A stretch of 54,197 nucleotides of DNA from a virus. The notes under the pieces are model-generated. The model was given only the letters and a program-made list of their open reading frames with translations. It searched no databases and was not told the origin of the DNA. Below, one piece after another: positions 1 to 54,197 of this stretch. Where the stretch lies: the IMG/VR virus record IMGVR_UViG_3300010160_000057, positions 1 to 54,197 of that record; one strand, given 5' to 3'. Every line of letters begins with the position of its first letter. Positions within the stretch are counted from its first letter, which is position 1. Made by a program: the position numbers and the translations under genes.

Positions 1-111
1 AACTTCCCTGACGGACATATAATTACAAAAGAGAGTTGGGATAATGCTGACAAGATAACCCAAGACGGATTTGTGTATGTGAAGTTTAACGACTTAAGTT
101 TTTATAAATGA
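1..111 (+). CDS. 3' end of an unidentified gene
   Basis: Frame 1 is open from the first base of the window to a TGA at 109-111, giving the last 36 residues of a protein whose start lies outside. The tail ends in FNDLSFYK. No family is recognised. Its stop overlaps the start of the next small ORF in an ATGA arrangement, which supports both being real and translationally coupled. Confidence 0.45.
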   Translation, partial: NFPDGHIITKESWDNADKITQDGFVYVKFNDLSFYK

Positions 112-197
112 GATATAAAATATACGGATTTTTAATGTGGTGTTTATTTATATTTTGTATAGGAATGTCGTTAGTTTTAATATTAAATTTATGTTAA
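108..197 (+). CDS. 29-residue single-span membrane peptide
   Basis: ATG at 108 overlaps the preceding stop (ATGA). The product starts MRYKIYGFLMW and is almost entirely hydrophobic after the first four residues, as expected of a one-helix inner-membrane peptide. A promoter-like site follows directly, so this is probably the last gene of an upstream operon. Function unknown; small membrane peptides are common among phage early genes. Length and composition alone support it. Confidence 0.4.
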   Translation: MRYKIYGFLMWCLFIFCIGMSLVLILNLC

Positions 198-204
198 AAA
201 TGTA

Positions 205-233
205 TTGTATGTAAAAGATATTTATTATCTTTG
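205..233 (+). promoter_or_regulatory. Bacteroidota-type promoter for the replication operon
   Basis: TTG at 205-207, an 18-base spacer, then TATCTTTG at 226-233, which fits the TTG / TAnnTTTG pattern of the Bacteroidota primary sigma factor. Transcription would start near 240, leaving a short leader made of TCAAA repeats before the ATG at 260. It is the best promoter match on the plus strand and fits the start of the early operon. Confidence 0.7.
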
Positions 234-259
234 TACTTTAATTAATCAAATCAAATCAA

Positions 260-562
260 ATGAAATCAGATGTATTTAATCAATATGTTGACCGAGTTAC
301 AGACTTGTTCAACATTGATAGAGAAACCCTATTCTCTAAACTAAAACAAAGACATATAGTAGATGCAAGACAATTACTTTACTACTTATGTTTCAACAGA
401 CAAATGCAATTAGTTATTATCAAAAAGTTTATGAATGATAATGGCTATAACATTGCTCACAATTCAATCATTAATGGAATTAACGTAGTCGACCAAAAGA
501 TTAAGGAAGACAAAGATTATCAATCAATCGTTAAGGATATTGACAAAGCAGTATTTATTTAA
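260..562 (+). CDS. DnaA domain IV-like DNA-binding protein (100 aa)
   Basis: The protein matches the layout of the C-terminal DNA-binding domain of DnaA without the AAA+ part. A first helix (DLFNIDRETLFSKLKQR) leads to the basic signature region IVDARQLLYYLC at about residues 33-44, then a helix-turn-helix ending in HNSIINGIN, where DnaA has its DHTTV-like recognition helix. The match is by eye and the DHT core is altered to AHNS. A role in origin recognition or transcription control is inferred. It is the first gene after the promoter at 205-233, and its leader is a TCAAA repeat. A second DnaA-like protein lies at 11660. Confidence 0.6.
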   Translation: MKSDVFNQYVDRVTDLFNIDRETLFSKLKQRHIVDARQLLYYLCFNRQMQLVIIKKFMNDNGYNIAHNSIINGINVVDQKIKEDKDYQSIVKDIDKAVFI

Positions 563-582
563 TCAAATCAAATCAAATCAAA

Positions 583-1221
583 ATGGAAAACACATTTGAA
601 AAATTGTCGGCTATAAACGTGAACGACAAAGTAGAAAAGAAAAGTAATTTAACTTATTTAAGTTGGGCGTGGGCGTGGTCAGAAACTAAGAAGGCTTTCC
701 CTGATGCTTCTTATCAAATTAAAGGAGACCCTATTACTCAAAAACCATACTTCTATGATGAAAATCTTGGATATATGGTAATGACAGAGGTAACAATTAA
801 TGGTGAGACATTAGAAATGTGGTTACCCGTAATGGACGGAGCCAACAAAGCAATGTTAGCTCAATCATATACCTATTCAACAAGATACGGAGAGAAGACT
901 GTTGAGGCTGCCTCAATGTTTGACATCAACAAAACATTAATGAGATGCTTAGTTAAGAACTTAGCTATGTTTGGATTGGGTATTTATATCTATGCCGGTG
1001 AAGACTTACCTGAAGGAGAGACTACTAAAGTAGTGGCACCCGTGAAACAAGAGCCCGTATTGGAAGACCTAAAGAAAGGTACTGACAATTGGAACAATGT
1101 AATCAAATATGTTACAGCCAACAAGGAATTGGGTATGGAGAAAATTGGTCAACAATTAAATCGTAAATACAAAATCAGTCCGGCATTGAAGAAAGAAATT
1201 GCTAACGTATTAAGTGTATAG
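583..1221 (+). CDS. Single-strand annealing protein, Sak3/DUF1071 type
   Basis: 212 residues. The N-terminal half carries the DUF1071 signature: NLTYLSWAWAW near residues 23-33, then VTINGETLEMWLPVMDG and a region (YTYSTRYGEKTVEAA, MFDINKTLMRCLVKNLAMFGLGIYIYAGEDLP) typical of the family. These proteins anneal complementary single strands in phage recombination and are analogous to RecT or Redβ. The gene that follows within two bases encodes a PD-(D/E)XK nuclease, the expected partner. The start is preceded by an AATCAAATC repeat leader. Family membership is a confident recognition; activity is inferred. Confidence 0.8.
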   Translation: MENTFEKLSAINVNDKVEKKSNLTYLSWAWAWSETKKAFPDASYQIKGDPITQKPYFYDENLGYMVMTEVTINGETLEMWLPVMDGANKAMLAQSYTYSTRYGEKTVEAASMFDINKTLMRCLVKNLAMFGLGIYIYAGEDLPEGETTKVVAPVKQEPVLEDLKKGTDNWNNVIKYVTANKELGMEKIGQQLNRKYKISPALKKEIANVLSV

Positions 1222-1222
1222 T

Positions 1223-1969
1223 ATGGCAGTAGTAAACGCACACATACTTGAATTACTTCGTGATGATAACGAATACTATGGTGGTATTGGTAAGAACTAT
1301 TTATCTAATTCAGATATAGGAACCTTATTAGAGAACCCAAAAGAATTTCGTACACCACGTGAGGACAACAAAGCCTTTGCAGAAGGCAGATACTTTCACC
1401 AATCAATTCTTGAACCTGAGAAGATTAAGGATGTAAAATTTGTTGATGTAACTACTCGTACTACAAAAGAGTACAAGGAGTTTTGCAAAGACAATAACCT
1501 ACCATTTTGTTTATTAAAGAAAGAGATTGACGATGTAAAGAACTTGGTGAAGATTATCAATGGTAACATTGCTTTCTTTGAGGACATATACAGAGACGGG
1601 AACCAATACGAGATACCGGCTATTGGAGAGATACAAGGCATGATGTGGAAGGGTAAGGCTGACATTATAACTAATGAGCACGTGATTGACCTTAAAACCA
1701 CGAGTGATATTCAGAAATTCAAATGGAACGCTAAAAGGTACAACTACGACTCACAATGTTACATATACCAAATACTATTTGGTAAACCTTTAGTGTTCTA
1801 TGTGATTGACAAGGTAACGGGTATCCTTGCGATATTCAAACCTACTGAGGAGTTTGTTAAGGGTGGTGAGTTAAAGGTAGCACGTGCAGTTGATATGTAT
1901 CAAAGATACTTCTCAGAGAACCCAACAGATAGTATTGACAACTATTATATAGACGAGTTCTTATATTAA
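1223..1969 (+). CDS. PD-(D/E)XK exonuclease, RecE/YqaJ-like partner of the annealing protein
   Basis: 248 residues from the ATG at 1223; the frame also offers a GTG nine bases upstream. YLSNSDIGTLLENP near residue 28 and the GxxFHQSILEPE segment are typical of RecB/RecE-type phage nucleases (DUF3799-like). The catalytic core is visible as GKADII (Asp147) followed by VIDLKTT (Asp156, Lys158), giving D-x8-DxK, then a helix with YDSQCYIY, matching the QxxxY motif. Together with the preceding gene it forms a two-component recombination pair: strand resection, then annealing. The family call is strong; polarity and substrate are inferred. Confidence 0.75.
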   Translation: MAVVNAHILELLRDDNEYYGGIGKNYLSNSDIGTLLENPKEFRTPREDNKAFAEGRYFHQSILEPEKIKDVKFVDVTTRTTKEYKEFCKDNNLPFCLLKKEIDDVKNLVKIINGNIAFFEDIYRDGNQYEIPAIGEIQGMMWKGKADIITNEHVIDLKTTSDIQKFKWNAKRYNYDSQCYIYQILFGKPLVFYVIDKVTGILAIFKPTEEFVKGGELKVARAVDMYQRYFSENPTDSIDNYYIDEFLY

Positions 1970-1990
1970 TAAAACATAAATAAAACATAA

Positions 1991-2722
1991 ATGAAATATA
2001 TGGGAAGCAAAGCAAGATTTGTTAATGAAATTTTGCCGATAATTACAAAAGATAGAAAAGAAAATCAATGGTTTGTTGATTTATTTTGTGGCGGATGTTC
2101 TATTTCTCAAGAAGTAAAAGGAAAAGTAATTGCTAATGATAAAAACAAATATTTAATAGCAATGTTTAAAGGACTTCAAGTAAATAGAAATAGACCTACG
2201 GAAATAACAAAAGATTTATACAATGTAGCAAGAGATGTTTATAATGGTAAAGAAAAATCTTTTAATCATACTATGGAAATGGATGATTTTATAGTAGGTT
2301 GGATTGGTTGGATGGGAAGCTACAACGGAAGATTTTTTGATGGTGGATATTCAGGACACAATGTAAACGGTAGAGATTATATTTGCGAGCAAATAAGAAA
2401 TACTGAAAAGCAAATTGACAAAATAAAACATATTCAATTTTTTAGCCAAGATTATTCAATGTTTGATTTTAAAGAACCTTGTATTATCTATTGTGATATT
2501 CCTTATGAAAACACAAAACAATATTCTACATCAAAAGGATTTAATCATAGTAATTTTTGGGAATGGTGTAGAGGAATGACAAAAGAAGGTCATAAAGTAT
2601 TTATTAGCGAATATAATGCTCCAAGTGATTTTACTTGTGTATGGTCAAAAAAAACAACCAACTCAATGAATACCACTAAAACATATAGACCTACTGAAAA
2701 GCTATTCGAGTATAAACCCTAA
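1991..2722 (+). CDS. N6-adenine DNA methyltransferase, D12 class
   Basis: 243 residues, near full length for a Dam-like enzyme. MKYMGSKARF at the start matches motif X (GSK), and VDLFCGGCS at residues 29-37 matches the SAM-binding FxGxG motif. The catalytic motif reads CDIPY at residues 168-172, so the usual DPPY is DIPY. The tail region GHKVFISEYNAPSDF is typical of the family. Likely use: methylating phage DNA to escape restriction or to mark replication. The gene is more AT-rich in wording than its neighbours and is followed by 330 bases of RNA-rich non-coding sequence. The DIPY change may be tolerated, but activity is not assured. Confidence 0.75.
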   Translation: MKYMGSKARFVNEILPIITKDRKENQWFVDLFCGGCSISQEVKGKVIANDKNKYLIAMFKGLQVNRNRPTEITKDLYNVARDVYNGKEKSFNHTMEMDDFIVGWIGWMGSYNGRFFDGGYSGHNVNGRDYICEQIRNTEKQIDKIKHIQFFSQDYSMFDFKEPCIIYCDIPYENTKQYSTSKGFNHSNFWEWCRGMTKEGHKVFISEYNAPSDFTCVWSKKTTNSMNTTKTYRPTEKLFEYKP

Positions 2723-2744
2723 CAATACACCAAGCATATCTTTA

Positions 2745-2800
2745 ATCTCAGGGAGTTATGCTTGGTTCAAATAGACTGAGATAAACTAAAAATTATTTTA
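2745..2800 (+). promoter_or_regulatory. Structured leader, copy 1 (hairpin plus possible pseudoknot)
   Basis: ATCTCAG at 2745-2751 pairs with CTGAGAT at 2776-2782 around a 24-base loop containing TTGGTTCAAATAGA. The strand AAACTAAAAATTATTTTA then runs to an ATG at 2801. AGTT in the loop can pair with AACT after the stem, so a pseudoknot is possible. The same arrangement, with a different but still paired stem, sits before the SSB-like gene at 3054. Likely a cis-acting translational or transcriptional control element; the ligand or protein is unknown. Confidence 0.5.
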
Positions 2801-2842
2801 ATGGAAAATAAAACACTGATAAAATCAATTAGTGGAAAATAA
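2801..2842 (+). CDS. Possible 13-residue leader peptide
   Basis: ATG at 2801, placed after leader copy 1 exactly as the SSB-like start is placed after copy 2, opens a 13-codon frame (MENKTLIKSISGK). ATGGAAAATAAA recurs at 2873 and opens an 11-codon frame that runs into the tRNA-like element. Either may be a regulatory leader peptide or the remnant of a gene cut down to its first codons. Support is positional only. Confidence 0.25.
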   Translation: MENKTLIKSISGK

Positions 2843-2847
2843 AGTAA

Positions 2848-2871
2848 AAAATAAACAAATTTGTTTATTTT
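2848..2871. repeat. 24-base perfect palindrome, possible operator
   Basis: AAAATAAACAAA at 2848-2859 is followed at once by its exact complement at 2860-2871, with no loop. Zero-loop symmetry suits a dimeric DNA-binding protein better than an RNA hairpin. It lies between leader copy 1 and the tRNA-like element. AT-rich sequence makes chance palindromes commoner, but 24 exact bases is long. Confidence 0.45.
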
Positions 2872-2883
2872 AATGGAAAATAA

Positions 2884-2972
2884 AGTCGGTTGGTGTAAGT
2901 GGGAATAAATACCACCTTGGGTAGCAACTCAATTTAATTTGAGGGACAGAGGTTCGAATCCTCTACCGGCTT
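2884..2972 (+). tRNA. tRNA-like element with non-standard D region and 6-base anticodon-type loop
   Basis: AGTCGGT (2884-2890) pairs with ACCGGCT (2965-2971) as a seven-pair acceptor stem with one T-G pair. AGAGG-TTCGAAT-CCTCT (2948-2964) is a perfect T arm abutting it, and T2972 would be the discriminator with no encoded CCA. CTCAA/TTGAG (2928-2943) forms an anticodon-type stem, but its loop TTTAAT has six bases (or eight if the last pair opens), and the 37 bases before it are about 18 too many for a D arm. They hold an extra hairpin, GTGG-(9)-CCAC, at 2899-2915. Read as a class II tRNA, no good anticodon arm forms. It is either an unusual phage tRNA, a tRNA with an insertion, or a tRNA mimic. 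The identity is not assignable. Confidence 0.45.
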
Positions 2973-2996
2973 TTTAATATACCAATTACAAACTTA

Positions 2997-3053
2997 GCCT
3001 TAGAGGTTAGTGGTTGGTTTAATAGACTAAGGCGAACTAAAAAATTATTTACA
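2997..3053 (+). promoter_or_regulatory. Structured leader, copy 2, before the SSB-like gene
   Basis: GCCTTAG at 2997-3003 pairs with CTAAGGC at 3027-3033 around a 23-base loop containing TTGGTTTAATAGA. GAACTAAAAAATTATTTACA then leads to the ATG at 3054. The loop and the downstream strand match copy 1 at 2745-2800, whereas the stem bases differ yet still pair. TTAGT in the loop complements ACTAA after the stem. This is what a conserved RNA structure looks like; its role is inferred to be control of SSB synthesis. Confidence 0.55.
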
Positions 3054-3350
3054 ATGGCAGAAGAAAAAATCTTTGCAGATGGTTTCGTATTCAAACGAAA
3101 CGAAAACGCCCCTGATTTCGTAGTGGGGAGAATTTCAATTAAAGTTAATGAAGCGATTGAGTTCATTAAGAAACACGAAAAGAATGGTTGGGTTAACCTT
3201 GGGGTTAAGACAGCTCGTAGTGGTAACTACTACATTGACTTGGACACCTTCGAAGCGAATGATAGTTCGAAGAAAGAAGGTGCAGTTGACAAGTATGAAG
3301 CCAAATCAAAAGCGGTAGCTGAAGACCCGGCAGACGATTTGCCTTTCTAA
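3054..3350 (+). CDS. SSB-like single-stranded DNA-binding protein
   Basis: 98 residues. The body (FADGFVFKRNENAPDFVVG, FIKKHEKNGWVNLGVKTARS) looks like a small OB-fold domain. The end is a charged linker followed by DPADDLPF, which closely copies the acidic DDLPF-type tip by which SSB proteins recruit partners. It is shorter than bacterial SSB and was recognised by its tail and operon position with recombination and replication genes. It would coat single strands for the annealing protein and helicases. Translation is probably controlled by the hairpin leader immediately upstream. Confidence 0.65.
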   Translation: MAEEKIFADGFVFKRNENAPDFVVGRISIKVNEAIEFIKKHEKNGWVNLGVKTARSGNYYIDLDTFEANDSSKKEGAVDKYEAKSKAVAEDPADDLPF

Positions 3351-3371
3351 CCAATTGATTAGCAATAAGAT

Positions 3372-3398
3372 AGGGGAACTAACACTTCCCCTTTTTTT
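3372..3398 (+). terminator. Rho-independent terminator after the SSB-like gene
   Basis: AGGGGAA (3372-3378) pairs with TTCCCCT (3386-3392) across a seven-base loop, followed by a run of T to 3398. It lies 21 bases after the SSB stop and would end the first early transcript. Confidence 0.8.
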
Positions 3399-3685
3399 AC
3401 CAACGCTCCGTGTCGATATTGCTAATTAGGTACCCCCTATTACTTCTATATGTAATATATATATAATATTTTTTTTATTACTATATTTTGAAGTTAAAAT
3501 TGACATAAACGACAGAAGTATTGATTATCAACAACTTAGATTAAATAAAACGACATAAAAACGACATAAAGATAATAAACCTATATAGTTTATTATATAA
3601 TAATAGGTTTATTATATTTAAAATCAATAGATTATGTAACAAATTTAGTGTATAATTGTTACAAAACTATATAATAAATAAGATT
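3399..3685. other. AT-rich non-coding segment, candidate replication origin or control region
   Basis: No gene was found here. The segment holds a very AT-rich tract (about 3440-3490), a TTATCAACA at 3525-3533 one base off a DnaA box, and direct repeats of CGACATAAA near 3550-3571. It also has a 13-base inverted repeat (ATAATAAACCTAT 3572-3584 with its complement at 3603-3615) and a second inverted repeat GTAACAA/TTGTTAC (3636-3662). An AT-rich unwinding tract, iteron-like repeats and a DnaA-type box suit an origin in a phage that encodes DnaA-like proteins. The dyads could equally be operators for the array that follows. It resembles 53335-53531. Confidence 0.4.
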
Positions 3686-3940
3686 ATGAAACAATCAGCA
3701 GTAGAATTTCAAACAGAACAAATTGGAATATTAGTATCAAAACTTTTTAATGATGAAATATCTAAAGCAGAATTTCACTTTACAAGATTTGAAATATGTG
3801 ACCAAGCAAAAGAAATGGAGAAGCAACAGATTATTGATGCTTATGGTGTAAAAGTAAAACATATGATTGAACAAGGTGCAATAGTTTATATTAACACATT
3901 TGGAGAAGAATATTATAACAAAAACTTTAAAAACAAATAA
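3686..3940 (+). CDS. Small array protein, MK(Q/P)xAVEF family, copy A
   Basis: 84 residues from the ATG at 3686; the frame extends ten codons upstream, but this start sits behind AATAAGATT like its neighbours. It is paralogous to the protein at 4464: MKQSAVEFQTEQI at the N-terminus, EMEKQQIIDAY in the middle and EEYYNKNFKNK at the end. It looks like a short helical protein. No function is known to me. It opens an array of small genes with repeated junction sequences. Its FKNK tail is shared with several array members. Confidence 0.65.
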   Translation: MKQSAVEFQTEQIGILVSKLFNDEISKAEFHFTRFEICDQAKEMEKQQIIDAYGVKVKHMIEQGAIVYINTFGEEYYNKNFKNK

Positions 3941-3944
3941 GATT

Positions 3945-4094
3945 ATGAAAGATATTTTAAAAAAGTTTATGAATGAATATAAACATTTACAGAAGTTTTA
4001 CAAAACTAAAAAAGAATTTAAACAACATTTATTATCAGGAGAAGTAAAAATTAGTATTCCTGATATGATTAATTTAAAAAAAATAAGATTATGA
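3945..4094 (+). CDS. 49-residue basic array protein
   Basis: The ATG at 3945 stands behind the array junction AATAAGATT; a longer frame overlaps the previous gene and is rejected. The product (MKDILKKFMNEYKHLQ...) is lysine-rich and helical. Here the downstream junction ATAAGATTATGA is read in frame as IRL and its TGA ends the protein, overlapping the next ATG. This gene may thus have lost its own stop and read through the junction. Function unknown. Confidence 0.5.
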   Translation: MKDILKKFMNEYKHLQKFYKTKKEFKQHLLSGEVKISIPDMINLKKIRL

Positions 4095-4459
4095 TAATAA
4101 TAGAAGATAATAAATATCCTATCGGTAGATATGCTCCGGGGAATTATATGTGTAATTGTTCTACTTGTAAAACACAGTTTCAAGGTGATAAAAGAGCAGT
4201 TCAATGTGAACCTTGTGCAATAAAAATGACAAAAGAAGAACCTAAAAAAGAATATAACTACATTGGCGAATGTAAAGGCAACAATGGAAATGGTTGTTTT
4301 ATGGATAGTTGTGGACACGATTGTGGGTGCTTTATTATACAAGAAAGAAGTTATAGTGAGGAAGAAGTATTAGAAATTCTTTATAAACATACAGAAGATT
4401 TGTTAGCAGGTAAAAAGTTAACTTTAGAAGAATGGTTTGAACTATTTAAAAACAAATAA
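4091..4459 (+). CDS. Zinc-ribbon-like array protein
   Basis: 122 residues. MCNCSTCKTQF near residues 20-30 and VQCEPCA near 37-43 form a CxC-x2-C plus CxxC arrangement suited to zinc binding, and a second cluster (CFMDSCGHDCGCF) follows. The C-terminal third, ERSYSEEEVLEIL...EEWFELFKNK, matches the end of the protein at 4838. It appears to be a fusion of a cysteine-rich head and the array's common tail. It could bind nucleic acid or a host protein; no function is known. Confidence 0.6.
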   Translation: MIIIEDNKYPIGRYAPGNYMCNCSTCKTQFQGDKRAVQCEPCAIKMTKEEPKKEYNYIGECKGNNGNGCFMDSCGHDCGCFIIQERSYSEEEVLEILYKHTEDLLAGKKLTLEEWFELFKNK

Positions 4460-4463
4460 GATT

Positions 4464-4682
4464 ATGAAACCAACAGCAGTAGAATTTGCAGTAGAGCAAT
4501 TAGAACAATTAATTCCATTTGGACATAAATTGGCAGTTAGAATTATTCTTGAACAAGCCCTAGAAATGGAAAAGCAACAGATTATTGATGCTTGGGAAAA
4601 TGGAGCTTATGGTGGCGGACAATTTACAACTATATTTTATAATTCAGAACAATACTACAAAGAAACATTTAAAAACAAATAA
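4464..4682 (+). CDS. Small array protein, MK(Q/P)xAVEF family, copy B
   Basis: 72 residues from the ATG at 4464, chosen because it follows the junction AATAAGATT. MKPTAVEFAVEQLEQLI, then ALEMEKQQIIDAW and SEQYYKETFKNK, parallel the protein at 3686 along its whole length, so the two are duplicates or alternate alleles. Function unknown. Confidence 0.65.
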   Translation: MKPTAVEFAVEQLEQLIPFGHKLAVRIILEQALEMEKQQIIDAWENGAYGGGQFTTIFYNSEQYYKETFKNK

Positions 4683-4683
4683 A

Positions 4684-4833
4684 ATGAAAAAATTAATAAT
4701 TCTAATTTTAGAATACAAATTACATAGAGCAACTAACGCTGCTAAAAGAGAAAAAAATCCAATTGCAAAAATATCAAAACTATTTAAAGTTAGCGATTTA
4801 CAGGAAAAATTATTAGACCTTAAAAACAAATAA
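4684..4833 (+). CDS. 49-residue array protein
   Basis: ATG at 4684, one base after the previous stop. A hydrophobic start (MKKLIILILEY) is followed by a basic stretch and the tail LLDLKNK. It may be a peripheral membrane peptide or simply a helical protein. It lies within the array and ends with the repeated junction. Function unknown; the longer upstream frame is rejected because it overlaps the previous gene. Confidence 0.45.
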   Translation: MKKLIILILEYKLHRATNAAKREKNPIAKISKLFKVSDLQEKLLDLKNK

Positions 4834-4837
4834 GATT

Positions 4838-5059
4838 ATGGAAACACTTGAAGAAGCAGCTGAAAATTATAATTTGAATACTATTAATGCTTTTGGTGAT
4901 TATGAATCATTTATAGCAGGTGCTAAATGGCAACAAGAAAGAAGTTATAGCGAGGAAGATATGAGAGACGCATATTGCAATGGCGCACTTGGATTAGAAT
5001 ATAAAAAAAGCTTTAATGAAAGTTTTAATAAATGGTTTGAACAATTTAAAAAGAAATAA
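4838..5059 (+). CDS. Array protein with ERSYSEED tail
   Basis: 73 residues, starting METLEEAAENY after the standard junction. FIAGAKWQQERSYSEEDMRD...FNKWFEQFKKK matches the end of the zinc-ribbon protein at 4091 in motif order: ERSYSEE, a helix, then WFExFK. The pattern suggests one tail module joined to different heads. Function unknown. Confidence 0.6.
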   Translation: METLEEAAENYNLNTINAFGDYESFIAGAKWQQERSYSEEDMRDAYCNGALGLEYKKSFNESFNKWFEQFKKK

Positions 5060-5063
5060 GATT

Positions 5064-5345
5064 ATGAAACAAATAAAAAAATCAAAAATGAAAAGAGTGC
5101 TTACAACAATATTAGTTGGAGTATTATTATTTAGTTGTACACCTTCAGAGTCAACACCTCCTACAAATACAACAGATTGTGATTGTGGTGTAGTTGTTCA
5201 AAGTATGTCTTATAACATACCTGACAATCAAGGAGGAGTGATTACACAATCAACAATTATAGTAAGAAATAATTGTACACAACTTACTAAAACAGTAAGT
5301 GGCATATCAGGAATAGTAACAACAGGTTCACAATGGTGTCGATAA
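5064..5345 (+). CDS. Small phage lipoprotein
   Basis: 93 residues from the ATG at 5064, which follows the array junction; a second ATG eight codons in is also possible. A basic N-terminus, a hydrophobic stretch and the lipobox LLFSC (Cys25) mark a lipid-anchored exported protein. A Ser/Thr/Pro linker and a DCDCGVVV segment follow. Small early lipoproteins of this sort can block superinfection, which would be an inference here. It is the only exported product recognised in the early region. Confidence 0.65.
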   Translation: MKQIKKSKMKRVLTTILVGVLLFSCTPSESTPPTNTTDCDCGVVVQSMSYNIPDNQGGVITQSTIIVRNNCTQLTKTVSGISGIVTTGSQWCR

Positions 5346-5349
5346 GATT

Positions 5350-5382
5350 ATGAGTATAATAGAAAAATTTAAAAACAAATAA
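5350..5382 (+). CDS. Ten-codon remnant of an array gene
   Basis: ATGAGTATAATAGAAAAA opens a ten-codon frame (MSIIEKFKNK) behind GATAAGATT and ending in the array junction. It is the start and tail of an array unit with nothing between, as recombination between junction repeats would leave. It may be translated or merely a scar. Confidence 0.35.
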   Translation: MSIIEKFKNK

Positions 5383-5385
5383 GAT

Positions 5386-7815
5386 ATGACAAATAACGTA
5401 ACGATATTCCAAAACATAAGAGATACGGACACTCCGTTCTTTAGGGATGTTAATGTTATCCTTGAGAGAATAAAGATTGGTGCGGGTGCTACAAAAGATA
5501 TTGTGAAACGCATTAGACAAGAAAAAAACAAAACTGAACGTAACGAGATTAAGAAACTATTACCGGCTATATGCTTCAGTGGTACATTCAAAAAGAGATT
5601 AGATAGTGCATTGGAAGAACACTCAGGACTTATATGCTTGGACTTTGATGGATACACTAAGCAGAAAGAATTATTACAAGACAAAGAGACTATATCAAAA
5701 AACAAATATGTATTCTCTGTATTCATTTCCCCTTCGGGTAATGGTTTAAAAGTATTGGTTAAGATTCCCGCTGATGTGGATAATCATACAAACTACTTCA
5801 ATAGCCTAGAAAAGCATTTTAATAGCCCTTATTTCGATAAAACAAGTAAAAATGTTAGTAGAGTATGTTACGAGTCTTATGACCCTTTAATTCACGTTAA
5901 TATCAATTCCTCTATTTGGGACTTAATTGAGGAGCCTGAGTACACAGAGGTAAATAAGATTAGAGACCAAGCTACTATTCCAATTACAGATGAGAATAAA
6001 ATTGTAGAGATACTTGTTAAGTGGTGGGAGAAGAAATACCCAATGCAAGAAGGACAACGCAATCATAACGCCTACATTCTTGCGATGGCTTTCAATGACT
6101 TTGGTATTAATAAAAGCCTTGCGGGTTATGTATTAAACCAATTCGCTAACTCAGACTTTACTTTAGGAGAGATAGCACAGACTATTGACTCAGCCTACAG
6201 ACACACAGCCAACTTCGGGACCAAGTACTATGAAGATGAAGAACGTATTAATATGATACGTGCTAAGTTAAGAAGGGGTGTATCTAAGAAAGAGATTAAA
6301 TACCAATTGCAAGACTCCAACTTAGACAATGATATAATTGATGCAGTGCTTAACAAAGTTGAGGATGAAAACTCAAAGTTGACCTTTTGGACTAAGAACG
6401 ATAAAGGTGCCATCAAGATAGAGCACATTCTATTTAAGCAGTTCTTAGAAGACTCAGGGTTCTATAAGTTCTGTCCTGAAGGTAGTCGTAACTATGTGTT
6501 TGTAAAAGTTACTAATAACCTTGTGGACCATACCTCTGAGAAAGAGATTAAAGATTACTTACTCACTCACTTGTTAGAGTTGGATGACAATAGCGTATAT
6601 AATTATTTTGCAGATAATACGAGGTTTTTTAAAGATGAGTTCTTAACTTTGTTGTCAACAATTGAGATATACTTTATTGGAGATAATAAAGACTCAGCTT
6701 ACTTGTACTACAAGAATTGTGCAGTAAAGATTATGAAAGATAAAATTACCACTATTGACTATGTAGATTTAGGTGGGTATGTATGGAAGGACCACGTGAT
6801 TGATAGAAACTTTAACATTTGTGATGTTACCGGAAATTGTGATTTCAAAAAGTTCATAAGTAATATCAATGGTGGAGATGAAAATCGTGTGAAGACTATG
6901 GAAAGTACCATTGGATTCTTAATGCACGGATACAAGAACTTATCATTCTGTCCGGCAGTGATATTAAATGATGAGGTGATTAGTGATAACCCTGAAGGTG
7001 GTACGGGAAAAGGATTAGTGATGAATGCCTTGAGTAATATGAAGAAGCTAGTGGTGATTGATGGTAAGTCATTCAACTTTGAGAAGTCTTTCCCTTATCA
7101 GTTGGTGTCGGCTGACACTCAGATACTTTGCTTTGATGATGTAAAGAAACACTTTGACTTCGAGAGATTGTTTAGTGTAATTACAGAAGGGTTGACATTG
7201 GAGAAGAAGAACAAGGATGCGATTAAGATACCATTTGTTAAATCTCCTAAGGTAACTATAACTACTAACTACGCAATCAAGGGAGCGGGTAATTCATTTG
7301 CTCGAAGAAAGTGGGAGTTGGAGTTGCACCAATACTACACGATGAACTTCACGCCAAGAGATGATTTTGGTAAGATGATGTTCGGGGATTGGAACGATGA
7401 TGATTGGTGTGAGTTTGACAACTATATGATTAACTGCTTGAGATTCTACTTAGCAAAAGGTTTGGTTAAGTCTAAGTTCGTTAACTTAAAGATTCGTCAG
7501 TTGTCAGCAGAGACTTGCCACGAGTTCATTGAATGGGTTGGGCTAGTTGATAACAACGATAGAAGTAATGTATTACCTACCAATGTGAGATTGTATAAGA
7601 ATGAATTATATAATAACTTTGTTGATGAGTATCCTGACTATGGTGCAAGAGGAAAGATGACTATAAGCAGAACTAAGTTTTATAAATTCTTAATAGCTTA
7701 CGCTATCTATAAAGAAGGAATGATGCCTGAGGAAGACAGAGATCACTTAGGTAGATGGATAATAATTAAAAAGAGAGCAGATAACGAAACACAAATTCAA
7801 TTGAATCAAGAATGA
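5386..7815 (+). CDS. Primase-helicase: VirE_N/BT4734-like domain plus DUF5906-type SF3-like helicase
   Basis: 809 residues. Residues ~60-190 (HSGLICLDFDGY, VFSVFISPSGNGLKVLVKI, RVCYESYDP) match the BT4734/VirE N-terminal domain linked to primase-type proteins in Bacteroidota mobile elements. A middle region resembles a PriCT-like helical linker. The ATPase lies at ~530-650: Walker A GGTGKG at 538-543, Walker B ILCFDD near 583, and the asparagine-bearing sensor TITTNYA near 624, the order of SF3/D5-type helicases. It would prime and unwind phage DNA for the host polymerase, as the window has no DNA polymerase. The start lies just after the small-gene array. Confidence 0.75.
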   Translation: MTNNVTIFQNIRDTDTPFFRDVNVILERIKIGAGATKDIVKRIRQEKNKTERNEIKKLLPAICFSGTFKKRLDSALEEHSGLICLDFDGYTKQKELLQDKETISKNKYVFSVFISPSGNGLKVLVKIPADVDNHTNYFNSLEKHFNSPYFDKTSKNVSRVCYESYDPLIHVNINSSIWDLIEEPEYTEVNKIRDQATIPITDENKIVEILVKWWEKKYPMQEGQRNHNAYILAMAFNDFGINKSLAGYVLNQFANSDFTLGEIAQTIDSAYRHTANFGTKYYEDEERINMIRAKLRRGVSKKEIKYQLQDSNLDNDIIDAVLNKVEDENSKLTFWTKNDKGAIKIEHILFKQFLEDSGFYKFCPEGSRNYVFVKVTNNLVDHTSEKEIKDYLLTHLLELDDNSVYNYFADNTRFFKDEFLTLLSTIEIYFIGDNKDSAYLYYKNCAVKIMKDKITTIDYVDLGGYVWKDHVIDRNFNICDVTGNCDFKKFISNINGGDENRVKTMESTIGFLMHGYKNLSFCPAVILNDEVISDNPEGGTGKGLVMNALSNMKKLVVIDGKSFNFEKSFPYQLVSADTQILCFDDVKKHFDFERLFSVITEGLTLEKKNKDAIKIPFVKSPKVTITTNYAIKGAGNSFARRKWELELHQYYTMNFTPRDDFGKMMFGDWNDDDWCEFDNYMINCLRFYLAKGLVKSKFVNLKIRQLSAETCHEFIEWVGLVDNNDRSNVLPTNVRLYKNELYNNFVDEYPDYGARGKMTISRTKFYKFLIAYAIYKEGMMPEEDRDHLGRWIIIKKRADNETQIQLNQE

Positions 7816-8114
7816 AAACAAAAGAAAGAGCAGCAAACTATATGAGACTAAAGAAAGATTATAGAGACCCTGAGGATATTGCATTCTCAAAGTGGGTAGA
7901 TGACCACTTCCCGTTAAGAAACAGGAACTTCAAAGGTGAAGTATTATATTCAGGAAGTAAATACGATGATTTTTATTTAATAAGTGAGTTAGTACAAATT
8001 TATAAAAAGAAAAATGTTATGTTACCAAACAATGAAAAGATTGTAGTAGAAGTTTTAGCTTGGCTATCAGTTATAACGCTAATATCAGCAGTATTATTTT
8101 TAATATTTAATTAA
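7812..8114 (+). CDS. Hypothetical protein with C-terminal membrane span
   Basis: 100 residues, overlapping the end of the primase-helicase by an ATGA. The first 75 residues are charged (KKDYRDPEDIAFSKWVDDHF), and the last 25 are one hydrophobic helix, giving a tail-anchored topology. Not recognised. Tight coupling to the primase-helicase hints at membrane attachment of replication, which is only a guess. Confidence 0.5.
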   Translation: MKTKERAANYMRLKKDYRDPEDIAFSKWVDDHFPLRNRNFKGEVLYSGSKYDDFYLISELVQIYKKKNVMLPNNEKIVVEVLAWLSVITLISAVLFLIFN

Positions 8115-8120
8115 TAGATT

Positions 8121-8246
8121 ATGTCAAAGTATTTTAAACCATTAACACGAATAAAAAAAGTAATGGAGTTCTACTATAAAAGAGGAACCAACAAAGAGAG
8201 TATCAATGAATTGTATCGTAAAATTTTAAATGAAGAAAAGAAATGA
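8121..8246 (+). CDS. 41-residue basic protein
   Basis: ATG at 8121 after the preceding stop; the frame ends in a TGA that overlaps the next ATG (ATGA). The product MSKYFKPLTRIKKVMEFYYK... is basic and helical. Coupled overlaps on both sides of the run support it. Function unknown. Confidence 0.5.
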   Translation: MSKYFKPLTRIKKVMEFYYKRGTNKESINELYRKILNEEKK

Positions 8247-8473
8247 CAGATATAAGTAAATGCACGGACCATCAGTGTCCTTCAAAAGAAATATGTTATA
8301 GATTCACAGCACCGGCATCAGAATATTGGCAGTCTTATGGGGCATTTGGAAGAGAACAAGATGCCTATAATTGTGATATGTTTTGGCATAATGGTGCTTG
8401 TAAATATTGTCATCAAAAAGATGGAGTACATAAAATGAGTTGTCCAACAATGAAAATCCAAGTAAACTTATGA
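8243..8473 (+). CDS. Cysteine-rich small protein
   Basis: 76 residues. Cysteines fall in CTDHQCPSKEICYRF near the N-terminus and in CKYCHQKDGVHKMSC near the C-terminus, suggesting one or two zinc sites. ATGA overlaps on both sides place it in a coupled run of early genes. The family is not named here; such zinc-finger proteins are frequent in phages of Bacteroidota and may bind nucleic acid. Confidence 0.55.
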   Translation: MTDISKCTDHQCPSKEICYRFTAPASEYWQSYGAFGREQDAYNCDMFWHNGACKYCHQKDGVHKMSCPTMKIQVNL

Positions 8474-8700
8474 GACATTATACAACAAACGAAAATCATG
8501 GTGAAGATATTTTAAAAGCAATAGCTAAAATAGAAGCACTTGAAAACAATTTTAAATATTCCCAAAAAGAAGCAGACGAATTTACTATTGGGTTTGCAGA
8601 GTGGTATTTGAACTTGTGGCATACAGATGATGATTCATCTTTTGATAATAACTCACCACAAGAACTATTAGAACTCTATAAAAAAGAAAAAGGATTATGA
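8470..8700 (+). CDS. Hypothetical acidic protein (76 aa)
   Basis: The ATG at 8470 overlaps the previous stop as ATGA, which is preferred over an upstream TTG. The product has a helical start (DILKAIAKIEALENNFKYS), then WYLNLWHTDDDSSFDNN and a helical end (PQELLELYKKEKGL). It is acidic, and no family is recognised. It ends in a further ATGA overlap. Confidence 0.5.
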   Translation: MRHYTTNENHGEDILKAIAKIEALENNFKYSQKEADEFTIGFAEWYLNLWHTDDDSSFDNNSPQELLELYKKEKGL

Positions 8701-8924
8701 TTGACAAGTATATAAAGATGAGGAACACAAGCCAATACAATATAAATTGGTTTTATGATTACTTTGTTTCAAATGGTGGTGATTCAATGGGAATAAATAA
8801 ATTCAGTATGGTATTCAATATGATTAGCTTACAGGAAATATGCGAATCATTAGATAAGAAATTCAATCTAACATCAATAGAAGATACTAAAGGAAACCTA
8901 CTAAAAGTTTTTAAAAATGAATAA
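8697..8924 (+). CDS. Hypothetical protein (75 aa)
   Basis: Starts in an ATGA overlap with the gene before. MRNTSQYNINWFYDYFVSNGG followed by a helical segment (FSMVFNMISLQEICESLDKKF) suggests a small alpha-beta domain. No motif is recognised. It overlaps the next gene by eight bases. Confidence 0.5.
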   Translation: MIDKYIKMRNTSQYNINWFYDYFVSNGGDSMGINKFSMVFNMISLQEICESLDKKFNLTSIEDTKGNLLKVFKNE

Positions 8925-9252
8925 CACACAGACGGTACATATAGGAATGTTAAATTCATTTAATGTCTTAACAGAAAAAGCCACAATCGAAGATATTATC
9001 AGCTCAGGGTTGGCTTACTTTGCTCACGCACCTGATGAGGAATCAGTAATGCAAAGTATAGAGTTTATGATTTTTTACTTTAAAGGAATTGAGATGTATG
9101 AGAAGTGTGCAGAGCTAAAAAAATATATAGAAAAAACATTTAATGAAGATGGAACCTACAAAGAAAAGTTTTGCAATTGTGAGTACCCAAACATAGAAAC
9201 TTATATATCTAAACCTAAATGTTCTGTATGCAACCTGAGACTAATGAGATAA
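8917..9252 (+). CDS. Hypothetical protein with C-terminal zinc knuckle
   Basis: 111 residues. The helical body (IEDIISSGLAYFAHAPDEES, KCAELKKYIEKTF) ends in FCNCEYP and PKCSVCNLRLMR, a CxC...CxxC set suited to one zinc ion. It overlaps the helicase gene that follows by 34 bases, so the two are probably coupled. Function unknown; a helicase accessory is possible. Confidence 0.5.
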   Translation: MNNTQTVHIGMLNSFNVLTEKATIEDIISSGLAYFAHAPDEESVMQSIEFMIFYFKGIEMYEKCAELKKYIEKTFNEDGTYKEKFCNCEYPNIETYISKPKCSVCNLRLMR

Positions 9253-10703
9253 TTGAAAGAACACCGGGGTTTAATAACCAAGAGATGTGGAAACAATGCG
9301 AACTATTAAAAAGCGTTGTGTTTCAAACTATTCAAGTGAAGTCAGGAAGAGGTAAAGGAGTTAGGATAACAGAAGAGTTCAAACATGACACACCTTCAGA
9401 GATTAGAAATAGAATAGCTAATAGTTGTGAGTATTATAAAAATCTTCACGAACAAGATATGAAAAGAAACAATAAAATTGAATACAGAGATTACCAATTA
9501 GACATCATAAAGCTTGGCGCTAAAATAATTGAAGAGTTTGGTTTTGTTTATTTAGCTATGGAAGTTAGGACCGGAAAGACTTTAACAAGCCTTGGGATAG
9601 CAGAACTTATTTGCAGCAGTAATGTTTTGTTTTTAACAAAAAAGAAAGCTATCTCTAGCATTCAAAAGGATTACGAGCTTCTCAATCCTCCGTATCATTT
9701 AACAGTTACCAACTACGAGAGTTTACATAAGATAGATACTACTGATTGGGATTTGATTATTTGTGATGAGGCTCACTCCATGGGTGCATTCGCAAAACCA
9801 AGTAAAAGAGCGGTCCAAGTAAAAGACCTTATTAAAAGTACAATGGCAAATGTTATTCTTTTATCAGGCACACCTACTCCTGAGTCCTACTCACAGATGT
9901 ACCACCAAGTTTATGGAATACCTAAAAATCCTTTTAAAGAATTTAGTAATTTCTATAAATTTTGTAATACCTTTGTAAAAGTAAAGACCAAAATGATAAA
10001 TGGTTTAATCATTAAAGATTACTCAGAAGGGTTAGACACTATAGTTGAAGCAATGGCTCCGTTCACAATCAACTACACTCAACAAGAGGCAGGATTTCTA
10101 ACTGAGACTACTGAAGAGGTATTTGAAGTTGAGCTAAAAGAATCAACCTACAAGTTGATTAATAAATTAAAAAAGGATTTGATTGTTGAAGGAAAGGAGG
10201 AAGTTATCTTAGGTGACACTCCGGTGAAATTGATGAGTAAGATACATCAATTATTCTCAGGAACAATTAAATTTGAAAGTGGTAACTCAATGGTTATTGA
10301 TACCGCTAAAGCAGAGTTTATCAAGGAACAATGGATGGGATGTCAGATTGGTATCTTCTATAAATTCAAAGAAGAATTAGTAGCTTTGCAACAAGTCTTC
10401 GGAGATGAATTAACAACAGACTTGGATGAGTTCAATAATAGCTATAAAAACATAGCATTACAGATTGTATCAGGGCGTGAGGGTATATCATTAAAGAAAG
10501 CACAATATCTTGTATATTACAATATTGATTTCAGTGCTACAAGTTATTGGCAGTCCAAAGATAGAATGACCACCAAGGATAGATTAGAGAACCAAGTGTT
10601 TTGGATATTTGCTAAAGGTGGTATAGAATATGATATTTATAAAGCAGTAACAAAGAAAAAAAATTATACATTAAATCACTTCAAAAAAGATTTTTACTTA
10701 TGA
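9219..10703 (+). CDS. SF2 DEAH-box/SNF2-like helicase
   Basis: 494 residues (ATG at 9219; a second ATG at 9228 is equally possible). The motifs are clear: YRDYQLDII (Q-motif region, ~85-93), RTGKT at 117-121 (motif I), DEAH at 183-186 (motif II), LSGTP near 213 (motif III), and VSGREGISLKKA followed by YWQSKDRMTTKDR (motifs V and VI, ~420-456). The spacing matches single-chain phage SNF2-type helicases. It would remodel forks or recombination intermediates. Its start overlaps the zinc-knuckle gene. Confidence 0.8.
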   Translation: MFCMQPETNEIIERTPGFNNQEMWKQCELLKSVVFQTIQVKSGRGKGVRITEEFKHDTPSEIRNRIANSCEYYKNLHEQDMKRNNKIEYRDYQLDIIKLGAKIIEEFGFVYLAMEVRTGKTLTSLGIAELICSSNVLFLTKKKAISSIQKDYELLNPPYHLTVTNYESLHKIDTTDWDLIICDEAHSMGAFAKPSKRAVQVKDLIKSTMANVILLSGTPTPESYSQMYHQVYGIPKNPFKEFSNFYKFCNTFVKVKTKMINGLIIKDYSEGLDTIVEAMAPFTINYTQQEAGFLTETTEEVFEVELKESTYKLINKLKKDLIVEGKEEVILGDTPVKLMSKIHQLFSGTIKFESGNSMVIDTAKAEFIKEQWMGCQIGIFYKFKEELVALQQVFGDELTTDLDEFNNSYKNIALQIVSGREGISLKKAQYLVYYNIDFSATSYWQSKDRMTTKDRLENQVFWIFAKGGIEYDIYKAVTKKKNYTLNHFKKDFYL

Positions 10704-10822
10704 TTGACTACAGAGATTACGGAAACGAATACAACGAGTGCACTTGCAGACAATGTGGAGAAGACTCAAGTGGTGAATTTTGCAGCCAACATTGTGCAAA
10801 AGAATATGAAGCAGATAATTAA
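10700..10822 (+). CDS. 40-residue zinc-finger peptide
   Basis: The ATG at 10700 overlaps the helicase stop (ATGA). The sequence reads CTCRQCG, then FCSQHCAKEY, so two cysteine pairs can hold one zinc. Such tiny treble-clef-like peptides occur beside phage nuclease and helicase genes. Function unknown. Confidence 0.5.
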   Translation: MIDYRDYGNEYNECTCRQCGEDSSGEFCSQHCAKEYEADN

Positions 10823-10830
10823 TAATAGAT

Positions 10831-11118
10831 ATGGAAAGTAAAAGAAACAGAATGGCGGGTGAACACCCATCTTACGACAAATTAGGAATGTCACCAAAAA
10901 GAAGAGCTAAGAAATTAGCTTATGACAAGAAGTACCAAGCTACTGAAGAGCGAGTTAATTATAGAGAAAAACTTAACAAAGCTAATAAGAAAGCCGGGAC
11001 CTATGGTAATGGTGATAACTTAGATATGAGTCATACTAAGGCAGGAAGTATGGTAGCTGAGAATATGAAGTCGAATCGTGGTAGAAACGGACAGAACGGC
11101 AAATCAACTAAGAAATGA
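10831..11118 (+). CDS. Basic phage protein with NKANRKAGTYGNGD-like motif
   Basis: 95 residues, highly basic, with REKLNKANKKAGTYGNGDN near residues 45-63, then MSHTKAG and NRGRNGQNGKSTKK at the end. Proteins with this Gly-Asn and Lys/Arg pattern recur in tailed phages, but I cannot name the role; nucleic-acid binding is likely from charge. It overlaps the next gene by an ATGA. Confidence 0.55.
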   Translation: MESKRNRMAGEHPSYDKLGMSPKRRAKKLAYDKKYQATEERVNYREKLNKANKKAGTYGNGDNLDMSHTKAGSMVAENMKSNRGRNGQNGKSTKK

Positions 11119-11447
11119 TAAAGTGTGTATGCATAGATGCTGATAACAAACCAAGTAAAATACCTCAGCATAAATGGTTAGAAGAAGGAAAAGAGTACAC
11201 GTTGGCTTTTAGTATGACTGTACTTCCTCAAAAGAAATTAGCTTTCCAAGTTCAAGAGATTGACCTTGATGATAGTTGTTCTCCCTTTACTTGGTTCCTC
11301 GCAAACCGATTTGCGTTCAGACAGGAAGACTTAGAGAAATTATCTGATTTTATTCAAGATTGCAACAAGATTACTTTCTCAGTGAAAGAACTAATGAGAG
11401 AAACAAACATAAATGAAAGAGAGCCAAATACAATCAAAGAAGATTAA
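11115..11447 (+). CDS. Conserved-looking hypothetical protein (110 aa)
   Basis: Starts in an ATGA overlap. The sequence begins with beta-like strands (MIKCVCIDADNKPSKIP, KWLEEGKEYTLAFS), then FQVQEIDLDDSC and a hydrophobic helix. This looks like a small beta-barrel fold. I recognise the general pattern from Bacteroidota phages but know no function. It overlaps the VRR-NUC gene by 35 bases. Confidence 0.5.
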   Translation: MIKCVCIDADNKPSKIPQHKWLEEGKEYTLAFSMTVLPQKKLAFQVQEIDLDDSCSPFTWFLANRFAFRQEDLEKLSDFIQDCNKITFSVKELMRETNINEREPNTIKED

Positions 11448-11655
11448 GGAACTTGAGGCTCAGGGATATTATGTTATTAAGCTTACCAAGACAAATAAGA
11501 ATGGGATTCCCGACATTATTGCTATCCCTCCCAACTCAGATGTTGAGTTCTACGAAGTTAAAGGACCAACCGGAAAGCTATCAAAATTACAAGAATATAG
11601 AATAAAAGAATTAACTGAACACGGAGTCAAAGCCGAGGTTTATAAACCAATTTAA
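11413..11655 (+). CDS. VRR-NUC domain nuclease
   Basis: 80 residues, the length of a stand-alone VRR-NUC domain. The core is visible: KIKELEAQGYYVIKL, then NGIPDIIA near residues 29-36 (catalytic Asp) and EFYEVKGPTGKLSKLQ near 45-60 (Glu-x-Lys). These PD-(D/E)XK relatives resolve branched DNA in phages. It lies between replication genes and could act on replication or recombination intermediates, or before packaging. Confidence 0.8.
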   Translation: MKESQIQSKKIKELEAQGYYVIKLTKTNKNGIPDIIAIPPNSDVEFYEVKGPTGKLSKLQEYRIKELTEHGVKAEVYKPI

Positions 11656-11659
11656 TCAA

Positions 11660-12175
11660 ATGGAATTAACATACAAAGAAAAAACAGATTTAGAAAAAGA
11701 ATCATTAAAAGAAATAGTAAGTAATGTTTTTGGAGTAGATATATCTTTAAAAAACAGACAAAGAAACTCAGTAGATGCACGTAGAATTTACTCAAAGATA
11801 TTAAGAGAAAGAGGATATACTTTTGAATCTATAGGAGAGTCAGTAGAAAGAGACCACGCATCGGTTATTAATTATATGGCTTCTGTTGATACTATACTTG
11901 CTTATGATAAAGGTCTTAGAGATAAATATATAGCTTGTAAGAACGTATTTCTTGAAGGTAGAGCACCACTTATGGCTGAAAGAATAAAGAAAGATGCTGA
12001 TGTATATTTAACCGTAATGAAATTAAATAACGAACTTCAAGAAATTATTAAAGAAAAGAAAGAAATTTTGACTAAATTTGTACATTATATAGAAAAGTAC
12101 GAAAATGAAACAGGATATTATCCTTCTGTTAAATTTTTAAAAAATAATGTAATACCATTGTTTGATGTTAAATAA
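11660..12175 (+). CDS. DnaA domain IV-like protein with C-terminal extension (171 aa)
   Basis: Residues ~20-80 follow the DnaA C-terminal domain: FGVDISLKNRQR, then SVDARRIYSKILRERGYT and SIGESVERDHASVINYM, where RDHASV at 64-69 matches the DnaA-box recognition signature RDHTTV. A helical tail follows, likely for contacts or dimerization. No AAA+ domain is present. It would bind DnaA-box-like sites. It is preceded by AATCAAATG and is the stronger of two such proteins in the window. Confidence 0.65.
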   Translation: MELTYKEKTDLEKESLKEIVSNVFGVDISLKNRQRNSVDARRIYSKILRERGYTFESIGESVERDHASVINYMASVDTILAYDKGLRDKYIACKNVFLEGRAPLMAERIKKDADVYLTVMKLNNELQEIIKEKKEILTKFVHYIEKYENETGYYPSVKFLKNNVIPLFDVK

Positions 12176-12186
12176 ATCGTAATTTT

Positions 12187-12381
12187 ATGAAACCAATTTT
12201 AGATGAAGAAAACAAAAGAGCTGCTCGGATAGCTTATAGATTAAATGAGTACCATGCTCTATTAGATACTATCTACGAGAACTTAGTTGACCGTGATTTT
12301 AAAATTGTGAGAAGAGAGACTCAGGTCTTGATAATGGAATTAAGATGTATATTAAAATCAACAGAAGAAGATGACTTTTGA
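12187..12381 (+). CDS. Hypothetical helical protein (64 aa)
   Basis: A short, wholly helical and charged product (EENKRAARIAYRLNEYHALL, RDFKIVRRETQVLIMELRC) ending in acidic STEEDDF. It overlaps the nuclease-like gene by 11 bases. No family recognised. Confidence 0.5.
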   Translation: MKPILDEENKRAARIAYRLNEYHALLDTIYENLVDRDFKIVRRETQVLIMELRCILKSTEEDDF

Positions 12382-12784
12382 AACAGAACAAGACTTAAAA
12401 AGAGAACACAAAGCAATAACAACATTCGTAAATACATTTGGAGGTTCCTTCAAAAAATTAGACCCACACGATGTTGACTACAAGATATTCGATAAAGAAG
12501 GAAAGCTAATAGCTTATGCTGAGGTGAAAGGCAGAATAAGAACTATGCACAATGCTTATCCTCTTCCGGTAGCAGCAAGAAAGATTGTTAAGTTAGTAGA
12601 TAAGAGATTACCTCCGGTGATGATATGGTCTTGTGAAGACGGTATTATATACGGAAAAATTGATAAACTAATAGGAGAAGTTAAGTGGGGTGGTCGTGCC
12701 CCACGTAACGGCTCCGTTAATGATTTAGAACTTATGGTGTTCTATGAAAAACAAAAAGACTTAAAGTATATTAGATTTCTTTAA
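12371..12784 (+). CDS. PD-(D/E)XK-like nuclease (137 aa)
   Basis: Residues ~35-55 read DVDYKIFDKEGKLIAYAEVKGR, giving the Asp...Glu-x-Lys core of the restriction-endonuclease fold; TEQDLKREHKAITTFVNTF in front is the usual first helix. Holliday-junction or repair nucleases of phages have this size. It is the last early gene and overlaps the converging late gene by 14 bases, with no hairpin terminator visible between them. Confidence 0.6.
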   Translation: MTFETEQDLKREHKAITTFVNTFGGSFKKLDPHDVDYKIFDKEGKLIAYAEVKGRIRTMHNAYPLPVAARKIVKLVDKRLPPVMIWSCEDGIIYGKIDKLIGEVKWGGRAPRNGSVNDLELMVFYEKQKDLKYIRFL

Positions 12785-15700
12785 GACTTGATGTTCTTGT
12801 ATAGCTATTTATAACATTACCTTCTTTATCGGTAACTGTTCTTGTGTATTTCTTTTTATAAGTACCATCAGAATTTTTAGACCTTTTACTTTTTGATTTT
12901 TTTGGAGCGGCTGAATAATTATTCTCTTCGTCTTTTATCTTTGTAAGTTCTTCATTAATAAGTTTGTCTAATTCTTTTTCTGACTTATGCTCTTTATACC
13001 ATTCTGAATTAGGACCAAAATTTTTATTCCATAAATTTGGATTGTATTTTTCTAAGTCAGTTACATTTTCGTATTTTTTACCTGTATCAGGGTCAACAAG
13101 TAATTTATCTTTTTTGTAATTCTCAATAGTATTTAAGTCTTTTAAATATTTAGCATAATCTTTATCTATAGAATATTTAATTTCAGTAACTTTCTTTTCT
13201 GCAGCATTGATTAATTCTTGGTCAGTTGTTTTCTGAACAATCTCGTCAATTATATCAATCTTTTTCTTATTTTCATAATACTTTTTGTAATCTTTACCTT
13301 GCTGTATATCAGATGCGCTTTCAAGTCCTTTATAAATATCCTTCATTACAGACTTTCTAATTTCTTTGTAAAGAGGAACAAGCCCTAAGTTACCTAATAC
13401 TTCTAAAGGTATTCTTACATTCTTTTCTTTTTCTTGTCTTTCTATAGCTTCAGCTTGTTGTTTTTCATCTTCAAATGCTTTTTTAAGAACAAGGTCGGCA
13501 GTTTTAATAGCAGGACCATAAGACCCGGTCATATTTTTAAACAAGTCATAAACACCGGTTTGTGTCCCTTTCTTCTCAGGAGCAATTACTGAATACTGTA
13601 ATGCATCTTTGTATGGGTCGTAATCTCCTTCTCTTAAAAAGTCAAGGTAATTTTCATTAACTTGTTCTACCCCATAATTTATTGCTGTTTTTGTTGCATT
13701 TCCAAAGTCTCTTCCTAATAGCATAGAGCTAAAGGTAGATGCTAATGCTTGACCAACAGCTTTCTCCGGTGCTTTTTCTTCTTCATCATCTTCTTCATCA
13801 AATAACAATCCAATAAGACCACCTCCTAATGCTTTTATTAATAAACTATATACAGTCATACGGGTGACAGCAGCTCCTAATAATGCAGCACCTTGTCTTT
13901 TAGTTAAAGAACCATTACCCATAGCAGCCATTATACCTGTTCTTGCGGTAACAAATTCATAAACCATAAACTTAGTCATAAAACTGTTCATATTGTTAAA
14001 TATTTTTGTTGTAATACTTTGATTTGGTTTACTTGTTCCTTTAAGTATTCCTGTAAAAGCATTACTACTCGCACCTGTTATAACAGACCTTTCATCAGCA
14101 ATTGTTTTTGCTTTTTCAATAGCTTCTTTATTCTCATCCATGTAAGCCTCATCATTTGCTGCAATCTTTTTAAAGTCAACATCTTCTCCTGTTAATTTTT
14201 TAAAATTATAAGCAAATGAGCCAAACCATATAGGTCTCATAATAGCCTTATCAGGAGTTGCAATTTGAATATCTGCTAATAATTCAACAGAATTAACATA
14301 TTTTTTACCTGATAAATTAAAAATTTGTTGTATTTTATTAGCAACAACATTTTTAGATTTACCACCTTTTATACCACTTATTTGATTTAATATACCTGAA
14401 TCAATCATTCTACCTGATAATGTATCTGTAGGAAAAATTCTATTTATTTCTTTACTATTTACATTCTTCATTACTTCAGGTGCATCGGTAGATAGTATTA
14501 AACCTGTATTTTTAATACCTTCTGTAAATGCAGTCGGGTCACTAAGAAGTACAAATCCTACGTTAGAAAGAAACTCTGAAGCAAATCTACCTGTTCCGGC
14601 AAGAACAGCACGATAACCTTGTTTGCTTACATAATCAGCTACATCGTCAAAAAAAGATGTTGCAACATAATTATTAGTAATTAAGTTATCAATAGTCTCT
14701 TCAAAAGCGTTATTGATAGCATTAACTATTTGTCTTTTTTCTTTTGGTATCTTACCCTTTTCTTCCATATTAGCTATGGTTCTATTCATAGTCTTACGAG
14801 CAGTACGAATAGGCTCAGTTAAGTGATAATCCATAAGAACAAACTTAGCTCCTCTCTGAGCAGAAGTAAATATATCAAAGTTTAGAGGAGATACTTTACC
14901 GGTTCTCTCTATTAATGACTTAGCTTTCGTAGATGGTCTCATTGAATTATTATAGTCATTAGCAAAAGAGTCTCCTGATGCTAAATCATTTGGCTTATAT
15001 TCATGAAGAACATTTAAGTGTACATAATTATTTAAAGGATTAATTTTTTGACCTCTAATTATAGCTCCTGTGTACTCTGCTTTTTCTTTTAATGATTCGT
15101 TTACTTCACGAACTGTTTTAATAGCTTCTTTTTCAGCAGTATTAAATGAATTAAATAATTTTTCATTATCTATATTTCCTTCTGAGTCAGTATATTTGTC
15201 ATATATTTCTTGCAACATTTCAGCATCACGTTCTCCGAATTGAGACTTACCTGCTTCTATATGTTTTATAGTAGCTTTTAAATATTCTGCAGCAGGGTTT
15301 ACTTGTTTATTATTAGGGTTTGAATCATGCTCTAATTGAATCATATAAGTCATCATTTTAAACTTCGACATTAATGTTTTATTAGCATTAAGTTTAAATG
15401 ATTTTGCAACTTTTTCTTCTGCTTTTTCTAATAGAGACTGAACATTTTTTAACTCTGAAGTAAATTTAGCTTCAGCTTCAGCAGCTTTATTAAATAATGA
15501 ATTAAATATGTCTTTTGTTTTAAAGTCACCTAATACTTGGTCTATATTAAACAAAGGATTTCTTCTTATCATCTCTAACATAGCATCTTTCTTTGTTAAA
15601 ATAGATTTTGCTTTAGCATATAGTTTAGATAAAGGAAGAGGTTTTGATTTATTTACAGCAGTTTCTAACGTAACAGCATTATTTATAGAGTTTAACTTCT

Positions 15701-18700
15701 CAACTAATAATTGTGTGTAATGTGGTAAATACCCATTATTTATATTGTCAATTACTTTTAATAAGTTTTTTAATTCAACATTAGTTAATTCATTAATAGC
15801 CTTTCCTTTGATTAATGAATTTAATTCTTTTGCTAAATCACGTTCATCTTTAGTTGAAAGCTCAGTTCCATCTACTTTTGATTTTTGTATGATTTTAGTT
15901 AGCTCATCTTTTTCTTCTTGAATTTCTTCTTCAGTTAGTTTACTTTTTTCTACTTGAGGAAGTATATCTTTCTTGTATTTTTTCATTAGTTCAAGACCAT
16001 CACTATCTATCTCTCCTTCTTCAAGCATCTTATCTAATGTAGCCAAGTAGTCTAACTTTTCGTCTTTAAATACTTTATTGTCATAGTTATTAAATCTATC
16101 AGCTAATTCATCAACCAATGACCTTTCATTATTTATTTCATCAAGTATTTCTTGTACATCTTTTATTGTTTGAGATTTTTCTTCAAGAGTAAGCACAGCT
16201 TGTTTCTTTCCAAACATATCTACCAAGCTTAAATATTTACCTAAATAAGCCTCAGGTATCATTGTTGGATTAATTGAAAATAATCTTTGTAAAGGAAGTA
16301 TTAAACCATCTGCTATTCCTAACTTAGTAACAATGTTTTTCTTAGCTGTTTTTAAATTACTTTTAGCTGTATCAATTTTATCAGAGTAATCTGCATCATT
16401 AAAAACTTTTGTCATATAATCAACAAAGTTAGATACCGATGCATCATTAAGTACATTTACTTTACTAAATGCACGAAGTATGCTAGCAACTTGTTTTGCG
16501 TTAATAGTCCCTTTAGATGCAAGTTCTTTAATGTCTTTAGTCAATTGTTGACTTGCTAATTTAAAAGCCTTAACAGCTTCTCTAGCACCTTTAGCTGTAT
16601 CTTTAATTTGCTTTACAAGAGCTGATTTCTCAGTCATAGTTATTTTAGCAATGTCTTTCAACTTACCAAATAATCTATTCACTGATGGTGCTGATTTCTC
16701 TTTTAAACCAAACTCCTTACGGGTAGCTCTAACTAAATTCTCTTTCTGAATATCATCTGCCTCAGCATACTCTTTTGATTCTTTAAGAGTTTTTATTGCA
16801 TTGTCTGTTTCGATTCCTTTAGAAGTTTCATTAGCTCGTTGTAAACCTCTATTTGTTGTGGGGTTGGTTTCTCCATACTTTTGTTTTAAGTGATTCTTTA
16901 TTATTTTAACTTGTTCATCAGATAATACTTTTCCTGCTAACGCATCTAATGCAGCCATGGATTTAGCATCATTTCTTAATCCCATATATACCTCATAAGC
17001 TTTCTCAGGAGAGAATATTATTTTAGCGGCATTATTTAATTTTCTTATTTTTTCTTTTGACCTTTTATATTTTTCAGGATTTGATTCTCTATCTAATATA
17101 TACTCAATAGCATCATCAGGAGTTATCTCTGAACCAAATAGGTCTGATAATTCTGCAAGTCTTGTGTCTAAAGGTGTTGCTTTATCTGATAGATATTTTA
17201 TAGCAAACCCTTTATTTCCTTTTCTTTGATTAGGGTCTCCATAGCTATCAAAATCACTCGGTCTAATTCTACCTAAATTTTCGTGTAAAAACATTAATTT
17301 ATCTCCAAAACCCGGTGCTGATGTTTTATAAAGTTCTATCTCGGCATCTCTTTGTCTGTATGCCTCATCCATAGATTCTTTATCCAATTCAGATATTAAG
17401 CTTTCATCAATGTCTCCCTGCTTAACAGCTTCTTCATATCCTTTTAAATCTTCTTCAGACATTGGCTCAAAAGAATTGTCTTCTGTAAGAGATACCTCAG
17501 TAGGGGTAGTACTTGTTATTTCAATAGGATTTATTTCAGTGGGATTAGGAACTGTTATTACTTCATTAATAGGTACTTCCGAAATTACTTCTTCCGGTTT
17601 CTTAATAGCGATACTTTCTTCGGTAACTTCGACAGGTTGGACGTTTCCTTCGCCCATTCCTTGCAATTCCAATTCGGGTTGTTCTGTGCGTAGCACGCTT
17701 TCATTTGTTGTTGGCTCTTGAACGGCATTTTCTTTTGATTTTAAAATTGTTTCTTTTATCTTTTCATTTATTTCTGATATTCTTTGTTTTTCTAAAACAG
17801 ATAATGCATCATCTTTATCATTTATTTTTTCAGATAAATTTTCTCTTTCTTTTAATAAGTTGGCTATCTCTACTTTTGACTTTTCATCAACATCAACATC
17901 TCTTAATTGACCTGTTATTTGTTTTGTTTTATCAAAAACATATAGAGATTGTTTCGCTTGGTCTTTAGTTATATTTCCCTTTTTAACATCACTATCTAAG
18001 TCCTTAACTAACAAGTCTCTTGATTTTTCTAAAGAAGCTATGCTTAATTGTTTTTCATTTATTTCAGAATCTTTTGACACATCAAAAACTTTACTAAAAG
18101 TTTCGTCAGTTCCTTCTAATATTGTGTTGATTTTTTTCTTATCATCAACTTCAACTATTTTATTTTTTATTCTATCTTTAGCGTTCTTTAAAGATATTGG
18201 AGCTGTAAACATAACTCCACTACCACCACCTAATATAAAGGCATCTGCGGCACCATCAAAAGCAGGTTTACCACTAATCATATTTTGAGTTATTTGAGTA
18301 GCAGATTCCTCTATTCCTTCTCCCAACAAACCTACAGGTACACCATATTTCTCAAGAGCACCTTTATACATTTGCACAAGACCATCTTTAAAAACTTGCT
18401 TCCCTACTTCTGCTCCTTCTTTTCTTATTATGTCTCTATACACAGCACCTATTTGACCTTCTCCTATAGAACTAAATACACTTTCAGCGGCAGCCATTCC
18501 TAGTGCCTTTATGTTATTTTCTATATCTGAATTATTAGGGTTTTCTTCTTGAATCTGCTCTAAGTTTTGGTCATAGAAAGCAGCCGTTGATGCGGTAGCT
18601 AATTCAGCAGTACTTAATGTAGCACCACCCGCCATCATAGCTATACTTGTTGGTGCTGACCTTGCAATACCGGTGCCTAATAATTCAAAAGCATCTTGGT

Positions 18701-19352
18701 AATTACCATCTTTTACATTTTCATATATAGAGGATGTTTTATATCTATCTTGATTAAAATTAGATATTTCTTTCTCTAATTTTTTTCCTTCTTCCTTGTA
18801 GTAATCTAAAACAGGATTTTTAATACCTACTTTATTTTTAAATTTATCTGCATTTGTAGAAATATCTAATCCTGTAGCATAAGCTATTGCATTTTGAGGA
18901 ATGCTAAAAACATTATATATTGTTTCAGGTATAGATGTAATCATTTTGTTTACATCATTTATACCTGACATAATGCTTGTTCCTAAATTACTTAGATAAC
19001 TCTCTTCTTCTTTTTTAGGAGTTGTTTTTTTAGTAGGCTGTTGCGTAGCCAATGAACCATCTCCCAAAGGTAATGCCGTAGTACCTTGTTGAGGAGTTGG
19101 AGTATTTGATACCCCAATATCTTTTTTTTTTACAGGTACGACTTGAGATTGTGGTGCTTGAGTTGCATTACCACTATATTTTTGTAAGAAAGAGTCTTTG
19201 TCTTTTGTATAAAAACCATCACGACTCATTACATCATAAACCTTTGTTTGATATGATTGGTCTTGACTCCATTTAGACTGAAACTCTTCAAAAGATTTTG
19301 TGTATTTTCCTTCTCTTACTAATACGTCGTATAGTTTTTGTAACTCTTCCAT
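12771..19352 (-). CDS. Giant internal virion/ejection-type protein (2193 aa)
   Basis: By far the longest product of the window and the last in late transcription. It opens with a tandem repeat: LYDVLVREGKYTKSFEEFQSKW (1st) and VYDVMSRDGFYTKDKDSFLQKY (2nd), residues ~7-58. A Pro/Thr/Gln-rich linker follows, then a Gly/Ala-rich region near 340-390 (GEGIEESATQITQ, FILGGGSGVM) that could insert into membranes, long lysine/glutamate coiled coils, and a basic tail. With two Ala- and Gln-rich virion-like genes upstream it fits the ejection-protein set of podoviruses. No lytic or polymerase motif was found. Confidence 0.5.
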   Translation of the reverse strand: MEELQKLYDVLVREGKYTKSFEEFQSKWSQDQSYQTKVYDVMSRDGFYTKDKDSFLQKYSGNATQAPQSQVVPVKKKDIGVSNTPTPQQGTTALPLGDGSLATQQPTKKTTPKKEEESYLSNLGTSIMSGINDVNKMITSIPETIYNVFSIPQNAIAYATGLDISTNADKFKNKVGIKNPVLDYYKEEGKKLEKEISNFNQDRYKTSSIYENVKDGNYQDAFELLGTGIARSAPTSIAMMAGGATLSTAELATASTAAFYDQNLEQIQEENPNNSDIENNIKALGMAAAESVFSSIGEGQIGAVYRDIIRKEGAEVGKQVFKDGLVQMYKGALEKYGVPVGLLGEGIEESATQITQNMISGKPAFDGAADAFILGGGSGVMFTAPISLKNAKDRIKNKIVEVDDKKKINTILEGTDETFSKVFDVSKDSEINEKQLSIASLEKSRDLLVKDLDSDVKKGNITKDQAKQSLYVFDKTKQITGQLRDVDVDEKSKVEIANLLKERENLSEKINDKDDALSVLEKQRISEINEKIKETILKSKENAVQEPTTNESVLRTEQPELELQGMGEGNVQPVEVTEESIAIKKPEEVISEVPINEVITVPNPTEINPIEITSTTPTEVSLTEDNSFEPMSEEDLKGYEEAVKQGDIDESLISELDKESMDEAYRQRDAEIELYKTSAPGFGDKLMFLHENLGRIRPSDFDSYGDPNQRKGNKGFAIKYLSDKATPLDTRLAELSDLFGSEITPDDAIEYILDRESNPEKYKRSKEKIRKLNNAAKIIFSPEKAYEVYMGLRNDAKSMAALDALAGKVLSDEQVKIIKNHLKQKYGETNPTTNRGLQRANETSKGIETDNAIKTLKESKEYAEADDIQKENLVRATRKEFGLKEKSAPSVNRLFGKLKDIAKITMTEKSALVKQIKDTAKGAREAVKAFKLASQQLTKDIKELASKGTINAKQVASILRAFSKVNVLNDASVSNFVDYMTKVFNDADYSDKIDTAKSNLKTAKKNIVTKLGIADGLILPLQRLFSINPTMIPEAYLGKYLSLVDMFGKKQAVLTLEEKSQTIKDVQEILDEINNERSLVDELADRFNNYDNKVFKDEKLDYLATLDKMLEEGEIDSDGLELMKKYKKDILPQVEKSKLTEEEIQEEKDELTKIIQKSKVDGTELSTKDERDLAKELNSLIKGKAINELTNVELKNLLKVIDNINNGYLPHYTQLLVEKLNSINNAVTLETAVNKSKPLPLSKLYAKAKSILTKKDAMLEMIRRNPLFNIDQVLGDFKTKDIFNSLFNKAAEAEAKFTSELKNVQSLLEKAEEKVAKSFKLNANKTLMSKFKMMTYMIQLEHDSNPNNKQVNPAAEYLKATIKHIEAGKSQFGERDAEMLQEIYDKYTDSEGNIDNEKLFNSFNTAEKEAIKTVREVNESLKEKAEYTGAIIRGQKINPLNNYVHLNVLHEYKPNDLASGDSFANDYNNSMRPSTKAKSLIERTGKVSPLNFDIFTSAQRGAKFVLMDYHLTEPIRTARKTMNRTIANMEEKGKIPKEKRQIVNAINNAFEETIDNLITNNYVATSFFDDVADYVSKQGYRAVLAGTGRFASEFLSNVGFVLLSDPTAFTEGIKNTGLILSTDAPEVMKNVNSKEINRIFPTDTLSGRMIDSGILNQISGIKGGKSKNVVANKIQQIFNLSGKKYVNSVELLADIQIATPDKAIMRPIWFGSFAYNFKKLTGEDVDFKKIAANDEAYMDENKEAIEKAKTIADERSVITGASSNAFTGILKGTSKPNQSITTKIFNNMNSFMTKFMVYEFVTARTGIMAAMGNGSLTKRQGAALLGAAVTRMTVYSLLIKALGGGLIGLLFDEEDDEEEKAPEKAVGQALASTFSSMLLGRDFGNATKTAINYGVEQVNENYLDFLREGDYDPYKDALQYSVIAPEKKGTQTGVYDLFKNMTGSYGPAIKTADLVLKKAFEDEKQQAEAIERQEKEKNVRIPLEVLGNLGLVPLYKEIRKSVMKDIYKGLESASDIQQGKDYKKYYENKKKIDIIDEIVQKTTDQELINAAEKKVTEIKYSIDKDYAKYLKDLNTIENYKKDKLLVDPDTGKKYENVTDLEKYNPNLWNKNFGPNSEWYKEHKSEKELDKLINEELTKIKDEENNYSAAPKKSKSKRSKNSDGTYKKKYTRTVTDKEGNVINSYTRTSSLKEI

Positions 19353-19369
19353 GTATAAATTTTATTTTA

Positions 19370-21310
19370 TTAGTCTAATTCTCCTGCTCCTGCTTCTGCC
19401 GCAGTTCCGCCAACTCCAATTATATTTGCTTTAAGCAATTCTTCAGCATAAGCATCTTTATCTTTAACAGTTCCTATCTTCTTAGCAGTAGTATTAGCTT
19501 TCATCCATTTTTTTGCAGCAGCAAATGCATTTTTAGATTTTGTAACAGCATCTTTCTCTCCCGGCTTACCTATTTTAAACCAAGGTGATTTATCTCCATT
19601 TTTATTGGTTACTCTAATTTCATTATTCCAAGAAGCCAATGCTGATTCAATTTCAAATCCTGTACCTACTAATTGGTTATTCATATTCTCAGCAATTTTA
19701 GCATCATTAGGGAATTGAGTATATTTACCACTTGCATCTTTTGGTCCTAAGAATGTAGATTCAGGAACTACTTTATCAATATGACGTACAAATACTTGTA
19801 AAGGCTTCTCAGGTTCTTTTTTAACATCATATCCTTTCGCCTCAGTAGTTTCGTTTATTTTAGCCCCTTTAGGTAAGAATTGTTGTACATATTTCAATAC
19901 TTGGTCTTCATTCAAGTCAGGTAGATTTCCTTTCATAACACCTACAAAAGATTTAGAGAAACCTAATGGGTCAGCAAGTGTTTTACCGTCTGCTTTGAAT
20001 TTATAAGTTTGAACATTTCCACTTGCATCAGTAACAACATATCCTTCTTTTGTTTTATTGATAGGAGTTTTTGTTGTCGCTGTTAGATATTGAGTTCCTG
20101 CTCTTGATTTATTAGCATCTCCTGTTAATGAGAACACTAAATTCTGAGCTACGTTTTTGCTCAACTCTCTAATTCTTTCATCTTCTGCATTACCTTTTGC
20201 AACATACTCAGGAGCATATTGTGCCTGTAACTGACCTGTAGTAGATATTTTTCTTTCAGCATCCATTTTAGTTAAGATTTTGTTTTTAATAAAATCTTTT
20301 GCTTCATCGTATTGTGCCTTATAATTTTTACCCGTGTCATCCATAGTAGTCATTTGAGTTGTTGGGTCAATTGTTACTAAGATTTTTTTAGGGTCTTTAT
20401 CTGCCTCTTCTCTATCAAATGTAAATGACTTATCATTATACTTACCTGTATCATCAGTTAATATTGATGTTACATTTAATTTATTGCTTAAATAACCCTC
20501 AGCTCTATAATTAATAGCATCACTAAAGTTTTGAGCTATTTCTCTATCAATAGGGTCTTTTAAATTTTTTATAAATTCATATCCTGTATATTCAGTTATT
20601 GACCCTGCTCTTGTAGTTGATGCAGAACGATATGCAGCATCTTTTATTTCACCAAGGTTTTTTACAAAGTCAGTTGTTTGGGCATCAACATCAAAATACG
20701 CAGGTTTTTGCTTTATTTTACCGGTCCATACAGCTGTAGTTGCGGCTGTATTTTTATTTAAAACTCTAACTAATTTACCATCAATAACTTTATTTTCCAT
20801 TAAACCAACACTAACAGAGCCGTCTTCAGGATTGATAAAAGCTTTCGAGTTATTAAAATTGGCAGCACCCTCAACAGAGCTTTGATTAAAAATAGTTAAT
20901 CCACTTTGTAATGTTTTATCATTAATACCTTGCATTGTGGTTTCAAACTCTTGTTGGTATAATTTTTGTAAATTAAACAATCGTTTAGTTCCATCCATTT
21001 GGTTTTGCATTCTCAAAGTATATTCTTTTTCAGATATTAATCCTCTTTCAAATAGGTTTTTATCAGACATTTTTTGATTAATCATGTCTTGAGCATAATT
21101 ACTAATAAAGTCATTGGCATTTTGGTCTTTACCTTGAGGTGCATCCATTAAATTATTAATAGACTCACGTGAAGCTTGTTTGTAAGCCTCTTTCTTTTCT
21201 TCACGGGTATTGTACCAATTCTGAAGTTCGCCAACAGCTTGTTGACCTATTTCAGCGTAATTTATTTGTGAGTCAGCATCACGAGCTACATATTTATAGT
21301 ATTCTGCCAT
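19370..21310 (-). CDS. Putative internal virion protein (646 aa)
   Basis: The first ~130 residues are helical and rich in Gln, Asn and Glu (EIGQQAVGELQNWYNTREEK, MINQKMSDKNLFERGLISEK); the rest alternates beta-like and charged stretches. No enzyme motif is seen. It lies between the Ala-rich virion protein at 21328 and the 2193-residue protein. That position matches internal virion or ejection proteins in podoviruses. The identity is by context. Confidence 0.45.
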   Translation of the reverse strand: MAEYYKYVARDADSQINYAEIGQQAVGELQNWYNTREEKKEAYKQASRESINNLMDAPQGKDQNANDFISNYAQDMINQKMSDKNLFERGLISEKEYTLRMQNQMDGTKRLFNLQKLYQQEFETTMQGINDKTLQSGLTIFNQSSVEGAANFNNSKAFINPEDGSVSVGLMENKVIDGKLVRVLNKNTAATTAVWTGKIKQKPAYFDVDAQTTDFVKNLGEIKDAAYRSASTTRAGSITEYTGYEFIKNLKDPIDREIAQNFSDAINYRAEGYLSNKLNVTSILTDDTGKYNDKSFTFDREEADKDPKKILVTIDPTTQMTTMDDTGKNYKAQYDEAKDFIKNKILTKMDAERKISTTGQLQAQYAPEYVAKGNAEDERIRELSKNVAQNLVFSLTGDANKSRAGTQYLTATTKTPINKTKEGYVVTDASGNVQTYKFKADGKTLADPLGFSKSFVGVMKGNLPDLNEDQVLKYVQQFLPKGAKINETTEAKGYDVKKEPEKPLQVFVRHIDKVVPESTFLGPKDASGKYTQFPNDAKIAENMNNQLVGTGFEIESALASWNNEIRVTNKNGDKSPWFKIGKPGEKDAVTKSKNAFAAAKKWMKANTTAKKIGTVKDKDAYAEELLKANIIGVGGTAAEAGAGELD

Positions 21311-21327
21311 AATTTATTTTATTATTA

Positions 21328-22116
21328 TTAAAAACCACCTACACCACTAAAATCATACGTTTTTTTACCATATAATGGTTCAGGTTTAGTGTATCCAAAT
21401 GGAGTTTGATTTTGATTTTGATAAGGATTAGATTGAGCAGGTGTTGCGTAATTAGCCATAGGAGCGTAGTTTGTTCCTCCCGGACCATAAGAAGTAGCAG
21501 TACCCGATAAAGGGTTTGTAGGTGCAGGTCCTGCAACAGGCGATGCTCCCGGAGCTTTATTTGATTTAGGATATAAGTTTATCATATTTAAAGCTTGTGT
21601 TCCTAATCCAATAGCACCTTGGATACCTTGTTCTTGATACGCAGTAGCTGCTTCTTCAGCATTTGCTGCTGCCATTTGAGCTCCCTCAACTTGCCCCAAA
21701 TCTAACTGAGCACCTAAATCTCTTAAACGGCTAGCTTCTGCTAATTGTTTATTTTCAATGTCAGTCATCTCTTTACCCATTTCAGTTCTTATACCTGCTT
21801 GAGCTTCATTCTGAGCCATTTGAACTTTACCTGCTGTAGCAGCTGCTCCTCTATCTGACTCTTGACCTGCTTGAATAGCTTGTGCACCCTGAGAAAGCAT
21901 AGCCTCTCTTTGGAGCTCATAAGGTTCTTTTTTTACAGCCTGTTGGTCATAAAAATTAATTTCAAGTTTCTTACGTGCCTCTGCCATTGCTTGCGCTGCT
22001 TTAGCTTCTGCTTGTTGTTGTTTTGCGCGCTGTTCTCCGGCTTGAGTAAAAGACATTACCGTTGAAACTCCTTGAAGGGCTAATCCTCCAATTGCTACTG
22101 CTGATGCTGCTGCCAT
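21328..22116 (-). CDS. Ala-rich internal virion protein, T7 gp14-like by position and composition
   Basis: 262 residues. A short hydrophobic segment (AAASAVAIGGLALQGVSTVM) starts the protein, followed by a long Ala/Gln/Glu coiled coil (~25-170) and a Gly/Pro/Asn/Tyr-rich tail. This is the pattern of small ejection proteins that form a membrane channel with two larger partners, here perhaps the 646- and 2193-residue proteins. Sequence identity to gp14 is not claimed. Confidence 0.5.
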   Translation of the reverse strand: MAAASAVAIGGLALQGVSTVMSFTQAGEQRAKQQQAEAKAAQAMAEARKKLEINFYDQQAVKKEPYELQREAMLSQGAQAIQAGQESDRGAAATAGKVQMAQNEAQAGIRTEMGKEMTDIENKQLAEASRLRDLGAQLDLGQVEGAQMAAANAEEAATAYQEQGIQGAIGLGTQALNMINLYPKSNKAPGASPVAGPAPTNPLSGTATSYGPGGTNYAPMANYATPAQSNPYQNQNQTPFGYTKPEPLYGKKTYDFSGVGGF

Positions 22117-22117
22117 A

Positions 22118-22528
22118 TTATAATATTTTTATCATTTCACTTGTATATCCATCTCCTTTAGACCAACCAAGGTCTATATAGGTTTTGATTAAACTTTGGT
22201 TTTTAATTAAAGCATAACCATATTTGCTTCCTGCTTGTTTACAAACATTTGCAAGAGACTCTATTAATAATTTTATTGCCCCTCTTCTTTTATCTTTTAT
22301 TCTATATTCTTTGTTAGAAACAATCCAATCTACCCAAGCCACTTTTGAGTTTGTCATGTATATGAAGCCTGCACAAATTGGCGTATCTCCATCGTAAACT
22401 ATCATTCCTCCTTTACCATCATCAGGTAAAAAATCTTTTGCAGGAGCCTCCCAATTCCATTGTTTCCACCACTCTACAAGAGTTTCTTGGTAATCATTTT
22501 CATTTAGAGGTCTAATATTTAACTCCAT
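22118..22528 (-). CDS. GNAT-type acetyltransferase
   Basis: 136 residues. NIRPLNENDYQETLVEWWKQW at the start, GGMIVYDGDTPICAGFIYMT, then VDWIVSNKEYRIKDKRRGAIKLLIESL and IKTYIDLGWSKGDGYTSEMI follow the GNAT strand-helix order, with RRGAIKLL as the CoA-binding loop and helix. Such genes sit among podovirus virion genes, where their substrate is unknown. A promoter-like box lies eight bases upstream. Confidence 0.65.
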   Translation of the reverse strand: MELNIRPLNENDYQETLVEWWKQWNWEAPAKDFLPDDGKGGMIVYDGDTPICAGFIYMTNSKVAWVDWIVSNKEYRIKDKRRGAIKLLIESLANVCKQAGSKYGYALIKNQSLIKTYIDLGWSKGDGYTSEMIKIL

Positions 22529-22535
22529 ATTGATA

Positions 22536-22543
22536 CAAAGATA
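22536..22543 (-). promoter_or_regulatory. Promoter -7 box (TATCTTTG) before the acetyltransferase gene
   Basis: On the minus strand TATCTTTG ends eight bases before the ATG at 22528. No TTG lies at the usual distance, so only half the promoter pattern is present. It would drive the acetyltransferase and the three virion genes after it. Confidence 0.35.
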
Positions 22544-22549
22544 TTAAAA

Positions 22550-23329
22550 TTAAGGGAAACTTTTCATAACATTTGCTTCCGCTGCAAATAATTCTATTTT
22601 ACTGCTAGAATCATTTGTGAGTGTAAAGGTACAATAATGTCCTAAAACTCCATGCGATTCTGCTACAGAATTTTTAATATATAAGAAATAAGGATTTTGA
22701 GTAGTAATAGGAACTGTTGTAGCTCCCGGTACTACGGTAGTAATTGTTAATTGGTTTAGATTGTTTGGATAGTCAACACTAATAGCCGTTACCTTTCCTG
22801 CAAGTAATGGTGTATTAGATGGTGGGTCAAAGAAATACAATAAATCTCCAATACTAATAATACCACCTAATGATATTAATGGATTAATTGAGAACTTAAT
22901 AGTAGTACCACCTGTAACTTGAAAGCTTCTACCAATACCATTTAAACTTCTTAAAGCCAATTCACCTATTGCGTTGTTTCTAATAAATGCAAAATAAGAT
23001 TGTTCTTTTTTCTCAAACCAACTTTGTTCAATAAATCCTGAAACCTGTATGTCAGTTTCAAGTGCAACAGCCCATGGAGCATCACCTTCTAAGTTAATGG
23101 TTTTAAATAACTTATTCTCAAGAGCAGCATTATTAAACACACTCTGAATAGAACTTTGTGTAAATATACCATAGAACGTATTTCTATTGTCATTCACATT
23201 GTGTTTATAAATATTTCCACCTTTAAAGGTGTAAAAATAATTGTTCATTCCAATCATCCAATCAGGATAATAAGAATAAAAAGAAACCCAACCGGCTACT
23301 CCTTCGCTGTATGATAAGGTATAATTCAT
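22550..23329 (-). CDS. Virion protein of the stabilization-protein group (259 aa)
   Basis: The ATG at 23329 overlaps the previous stop (ATGA) and is preferred over an upstream TTG. VAGWVSFYSYYPDWMIGMN, then NYFYTFKGGNIYKHN is a signature I associate with tail or stabilization proteins of crAss-like and marine podoviruses, where it often forms the end of a longer chain. Here the segment is a separate gene after the 1616- and 308-residue proteins. Beta-rich; role in the tail or neck inferred. Confidence 0.5.
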   Translation of the reverse strand: MNYTLSYSEGVAGWVSFYSYYPDWMIGMNNYFYTFKGGNIYKHNVNDNRNTFYGIFTQSSIQSVFNNAALENKLFKTINLEGDAPWAVALETDIQVSGFIEQSWFEKKEQSYFAFIRNNAIGELALRSLNGIGRSFQVTGGTTIKFSINPLISLGGIISIGDLLYFFDPPSNTPLLAGKVTAISVDYPNNLNQLTITTVVPGATTVPITTQNPYFLYIKNSVAESHGVLGHYCTFTLTNDSSSKIELFAAEANVMKSFP

Positions 23330-24252
23330 GGTGTACAACTTACATTTGATGTTACTATTCCGTCTGTGACTCCTAAAACTCTAGTACCGTATAAATAGAA
23401 ACCATCTGCTAATGGGTATTGACCATTTTCGTCTGAAAAAACATAATCAGTTACATCTATATCGCTTGATGCATTTACATCTTTCCAATAATATACTTCC
23501 TCTGTAGCTGTAGAGCAAGTTATTTCAGTATCATCATCATATTTAATAGAACCATTAAAACTTGGTAATGGTTCAGGACAAGAAATTCCAATAAAATTCC
23601 CTGATAAAGTACAAGGTCCTATAGATTCAATATTTAAAATATTAGGAGCTGATGAAGGTTTTGGTATAACCATTATACAAAATCCTTGATTAAAAGTGTC
23701 TAAGGAAATATCTCCCGGACCAATAGTTATAGATTGAGTATTCCCCGTAGGTATATAATTATATGTTCCCGTATCGTAACTATATTCATTTAAAGATATA
23801 GTGCCTCCTGATGGATACCAAGACACATCACAGGTTCCTGTTTGAGTTGAGTCTCCCATAATTGTAAAGTTACCATAACTTGAACTCTGATGCAATCCAT
23901 TTACAGGTGAACTTAGTTTATTGTAAACAACTCCGTCATAAACAACTCTAATTCCACTTGGAACATCAGGAGCTTGAAAAGTAATTATAATAGCACCCGT
24001 AGTAGAACCTACATTTACACTTGCCAAGAAAATTCCTTCACCTCCTGCGCTTGGTTCTTGATCTCCACACACTAATGTGCAGTCAACACAAGTTTCAATT
24101 TCTAATAATATACCGCTTGATTGTTGTCTTACAACACTTCCAAACTTATACACTCCGTCAGGAGCTATAAAAGCTAAATTTACGTCTAAATATACAGACG
24201 TAGCCACATCAAATGTAGCTGCATCTATATAGTATGTTGAATTTATTGCCAT
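23326..24252 (-). CDS. Beta-rich virion protein with repeats shared with the 1616-residue protein
   Basis: 308 residues. The start (YYIDAATFDVATSVYLD, APDGVYKFGSVVRQ, ETCVDC) matches the end of the neighbouring 1616-residue protein (YYLDGAFNVATSVWAD, AEDGFYSLGGIVRE, QTCAPC). A third, more distant copy lies near its own C-terminus (YYWKDVNASSDIDVTDYVF, LADGFYLYGTRVLG). A structural module has therefore been copied between neighbours. Likely a tail surface or fibre-like protein. Confidence 0.5.
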   Translation of the reverse strand: MAINSTYYIDAATFDVATSVYLDVNLAFIAPDGVYKFGSVVRQQSSGILLEIETCVDCTLVCGDQEPSAGGEGIFLASVNVGSTTGAIIITFQAPDVPSGIRVVYDGVVYNKLSSPVNGLHQSSSYGNFTIMGDSTQTGTCDVSWYPSGGTISLNEYSYDTGTYNYIPTGNTQSITIGPGDISLDTFNQGFCIMVIPKPSSAPNILNIESIGPCTLSGNFIGISCPEPLPSFNGSIKYDDDTEITCSTATEEVYYWKDVNASSDIDVTDYVFSDENGQYPLADGFYLYGTRVLGVTDGIVTSNVSCTP

Positions 24253-24267
24253 ATTTTTTTAATTAAA

Positions 24268-27200
24268 TTATGTTTCACACCCACAAGATATATAAATTAC
24301 TCCAATTTTTTCTACATTAGTAAATGGAAGTCCTATTGAGCAATATGAAACATCTATAGCTTCTGAGGCAAGTGTATTTGAAGTTAAAATTCCATTTTCA
24401 TTATAATAAAATACTTGAACGTCATCAGACCCCGGAGGATTAGTAACTGAATAAGAATTGTAAGGGGTTGGACAGCTTGTGTTACAAACGCAACATACAT
24501 CAAAAGAACTTACTCCAAAGCACAAAGATACTTCAACTGCACAAGGTGCGCAAGTTTGTTGAGGTAATAATACGCCATCAATTGTTAATTCTCTTACTAT
24601 TCCTCCTAATGAATAGAATCCATCTTCCGCAAATGTAGTTAATGTATCGTCAGCCCAAACTGATGTTGCTACATTAAATGCTCCATCTAAATAATATATA
24701 TCAGTAACACAATCACAACAAGAATCAATTCTTGTTTTTGCAAAACACAGTTCAGTTTCAATAGCACTTCTGAAATCCCATATTAGATATAGATAATTAC
24801 CATCTATACTTGCAGGAACTGTGAAGTCTCCGCTATACACAGGAGCACTTCCTGTAATAGGAGTTATTGTAGTTGATGACAATAAAAGAGACTGAATATC
24901 TATGTTATTATTACCATACAATGTATTACTTCTTAAATACCTAAACTTATTATATGTGGTATCAAATACAAAATCATCAGGGACAATAGCATTTGATATA
25001 AGGCTCATTACGCTAGATTCAGGAGGGAATCCTCCTTGTCCTGCAAATCCTGTAGTGATATTATATCTTGACACAACAGGTGATGTAGTATCAATTATAA
25101 ATGGTACTAAATTAGATAAAAGAGGTCCTACAAATGATAAATTAGTATATCTATATTGAGTATGAATAGTCTTACCTGCCTCTGAATTATTAGTTAAAAC
25201 TACCTCAACTATATTTAATTCTTCAGCTTCAGTACATTCTGCAGTTACAGAAACAGTCATATCTCCTGTATAGGTAAGGGTTATTTGTGCTGTTTGTATT
25301 AATATGTTATCTTTATTAAATGTAATTTGCCCATCTGTATCTACAGGACCTGAAGTTACTGTAACACCATTGTACAAAACACTTACCTCAAGTGTTTTTC
25401 CTGACTCAATGTTTGCAAATTCCCATCTTATATTGGTATTACCTACAGTAGGACCTAAGTCAACACAATATATTTGCGTTTTAGACACTTCAACTCCTAC
25501 AGACAAAGTAAATGTTTGAGATATTCCGCAATCCAAACATTGAGGATTTATAGGAAGTTGTTGGTCGTTCATAGACAATACATACTCATTCATATAAGGG
25601 TCAAAGCCTCCAAGTTTTTGGTAATTAAATGACGAATTAAACTCATCTCTAAACCAAGTTCTCATGTTTTGGTCAGATGTTACTATTAATTGTTCATTTT
25701 GGTCTTCACCACCTTTTAATTGAATAACAGAACCACGTTTTGCGTCAGTAAAAAATCTATCGTAACCCCATTGAACATAGCTCTCAGGATTAAAACTAAT
25801 ACCATACTTTTCAGTACGTGCTATTTGCGTTCCTAAGACCTCAGGTGTAGCTGTAATTATACCTCCGGCACTTGCATCTGATAATAAATTTTTCTCTGCT
25901 AAAACGTAAGATATTTTATCTTCTTGTAAACAAAGAATATCTGTATTTCTACCATCTAAATATTGTATTTCTCCAAACGAACCTTCACAATGTTTAAAGT
26001 TTAATAAACCTGAATTAAACTCATTTAATTTATTAATATTACTCTCTCCATTATAAATACCACTATAAGTAATATCTGAAAATCTATCAGCCATTTTATA
26101 ATCTTGAGCAGCAACTGTAGTTACTCTCTCTCCAAAGTTGAATGATTTTCCAATAAGTGAATCACGTATTTTATAACTTTCTGCTCCGTTTCCAAAAGTA
26201 AAACAATTATAAAAACCGGTGTCAATTATAGCGGGTAATGATGATGTTTGGTTTTGAATATTACCATCATGATAACCATTTGAATCAATAGCAAATGATA
26301 AATTATTTTCAAAAAATACATCAGGTAAAGCATCAGACGGTTCTGTTTCCCATATAATAGTATTTATTGCTCTAAATACAGTTAACGATACAGAAACTTC
26401 AGAAAATATAAAAAGTTTACCCGAAACCCCTCTTACATTTAACACAAGTCTATTAGTAGTAAGGTTTCTATCAAATTGCATATACATTGTATATCTTTCA
26501 CAAGAAGAAGGAGTTCCAAACCCCGGTATATATTGAATGCTACTTCCTGAACATCCATATACATTAGGATTTGACAATGTTGAAGAGATATTGTCTCCAA
26601 CAAACCAATCATACATATTGTCATAGTTTCTTGAAGATACAAATTCATTAACCCAAGAAGCGCTAAAACACCCAATACTACCTACCTCAGGTCGATATCC
26701 GCTTACAGAAATTTTTATTCTACTCCCTGCAGGAACAGTATAATCTTCATAAATCCAACTAGGGTGTGCAGGGTCAAATCCTGCTGCACGTCCAATATTC
26801 ATAGGATAATCAATAGTAACACATTGGTCAGCAAATGCTCTTTCATAACGATTTCCCGGATTAATAGTAGCATCAGGGTCAACAACAACATTAAATGAAT
26901 TTGGATTTATTTTAATATATAAACCCGCTAACACAGGTACATTTTCTTTAGGAACAATAAAATTAGAAGATTGTGATTTTTTATCAAGAACAGTTGCATA
27001 AGCGCAATTTGTAGTAGGACCTGATGTGTCTGCTTTTACAATTAACCTGTCTCCAATCTCAACTTTTTTAGTATTTTCTCCCTCAATTAAAAAATATACT
27101 TCATTAGTATTTTTATCTGTAAAAAATATATTTGAATATATTGTTTCGTAATTCTCTGCATCAGGTTTAATTACAAACTTATATCTTGTAGCCCAATAAG

Positions 27201-29118
27201 GTGCTATTTGAGTAGGAGGTATAGTAACTTGAATTGTATTTTTACTTGCAGAAGCATCACAAGGTACAAATACTGTATTAGTTTGACTTACTAATGCTGT
27301 AGTTGAACGATTAAATTCATCCATATACACTATACCTATTTCATACCCTCTATTACTATGTAAACTTGAAGGGTTTCCTATTTCTTGAAAAGTAGCTAAT
27401 GCGTATGTAAAATCATAATATTCATAAACTCTTTGAGTAGGAGTTGTTAAAGAATTAACATATTCCATTGCAGGAATTTGTAATCCAATTATATTACTTG
27501 CGGGAGTTGAAATTATTTTTATTGGTTGTAGTATAGAATTTATACCACTTCCATATTTTAAAAGAGAACCTAAATTGGCAGGAAGAAAACAATTAAAAGA
27601 ATCTGTTAAAGTAGTTCCATCACAAGATGTTTGAACACCCGGTGTTGAACTATAAACAGGTTTTATATTAGCTGCTGTTCCTATAGCTAAAGTAAATTCA
27701 GGGCTTGTAGCTAATGCATATACTGATGAATAATTTGTTGATAAATTAAATACAAATTCTAAAACTACAAAATCAGTTGTTTCTGTTGGAAAAGGAAGAG
27801 AGCCTGTAAAAGTAGAATGAGTTAATGATAAATTTATAGTTATAGACGAACCTGCTACCAAATTTATTCCTGTTAAATCAAAAGTTACAATAGAATCAGT
27901 AATAGTTTGACCTAATGCCGATGGGTCTATATTATAAATACCATTATCCGTAGAATCAGGGATAGAAGTTTGACCTATAGCTTCAGACGTTAAAGATGTT
28001 GTGTATTCAATTTTAACAGGTACTTCTTTTTCGTCAATTAAATCATATCCCTCTACATAATTTCCATACATTAACCTATTACCCATAATAGTTTGAGCTT
28101 TAGCAAAACGAGGAACATTATCATAAAGTCTTAAAATCTCAGCCTCATTTAATACTGTAAATATCTTACTATTATTAAAAGAATATTGTAAAACTTGATT
28201 ATCTACACCACCTAAATCTGCTGCTTTATCAAGTTGTTCAATAATTTTAATTATATTTTTATTTGATTCTTTAAATAATAAATCGACACCAACAACAAGT
28301 GGTCCTCCTGAATTATACTCAATTATTGAAGTATTGCAAGAATTAACCATACCTTCATTTAACATACTATTTATACTAAACTCAAAAGGCTGAGGTATAA
28401 AAGCAGGTTCTGACCATTGAGAAGTAGCCGAGTATTCTCCATCAACATATTTATATCTATATGCAAAACATATAAATCTTGTTTCTAAAAAATTCTCTTG
28501 TCCACTTGTTTTAATTGGAATTATAGTTGGAGACTCAATAGGTGGTTTTTTTATAACAAGTAAAGCCTCTGCTGAAACTTGGTCAATATCGCTAATAGGA
28601 TTTGGATACCTATTTCTAACAGGTCTTATATTTATAAATCTTGGAGGATTATAATCGTCTGTAAAAAATATTAAATTATCAATAAGACTTACTCCTGTTA
28701 TAAGATAAGTTGAGTTAAAGTTTAATGTAGTATCTATACCTCCGCCATCATCTATACTGATGACGTGATACGTTAGTACATCCCTTAATACATTATAAGA
28801 TACAATTAAATCAAGTTTTCCCGTAGCTCCAACGGTAAATGTTGGATCATGTACAAACCAATAGATTGTTTCATTAGCACTATCTTCAATAGCACCAATA
28901 CATCTTGCATTTGCACTTAAAGATGTTCCATCAACAATATAAGCTAATTTAGTCAATGGTAAATTGCCTTTTGTATTAGTAATAACTCCTACTTCTGATT
29001 TTTCAGTAGAACCCATTCTAATATTCATAGCATCAACATACTCACTTTCAGGAAGAAGTCTTTGGTCAACGACCTTATTCATTCTACCTGCTAAAAAATT
29101 TCTTGTGAAATTGCCCAT
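24268..29118 (-). CDS. Stabilization protein, crAss-like phage type (1616 aa)
   Basis: The start GNFTRNFLAGRMNKVVDQRL, LLPESEYVDAMNIRMGST and SEVGVITNTKGN is the typical opening of the large stabilization or tail proteins of crAss-like and related podoviruses. The rest is beta-rich with few charged helices. The last ~100 residues contain a cysteine-bearing module (CCDCVTDIYYLDG...TCAPC) repeated in the next gene. It follows two neck-type genes, as in crAss-like phages. It is very long for the family; identity is good at the N-terminus, and function is inferred from context. Confidence 0.6.
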   Translation of the reverse strand: MGNFTRNFLAGRMNKVVDQRLLPESEYVDAMNIRMGSTEKSEVGVITNTKGNLPLTKLAYIVDGTSLSANARCIGAIEDSANETIYWFVHDPTFTVGATGKLDLIVSYNVLRDVLTYHVISIDDGGGIDTTLNFNSTYLITGVSLIDNLIFFTDDYNPPRFINIRPVRNRYPNPISDIDQVSAEALLVIKKPPIESPTIIPIKTSGQENFLETRFICFAYRYKYVDGEYSATSQWSEPAFIPQPFEFSINSMLNEGMVNSCNTSIIEYNSGGPLVVGVDLLFKESNKNIIKIIEQLDKAADLGGVDNQVLQYSFNNSKIFTVLNEAEILRLYDNVPRFAKAQTIMGNRLMYGNYVEGYDLIDEKEVPVKIEYTTSLTSEAIGQTSIPDSTDNGIYNIDPSALGQTITDSIVTFDLTGINLVAGSSITINLSLTHSTFTGSLPFPTETTDFVVLEFVFNLSTNYSSVYALATSPEFTLAIGTAANIKPVYSSTPGVQTSCDGTTLTDSFNCFLPANLGSLLKYGSGINSILQPIKIISTPASNIIGLQIPAMEYVNSLTTPTQRVYEYYDFTYALATFQEIGNPSSLHSNRGYEIGIVYMDEFNRSTTALVSQTNTVFVPCDASASKNTIQVTIPPTQIAPYWATRYKFVIKPDAENYETIYSNIFFTDKNTNEVYFLIEGENTKKVEIGDRLIVKADTSGPTTNCAYATVLDKKSQSSNFIVPKENVPVLAGLYIKINPNSFNVVVDPDATINPGNRYERAFADQCVTIDYPMNIGRAAGFDPAHPSWIYEDYTVPAGSRIKISVSGYRPEVGSIGCFSASWVNEFVSSRNYDNMYDWFVGDNISSTLSNPNVYGCSGSSIQYIPGFGTPSSCERYTMYMQFDRNLTTNRLVLNVRGVSGKLFIFSEVSVSLTVFRAINTIIWETEPSDALPDVFFENNLSFAIDSNGYHDGNIQNQTSSLPAIIDTGFYNCFTFGNGAESYKIRDSLIGKSFNFGERVTTVAAQDYKMADRFSDITYSGIYNGESNINKLNEFNSGLLNFKHCEGSFGEIQYLDGRNTDILCLQEDKISYVLAEKNLLSDASAGGIITATPEVLGTQIARTEKYGISFNPESYVQWGYDRFFTDAKRGSVIQLKGGEDQNEQLIVTSDQNMRTWFRDEFNSSFNYQKLGGFDPYMNEYVLSMNDQQLPINPQCLDCGISQTFTLSVGVEVSKTQIYCVDLGPTVGNTNIRWEFANIESGKTLEVSVLYNGVTVTSGPVDTDGQITFNKDNILIQTAQITLTYTGDMTVSVTAECTEAEELNIVEVVLTNNSEAGKTIHTQYRYTNLSFVGPLLSNLVPFIIDTTSPVVSRYNITTGFAGQGGFPPESSVMSLISNAIVPDDFVFDTTYNKFRYLRSNTLYGNNNIDIQSLLLSSTTITPITGSAPVYSGDFTVPASIDGNYLYLIWDFRSAIETELCFAKTRIDSCCDCVTDIYYLDGAFNVATSVWADDTLTTFAEDGFYSLGGIVRELTIDGVLLPQQTCAPCAVEVSLCFGVSSFDVCCVCNTSCPTPYNSYSVTNPPGSDDVQVFYYNENGILTSNTLASEAIDVSYCSIGLPFTNVEKIGVIYISCGCET

Positions 29119-29119
29119 A

Positions 29120-30043
29120 TTATTTTATTATCTTATCCATACCTCTTAAATTCATTAAGAGTCTTCCCGGATGAATATTACTTATTCTAATTTTTGCATT
29201 TCTTAATAATGCAGTTCTATCTTTTTTAGCTCTTGCTACTATATATTCTTGTACCCCAAATTTAGAGTTTAATATCTCATATTTAATAGCTGCATAAATA
29301 TATTGTTCAAACAATTTATTAACAGTAATCAATGAATTATCTCCACCTTCCATACCATCGGATACATACTCAAGAATACATAATTCACCCGCCATACTTG
29401 AGTCAAAATTTATAACTCCTGCTTTCTTATCTATTTTAAAAGTAGGATTAAAATTAGCTGTCTCAGTATTTAATCCAAATGCTGTATTAACACCATAATC
29501 AAAATACCACATTCCTTCATAATACCAACCTAATTGTCCATGAAATTGGTTTCCTTGATTTAAGTAAATACTTTTTTTACCTTTTGTAAGTCTATCAAAA
29601 TCAATGTCTGAATATTGTGGTCTTAAAATATTACCATTTTGGTCAAATAAAATATTACCTTGTTGGTCCTGTAAATAAGCATTAGCAGAAAGTATTTGAA
29701 TGTTCTCAGTTAATGGTCTTAACCAACCATCTTTATATAATGAAATACGAACCCAATTAACATAATCAGATGGAAGTACATATCTTAACGAATCAGCTAC
29801 ACTTAACTCTAATACTTTAATTTCTTTAAACGCATCATAATTAAGTTCTTGTATAGCTCTTTTTGCATGAAATATAACTTTATATCTTTCCTCATTATTT
29901 ACTAATGAATGGTTTCCTGAGTACATTAATAAAAAATTATTAACCACATCATCTAAGCTAACATATTGATAAGAACCCCAATTTGCATCTTGAGGTGTAC
30001 TACCATTATTGTCATAATATTCATATTGAGATAAATACGCCAT
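29120..30043 (-). CDS. Neck/ring (head-tail connector) protein (307 aa)
   Basis: SLDDVVNNFLLMYSGNHSLVNN, RYKVIFHAKRAIQELNYDAFKEIK and LRYVLPSDYVNWVRISLY follow the pattern of ring or connector proteins placed between capsid and tail genes in Bacteroidota podoviruses. The C-terminal half has helices (EQYIYAAIKYEILNSKFGV) and a basic RAKKDRTALLRNAKIRI. It would join the portal to the tail. Assignment rests on pattern recognition and gene order. Confidence 0.5.
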   Translation of the reverse strand: MAYLSQYEYYDNNGSTPQDANWGSYQYVSLDDVVNNFLLMYSGNHSLVNNEERYKVIFHAKRAIQELNYDAFKEIKVLELSVADSLRYVLPSDYVNWVRISLYKDGWLRPLTENIQILSANAYLQDQQGNILFDQNGNILRPQYSDIDFDRLTKGKKSIYLNQGNQFHGQLGWYYEGMWYFDYGVNTAFGLNTETANFNPTFKIDKKAGVINFDSSMAGELCILEYVSDGMEGGDNSLITVNKLFEQYIYAAIKYEILNSKFGVQEYIVARAKKDRTALLRNAKIRISNIHPGRLLMNLRGMDKIIK

Positions 30044-30061
30044 TTCTTTTTATTTATATTA

Positions 30062-31021
30062 TTATTGTTGCATACTAAATGTAGGCTGTTCGTGTTGTTG
30101 TTGAGCCATACCAAATTGAGTAACTTCCGCTTCACGAATTGATATACCACAATACTCAAGAATTTTTGTTACTAATTTATAACCATCTTCAGTTGGTAAC
30201 TCAAAATCTTGGTAGTCAGGTTGAGATTGGTCAAATGCCGGTTCTCCGCTAATTAATGTAATATAAGTCCACTTAGGTGTTTTAGGGTATCTAAAATAAA
30301 CCGCTTGAACTTGACCTTTACTGTTTATAGTAGAAGGATATATCTTAATGGTTTCTCCCTCTAATGTATATGAAGGATAAAACTCAGTAGGTTTTGTAAG
30401 TGGTGAAGCATTTAACATTGTTATTTTGCCAACACTAACTTTATCAGCTTCTTTTAATGTAGCTGCTTTTAATATTGAATAATTACTAGGTGTAGTTGTA
30501 AATATATTTGCTGTTAATGCTAAATTAGTATTTGTTGATGAAGTTAATGATAATATATTAGCACTAACACCGGTTGTTGTATTTACAACAATATCTCCTA
30601 CAGATAAACCATCAGATAAAAATGTTGCTGTTGAATCCACTAAAAATGACGATACTACCGATGTGTTTGTTCCGCTCTTAAGTTTATTTGGATAACATAA
30701 TAGTTTAAGAATATAATATGAATAATTACCAACAGTTACAGGAGTGGGTACTGAAAAATTATTTAACCCTAAATTAGCTAAGTAATCTGTTTGTAAAAAA
30801 GTCTCTAATGTCTCAGCAATAGGACTTTCAATATCGGCATAGTCAGTCCCTGAGGCACGTGCATTCTCAGCATTTATAGTTTTATTATAACTGCTATAGT
30901 ACTCTTCATAAATTTCCATTTGTGCATTAGCTGCAAATAAATTGAAATCTGATGGAGAGATATATCCGTAATTATTCTTGTTAAGTATGGATAATACTGC
31001 GTTTCTAACTTCGTTTATCAT
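30062..31021 (-). CDS. Neck/ring protein with inserted beta domain (319 aa)
   Basis: The start at the ATG 31021 (MINEVRNAVLSILNKNNYGY) is preferred over an upstream frame that reads through a terminator. Helical ends frame a beta insert at residues ~110-185 (VDSTATFLSDGLSVGDIVVN ... LTANIFTTTPSNYSIL) that closely matches the 162-residue protein at 46746. YPSYTLEGETIKIYPSTI and FRYPKTPKWTY follow. A ring or connector protein by gene order. Confidence 0.5.
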   Translation of the reverse strand: MINEVRNAVLSILNKNNYGYISPSDFNLFAANAQMEIYEEYYSSYNKTINAENARASGTDYADIESPIAETLETFLQTDYLANLGLNNFSVPTPVTVGNYSYYILKLLCYPNKLKSGTNTSVVSSFLVDSTATFLSDGLSVGDIVVNTTTGVSANILSLTSSTNTNLALTANIFTTTPSNYSILKAATLKEADKVSVGKITMLNASPLTKPTEFYPSYTLEGETIKIYPSTINSKGQVQAVYFRYPKTPKWTYITLISGEPAFDQSQPDYQDFELPTEDGYKLVTKILEYCGISIREAEVTQFGMAQQQHEQPTFSMQQ

Positions 31022-31035
31022 TTTTAATCTTTTTA

Positions 31036-31043
31036 CAAATATA
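31036..31043 (-). promoter_or_regulatory. Promoter -7 box (TATATTTG) after the terminator
   Basis: On the minus strand the box lies 14 bases before the ATG at 31021 and directly after the T tract of the terminator at 31046-31075. No TTG stands at the usual distance. A stop-and-restart arrangement would set neck gene expression separately from capsid genes. Confidence 0.3.
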
Positions 31044-31075
31044 GTAAAAAAAAAGCACAGAAATAAATCTGTGCT
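31044..31075 (-). terminator. Rho-independent terminator after the gene at 31114
   Basis: On the minus strand AGCACAGA and TCTGTGCT form an eight-pair stem around a six-base loop (31054-31075), followed by nine T. It separates the capsid-side gene from the neck genes. Confidence 0.8.
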
Positions 31076-31113
31076 AATTTTCGACCGGGGATACCCCAAT
31101 CCCAAAAAAAATA

Positions 31114-31857
31114 TTATTGAGGTAAGTTTGCCTCTAACATTTTAAGTGCATCTATACCATCATCACTTGATAGGAAGTGACCTACCATATCGTAAGGGTC
31201 TTCACCAAATGGTACTGATAACATTTTCTTTTTATTAGTTGGTGTACTAAACCAAACCTCTTTATCGTTATTGCGTAATGCTAATAATTTTTCTTCAAAG
31301 AATAAACGAACTTTAGCTTGGAATTGTAGCTCAGGGTCATTCAATGTAGTCAAGAACCCTTTTGGGTCATTTTTAGCAAATACTAATATATCTCGTTTTA
31401 ATTCTGCTGTTGAAATTGTAGAAGGGTCTTTACCAAACATAACTCTTGTAAGAGTTTCAATTTGCTCAAGTGAAAGTTTTCTTGCTTCAACTAAAGCATC
31501 AATTTCAAGGTCTAAATCTTCTACCTCGTGAACAGCATCTTTTTCTTCATCTACCTCTACAAATATTCTACCATTTAAAGGGTGATAATGTAAGAAAGCT
31601 TGTAATGAAGGATTAGTTCTTGGAACACTTAAGAAACCATCTTCAAAAATGATTGGTTCAATAATTGCATTTCCATCTTGTTCATCTTCGAAAGGAGACT
31701 TTTGATTTACCGCATATCTAAGAGCACGGTTTTCATTCTTTTTTTCATCATACCACATTAATGGGAATCGTGGGTGATTTCTTGCCGCTAGGCTATAGGA
31801 AAGTGGATTTCCTATTGTTAATTTATAGATTTTATCTATTGAAGGTGTTGTTGCCAT
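31114..31857 (-). CDS. Capsid-adjacent protein of unknown role (247 aa)
   Basis: Acidic and mostly helical after residue 110 (VEDLDLEIDALVEARKLSLE, KRDILVFAKNDPKGFLTTLN); the first part has NHPRFPLMWYDEKKNENRAL and FLHYHPLNGRIFVEVDEEKD. It sits between two terminators, directly downstream of the capsid gene. It could be a decoration, assembly or completion protein. No motif is recognised. Confidence 0.45.
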   Translation of the reverse strand: MATTPSIDKIYKLTIGNPLSYSLAARNHPRFPLMWYDEKKNENRALRYAVNQKSPFEDEQDGNAIIEPIIFEDGFLSVPRTNPSLQAFLHYHPLNGRIFVEVDEEKDAVHEVEDLDLEIDALVEARKLSLEQIETLTRVMFGKDPSTISTAELKRDILVFAKNDPKGFLTTLNDPELQFQAKVRLFFEEKLLALRNNDKEVWFSTPTNKKKMLSVPFGEDPYDMVGHFLSSDDGIDALKMLEANLPQ

Positions 31858-31892
31858 TTTATAATAATTTAATTTAATTTAATTCTTTTTAA

Positions 31893-31930
31893 CTAAAAAA
31901 ATATACAGAGGGACATTGATGTCCCTCTGT
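31893..31930 (-). terminator. Strong terminator after the major capsid gene
   Basis: ACAGAGGGACAT at 31905-31916 and its exact complement at 31919-31930 form a 12-pair stem with a two-base loop; on the minus strand a T run follows after three bases. It is the longest perfect hairpin I saw, and it lies 19 bases after the capsid stop. Confidence 0.85.
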
Positions 31931-31948
31931 AGTATTTAAAACTATATA

Positions 31949-33367
31949 TTAACCGTAACGGAATAATACAAAGTTATTTGCACCTAAAGTACATACACAT
32001 CTTTCAGATAGGAAGTTAACCTCCATTGCATCTAAGTCAGAATTTTGAGCACCTCCGGCAGAACCTGTAATCCAAGTTTTGTAACGTCTGTCCTCAGCTT
32101 CAGAAGCACGGTATCTTACGTGTAAGAATGGTCTCTTAGCGTTTTTACCTAAGATTTGGTCATATACAGAAGTAGAACCTGCAGGTACCATAAGTCCTGT
32201 GATTGTACCTGTTGCAGTAGCTGCAGTAGTATTTAAACCACCTCTCATTGTAGGGTCGTTTAGGTATTTCCAATCAGATTTGTAGAAATCATAACCTCTA
32301 CGGAATCCTGTGAATCCTAAGTTTAATGCCATATCAACATCATTGTCGAATAAACCGAAAGATGCAGACTGAGCAACACCACCTGAAGTATAACCATTCA
32401 ATGTAGCTAACATATTGTCGATGTCAAAAGACAATCCACGATTAACAAACACTACGTTTTCTTCGATAGCTCCTTGTTTGTCTAAACGAGAAACGATAGA
32501 ATCCCAATCAGATAAAGTAGTTGGTGTACCACCACCCCAAACATTTCCTCTTGAGTTAACAACGTAGAAAATACCTTGAGAACCAATTAAACCTGTAGAA
32601 GTAGCATTAGTAGTGTTAGCCATAGGAACAGCTTCAATCATAGCAGTTTCTAAGTAATCTTCGAAACGTAAACGAGTTTCGTGCTCTGATTTCAAATACC
32701 ACAAGTAACCTGTAGCACCATTTTCAGTAGTAACTTCAACCCATCCGATTTGAGCCATATCAGAACCATTAACCGAATATTTATCTTTAATGATAATTGG
32801 GTTATTGCTGAAGATGTCATCTTCTGCCTCTAATGAACCAACCATTCCGTTAGTTCCTTTTCTAAACTCAGAACCATAAATAAATACAGTACAAGCAGTA
32901 GATACAGCGAAAGCTTGTCCTCCTGATTCATAGAAAGCTACTGTAAAAGTAGTTGCTGATGGAACAGCAGTAACAACTGCTTTGTTGTAAACTCCTGAAG
33001 AGTTGTTTTGAATCATAACAGTTTGTCCAACTCTAATTGCGATGTAAGTAACACCTGAATCAGCTACAGTGAAAGTAGCAGTGTTTGAAGCTGCTGCAGC
33101 TCCTGAAGTTACATTGGTATACTTAATGTGAAGACGACCTTGTTCTGCCCATTTAATTTGGTCAGAGTTAGAAGGCATCTCAGCACCTACCATTCTCAAG
33201 AATGATGCGATGGTTCTATTACCATATCTTTCAAATTCTTTCTCATAGGTATCAGGAAGATACTGATTCAAGAAGTTAAAGTTGGTAATGTAGTTTGTTG
33301 ATAACGCTACTTGCTCCGCTGACGGTTGTAATGCATAAGTAGGCGTTGATAATAAAGCACTTGCCAT
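31949..33367 (-). CDS. Major capsid protein
   Basis: 472 residues. The opening (SALLSTPTYALQPSAEQVAL, YITNFNFLNQYLPDTYEKEF, RTIASFLRMVGAEM) and the segment SDQIKWAEQGRLHI are typical of major capsid proteins of crAss-like and related Bacteroidota phages with an HK97-type fold. A beta insert at ~85-165 (VADSGVTYIAIRVGQTVMIQ, AVPSATTFTVAFYESG) looks like a surface domain. The end is MEVNFLSERCVCTLGANNFV. It lies between the scaffold-like gene and a perfect terminator. Codon use is GC-richer than that of its neighbours, as expected for a highly expressed gene. Confidence 0.75.
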   Translation of the reverse strand: MASALLSTPTYALQPSAEQVALSTNYITNFNFLNQYLPDTYEKEFERYGNRTIASFLRMVGAEMPSNSDQIKWAEQGRLHIKYTNVTSGAAAASNTATFTVADSGVTYIAIRVGQTVMIQNNSSGVYNKAVVTAVPSATTFTVAFYESGGQAFAVSTACTVFIYGSEFRKGTNGMVGSLEAEDDIFSNNPIIIKDKYSVNGSDMAQIGWVEVTTENGATGYLWYLKSEHETRLRFEDYLETAMIEAVPMANTTNATSTGLIGSQGIFYVVNSRGNVWGGGTPTTLSDWDSIVSRLDKQGAIEENVVFVNRGLSFDIDNMLATLNGYTSGGVAQSASFGLFDNDVDMALNLGFTGFRRGYDFYKSDWKYLNDPTMRGGLNTTAATATGTITGLMVPAGSTSVYDQILGKNAKRPFLHVRYRASEAEDRRYKTWITGSAGGAQNSDLDAMEVNFLSERCVCTLGANNFVLFRYG

Positions 33368-33385
33368 TTTAATTAATTTTTAAAT

Positions 33386-34483
33386 TTATAATCTTTTTAT
33401 ACTACGGATTTTAAGACTTCTACCGGAATCAGGATTAACCGCTTTTACCTGCATTCCATCCGTTGACTTAGCTACTTCAGGTGCTCTATTAGTTGACATT
33501 TGAATGTTCTTAATGTTTTTCATAGTACCTTCTGTTGCATCAGCTTGACCTTGCTCATAAAAGAACTTGGCAAACTTCTCAGGATTCATAGCGACTGCTA
33601 ATGATTTATGATAACCTGCTGCATCTTTAATTAACCCTTGCTCATCTAAAAACTTATTAATAAAGTTAGCAGGTGTGGCTTGAGCCTTTTTAAGTTCAGA
33701 AGCTTCTCCGGGATTGAAAGTGATTTTTTTATCATTAACATTAAATTCAAAACCTTTGAACTCTCCGTTAAATACTTCATCAGATTTTTGGTTAAACCAA
33801 TTTCTTTTTCTTTCATTCTCCTCTTCAATAGTCTTCGCTTGTTGGGTATATTGCTTATAGTTTTCATAAATTTCTTTTTCCTCATCAGAAATTAGTGGAG
33901 CACTTGACTCAAGTGGCACTTTATATTTTTCTTTTTGAGAATTAAAAAACTTCTTTGCCTCAGCAACAGCCTTTTTCTTTGCGATTTTAACTCTTTTAAT
34001 ATGTGATTCATCGTCAACATCTTCATCGTAACGATAATCATCCATTAAAGAATCAATATCATCAGCATCAAGTCCTTCTTGAGTTACTGATAAATAATTT
34101 TTAAGTAAACTTTCAGGTTCCATTGTATCGTAATCTTTCTTAAGATTTAAGAAATCTTCAAATCCCCTTCCTGTTTCCTTTTTGTATTTCATATAAGCAG
34201 CTACATCTTCAGGTAAAGCCTCAGCTTCTTGTCTTTCAGATGCCAATTCATCTAGTGAATTTATTTGCTTATTGTATCTTTTTCCAATATAAGAAAGAAC
34301 TTGTTCTTCGTTTAATTCAGGTTCTTGTTGTTGTACAATATTTTGTACATTGTCCTGTACAATATTTTGTGCATTATCTTGAACTTCTTGAAATTGTTCT
34401 TCGTGCTTATCAAGTAATTCTTGTTCTACTTGAGCGGTTCCTTTTTCTTCAGAGCCATCTAATAATCTAACTTTCATTTCCAT
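33386..34483 (-). CDS. Scaffolding-like protein (365 aa)
   Basis: Acidic and helical throughout, with a Gln-rich repeat near residues 35-55 (QNIVQDNVQNIVQQ), long charged coiled coils and a conserved-looking SYIGKRYNKQINSLDELASE segment; the C-terminus turns basic (SGRSLKIRSIKRL), like the capsid-binding tails of scaffolds. The position between portal and capsid fits a scaffold. It has a promoter-like box and an A-rich leader of its own. Confidence 0.6.
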   Translation of the reverse strand: MEMKVRLLDGSEEKGTAQVEQELLDKHEEQFQEVQDNAQNIVQDNVQNIVQQQEPELNEEQVLSYIGKRYNKQINSLDELASERQEAEALPEDVAAYMKYKKETGRGFEDFLNLKKDYDTMEPESLLKNYLSVTQEGLDADDIDSLMDDYRYDEDVDDESHIKRVKIAKKKAVAEAKKFFNSQKEKYKVPLESSAPLISDEEKEIYENYKQYTQQAKTIEEENERKRNWFNQKSDEVFNGEFKGFEFNVNDKKITFNPGEASELKKAQATPANFINKFLDEQGLIKDAAGYHKSLAVAMNPEKFAKFFYEQGQADATEGTMKNIKNIQMSTNRAPEVAKSTDGMQVKAVNPDSGRSLKIRSIKRL

Positions 34484-34515
34484 TTTAATTTGATTTTATT
34501 TGATTTAATTTTTTA

Positions 34516-34523
34516 CAAATGTA
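34516..34523 (-). promoter_or_regulatory. Promoter -7 box (TACATTTG) for the scaffold-capsid unit
   Basis: The box lies 32 bases before the ATG at 34483, within an imperfect palindrome (TTTACAAATGTAAA, 34513-34526). No good TTG lies at the usual distance. Together with the terminators at 31.9 and 31.05 kb it would delimit a capsid transcript. Confidence 0.4.
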
Positions 34524-34541
34524 AACATTTTTGTTTATATT

Positions 34542-36977
34542 TTATCGAGGCTCAAACTCTGACAGGTCAAACCCGTCTAAACTGTCCTCGTTGGATTCAA
34601 AATTCAAAGGAGGAAGATTATTTTTTCTTTGGTCTATTAGTTTTGATTGCTCTGTATTTTGTTGGCTAATACGTTTAGCCTTAGCATCTTCTCTTTCTTG
34701 TTCACGCTTACTTAGTGTTTGCATTTCTAAGCCATTAAGATGTTGGTTGTATTGAAACTCCTCAGCCATTAAGTGAGATTTTAACTCAGCTTGAACCTGC
34801 ATTGTTTTAATATTATATTCAGTCTCCATTTGTTTTAACTGCATCTTAGTCTGCAATTCAGTCTGCATTTTTTGAATAGCCAACTGACCTGCCATCTCCT
34901 GAGATTTTAATTGCTGTTGAGCAATCATTGCTTGTTGCTGCATCTTCATTTGCTCCTCACGGTCTTGTTTCTTAATTCGCTTCATCTTCAACAATTGATT
35001 CGCAAGTTTAAGATTTCTAATCTCACGAATATCAATTGCATCTTCAAGGTTAATATCTCCTTTAGATAGAGCCATTTGAATATTAGCTTCAAGTTGTGCT
35101 TTTTGTTCTTCATCAGGTGCAATCTCGATAAAGATACCAAAGTCATAAATATAAAGGTCTGAAATATCTCCTAAAATAGATACATTGTATCTACCAATTT
35201 GGTTTATAAACTCGTCTTTAAAATCGGAGTATTCTAATATGTCTCCAATTCTATAAGTTAATGCTTCTGCCATTGAGCGATAAATATACAAACCACCATC
35301 AAGAATATGACGAGTAGCAGTATTTGAATTTAAAGCTGCTAATTTTTGTAAACCAACTAATGAATTAGGGTCAGGAGTAGAACCATCTCTTGCTTCATTT
35401 AAACCGGTTACAGTTCTAATCATATCCATATAATGATTATAATTAGCGATAAGCATTTGTGTTTTTCCTACACCTGTGTTAGAACTTAATTGTGTAATTG
35501 GAACTTTAGCATTATTGAAATCTCCATCTTGAGTAAAACTTCTACCAATAACAGAACCTGTTTGGAAATACAATCTCAAAGCATCTTCAGGATTGTAAGC
35601 CGCTCCATTACCTAGGTCAACTTCATTAAGACCATCAGCATCAATAAATACACCATCAGGTACAACACGATTAATTACTTGTTGTAATTTTAAATGCGTA
35701 ATTTGAATAAGGTCAGCAAATGGTATCATTCTGCGAACTAAAGACTCAATAGCTCCTTTATACATACGTGGTGCTGAGGCAATATAGTTTGGCAATGCGT
35801 GTTGTGATGCTGATTTTGGTCTAACCATATTCTCAGACAATCTCCATTGTAAAAGAATATTAGTACCCATAACCATAATACCTTCATACCATACATCAAT
35901 AGTTTTCTCTATTTTCTCAAAGTTTCCTTCTTCCATCATCTCTGTTGGAGGATTGAAAGTATCATCTTTTTGTATTACACGAGAACCACCATTATCAAGT
36001 ATTTTCTTTTTATATACAATCTTTTTAGTAGTCTTATAGTTAAAGTACATTAATGTACAAGTATCACGAGAGAATACGCTATTCTCATAAAACTGAGCTA
36101 CATTAAAATAATCGTACCAACTTTGGCTATATTGAGTTATTTCTTGTAAATCTTCTTTAGTTAAACTTTGGTCAATTTTCATCAACTCACTAATAGGAAG
36201 AGTTTTAATTTCACCCCAATAAAAACAATCTTTAAAGTAAGGGTCTTCAGTATAACTATACACTACATTAGCAGGGTCAACATAAGATATTTTAACACCT
36301 GTTCCTTGTAAAAACTCATGTTTTGCTATAGATATACCAAGTACAGTAGCGTCATAATCAAGTCTTTTTCTAATATCTTCGTAATGATTTTCGTCAAATA
36401 TAGTATTGATTGCCTCTTCTTCAGCTATCTCAATTGCAGGTTTGTAGTTAAGCTGCATGTATAAGTTTAATTCTTCGTCTGTCTCAGGAAGCTTATCAGG
36501 GTCCATTGTAAAAGCATTATATCCTGTTTCTTCTTTTATAGTTTTTAACACAGGTTTTGCAATCATTTGCCCTTCAATCATATTTTGGTATTTGCTTCTT
36601 TTAGATTGAGACATAGCATCTTGAGAATATGCTTTTACTTTAAACAATCTATCAGACATACCATTTACAACTATATCAACAAATTTAGGAATTATTGGAA
36701 CCGGAGTCCAATCTAAGTTTAAATACGATAAATCGCCATCAATAGCTAATTCATTCTTATATTTACCAACTGATTGTTCTCCTCTTGCGTATAGCCTAAG
36801 TCTATGAAATTCTCTCCATTGACCATAATATCTACAATTATTTCCATCCTTTCTAAACCATTCATATTGAATAGCTTGTCCAACTTGTAGTCCAAATTGC
36901 TCGGATGCTTTTTCCGCATCAGTAGCTAACTGACTTGGAAAGGCTGACGATGTAATATCTATTGTTACGTTTTTCAT
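34542..36977 (-). CDS. Portal protein
   Basis: 811 residues. The early part has QVGQAIQYEWFRKDGNNCRY, WTPVPIIPKFVDIVVNGMSD and the helix-rich core of large portal proteins; VRRMIPFADLIQITHLKLQQ and VIGRSFTQDGDFNNAKVPI follow, then a long Gln/Met/Lys coiled coil (~660-790), as in crAss-like portals. The start overlaps the stop of the terminase gene (ATGA). It would form the dodecameric gate for DNA packaging. Assigned by pattern and by order between terminase and scaffold. Confidence 0.7.
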   Translation of the reverse strand: MKNVTIDITSSAFPSQLATDAEKASEQFGLQVGQAIQYEWFRKDGNNCRYYGQWREFHRLRLYARGEQSVGKYKNELAIDGDLSYLNLDWTPVPIIPKFVDIVVNGMSDRLFKVKAYSQDAMSQSKRSKYQNMIEGQMIAKPVLKTIKEETGYNAFTMDPDKLPETDEELNLYMQLNYKPAIEIAEEEAINTIFDENHYEDIRKRLDYDATVLGISIAKHEFLQGTGVKISYVDPANVVYSYTEDPYFKDCFYWGEIKTLPISELMKIDQSLTKEDLQEITQYSQSWYDYFNVAQFYENSVFSRDTCTLMYFNYKTTKKIVYKKKILDNGGSRVIQKDDTFNPPTEMMEEGNFEKIEKTIDVWYEGIMVMGTNILLQWRLSENMVRPKSASQHALPNYIASAPRMYKGAIESLVRRMIPFADLIQITHLKLQQVINRVVPDGVFIDADGLNEVDLGNGAAYNPEDALRLYFQTGSVIGRSFTQDGDFNNAKVPITQLSSNTGVGKTQMLIANYNHYMDMIRTVTGLNEARDGSTPDPNSLVGLQKLAALNSNTATRHILDGGLYIYRSMAEALTYRIGDILEYSDFKDEFINQIGRYNVSILGDISDLYIYDFGIFIEIAPDEEQKAQLEANIQMALSKGDINLEDAIDIREIRNLKLANQLLKMKRIKKQDREEQMKMQQQAMIAQQQLKSQEMAGQLAIQKMQTELQTKMQLKQMETEYNIKTMQVQAELKSHLMAEEFQYNQHLNGLEMQTLSKREQEREDAKAKRISQQNTEQSKLIDQRKNNLPPLNFESNEDSLDGFDLSEFEPR

Positions 36978-39268
36978 CTAATTAATTCACTTGTTGTTCC
37001 ATCATTCGAATACCTTGCGAAGTTAACAATAATTTTTGAATCTTTTTTCTCCGGCATATATAAATGCTTCTGATTAGCCATAATAGCTAATCCTGAGCTA
37101 ATAGATGCATCGAATTTAGTTCTATCGTTAATATCAAATTTAGCCCAATCTTCCAAAGTTCGTGTAAAAGGCATTGTGCCCATACTATCACTCTCTCTGT
37201 ACGTTGACGTAAAATCAATCCCTACATATTTTTCAATGTAAGACTCGATTGCAGAAGCGTGTGCTTGTTTCACATCTTCTGAAGAGTTTGGTATTCCTCC
37301 AAGCTCTCTTTCAGTTTTTGTTAATTTATTATATTGTTTATCAGGTCTATTTAAACAGTACCCTCTATATCCTCTATTTTTAAAATGGTATAATAACCTT
37401 GGCTTATTATTCTCTATTAATATTGGCATACCATAAAAAACACAAGCCATTAATACTTCTTCAAAAAATATCTCAGCCGTTTGCGGTCTTGCTATGTATT
37501 CTAAAAAAAATTCATTACTTGGGGCTTCATCCATATTAAACTTAGTAAGCCCATGCAAAGAACCATTAGAACCTCTTCCTCCAACTACTGCTGATATATC
37601 ATAGGAGTCACACCCAAAAGAACCTATATGTTCATTTCCGGGTTGTCTCATTCCGTTTCTAAAATAATGATTATTTTGTAAATGTTTTGCAGGTGTCCAA
37701 CTAACCGAGAACCTACCTCTTGTATCGGGAGTAAATATAACCTCAGTATCTTTCATACCGTCTCTCCAATGAAATGAACCACGGGTAACAAAATGTTCTT
37801 TTATAAGGCTGTCATTGTAATCAATCTGTTGGTATATTTTTGTAAGATTAAACAAAGATTGTTTACTTTCATCTCTAAATGCGTGTGATTCCGTTCTTGG
37901 AAACTGACGATAAAATTCATTTAACGCATCAGCATCGCTTTTAAGTGAATCAACCTCAGCTTCCCAATAGTCAATAGCACCGTTTTTAATCATCATTCCA
38001 TCAACACCTTTAATAGGTTCTTCAGGCTTACGAAATACAGGCATACCATACAAGTCTATAAATCCCTCCATATTCCATTCCATAGGAATAAATAATGCAT
38101 ATAGACCGCTTTTAGTTTGACCATTCGCATTACGAGTAGTAACTACCGAATCTTCAAACATATCTTTATAGTTCTGTCCTCCTTTAGATAATGCATTTGA
38201 GGTTGAACCCATCATACACTTTCCAATAATTTTAGAACCTAATCTCAAACAAGTTTTAGTTACTCGCCAATTCTCCTTAATGTTATTTGGCTTAGTCCAC
38301 TTACCGCTCTCATCATGTGCTAAGAATAAAAGTTTTTCCCCATCATAAGAGTTATCTTCTGTATTCTTCCAATCTATTGACGTATCTAAGCCTTCTATAA
38401 TTTCAGCCTCAGTATCGTACATATTCTTCTTTGTAATCTTAGATGCAGGTACACGGAAAGCCAACTCTGTCTTTGGTTTATCCATACCATCCATAATAGG
38501 TTTAAAGAAGAAAGGTAATCTACTATTAATAGGAACCACTTTATCGGTAAACATTTTCTTAGCATCGGCTCCTGTCTTAGATAAAATACCAATACGAGAA
38601 TCTCTTGCAAGAGTTCCTATATTAACACACTCAGATGACGACATAAAGGAGAATCCTGAACGTCTAATCTTTAAGTATATCATTCCAAAACTTCTTGTGT
38701 CTGCTTTACAAGCTTCCCAAAAAATCCAATAGATTCTATTTGCTTCACGAAAGTCAGGATAACCAACATCAATACTTGACCATTGCAGATACATATAATG
38801 AGAACCCGTGATATAAGTAGGAACTCCATTGTTCATAAACCAATATCCTTTTTCTCTGTAATCAAATTCTTGTTCAATATAATCTACCCATCTGTTTTTA
38901 AACTCAGAAGGCATCTCATTCCATTGAAAAATTGATTGTATTCTTGAGAGTTGTTTAGGCATTGGCTCTCTCTCCCAATATTGCTCTGCTTTAGAAGAAC
39001 TTCTTTTAGGACATTCTTTTGGAGCTTTAGGTAATGCAATATAAAGACCTGAGATATTAACTATTTCTCCTATCTCTCCTGTCTTTGATATTACTATAAC
39101 ATCATACTGTTCATTATAACCATATAACCAAGACTTATTTCCATTTTTTTTAGAAATAACTCCTGATGATATATAGTCTTTAACTACATTGTATATATTA
39201 TTTTGACCTTCTTTCTGCAAATCCTTGTTTTGTATCAGTTTTACTTCCTCCTTTTTCAGATATTTCAA
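36974..39268 (-). CDS. Terminase large subunit
   Basis: Up to 764 residues. YLKIRRSGFSFMSSSE at ~198-213 is the non-canonical Walker A of crAss-like and related terminases (RRxGxS), and KLLFLAHDES near 312-321 is Walker B. The nuclease half shows GSFGCDSYDISAVVGGRGS near 545-563, with the first catalytic Asp. The frame has no ATG near its start: the ends offered are TTG at 39268 (71-base overlap with the previous gene) or TTG at 39220. The start is therefore uncertain. It ends in an ATGA with the portal gene. Confidence 0.8.
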   Translation of the reverse strand: MKYLKKEEVKLIQNKDLQKEGQNNIYNVVKDYISSGVISKKNGNKSWLYGYNEQYDVIVISKTGEIGEIVNISGLYIALPKAPKECPKRSSSKAEQYWEREPMPKQLSRIQSIFQWNEMPSEFKNRWVDYIEQEFDYREKGYWFMNNGVPTYITGSHYMYLQWSSIDVGYPDFREANRIYWIFWEACKADTRSFGMIYLKIRRSGFSFMSSSECVNIGTLARDSRIGILSKTGADAKKMFTDKVVPINSRLPFFFKPIMDGMDKPKTELAFRVPASKITKKNMYDTEAEIIEGLDTSIDWKNTEDNSYDGEKLLFLAHDESGKWTKPNNIKENWRVTKTCLRLGSKIIGKCMMGSTSNALSKGGQNYKDMFEDSVVTTRNANGQTKSGLYALFIPMEWNMEGFIDLYGMPVFRKPEEPIKGVDGMMIKNGAIDYWEAEVDSLKSDADALNEFYRQFPRTESHAFRDESKQSLFNLTKIYQQIDYNDSLIKEHFVTRGSFHWRDGMKDTEVIFTPDTRGRFSVSWTPAKHLQNNHYFRNGMRQPGNEHIGSFGCDSYDISAVVGGRGSNGSLHGLTKFNMDEAPSNEFFLEYIARPQTAEIFFEEVLMACVFYGMPILIENNKPRLLYHFKNRGYRGYCLNRPDKQYNKLTKTERELGGIPNSSEDVKQAHASAIESYIEKYVGIDFTSTYRESDSMGTMPFTRTLEDWAKFDINDRTKFDASISSGLAIMANQKHLYMPEKKDSKIIVNFARYSNDGTTSELIR

Positions 39269-39482
39269 TACTTTCTTTTTCAGATTCTATTCTATTTAGA
39301 ATCTCAAATGCATCAAAAATAGCTAACTTTTTTGTTGCTGCTGCATTTTTTAATTTATCAGCCGCTAAATCATCTCCTTCCATATCAGGATTTAAGATTG
39401 ATTCTTCTGCAACTTTAATAAGTTCTGTTACTGCTCTGTAACCGGCAGAAATAATTTTTAATTTTACTTCTTTATTTGTCAT
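39198..39482 (-). CDS. Possible terminase small subunit (94 aa)
   Basis: A helical, charged protein placed directly before the large terminase: NKEVKLKIISAGYRAVTELI, then LAADKLKNAAATKKLAIFDA and a basic tail. Small terminase subunits have this size, helicity and position. The DNA-binding helix-turn-helix is not obvious. Its last 71 bases overlap the terminase frame. Confidence 0.5.
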   Translation of the reverse strand: MTNKEVKLKIISAGYRAVTELIKVAEESILNPDMEGDDLAADKLKNAAATKKLAIFDAFEILNRIESEKESIEISEKGGSKTDTKQGFAERRSK

Positions 39483-40042
39483 AACTTAATCGTTATTTGG
39501 TGGTCATACATACGATATAGTTTCTCTCCATCTACGGTAAACTCATATTCACTATCGGGAGAAAAACAAACGTAATCATCTTTTTTAACTCCTTGACTTA
39601 ATAAGTATTCATTTGGATAAACCATTTGACCCATTAAAGGTTCTTCTGAAAAAGGTTTTTTAATATACGATTCAATTGCAGGAATTGGTCTAACAAAACA
39701 ATACCTATCGTAAGAATACCAAGTATCTCCTTTTTTATACATAAAAAATTGTTCTGTTTCTATAAAGAATAAATCATCTTTAAAAAAGCTCTTTCCGCTT
39801 TTTTGACGACCTCTCATATCATTATAAAATTTAAATGCATTGTGATGCACAAGAAGAGTGTCTCCTATTGATATAGGACCATCATAGCCAACGGGTAATT
39901 CAATAACTTCTGCAAATCTATTAGAAAACTTATGGTCTTCTTCAGAGGTACTAACTATAAATTCAATACCTCCTATATTTCTTGTGTTATCGTATCTTTT
40001 CCCATTTATAGGCTTTGCTATAAAGTAGAATGGTGATTTCAT
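39479..40042 (-). CDS. Hypothetical protein, possibly GroES-fold related (187 aa)
   Basis: SPFYFIAKPINGKRYDNTRN at the start, IGDTLLVHHNAFKFYNDMRG in the middle and GVKKDDYVCFSPDSEYEF, DGEKLYRMYDHQITIKL at the end give a GroES-like order: an opening strand, a GDxVxxH strand, and a closing strand before the terminal I-x-L. I recall similar proteins in marine phages being linked to the co-chaperonin fold, but the match is weak. A true GroES is encoded at 50492. Coupled by ATGA to the next gene. Confidence 0.4.
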   Translation of the reverse strand: MKSPFYFIAKPINGKRYDNTRNIGGIEFIVSTSEEDHKFSNRFAEVIELPVGYDGPISIGDTLLVHHNAFKFYNDMRGRQKSGKSFFKDDLFFIETEQFFMYKKGDTWYSYDRYCFVRPIPAIESYIKKPFSEEPLMGQMVYPNEYLLSQGVKKDDYVCFSPDSEYEFTVDGEKLYRMYDHQITIKL

Positions 40043-40269
40043 TAAAAATCTATATTAAATTCGATTGAAATTGGAACCGTAAAGGTAAACTCTTTCCACA
40101 AGACTACCTCATCTTTTTTATTAATTATGTAAATTAATATTGATTTAGTATCAGTATTGTATTTAATTAGGTGAATTTCATTGGAATCACCAAGTATTTT
40201 TTGACCTACTAAGTAATGCATGGCACCACTTTTATAATCAGGTCCGATTGATATTTTTCTTATATCCAT
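40042..40269 (-). CDS. Hypothetical beta-rich protein (75 aa)
   Basis: A short beta-rich product (ISIGPDYKSGAMHYLVGQKI, NTDTKSILIYIINKKDEVV). It shares one base with the next start (TAATG). No motif; its A-rich leader ends TTAAATCAAATG, like other starts. Possibly a virion or regulatory protein. Confidence 0.45.
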   Translation of the reverse strand: MDIRKISIGPDYKSGAMHYLVGQKILGDSNEIHLIKYNTDTKSILIYIINKKDEVVLWKEFTFTVPISIEFNIDF

Positions 40270-40292
40270 TTGATTTAATTTATTTATTATTA

Positions 40293-42209
40293 CTATCCTA
40301 CACCAAGAGAACTTAATGACCTCCTTAAATTATTAAATATCCAATTTGTATTACCACCACCATCTACAGAACCACCAATTGCATACCAATTATTAGCTTG
40401 TAAGGCATTAGATGCTTGAATATAACAATTTTGAACCACTACTATTCCCAAATTAAGTTTATTTAAAAGAAAATTACCTCCGCTAGTCTGATATAAAAGA
40501 GTCTGATTAACTGAATTACCAACTTGAAAAGTATCATAAATATTAACAGTTTGACCCGAGCTAAATACTATCTGATGATTACCTCCGGGAGTTTGTGTTA
40601 AATCTATAAAATTATAAAAAGTTGATGTACCTGAAATATTAGTTATTGGATTAATAGCAGATGCTGATGACCTATTTATTTTTAAAGTATAATAAGTATT
40701 AGCAGCTCCGCATACAAATCCAACTGTATTACTAAATGAGTCTGTTATAACTATTGTAGAAGTTCCACTATTAAGAGTTAAATTTGTTGTTACGTTAGTA
40801 TTCCAAATATTACCTGTATTACCTGTGAGATTTATAGTTGCGTTATTAAGATTAATCGTTCTAACATTACTATTTGAAGAAGTAAAGGAAAAAATAGTAC
40901 TTGTTGAGTTTGACGTAAAAGTTAAATTTCCTGAACTATGATTTAATACCCCTGATAATGTTGTATCACCTAAAGTTACATCTCCTAAAGTAAATGTCAT
41001 TGCAGGTGCAGTAACAGAATTAAAACTTACAGGTATTAACGTACTTCCATTTGTTGAGTTTACAACTATAGCACCTCCAACATTAATACCATTTTGAAAT
41101 GTAACAGAAGCGGCTGAAGATATAGTTGTTCCTGTTGCTACTGAATAAGTAGAAATATAATCACCAACTACAGTTAATGTGGTGTTGTATAAATTTTGGT
41201 CGTTGACATTTAATATACCTGTGAATGTTTTTCCAAATGTGGTGAATACATAGTTTGTATTTGGATTACCTGAATAACTTGAAAAGGTTAAGGTACCTGT
41301 TGTTGTTACAGTCATTGCGGCACACATAGTGACACTTCCATAAACTGTTACAGCATTTACAGACGATAAATTTATAGTGCTGCCTGTTACAAATGTGATA
41401 CTACTAAAAACACATACTCCAAAAAGTAACGTGCCTGCTAATTTACTTACATAAAGATTAGGGGCAATAATAGCAGTAGATGCAGCGCTTATTGTTGTAG
41501 CACTTGCTCCTGAACCCTGTAAATATAAATTAGTGCAAGATACAGCGTTATTTAAAGTTATAGATTTAGTAGTCGCTGTTGTGTTTGTTAGATATATATT
41601 TGTAGCAGTCCAAGTTAAACCTGTTTGATTTGCTAATCCTATTGATAAAGTTATTCCTGAACCTGATAGATATAAATTAGTAAAATTAAATACTCTAGTA
41701 TTTGTATTTGCACTTCCAAAAATACCTGCAGAAATGCTTGTTCCGCTAATATTACCTGCTGTTAATGTAAATGTACCTGTACAAGTAAAAAAATCATTAA
41801 AAACAAAACTACCTGTTGTAGTATTTATTGTTACTGCTCCTGAATGAGTTTTACCATTAGCAAGTATTACACCATTAACTGCTGCTCCTGATATTGTAAT
41901 AGTTCCTGTATAACTATGAGTACCTCCTAAGCTTAATACAGTTGCTCCTGTTAATGCTAAACTAACAATGTTTAATGCCGAAGCTCCTGCAAGTGTTCCT
42001 GTAAAAGTAGAAGTATTTAAACTTGAGCAAGTTGATGTAGCTGCAATAGTTAAAGTACCACTTCCTGAAGCAGCATTAACAATAGCATCATCAGTAGCAG
42101 TAGGCACTCCAAGAACAATTCCTGTACCACCTGAGCCACTATACCAATTTCCTGCTACAGACCAATTGGCACTACCATTACCTGCTACATACCAATACTT
42201 TGCAGCCAT
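40293..42209 (-). CDS. Fibre or adhesin-like beta-helix protein (638 aa)
   Basis: Almost entirely Ser, Thr, Gly, Asn, Leu and Ile in short alternating strands, as in a right-handed beta-helix. The N-terminus AKYWYVAGNGSANWSVAGNW and GVPTATDDAIVNAA follow the NW/DDA pattern found at the start of bacterial and phage adhesins. The C-terminus ends in WYAIGGSVDGGGNTNWIFNN, another NW-type closing. Probably a receptor-binding fibre or surface appendage. No enzymatic site seen. Confidence 0.55.
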   Translation of the reverse strand: MAAKYWYVAGNGSANWSVAGNWYSGSGGTGIVLGVPTATDDAIVNAASGSGTLTIAATSTCSSLNTSTFTGTLAGASALNIVSLALTGATVLSLGGTHSYTGTITISGAAVNGVILANGKTHSGAVTINTTTGSFVFNDFFTCTGTFTLTAGNISGTSISAGIFGSANTNTRVFNFTNLYLSGSGITLSIGLANQTGLTWTATNIYLTNTTATTKSITLNNAVSCTNLYLQGSGASATTISAASTAIIAPNLYVSKLAGTLLFGVCVFSSITFVTGSTINLSSVNAVTVYGSVTMCAAMTVTTTGTLTFSSYSGNPNTNYVFTTFGKTFTGILNVNDQNLYNTTLTVVGDYISTYSVATGTTISSAASVTFQNGINVGGAIVVNSTNGSTLIPVSFNSVTAPAMTFTLGDVTLGDTTLSGVLNHSSGNLTFTSNSTSTIFSFTSSNSNVRTINLNNATINLTGNTGNIWNTNVTTNLTLNSGTSTIVITDSFSNTVGFVCGAANTYYTLKINRSSASAINPITNISGTSTFYNFIDLTQTPGGNHQIVFSSGQTVNIYDTFQVGNSVNQTLLYQTSGGNFLLNKLNLGIVVVQNCYIQASNALQANNWYAIGGSVDGGGNTNWIFNNLRRSLSSLGVG

Positions 42210-42213
42210 TTAA

Positions 42214-42462
42214 TTATATTGTTTTTAAATTCAATTGCTCTAATACATAATTTTGTATTACAGAATCATCAACTCCCCATTCTGAAACTATACTATTTGG
42301 TATTACCATAGAACCACTGAATGAATTTGAATCACCAATTAGTTTCCAAAATACTTCAACTGTATCAGGAAATAATGGGAAAGCATTAATTGTTATTTCT
42401 ATAGATTTTGCATCCCAATTCAATGGGTATGTAATTACGTTTGTAGGTTGTAAGTTTGCCAT
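42214..42462 (-). CDS. Hypothetical small protein near the fibres (82 aa)
   Basis: Beta-rich (VITYPLNWDAKSIEITINAF, VEVFWKLIGDSNSFSGSMV) with a short helix at the end. By context a fibre accessory, baseplate or assembly protein. No recognisable family. Confidence 0.45.
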   Translation of the reverse strand: MANLQPTNVITYPLNWDAKSIEITINAFPLFPDTVEVFWKLIGDSNSFSGSMVIPNSIVSEWGVDDSVIQNYVLEQLNLKTI

Positions 42463-42466
42463 GATG

Positions 42467-42817
42467 TTATTTATAAAATATGTTAATTGTTAAATCATTT
42501 ACAGAAACACTTGAAGTGTCAGATTCAGGTATTCCTGTTACTGTTGTTATTGAAATTCCTGTTGTGAAAGATATTCCGTCAGGAAAAGATACGTTTGCAG
42601 CTGATAGTGGAGGTATTACTAAAGCCATTACCACTCCTGAACCTGCTGTTGGTGTTGTAGCAATATTATGAAAAGCAACTTTTCTTGCGGATGTTGCATT
42701 ATTATAAATGTACCATCCATTGACAGTTCCTGCACTTGATTTAATAACAGTAGGATTAGTACCGCTTGCAGATACTAAGTCAAAATAAGACGAGGGTGAG
42801 ACAGGTGTATATGCCAT
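42467..42817 (-). CDS. Small virion-like beta protein (116 aa)
   Basis: The start at the ATG 42817 (MAYTPVSPSSYFDLVSAS) is preferred over an upstream TTG. TVIKSSAGTVNGWYIYNNAT and KVAFHNIATTPTAGSGVVMA resemble the small jelly-roll-like proteins common beside fibre genes in marine phages. Likely structural. Confidence 0.5.
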   Translation of the reverse strand: MAYTPVSPSSYFDLVSASGTNPTVIKSSAGTVNGWYIYNNATSARKVAFHNIATTPTAGSGVVMALVIPPLSAANVSFPDGISFTTGISITTVTGIPESDTSSVSVNDLTINIFYK

Positions 42818-42819
42818 AA

Positions 42820-44412
42820 TTATATAATATTCCAATTAGCACCATCGCTAATTATTGTTAATGATAAATATTGAACTTTTATAGGAGCCGTTAAGCTTCC
42901 ATCTATTGTTTGAGATGAGGTAGTATTAATAGTTATAACACCCGTACCTACATTCTTTATTGTATATAAATTTTGATTACCTACGGCTGTTGGTAATGTT
43001 ATATTTATTGTACCTGATGCTAAATAAACATAATCTGTACTTGAAGCGCTACCTGCTGATGTATTTGTAGATACAATATTTATAGATTTACCTGATGCCG
43101 ATATTGTCCAACTTCTATCAGCAGTTAAATCATAAGTAGTTCCATTTATAGTTAATGTTCTTGCATTTGTTACAGGAGTATATCCTAATGCAGTTGTAAC
43201 TTGTCCACTTGTTATACCTGTTAAATATGTATTAGTATCTAAAGAAAAAACACCTGATGCTGTCATCTTAACAAACGATGTAGAAATATAAGTTAATCCA
43301 CTTAATGATGTTAAGTTTGTTGCTAATGGCTGCCCTCCTAATCCACTAAGTGTATATGTAGGTACATTTAATACTCCTGCTATTAAAGTTGAAGCACCTG
43401 ATGAACCTGTTGTAGTTAGTGAAGCAAATGGAGATGAGGCAGGAGTTGGTATGTTTAATACATTAGCAACTAATGTAGCCGCTCCTGTTCCTGTTGTTGT
43501 TAAACTTGTTATTCTATTTGTATATGCGGTATTCCAATTTGCTGCTGATGCTATTCTACTATCTGCTAATGTACCTGTCCAACCTAATGTCAATGACACT
43601 GCTTGTAGTAATGAAGTAGCAGGTGTTCCTCCTAAAGTTAATGTTACATTAGTATCATCTACCCTTGTCAATGCTGCAGCTGTTGGTGATGCTGAATCAA
43701 TCCAATCAGTACCTGTTACAGTAGAAGACAAAACTTGACCTGCCGTTCCCGGTGAATTATTTGAATCATAAATAGCACCTGTTATACGTGCATTAGAAGC
43801 ATTTATATCTCCTATTAAAGTTATACTATTAGTAGCTGTATTTCCTACTAACAACACATCATTTAATCCCGGTGTGTAAACAATTGAGTTATTTACCCAT
43901 CTTATACCTGATACTGTTTTTTGAAGTATTTGACCTGTTGTGCCAATACTTGCAGTGTCATCTTGTATGTTCCCCGGTATTATTTTTGTTGATGTAATAT
44001 TACCAATAAGAGTAATATTTTGCGTTGCTGTATTACCTGCATTAAGAACATCTTGAAGATTATCTACAGGTAAATTTACCCAATTAATACCTGTTGTATT
44101 TTTACTAAGATATTGAAAAGTAGTACCTTGACTTCCAAGAGAATCCTCAATATTATTAGGTTTAATTAACGTAACATCAATAGTTCCTGTTAATGTAATA
44201 TTTTGAGTAGCAGCATTTCCTGTGTTAAGTACAGCTTGCAAAGATGCAGCAGGAAAGTTAGCAGAGAATAATTGCAACAACTCCGATAACGAAAAGTTTT
44301 TTGTCGCTAACGGAGTTGAGGTAGGTGGAGTCCTAATAGCTTCTGTACCTATCAGCCTATCGCTTAATAATAAGGGGGTATCCGCTGAAGGATAAGTAGA
44401 TATTTTAGACAT
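42820..44412 (-). CDS. Tail fibre protein with internal repeats (530 aa)
   Basis: The N-terminus SKISTYPSADTPLLLSDRLI, IGTEA..., ATKNFSLSELLQLF is a virion-attachment module shared with the next gene upstream (44431). Residues ~55-230 hold three copies of a ~55-60 residue repeat (LQ(A/D)VLNxGNxATQNITLxG ... GINWV). The rest is Ser/Thr/Gly-rich beta structure, ending in a trimer-type tip (TINTTSSQTIDGSLTAPIKV). A receptor-binding fibre. Confidence 0.65.
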   Translation of the reverse strand: MSKISTYPSADTPLLLSDRLIGTEAIRTPPTSTPLATKNFSLSELLQLFSANFPAASLQAVLNTGNAATQNITLTGTIDVTLIKPNNIEDSLGSQGTTFQYLSKNTTGINWVNLPVDNLQDVLNAGNTATQNITLIGNITSTKIIPGNIQDDTASIGTTGQILQKTVSGIRWVNNSIVYTPGLNDVLLVGNTATNSITLIGDINASNARITGAIYDSNNSPGTAGQVLSSTVTGTDWIDSASPTAAALTRVDDTNVTLTLGGTPATSLLQAVSLTLGWTGTLADSRIASAANWNTAYTNRITSLTTTGTGAATLVANVLNIPTPASSPFASLTTTGSSGASTLIAGVLNVPTYTLSGLGGQPLATNLTSLSGLTYISTSFVKMTASGVFSLDTNTYLTGITSGQVTTALGYTPVTNARTLTINGTTYDLTADRSWTISASGKSINIVSTNTSAGSASSTDYVYLASGTINITLPTAVGNQNLYTIKNVGTGVITINTTSSQTIDGSLTAPIKVQYLSLTIISDGANWNII

Positions 44413-44430
44413 TTTATTTTACATTAATTA

Positions 44431-44694
44431 TTAAACAACAATTCTTACTTCTCCCGTAGATGTCTTGTAAATTGAATTTACAGCAAGACCACCTGAAATA
44501 GCAGCGGCATTATTTGCATAAGTAGGAAGAATACTATCTACCACAGTAACAAAATCACCCGTAGTAGTAGCAAGAGTAAGAACATCTGATACAACGAAGT
44601 TTTGAGTTGAATTGCTATTATTCACATCTGTTCCTAATAAAAAATCATCCAATGAAGGAGGAGGAGTATCAGCATACGTACTAATCTTAGCCAT
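44431..44694 (-). CDS. Short fibre-base protein sharing the attachment module (87 aa)
   Basis: AKISTYADTPPPSLDDFLLG, TDVNNSNSTQNFVVSDVLTL repeats the N-terminal module of the 530-residue fibre in the same order (KISTY, DTP, LxD, LGT, QNF, SDVL), followed by a short beta-rich tail. It could be a capping protein or the stub of a second fibre. Confidence 0.5.
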   Translation of the reverse strand: MAKISTYADTPPPSLDDFLLGTDVNNSNSTQNFVVSDVLTLATTTGDFVTVVDSILPTYANNAAAISGGLAVNSIYKTSTGEVRIVV

Positions 44695-44700
44695 TTTATT

Positions 44701-45042
44701 TTAGTTTAAAGTTAATAAGTATAAAATCTTATCTATTAATCCAATCATCTCATCTATAATGTTTTGTAACTCTGATGGATAATTATTTCTTTCAGTATCT
44801 AAAGTTGAACGCAATTCTTTTAAATGAGTAGTAGCGTCTGTATTTTTTGATTCAGGTATAACTATTTCAACTCTTTTGTTTCTACCAAAGTATGCCTCAG
44901 TAAAAGTATCAGTTAAATCAAGAATACCATCGTAATAAGCGTTTAATGCTTTGTGCTCTGCAAACGATGTTGTTTGTAGATGAGCGATGTGCATTGCATC
45001 TCTTGATTGGAATAATGTTCCTATTAATTTACCCGGTGTCAT
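44701..45042 (-). CDS. Helical phage protein, DUF5856-like (113 aa)
   Basis: DAMHIAHLQTTSFAEHKALN, YYDGILDLTDTFTEAYFGRN and a long C-terminal helix give a four-helix, ferritin-like outline. I associate the SFAEHKALNxYY segment with DUF5856 of phages; the number is from memory. Function unknown. Confidence 0.5.
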   Translation of the reverse strand: MTPGKLIGTLFQSRDAMHIAHLQTTSFAEHKALNAYYDGILDLTDTFTEAYFGRNKRVEIVIPESKNTDATTHLKELRSTLDTERNNYPSELQNIIDEMIGLIDKILYLLTLN

Positions 45043-45044
45043 AA

Positions 45045-45281
45045 TTAGTCTTGTTTTTGAGTTACTTCTCCTGTTTGAATATTGATGACTGCATCTGCAC
45101 CATATTTATCAATCAATAATTTTTCATGTGCTGCAAATTCTACCTTTAATTCCTCAATATGACGTATGATGTTACTTTTTTGTAATTCAACATCTCCAAT
45201 AGCCATTTTTGCTTTATTAAACTCTGAGTTTAATTCTTGAATTTTTGTTAATTCTTCTTGTGTTACTTGTGCGTTTGCCAT
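45045..45281 (-). CDS. Small coiled-coil protein (78 aa)
   Basis: A wholly helical, heptad-like product (EELTKIQELNSEFNKAKMAI, NIIRHIEELKVEFAAHEKLL) ending in a short beta-like tail (AVINIQTGEVTQKQD). It has an A-rich leader (AAATCAAATTAAAATG) and a promoter-like box 34 bases upstream. Possibly a chaperone or adaptor for fibres. Confidence 0.5.
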   Translation of the reverse strand: MANAQVTQEELTKIQELNSEFNKAKMAIGDVELQKSNIIRHIEELKVEFAAHEKLLIDKYGADAVINIQTGEVTQKQD

Positions 45282-45314
45282 TTTAATTTGATTTTTATTT
45301 AATTATTAATTCTA

Positions 45315-45322
45315 CAAAGATA
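45315..45322 (-). promoter_or_regulatory. Promoter -7 box (TATCTTTG) before the fibre genes
   Basis: The box lies 34 bases before the ATG at 45281. The surrounding CTACAAAGATATAATTTTTA (45313-45332, plus strand) recurs exactly at 53844-53863 before another minus-strand gene, which supports a conserved promoter element. No TTG at the usual distance. Confidence 0.4.
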
Positions 45323-45328
45323 TAATTT

Positions 45329-45796
45329 TTAAATTAAACTTTTATTTATTTTATTATGAATGTAAAAAAACAACACTATTAATAAAATAAAAATTAACCA
45401 CCAAAAATACATTGCGTAATTTGATTTCTTATCAATGTCTTTTTTAAATGCTTTTACGTTAGTATTTTTTTTTACCTCAACCTTAATAGAGGTCTTTTCA
45501 GCCACTTTTATTTTTGTGGTATCTACTAACACATTTTTTGTTTTTTTGTATCTTAGTTTAGCGTTTTTGTACGTTATTCCATTCACAACCATAGGTATTG
45601 TATCAGATACCGGACATATTTCTAATTCATCAGTATTAGTTGTAATACTAACGTGATTATCTTGAGTAGTAACTACGTCTTGTTTAATAACTGCAGTGCT
45701 ATCTACTTTTACTACTGAATCTACTTTATTTACGTTTACTTTTCTTGCAGCACAAGAAGATAGAATCAAAACAATTAATATTAATATCCTTTTCAT
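45329..45796 (-). CDS. Unimolecular spanin-like lipoprotein
   Basis: 155 residues. The lipobox ILSSC (Cys15) marks an outer-membrane lipid anchor, and residues ~127-148 (YAMYFWWLIFILLIVLFFYI) form a C-terminal inner-membrane helix. A periplasmic segment rich in Val, Lys and Thr joins them. One protein linked to both membranes is the layout of a u-spanin, which disrupts the outer membrane in the last step of lysis. It follows a hydrolase candidate and a holin, sharing a TAATG start with the former. Confidence 0.65.
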   Translation of the reverse strand: MKRILILIVLILSSCAARKVNVNKVDSVVKVDSTAVIKQDVVTTQDNHVSITTNTDELEICPVSDTIPMVVNGITYKNAKLRYKKTKNVLVDTTKIKVAEKTSIKVEVKKNTNVKAFKKDIDKKSNYAMYFWWLIFILLIVLFFYIHNKINKSLI

Positions 45797-46179
45797 TATT
45801 CAATTGTTAAAGTTATATTTTTTGCTAATTGCATTTTTTTAAATAATTTTTCAAAAGCCAATCTGCTATTGCCTATAAAATCATTTGAACGTGTAGTTCC
45901 TACTAAAATACAACCTTCTGTATCATGGTTGGTATTACCTGAATGTATTCTTACACCCTCAAAATTTGGAACATTAAGTAATATTGGTAATAACTTTTTA
46001 AATCTATTGCTTAAAGTTATTCCAACTATATAAGTACCTTTTGGTATTGCTGTCTCTGATTTGATTTTTACTTCACGTTCTACATCTTCTAATGTATAGC
46101 ATTCAAATTTACCATCAACATAAAGTTCTCCAATTGTAGAATGTTCTGTTTTGTGAAGTCTTTTAAGTGTAAGTTTCAT
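45796..46179 (-). CDS. DUF5675 protein, candidate endolysin
   Basis: 127 residues. STIGELYVDGKFECYTLED, AIPKGTYIVGITLSNRFKKL and GVRIHSGNTNHDTEGCILVG match DUF5675. The HSGN...TEGC arrangement resembles the His/Cys site of L,D-transpeptidase-like enzymes, so it may cut or modify peptidoglycan. It lies between holin and spanin with one-base overlaps, so endolysin is the contextual reading. No other lysozyme or amidase was recognised. Confidence 0.65.
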   Translation of the reverse strand: MKLTLKRLHKTEHSTIGELYVDGKFECYTLEDVEREVKIKSETAIPKGTYIVGITLSNRFKKLLPILLNVPNFEGVRIHSGNTNHDTEGCILVGTTRSNDFIGNSRLAFEKLFKKMQLAKNITLTIE

Positions 46180-46610
46180 TATTGTAAATCTCCTATATCT
46201 GTTTTAATTTCTTTCGCTCTAAGAAATGCTTTTTTAAGTAATGCCCAAATATCTATTTTAAACGAAGCCTCTATATTTTCTTTAATTGATACTAACTCAA
46301 TAAAAATTAAAAGTATCGCACATATTTTTGTAAACATAAATTGGAATCCAAACCATTTAAAAATAAACTCATTCAATACAAACTTATCAATTACAAAAAG
46401 AAGTAAAATACATACTTCGTATAATGCCATTTTTGAAATAATATTAGAAAGTATGCGGCTTCTAATACTACACCAACCTCCTAATTTTATACTTTTAAAA
46501 ATACCCGTGAATGTATCAAGAGCTATAGCAGTACCAACCGCAATTAAAAGTCCATATATAGGAACGAATAAAAGGACTAAAGAAGATAATATGTATTTTA
46601 AGTATTTCAT
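46179..46610 (-). CDS. Phage holin
   Basis: 143 residues with four hydrophobic segments: LKYILSSLVLLFVPIYGLLI, KMALYEVCILLLFVIDKFVL, FMFTKICAILLIFIELVSIK, and a GTAIALDTFTG turn after the first; the charged C-terminus faces the cytoplasm. This matches the 4-type phage holin family of Bacteroidota and Firmicutes phages. It would open the inner membrane at lysis. TAATG coupling on both sides binds it to the hydrolase gene and the 44-residue gene. Confidence 0.7.
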   Translation of the reverse strand: MKYLKYILSSLVLLFVPIYGLLIAVGTAIALDTFTGIFKSIKLGGWCSIRSRILSNIISKMALYEVCILLLFVIDKFVLNEFIFKWFGFQFMFTKICAILLIFIELVSIKENIEASFKIDIWALLKKAFLRAKEIKTDIGDLQ

Positions 46611-46744
46611 TATCTTCCTTGTCCTTTATAAGTTTTAACGTAGTTCTTACTTGACTTTAATTTACTCGTTTTAGTTTTTGCTGCTACTCCTGTTTTTTTA
46701 GGTTTAGGTTGATAAGCACTCTCTTGTATTTTAACCTTTGCCAT
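46610..46744 (-). CDS. 44-residue basic protein before the holin
   Basis: ATG at 46744; its TAA shares a base with the holin start (TAATG). MAKVKIQESAYQPKPKKTGV and KTSKLKSSKNYVKTYKGQGR are strongly basic and low-complexity. It resembles in style the small tagged proteins further upstream but lacks their tag. It could be a DNA- or capsid-binding peptide. Confidence 0.5.
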   Translation of the reverse strand: MAKVKIQESAYQPKPKKTGVAAKTKTSKLKSSKNYVKTYKGQGR

Positions 46745-46745
46745 T

Positions 46746-47234
46746 TTACCACATTGCGTTTACAAGAGTTGCTGTTGTTCCTGTTGCTCTAAGTTTTAAA
46801 ACTTGAATTGGAAGAGTAGTTCCTGCAGGTACACCATTAAATGTAATTTGGTCACCTCCTATTGTTATAACTGATACATTTCCTGTTCCTCCAATATATA
46901 AAAAAGCACCTGTATTTCCTAATCCTGCTTGAGCAGATGCTGAATAAACAATATAAGTTTGCGCTGTAGAAGTAAAAATATCAGCATTTAATGTAAGTTG
47001 AGTTTCACTATCCACACTAACAACAGTTGCTGAAGTAGATGCAGTATCATTATGAACTATATCTCCCGGAAAAACAGGATTAGTTATAAATGTTGCAGCA
47101 GAGTTTATTAATTTTAATGCTGTAGCAGTAGTATTTGTACCTGTTGAATTAACAGCACCGGGATATGCAAGGTTTGCATTATCTGAAGGATGTGCTCTAT
47201 TTACTCTTGTAAATGTTGTTTTAAATACTGACAT
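46746..47234 (-). CDS. Small virion-like beta protein (162 aa)
   Basis: Residues ~35-100 (LINSAATFITNPVFPGDIVH, LTLNADIFTSTAQTYIVYSA) match a domain inserted in the neck protein at 30062. The C-terminus FLYIGGTGNVSVITIGGDQI, TFNGVPAGTTLPIQVLKLRA is the small jelly-roll pattern of phage decoration or fibre-associated proteins. Probably a surface-exposed virion protein. Confidence 0.5.
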   Translation of the reverse strand: MSVFKTTFTRVNRAHPSDNANLAYPGAVNSTGTNTTATALKLINSAATFITNPVFPGDIVHNDTASTSATVVSVDSETQLTLNADIFTSTAQTYIVYSASAQAGLGNTGAFLYIGGTGNVSVITIGGDQITFNGVPAGTTLPIQVLKLRATGTTATLVNAMW

Positions 47235-47239
47235 AGTTT

Positions 47240-47413
47240 TTAATTTTTATAAAATGTTTTGTTTATTAACAAATCAGGGTTGTTAAGATTTTCTTTTCTT
47301 TTATTACAACCACATTCTTTTCCTGTAGCTTGTGAAACTTTTTCAACTACTTTTTTAATTCCTGTAGCTGCAGTAATTTTTTCGATTGTGTCTCCTAATC
47401 CTTTTGATTTCAT
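47240..47413 (-). CDS. 57-residue protein with ECGCNKRKE motif
   Basis: ATG at 47413, stop at 47240. The first 22 residues form an amphipathic helix (KGLGDTIEKITAATGIKKVV); CGCNKRKENLNNP follows, with two cysteines in a CxC. I have seen the order GDTIEKIT...CGC.xRKxxLN in small proteins of marine phages, but the role is unknown. It could be a virion protein. Confidence 0.5.
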   Translation of the reverse strand: MKSKGLGDTIEKITAATGIKKVVEKVSQATGKECGCNKRKENLNNPDLLINKTFYKN

Positions 47414-47425
47414 TGTGTAAAGATA

Positions 47426-47641
47426 TTAAATTTTATTAGATTTTATTTTTTTGACGTTGCCTTTTAAATAAGACATTTTCCCATTAAGGGAACTTTTTGA
47501 TTCGTACTGTTTTGCCTTATCAGTTATTTTCTTTTCTTGTTTAATCATCTCTGTTGTTGGTTTTTTACCTGAACCTTTAGATGCTCTGATATTATTCCAC
47601 AAAGAATTTTTAACTCCGAGTTTATTTAACTTTTCTTTCAT
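47426..47641 (-). CDS. Basic small protein (71 aa)
   Basis: Lysine- and serine-rich, with NSLWNNIRASKGSGKKPTTE, EMIKQEKKITDKAKQYESK. It looks unstructured or helical and nucleic-acid binding. Its start shares a base with the stop of the gene before it (TAATG-type junction at 47641). In phages this IRA(S/N)xGSGKKPTxEM pattern is frequent near head genes; no function known. Confidence 0.5.
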   Translation of the reverse strand: MKEKLNKLGVKNSLWNNIRASKGSGKKPTTEMIKQEKKITDKAKQYESKSSLNGKMSYLKGNVKKIKSNKI

Positions 47642-47931
47642 CAGTATTTTCCTTTACGATTTTTTGGGTTTGGTGTTGTTGAACCCCCCGATCCTGCCCA
47701 TAAATTTTTACAAGCCCAATACCTTGGAGTTAGTTTGTCATTAGCTGTATCACAACTATGTCTTGCCTTAAAACTTCTTCGAGCAGCAGGAGAATAATTA
47801 TTTCCATAACCCTTTGCTCCAAAATGGAGAAGTTTTTCCTCTCCATTGGAACAAGCTTTTACCATCTTCTTCTTTCCGGGTCTATCGGAAGGAACAGGAT
47901 GATTACACTTCATATTTGCTTTATCAGCCAT
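47641..47931 (-). CDS. Zinc-finger-like structural protein (96 aa)
   Basis: KCNHPVPSDRPGKKKMVKAC, then GAKGYGNNYSPAARRSFKAR and HSCDTANDKLTPRYWACKNL carry Cys/His residues spaced for one zinc site. The RRSFKARHxCDxAxDKLTPRYWACKxLW segment is one I recall from T4-like and other marine phages as a virion-associated protein. Highly basic. The role is likely DNA- or capsid-linked. Confidence 0.55.
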   Translation of the reverse strand: MADKANMKCNHPVPSDRPGKKKMVKACSNGEEKLLHFGAKGYGNNYSPAARRSFKARHSCDTANDKLTPRYWACKNLWAGSGGSTTPNPKNRKGKY

Positions 47932-47934
47932 TGA

Positions 47935-48075
47935 TTATGAAAAAAAATCTCTACTTGGATGTCCTGCTTGAGGAACAACTACTTCAGCTTCAACTTTCTC
48001 AACTTCAACTGTTTCAGGAGTAACTACTTCAGGAGCTACAACTTCAACATCTACTGTTTCTTTTGACTTTGCCAT
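47935..48075 (-). CDS. 46-residue acidic Val/Glu/Pro repeat peptide
   Basis: ATG at 48075. After MAKSKET the chain is a run of short V-E-V-x-P units (VDVEVVAPEVVTPETVEVEK) and ends in QAGHPSRDFFS. Acidic and extended, unlike the basic neighbours. It could be a flexible spacer or an interaction peptide. Function unknown. Confidence 0.5.
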   Translation of the reverse strand: MAKSKETVDVEVVAPEVVTPETVEVEKVEAEVVVPQAGHPSRDFFS

Positions 48076-48094
48076 TTTAATTCTATTTTAAAAA

Positions 48095-48286
48095 TTAACA
48101 ATAAGGATTTTTCTTTTTCAATCCTGTTCCTGATGCAGCAGTTAGAACTCTTTTAGAAGTTCCTTTGCTACCACCTTTCATACCACCATGTTCTTGAATC
48201 AATCCGTTAGTTCCATTAGAACTCGTGCTTGGTCCTTGTAAACGAGATGAACCCGGTAAGTTTGGAGTGTCTTTAATTTTACCCAT
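48095..48286 (-). CDS. Small protein with TPNLPxSS tag, copy A (63 aa)
   Basis: MGKIKDTPNLPGSSRLQGPS is almost the same as the start of the next gene upstream (48286), followed by an unrelated Gly/Ser/Asn-rich tail (TSSNGTNGLIQEHGGMKGG) and a basic end. The start overlaps the previous stop (TAATG). It belongs to the late small-protein cluster with shared N-terminal tags. Confidence 0.55.
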   Translation of the reverse strand: MGKIKDTPNLPGSSRLQGPSTSSNGTNGLIQEHGGMKGGSKGTSKRVLTAASGTGLKKKNPYC

Positions 48287-48450
48287 TATTTCTTTTTGAT
48301 TACAGTTTTAACAATTCCTTTTAATGCTCCTGTAACCGCTCCTTTAGCAGCTCCTTTTAGTGCATTTTTAATAGCAGGTTTTGCTGCTGCTGTTGGTGCT
48401 TTCAATTTTGATGAAGCAGGTAAATTCGGTGTTGATTTTGCTTTTGCCAT
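48286..48450 (-). CDS. Small protein with TPNLPxSS tag, copy B (54 aa)
   Basis: ATG at 48450. MAKAKSTPNLPASSKLKAPT at the start, then an Ala/Lys helix (AIKNALKGAAKGAVTGALKG) and KTVIKKK: an amphipathic, antimicrobial-peptide-like or membrane-active helix. Its stop shares a base with the next start (TAATG). Confidence 0.55.
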   Translation of the reverse strand: MAKAKSTPNLPASSKLKAPTAAAKPAIKNALKGAAKGAVTGALKGIVKTVIKKK

Positions 48451-48476
48451 TTTGTTTGTATTTGTGTTAGTAATTA

Positions 48477-48731
48477 TTATTCTTTTTCTCTTCCTGTTGA
48501 GTTTCTAAAAGAAGCCAATCCATATAAGCTTCCTCCTGCTATATCTTTTTTTTCTCTACTTCTAGCTATTCTTGCTTCATTAAGTTTTGCACGAGTCTCC
48601 TTCATTGAAGCTGTTCTTTCAGCTTGTCTTTTATTTATATCAGCTAATGCTGATTTCAAATCGTTAACCGGTGCTTCAACATCAGGACTATCTGCTAAAG
48701 GAGTATCCTTTCTTTCTTGTTTTTTTGCCAT
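48477..48731 (-). CDS. Tagged small protein 5, RxDTPLAxSP (84 aa)
   Basis: MAKKQERKDTPLADSPDVEA at the start carries the most diverged form of the DTPLA tag. A basic helix follows (ALADINKRQAERTASMKETR, LNEARIARSREKKDIAGGS). Fifth of five consecutive genes with this tag. No further motif. Confidence 0.6.
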   Translation of the reverse strand: MAKKQERKDTPLADSPDVEAPVNDLKSALADINKRQAERTASMKETRAKLNEARIARSREKKDIAGGSLYGLASFRNSTGREKE

Positions 48732-48737
48732 GTCTTA

Positions 48738-49082
48738 TTAGTTTGATTTCATACAAGCTCCTCCTTTACAAGGAGATTTAGGTCCGTTATCACCTGCAAA
48801 GAAAGTTCTTTCTCCTTTAGGTTCCTTAGCTTTATAAGAATTTTCTTTTGTTCTTTGGTCAAATTTATTATACCACTGCTCAAAAGAATCCCCTTTTTGT
48901 TTTTCTTTTGATTCATCATAAGATTTCTTATAGATAATCTTTCTTTTCTCAGTTTTTATTGAGTCAATTTTTTGTCTTGGAGTAAGAACAACCTTTGGTT
49001 TAATTGTATCATTAACCGCCATGAATCTTGGTTCAGGGGTTGCAGCTAATGGAGTGTCGGGTCTTTTTTGATTGATTGCCAT
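48738..49082 (-). CDS. Tagged small protein 4, KRPDTPLAATPEP (114 aa)
   Basis: MAINQKRPDTPLAATPEPRF at the start, then a basic, tyrosine- and lysine-rich chain (KIDSIKTEKRKIIYKKSYDE, SFEQWYNKFDQRTKENSYKA) and CKGGACMKSN at the end. Unstructured or loosely helical. The tag is shared with neighbours, the body is not. Confidence 0.6.
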   Translation of the reverse strand: MAINQKRPDTPLAATPEPRFMAVNDTIKPKVVLTPRQKIDSIKTEKRKIIYKKSYDESKEKQKGDSFEQWYNKFDQRTKENSYKAKEPKGERTFFAGDNGPKSPCKGGACMKSN

Positions 49083-49084
49083 AA

Positions 49085-49525
49085 TTATGATATATTTGCT
49101 TTTCTTAATTTTAATAAATCTTTTTTATCAGATGCTGTTAAGTTTTTCTTACTTCCTGATGTTACGTTATAATAATTTGCATTATTATTTCTACGTTGCA
49201 TAGTATCTGTACTATCTCTAACATACTCTTTTCTCAAATCCTCTCTACTTTTCTGAGAACCTGTAACAGATTTTTTAACTGTTTTATTTCCTGAATCCAC
49301 AATTAAAGCATCGCTTCTATTTTTATCTGCCGGAATAAATCTTTTCTCATAAGGCTTAGCCGTAGCTTTACCATCTGACACATTTAATCCCGCAGGAACT
49401 TTTCCTCCCTTTTCGTTTTTAGCTTGATTAGTCTGTACCTTCTCATATCTTGACGTAAAAGAAAAGTTAGGAGTAGGTGTTTCAGCTAAAGGAGTGTCGG
49501 GTCTTTTAATTATTTTATCAGCCAT
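49085..49525 (-). CDS. Tagged small protein 3, KRPDTPLAETPTP (146 aa)
   Basis: MADKIIKRPDTPLAETPTPN, then SFTSRYEKVQTNQAKNEKGG and a basic chain with YNVTSGSKKNLTASDKKDLL near the end. The longest member of the tagged set; no enzyme motif. Likely a virion-linked or assembly protein by late position, but this is inference. Confidence 0.6.
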   Translation of the reverse strand: MADKIIKRPDTPLAETPTPNFSFTSRYEKVQTNQAKNEKGGKVPAGLNVSDGKATAKPYEKRFIPADKNRSDALIVDSGNKTVKKSVTGSQKSREDLRKEYVRDSTDTMQRRNNNANYYNVTSGSKKNLTASDKKDLLKLRKANIS

Positions 49526-49527
49526 TT

Positions 49528-49737
49528 TTATTGTTGTTGTTGGTTATTAGACGGAGCAGGTGCTGCAGGCTGTGGCATACTTTCTTTTGAAAGCTTTCCT
49601 ATTTGTTGAATAGCTGCATCAGCTGTAGCTTGATATTTAGTAATAGGCTGTGCCGGTGCTTGACCCATAGGTTGTAATCCTGAGCTAACAGGTTGCGGTT
49701 CCGGTGTATTCGCTAATGGTGTATCAGGTCTTTGCAT
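49528..49737 (-). CDS. Tagged small protein 2, RPDTPLANTPEP (69 aa)
   Basis: MQRPDTPLANTPEPQPVSSG begins almost at the tag itself. The rest is a Pro/Gln/Ala-rich flexible chain (QPMGQAPAQPITKYQATADA, PQPAAPAPSNNQQQQ) around one short helix (AIQQIGKLSK). Of the five it is the most tag-only member. Confidence 0.6.
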   Translation of the reverse strand: MQRPDTPLANTPEPQPVSSGLQPMGQAPAQPITKYQATADAAIQQIGKLSKESMPQPAAPAPSNNQQQQ

Positions 49738-49739
49738 TG

Positions 49740-50027
49740 TTATTTTATTTTATATCCGTTTTTATCATAACCGATTTTTCCTTTATCAGATTGTCTAAGT
49801 TGATTTGAAATTGCTTTGTTTTTTTCAGAAACTAAATTTCTCATCTCTTGACTTTTTTTATTATCATTCTTATCGTTAGAAATAAATCTTGGAAGATTTG
49901 GTATTACTTTTTTTATTTTTTCATTTACCTCTTTAACTTTATTTCTAAAATATACTGTACTATCTTTAGGGATAGGTGTTTCCGCTAATGGGGTATCAGG
50001 TCTGCTTATTTTTTTAGGTTGTAACAT
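49740..50027 (-). CDS. Tagged small protein 1, RPDTPLAETPIP (95 aa)
   Basis: MLQPKKISRPDTPLAETPIP at the start, then YFRNKVKEVNEKIKKVIPNL and a basic tail (SNQLRQSDKGKIGYDKNGYK). First gene of the late operon, 33 bases after a promoter-like box. The tag and the basic body are the only visible features. Confidence 0.6.
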   Translation of the reverse strand: MLQPKKISRPDTPLAETPIPKDSTVYFRNKVKEVNEKIKKVIPNLPRFISNDKNDNKKSQEMRNLVSEKNKAISNQLRQSDKGKIGYDKNGYKIK

Positions 50028-50056
50028 TGTTATATCTATTTTAATTGATAACTTTG
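50027..50056 (+). promoter_or_regulatory. Promoter for the winged-helix gene
   Basis: TTG at 50027-50029, a 19-base spacer and TAACTTTG at 50049-50056 fit the Bacteroidota promoter pattern. Transcription would begin near 50063, 20 bases before the ATG at 50083. It overlaps the divergent late promoter, so one regulator could control both. Confidence 0.65.
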
Positions 50057-50059
50057 TAG

Positions 50060-50067
50060 CAAATGTA
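50060..50067 (-). promoter_or_regulatory. Late-operon promoter -7 box (TACATTTG)
   Basis: On the minus strand TACATTTG lies 33 bases before the first late ATG (50027); a TTTG lies 22 bases further upstream (50090-50093), a little long for the pattern. It would start the ~37-kb late transcription unit. Confidence 0.5.
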
Positions 50068-50082
50068 GTAAATTTATTTTAA

Positions 50083-50526
50083 ATGAAATCAAATCAAGAC
50101 GATTATCTAAAATATTGGAGAGTCATTCGCCAATTCGTAAAAATCAAATATGGACTAACACAGTCAGACCTTGACATCCTATTGTTCTTATACTCTGAGA
50201 AGTATTTTGATAGAGGAAAGTTTGAAGAGTTTGACAACCTTCTAGGGTGGGATAAACAAAGATTTGAGAACTTAAGACAAGCCGATTGGATTGTTGTCTT
50301 TAGAAAAAGAATGGGAGCTAGAAAAGCTATATACCAATTATCAATCAAGTCAGTTCGTATGATTCAATCTATATATAGAAAACTAAGCGGGGAAGAAATC
50401 CCCGTTAGTAGTTCTAATAATAAAATGTTTGCTAAGAACGTATCTTACTCAGATAAAGTCTATCGCAATATGATTATCGAGATGAATAAACTTATAAAAC
50501 AACAACGACATCAGACTCGCGAATAA
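50083..50526 (+). CDS. Winged-helix (MarR-like) transcription regulator candidate
   Basis: 147 residues. YWRVIRQFVKIKYGLTQSDL, LDILLFLYSEKYFDRGKFEE, then LGWDKQRFENLRQADWIVVF and a wing (RKRMGARKAIYQLSIKSVRM) match the helix-helix-wing order of MarR-like regulators found in Bacteroidota phages. It is the only plus-strand gene among the right-hand genes and sits at a divergent promoter with the late operon, so it is the best candidate late switch. Its end overlaps the converging GroES gene by 35 bases. Confidence 0.6.
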   Translation: MKSNQDDYLKYWRVIRQFVKIKYGLTQSDLDILLFLYSEKYFDRGKFEEFDNLLGWDKQRFENLRQADWIVVFRKRMGARKAIYQLSIKSVRMIQSIYRKLSGEEIPVSSSNNKMFAKNVSYSDKVYRNMIIEMNKLIKQQRHQTRE

Positions 50527-50749
50527 TAGTATATTGCTTGTCCTCAATTAGCATTGTAAATCCGTGTGCTTTATCATAGTAAATGTCATCATCCTTTTTG
50601 ATATGAGGCACCTCTGTACCCGATTCAATTACTATTCCACGTTTGTATCTCATTTGGTTAACATCTTCTCCCGATAATATTAATCCTGATTCTGTTTTCA
50701 ATTCTTCATCAATTGTTTTGATGACAATGTATTTACCTATTGGTTTCAT
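50492..50749 (-). CDS. groES: Co-chaperonin GroES
   Basis: 85 residues, shorter than bacterial GroES by about ten. MKPIGKYIVIKTIDEELKTE, SGLILSGEDVNQMRYKRGIV, then HIKKDDDIYYDKAHGFTMLI and YTIIRESDVVVVL follow the family: K-P opening strand, ESGLIL mobile loop, KxGxV strand, GDxVxYDK, and the closing V-x-V-L. It would cap the phage or host GroEL. The mobile loop IL is intact. Its end overlaps the plus-strand winged-helix gene. Confidence 0.85.
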   Translation of the reverse strand: MKPIGKYIVIKTIDEELKTESGLILSGEDVNQMRYKRGIVIESGTEVPHIKKDDDIYYDKAHGFTMLIEDKQYTIIRESDVVVVL

Positions 50750-51230
50750 CTGTTTTTCTTTTTATATTTTTTGCTCTAAAATTATCTGTTTGTGAGTGGC
50801 AATTGGGACATAGTACTTGTAAGTTTGAAGACTCATTATTGTTATTAACTCCATCAATATGATGAACCTCAAGAGTAATTGGTTCTCCCAACCAATCTGA
50901 AAGATTGCAAATTTCACATTTGTACTCTGCTTTTTTTAACATTATTTTTCTTAAGGTTTGAATATGAAGCTTCTCTCCGTTCAAATACTTTTGGTTTGTT
51001 TTTCTATCCCAAGTATCTTTACTCTTTTGCTTCTTTGTTGGTGAATTGTTTAAAATAAAAAAGTCAACACTATCCATTACACCTTTCTTCCAATTACTAA
51101 TAGCCTTCTTACTTATCTTGTCTTTAGAATCTGAAGTATGTGGTCTCCCATTTCTACAAGCCAAACTACAAAAGTTTATTAAACCTTTTTGAACTTCAAA
51201 CGAACTGTTGCATTTTTTACAAAGCTTCAT
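50733..51230 (-). CDS. HNH endonuclease, homing-type
   Basis: 165 residues from the ATG at 51230 (an upstream start adds eight). An N-terminal zinc ribbon (CKKCNSSFEV, FCSLACRNG) and a DNA-binding spacer (KISKKAISNWKKG) precede the HNH core: CEICNLSDW, LEVHHIDGVNNN, LQVLCPNCHSQT near residues 115-150. The layout matches free-standing phage homing endonucleases. It lies between the GroEL and GroES genes, overlapping groES by 17 bases. Confidence 0.8.
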   Translation of the reverse strand: MKLCKKCNSSFEVQKGLINFCSLACRNGRPHTSDSKDKISKKAISNWKKGVMDSVDFFILNNSPTKKQKSKDTWDRKTNQKYLNGEKLHIQTLRKIMLKKAEYKCEICNLSDWLGEPITLEVHHIDGVNNNNESSNLQVLCPNCHSQTDNFRAKNIKRKTDETNR

Positions 51231-51354
51231 TAAATCTTTTTTTAATTTTATCAATTACTACTTTAACCTCAGCAGCTCTCTCGTAATTTTTTTCAATAAT
51301 ATGCTTTGCCTTTAATTTTTCTAAAGATTCTAATATTTTGTCAATAGTGTCCAT
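51217..51354 (-). CDS. 45-residue coiled-coil peptide with UVR-like motif
   Basis: ATG at 51354, stop at 51217, overlapping the HNH start by 14 bases. IDKILESLEKLKAKHIIEKN, YERAAEVKVVIDKIKKRF resembles the UVR helical hairpin (xxNYExAAxxRDxI), a partner-binding motif of UvrB and ClpC-type proteins. At this length chance is possible; coupling supports translation. Confidence 0.45.
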   Translation of the reverse strand: MDTIDKILESLEKLKAKHIIEKNYERAAEVKVVIDKIKKRFNEAL

Positions 51355-51358
51355 TGTT

Positions 51359-51571
51359 TTATTTTTTAGATTCATCTTTCCAATTCAGCCAAAAACCAAT
51401 TGCAACAATTATGTTCATTCCCATTGATGCCACTATCTCATAAATGTCCTCATAAATATTTAAACTTAGGTGAACGTGACCTACCACCCAAAATGGTATT
51501 GATAGGTTACACGCCACCCATATTATTGTAAATCTTACAAATTGTTTAAACTTGTGGCTCTTCGTGTCCAT
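51359..51571 (-). CDS. Small two-span membrane protein (70 aa)
   Basis: FVRFTIIWVACNLSIPFWVV and YEIVASMGMNIIVAIGFWLN are membrane helices separated by a short polar loop, with basic ends. It overlaps the GroEL end by 26 bases and so is probably coupled to it. Function unknown; not a recognised holin. Confidence 0.5.
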   Translation of the reverse strand: MDTKSHKFKQFVRFTIIWVACNLSIPFWVVGHVHLSLNIYEDIYEIVASMGMNIIVAIGFWLNWKDESKK

Positions 51572-53162
51572 AACTACGTGCCATTGTTACTATAGCGTTC
51601 GTACTTAGAATTGTTACCGCAACTGATATTGCATTTTGTAATGCAGACCTTGTAACTTTCAGCGGGTCAATAACACCCATCTTAATTAAGTCACCGTACT
51701 TACCTGTCTTAAGATTATAACCTTCGCCATTAATCAATGACCCTTGGTAGATGTCCTCTACTTTCAATCCTGCGTTAGTTAAGATTTGGATAAGAGGTGC
51801 CTGTAATGCTTCACCAAGAATTTTAATAGCAGCTAAGTGCTCTTTACTTACTGACTCAATACCTAAGAAGCTTTCCTCAAACAATGCTTTACCTGCACCC
51901 GGTAAGATGCCTTCCTCTAATGCTGAACGTACTGCACATACAGCGTCATCTACTCTGTCATACAATTCTTTCTGCTCTAAGTCAGTTTGTCCGCCCACAA
52001 AAATCACGCCAATTCCTCCTGTTAATGAAGCAATTCTCTCCAATAAAAAGTCTTTATCACCTTTCTTATTTGCATTTTTATGCGCCTCCCATAACTGAGC
52101 TACTCTCTCATCAACAACAGCTTGATTGGTACGTGCATCTGACTTAATAATTACAGTCTTGTCTTTACTTACAATTACTTTAGAAGCGTGTCCTAAATCA
52201 CCGAAGTTCATAATACTTAAATCATCACCGGTCTTCTCACTAAAATAAGTAGCACCTACACTAACTGCAATGTCATGCATCAACTCGTGTTGCTTGTATC
52301 CAAAACTTGGAGGAGCAACAGCACATATCTTTACACTACCTTTCATTACATTCGCTGCCAATGTGTTTATCACATTTACATTACAAGGAGAGATAATTAA
52401 TAACTTCTTCCCCTCTGTAATAATTGGTTTCAATATGTTCTCAATCTGCAAAATGTTTGCAATCTCCATATCAGCTACCAATACCATCACATCTTCAAGA
52501 ACACACTCGTCTTTCTTTTGGTCATTGATAAACATAGGACTTAAATACCCTCTGTCGAATTTCAATCCCATAGTGGTCTCTGCATAAGTCTCATCGTTCT
52601 GACTCTTTTCCACCGTTACAATACCATTCTTTCCAACGTCTTTGTAAACCTCAGCGATAATCTTCCCTGTCTCACGGTCATTGTTAGCCGATATAGTAGC
52701 TACATCTGATAACATACCAATTGATACCTTCTTGCTACGTCTTCGTAGCTTGTCAACTACCTTATCACTCAAATCATTTAAGTGTCTTAACACCTCTGTT
52801 CTATTCAAGTCCTCAGTTATGTGAACTAATCCACCTAACACTAAAGCCTCAGTAAGAACAATAGCAGTTGTTGTACCATCACCCGCAGATGAAGCGGTAC
52901 GCTCAGCAGCTTCCTTCATCATCTTAACAGCAAGGTTCTCAGAAGGGTCAAATAAGTCAATTGATTTGGCAACAGTTACACCATCTTTAGTAACAGTGAT
53001 ACCATGAGTATGGTTTGGACTTTCAATAAGTACAGTATTCCCTCCGGGACCTAATGTACTCTTAACAGCTTTGGACATTTTAATAACGCCACTTACTAAT
53101 TTTTTCCTACCATTGTCACCAAAGAACAAATCTTTAGGAGAATAACCTTGATTTTCTAACAT
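51546..53162 (-). CDS. groEL: Chaperonin GroEL
   Basis: 538 residues, the usual length. The equatorial parts carry LGPGGNTVLIE (~37-47), TVTKDGVTVAKSI and the ATP site AGDGTTTAIVL at 93-103 (catalytic Asp95); the apical domain has NGIVTVEKSQNDET, GLKFDRGYLSPMFIND and the IENILKPIITEGKKLLI region; near the end DAVCAVRSALEEGILPGAGK is the usual second equatorial signature. The C-terminal GGM repeat is missing. It would fold phage virion proteins with the GroES at 50492. The leader ends AATTAAATCAAATG. Confidence 0.9.
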   Translation of the reverse strand: MLENQGYSPKDLFFGDNGRKKLVSGVIKMSKAVKSTLGPGGNTVLIESPNHTHGITVTKDGVTVAKSIDLFDPSENLAVKMMKEAAERTASSAGDGTTTAIVLTEALVLGGLVHITEDLNRTEVLRHLNDLSDKVVDKLRRRSKKVSIGMLSDVATISANNDRETGKIIAEVYKDVGKNGIVTVEKSQNDETYAETTMGLKFDRGYLSPMFINDQKKDECVLEDVMVLVADMEIANILQIENILKPIITEGKKLLIISPCNVNVINTLAANVMKGSVKICAVAPPSFGYKQHELMHDIAVSVGATYFSEKTGDDLSIMNFGDLGHASKVIVSKDKTVIIKSDARTNQAVVDERVAQLWEAHKNANKKGDKDFLLERIASLTGGIGVIFVGGQTDLEQKELYDRVDDAVCAVRSALEEGILPGAGKALFEESFLGIESVSKEHLAAIKILGEALQAPLIQILTNAGLKVEDIYQGSLINGEGYNLKTGKYGDLIKMGVIDPLKVTRSALQNAISVAVTILSTNAIVTMARSYGHEEPQV

Positions 53163-53188
53163 TTGATTTAATTTTTAATTATTATGTG

Positions 53189-53196
53189 CAAATATA
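53189..53196 (-). promoter_or_regulatory. GroEL promoter -7 box (TATATTTG)
   Basis: The box lies 26 bases before the ATG at 53162. No TTG lies at the usual distance; GGGTTTAA is the nearest. It would drive groEL, the small genes, the HNH gene and groES as one transcript. Confidence 0.45.
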
Positions 53197-53208
53197 GTAC
53201 AATAAATT

Positions 53209-53334
53209 CTAATTAAACCCGTATTTAGAAAAAATATTTGATAAAATTATAATACTTATGTATAAAAGTATGCAGAAAGCTAATTTTCTTAACTCATCAG
53301 GTGTAGGATTCTCGTCTTGGTTGTTGTAAGTCAT
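53209..53334 (-). CDS. 41-residue single-span membrane peptide
   Basis: ATG at 53334, stop at 53209. A polar acidic head (TYNNQDENPTPDELRK) is followed by one hydrophobic helix (LAFCILLYISIIILSNIF). Likely an inner-membrane peptide. Its start lies inside the repeat-bearing non-coding segment. Function unknown. Confidence 0.4.
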   Translation of the reverse strand: MTYNNQDENPTPDELRKLAFCILLYISIIILSNIFSKYGFN

Positions 53335-53531
53335 TATGTCGAATGTCGATTTTAGTATTTCCTATATATATATATATAATTTCCCTTTATATATTTTTTT
53401 TTCCACTATATTCTCTTCTTTTTTTCGACATTATCGTCGCAAAAGAAATAATATATTAATAATCAAATAGTTAGAAAAATCAAATCGTCGCAAAAACGTC
53501 GTAAAATATAGCCGATTATGTCGATTTTTGA
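53335..53531. other. AT-rich non-coding segment, second candidate control/origin element
   Basis: No gene was found here. TGTCGAT occurs at 53344-53350 and again near 53519, with ATGTCGA copies on both flanks, a long TA-run (53360-53382), a T-rich tract, and CGTCGCAAAAACGTCGTAAA near 53484. The last aligns with CGACATAAAAACGACATAAA near 3550 at most positions. The order (TGTCGAT, TA-run, T-run, CTATATT, CGAC/CGTC repeats) parallels 3411-3571, so these look like related elements. Confidence 0.4.
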
Positions 53532-53568
53532 TAAAAAAAGAACAGAGCATCAATAATGACACTCTGTT
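53532..53568 (-). terminator. Terminator after the gene at 53584
   Basis: On the minus strand AACAGAG pairs with CTCTGTT (53541-53568) around a 14-base loop, followed by seven T after a single C. It would stop the transcript of the 78-residue gene before the AT-rich segment. Confidence 0.65.
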
Positions 53569-53583
53569 GATTGTTGGTTTTGA

Positions 53584-53820
53584 TTACATACAATGCTCTC
53601 CCATATCAGAATTCATTTCTCCAATTGTAAAAGCAGCCGACATAGTAGCTATTTTCTCAGCTCTATGAATAGATTTTTTTAATTGTGCAATGTGTGCAAT
53701 TCCGGTTTGACCATCAGGGCGATTGTTAATCAACATACCATCGTTAACTGTAAGTCCACTATAAGAACCTCCGTTCTTTTGTTGGTAAATACTGTTCTTC
53801 AAATTTAAAGGCTGTTTCAT
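53584..53820 (-). CDS. Hypothetical protein (78 aa)
   Basis: Starts KQPLNLKNSIYQQKNGGSYS, with GLTVNDGMLINNRPDGQTGI and a helical C-terminal half (AHIAQLKKSIHRAEKIATMS) ending GEMNSDMGEHCM. A promoter-like box lies 26 bases upstream and a terminator follows, so it has its own transcript. No family recognised; possibly an early regulator. Confidence 0.5.
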   Translation of the reverse strand: MKQPLNLKNSIYQQKNGGSYSGLTVNDGMLINNRPDGQTGIAHIAQLKKSIHRAEKIATMSAAFTIGEMNSDMGEHCM

Positions 53821-53845
53821 CTTTACGTTTTTTAAAAGTTCACTA

Positions 53846-53853
53846 CAAAGATA
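53846..53853 (-). promoter_or_regulatory. Promoter -7 box (TATCTTTG) before the 78-residue gene
   Basis: The box lies 26 bases before the ATG at 53820, inside the 20-base string CTACAAAGATATAATTTTTA that also occurs at 45313-45332. No TTG at the usual distance. Confidence 0.4.
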
Positions 53854-53869
53854 TAATTTTTATTAGATA

Positions 53870-54197
53870 ATAGTAGTGTTTGGGTATTATACCCATTTTA
53901 CGTCAACTGCCCTCAGCCGAAAGTCGATATTTTTTTAGGTGGGTAGGTTTGCAATTTGCAAACTTTGTCCCGATTTTTTGGCTTTTTTGGTAGACACCTT
54001 TGCACCTTTGCCCGTCCCACACTCGCACACGCCTCCCGTGTCCGTTTCCCGTTTGACTTAGTTGCACCTTTGCACGTTTACCACGCCTCGCACCCGTGCC
54101 ACACATAGCCGACAACAAACGACTACAAACGTTTACAAAGTTTTAAGATATAATAGACTTTGCCTAACATCAGCCCGAAAATTTCAACGCCTCACAA
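53870..54197. other. GC-richer right end without a convincing gene
   Basis: From about 53890 the base composition changes sharply to a C- and G-richer text. It contains a 17-base palindrome GTTTGCAATTTGCAAAC (53947-53963) and the direct repeat TGCACCTTTGC at 54001-54011 and 54063-54073, with several CGTGCC/CACGCC-type strings. A 71-codon minus-strand frame (53903-54118) is open but has an arginine- and glycine-rich product unlike any protein here. It may be host DNA, a terminal region, or a control region. Confidence 0.4.

Follow-up and report, generated by a model that had tools for sequence, protein, structure and literature searches.

Introduction

The internal proteins IPI, IPII, IPIII and Alt of phage T4 are diverse and have only a targeting sequence in common (PMC3012670), a peptide that is found at the N-terminus only and is removed by a protease (PMC3012670, PMC5694885). 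For phage P1, the N-terminal residues of DarB suffice for capsid entry according to the part of PMC9024508 considered here, which gives no common consensus for the Dar proteins and reports no C-terminal form; DarB is a single large cargo. Bacteroidota podoviruses, too, have virions whose capsid and tail contain cargo encoded by the virus, and in the part of the crassvirus report used here this cargo consists of few, large proteins (60-277 kDa) in which no common tag is seen (PMC10172136). Encapsulin cargo-loading peptides are short terminal peptides on diverse cargo as well, and are read by an HK97-type shell (PMC7355545).

Here, an IMG/VR virus record of 54,197 bases was analysed (the whole stretch is called the window), in which five adjacent genes share an N-terminal peptide with the consensus D-T-P-L-A-x-T-P, referred to as the tag. 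Comparison with related contigs shows a real, clade-wide peptide that occurs at both ends and is common to unrelated proteins. Like the T4 sequence it is a short terminal peptide on very diverse small proteins, the bodies of which turn over fast while the peptide is kept. Several diverse proteins (about 45 families) carry it and their bodies are small and basic (median pI 9.9, about 88 aa), as in T4. However, the tag is Pro-rich and either N- or C-terminal (about 26 C-terminal copies and one family with both ends), and since it is not confined to the N-terminus we would not class it among the capsid targeting sequences of the T4 type. No sequence relation to the T4 peptide is claimed. By analogy, the tag may well work like the T4 sequence.

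In difference to the crassvirus cargo the tagged proteins are small. Encapsulins are cellular compartments, whereas the tagged genes sit in the late operon of a tailed phage, and an encapsulin loading-peptide sequence on enzymes beside a shell gene was not found for them. Classical encapsulin cargo-loading peptides are typically C-terminal and unlike the tag in sequence. We know of no two-ended, multi-family tag system in a phage.

Five Tagged Genes and Their Genomic Setting

The five ORFs of the original prediction are present on the minus strand, and in each of them [RK][PK]DTPLAx[ST]P stands close to the N-terminus, after a short leader:

49740..50027, minus strand: tagged ORF 1, 95 aa, family F10; start with tag MLQPKKISRPDTPLAETPIP; gene no. 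1 of the late operon
49528..49737, minus strand: tagged ORF 2, 69 aa, family F00; start with tag MQRPDTPLANTPEP; Pro/Gln-rich end of the body
49085..49525, minus strand: tagged ORF 3, 146 aa, family F06; start MADKIIKRPDTPLAETPTP, tag IKRPDTPLAETPTP
48738..49082, minus strand: tagged ORF 4, 114 aa, family F07; start with tag MAINQKRPDTPLAATPEP
48477..48731, minus strand: tagged ORF 5, 84 aa, family F01; start MAKKQERKDTPLADSPDV, tag QERKDTPLADSPDV

A six-frame scan of the window found no other full tag; partial look-alikes, e.g., DTPLL at 44382, are without the remaining motif. The claim that the bodies beyond the tag are unrelated holds, as the five bodies, taken without the tag, represent five families, and no similarity among them was detected by profile-profile comparison. 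Among the 12 families compared in this way the sole related pair was F04-F11, neither of which occurs in the window. With 33 members, F00 is the commonest tagged family. By eye, the first third of ORF 4 is F03-like (MAINQ.RPDTPLA..PEPRF...DTIKPKV) and the remainder F07-like; it is possibly an F03/F07 chimera.

The following features surround the cluster:

50028..50082, no strand: divergent intergenic region with conserved TACATTTG and then CAAAGTTA; presumed late promoter
50083..50526, plus strand: conserved gene in divergent orientation, 147 aa, phrog_17028; in relatives it delimits the tag cluster on the upstream side
47641..47931, minus strand: small basic gene, conserved, on the downstream side of the cluster; partial match to phrog_220
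47240..47413, minus strand: conserved small gene, marks the downstream side of the cluster
46179-46610: holin, downstream of the tag cluster

The tagged genes lie directly downstream of the gene at 50083-50526 and upstream of small genes, the holin and the TerL, portal, scaffold-like and capsid-region genes. In the intergenic region, TACATTTG and CAAAGTTA would form overlapping divergent -7-like elements of the Bacteroidota type on both strands. Synteny and this conserved -7-like element back the predicted first place of the cluster in the late operon. At least one marker gene was found within 6 kb in 82 of the 90 tagged loci, the other eight being mostly short loci. A few tagged genes (F03, F04, F06 and F11) sit 3-6 kb further downstream, and therefore sharing of the tag is not a by-product of tandem adjacency. 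Gene order is partly kept among relatives while whole genes come and go: the order is F10-F00-F06-F07-F01 in the window versus F08-F10-F00-F01 in G030, the portal of which is 97% identical.

Relatives of the protein encoded at 47641-47931 occur in phages of Roseobacter, Aeromonas and Pelagibacter, and its sequence matches an internal stretch of phrog_220, a long profile for DNA-pilot/minor head proteins. In many related phages, small basic proteins of this region contain, between variable flanks, a short KYESKKSLDGKMKFLKGN-like segment (47426-47641, minus strand).

Extent of the Tag in Viral and Cellular Sequences

A DNA pattern for PDTPLAx[ST]P matched 104 stretches in viral contigs. When these were translated, many showed 2-6 adjacent small tagged ORFs (six per contig at most), and some were chance matches. 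A stricter DNA pattern gave only 10 isolated matches in bacterial and archaeal genomes totalling 257 Gb. With the relaxed pattern [RK..]D-x-P-L-[AS], 20 occurrences were observed in 31 genomes versus about 2 after shuffling of the proteins. The scarcity in cellular genomes and the shuffling rule out chance or composition as the source of the tag.

In the relaxed catalogue there are 210 different tagged ORFs, from 90 loci in about 80 IMG/VR contigs. One of these is a chance match in an endolysin, and about 209 remain upon chance-match removal. Clustering of the bodies resulted in 51 groups; without a few chance matches, approximately 45 families remain. The tag spans roughly ten residues with the core D-[TYIFV]-P-L-[AS]-x-[TS]-P. 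Throughout the catalogue P and L are invariant and D is present in 209 of 210 ORFs, followed by T (159), Y (31), I (12) or, in the remainder, other residues. Relatives without the strict tag often had variants, i.e., RDYPLSPTP, RDIPLAPTPEP, RDFPLAPTSAP and KDIPLAPTPDP. Several synonymous codons are used at the conserved tag positions, showing that the peptide is what is conserved. The outcome that would have spoken against the original prediction, a pattern limited to one phage with bodies that align to each other, was looked for; instead, the tag occurs in many relatives and the bodies do not align.

The tag was seen in one phage clade only, whose uncultured members are related to Flavobacteriia phages. 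In cultured phages no tag was found with four tagged proteins as queries and in six named phage records. The literature search for the tag returned nothing relevant, matches to DTPLA being unrelated words, and proteomics of Elemo was sought in PMC7077304, where elemo is not mentioned. A search of Rfam gave no match.

Position, Gain and Loss of the Tag

In the relaxed scan the tag is C-terminal in 27 ORFs (26 without the chance match), mostly no more than 10 residues from the stop, as in ...KRPDTPLAPTPEPLFSRR. Of the members of family F02, 22 are tagged N-terminally and two (L089 and L172) C-terminally. For F01, 27 tagged members compare with 19 untagged or degenerate homologues, two members of F11 show MKKSDPIKNVSVETN at the position of MSIKRPDTPLAPTPDPIKNVSVEAN in another, and gp53 of the cultured Elemovirus is an untagged homologue of F03. 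The strict tag was never found inside large proteins in the genomes examined, and the relaxed scan revealed one internal copy in the clade. Since the tag can be N- or C-terminal in one family and untagged homologues occur elsewhere, it has to be regarded as a portable motif and not as the product of plain duplication; its behaviour is that of a short linear motif that is terminal and can move. Tandem or plain duplication is also ruled out by the family clustering and the profile-profile comparison.

A recombination seam or the trace of a past duplication, with no function of the peptide itself, is extremely unlikely and already largely refuted. Whole leaders, e.g., MAIKRP or MQEKPKTKRP, are sometimes common to different families, so that leader and tag can move together. 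However, the peptide is preserved across diverging synonymous codons, C-terminal copies exist, and identity within families is higher in the tag (0.68-0.94) than in the body (0.38-0.68). A seam at the DNA level only is ruled out by the codon diversity and the C-terminal copies. The predicted recognition signal common to unrelated cargo is thus strongly supported, as the tag is spread over about 45 families, stands at either terminus, is gained and lost, and is conserved at the protein level.

A Second N-terminal Motif Downstream of the Cluster

A further motif, [DSN]TPNLPxSS, stands at the N-terminus of the proteins of the two genes after the cluster, the bodies of which differ; it was not part of the original prediction:

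48286..48450, minus strand: Ala/Lys-rich small protein, 54 aa, pI 11, Lys tail; motif STPNLPASSKL
48095..48286, minus strand: small basic protein, 63 aa, ends with NPYC; motif DTPNLPGSSRL

The pair pattern of [DSN]TPNLPxSS is also present in many related contigs.

Possible Role of the Tag in Virion Incorporation

Among the 210 ORFs the tagged proteins have a median length of about 88 aa, a median pI of 9.9 and a median GRAVY of -1.15, with -0.11 for the most hydrophobic member. The other small genes of the window show a median pI of 6.6 and a GRAVY of -0.48. Being small, basic and hydrophilic, the tagged proteins resemble internal DNA-associated virion proteins.

We see about an even chance that the tag is a virion-incorporation signal, comparable to T4 capsid targeting but working at either end, with the T4 internal proteins and the packaging signal of P1 DarB as precedents; co-packaging of the tagged proteins, which had been predicted, is plausible and has indirect support from the phage phi40:1 proteins described below. 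The tag would mark small, basic late proteins, which are probably flexible and form a changing set, for entry into the virion, and one common prohead receptor would bind it during head assembly. Such a mechanism would involve neither an obligatory N-terminal position nor a recognisable processing protease. The basic bodies would be packed alongside the DNA and passed on to the next host, and their rapid turnover may reflect varied jobs, e.g., DNA condensation or countering of host defences. As this receptor, a helical scaffold-like protein or the inner surface of capsid or portal would be likeliest, and two genes of the window are candidates:

33386..34483, minus strand: helical scaffold-like protein, candidate tag receptor; precedes the capsid-region gene
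31949..33367, minus strand: virion structural protein, probably the major capsid protein; alternative candidate receptor

The model of the 365-aa protein encoded before the capsid-region gene is of low confidence (pLDDT 56.5) and suggests a helical scaffold. A search by co-occurrence for a receptor gene found none that is shared by every tag-bearing relative and missing from every tag-free one. As no gene tracks the tag, the receptor would be a core head protein that all of them possess, or a host protein.

Virion proteins of comparable character are known from the cultured Cellulophaga phage phi40:1 (KC821612), in which the small, Lys-rich gp069 (pI 10.9) and gp080 (pI 10.5) are structural by MS/MS. 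The gp080 gene is located two genes away from gp078, which is homologous to the 50083-50526 gene of the window (E = 9e-19). Like the tagged proteins both are small, Lys-rich, late and encoded in the same region; however, they are untagged and without homology to the tagged families, and as positional analogues they lend packaging indirect support. Against packaging count this difference, the search for cultured tagged phages, which found none, the search for a receptor gene, which found none that follows the tag across relatives, and some close relatives, e.g., MW202828, in which the tag is missing along with most of the cluster.

Should the tag prove to be a loading signal, about 45 otherwise unannotated cargo families of uncultured aquatic-type phages would gain a first functional context. 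Shared capsid-targeting peptides would then not be a peculiarity of T4, as they would arise in unrelated phages and work at either end, and the tag would provide a minimal peptide for loading proteins into a phage head. A wider reading that we hold as tentative is a two-motif phage address code, in which DTPLA at either end and TPNLPxSS sort many interchangeable small proteins via dedicated phage receptors. TPNLPxSS might then mark a second set of late proteins, and the destinations might be defined places in the virion or the cell; this we likewise regard as possible but doubtful.

Alternative Explanations

Instead of directing proteins into the particle, the tag might bind a host protein, e.g., RNA polymerase, the ribosome or a protease adaptor, and the bodies would then be unpackaged late takeover effectors. 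This fits with the variable gene content between close relatives and with a tag that no phage receptor tracks, and small basic proteins of fast turnover in variable cassettes are common among takeover factors. We nevertheless consider it unlikely, as the genes are located at the start of the late, structural side and not among the early genes, and the syntenic counterpart in phi40:1 belongs to the virion. Recruitment to an intracellular site of assembly or folding, such as the phage GroEL/GroES or an assembly hub, is suggested by the GroEL (51546-53162) and GroES (50492-50749) genes that adjoin the cluster, and GroEL is found near most tagged loci. However, GroEL is also encoded by the tag-free relatives MW202828, elemo and Panino, and the tagged proteins look flexible and hydrophilic and would hardly need a folding chamber, which makes this explanation distinctly improbable.

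A processing signal, cut at or near the tag by a prohead protease during head maturation, had been predicted as well. In T4, a prohead protease cuts off the targeting peptides (PMC5694885), and a terminal site would fit the removal of a propeptide. Neither PHROGs, Pfam and NCBIfam nor two weak structure models revealed a protease in the head module, and copies at both ends would require cuts on opposite sides of the motif; the processing claim thus finds no backing and is very unlikely. The 247-aa protein encoded after the capsid-region gene gave a weak model (pTM 0.44), and the best matches in a fold search were uncharacterised proteins of Bacteroidota podophages and crass-like viruses. The prediction that the tag sends proteins to the membrane or to export agrees with its N-terminal position in most members. 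Since all tagged proteins are hydrophilic, as the hydropathy and pI values above demonstrate, and the tag can be C-terminal, we give it next to no probability. O-glycosylation in Bacteroidota uses the motif D-S/T-hydrophobic; it was considered and rejected, as the Pro at the third position of the tag misfits and export would be required.

Relationships of the Phage and Other Genes of the Window

TerL and portal of the window are closest to those of MW202828 (79 and 77% identity, respectively), followed by Elemovirus, Maribacter phage Panino and podophages of Cellulophaga and Tenacibaculum. TerL also shows a weak link to the crass-like phage ProJPt-Bp1.

In addition to the GroES and GroEL genes given above, both on the minus strand, a second GroES-like gene (39479-40042, minus strand) is located just before TerL. 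Between GroES and GroEL lies an HNH-endonuclease-like gene (50733-51254, minus strand), which among the compared genomes is present only in G030 and looks like a recent insertion. A 638-aa protein (40293-42209, minus strand) is without PHROG and was matched neither in the related genomes nor in cultured phages; its relatives were found in five contigs, two of which belong to much larger genomes of 129 and 294 kb. The window carries a single tRNA-Gln gene (2883-2973, plus strand).
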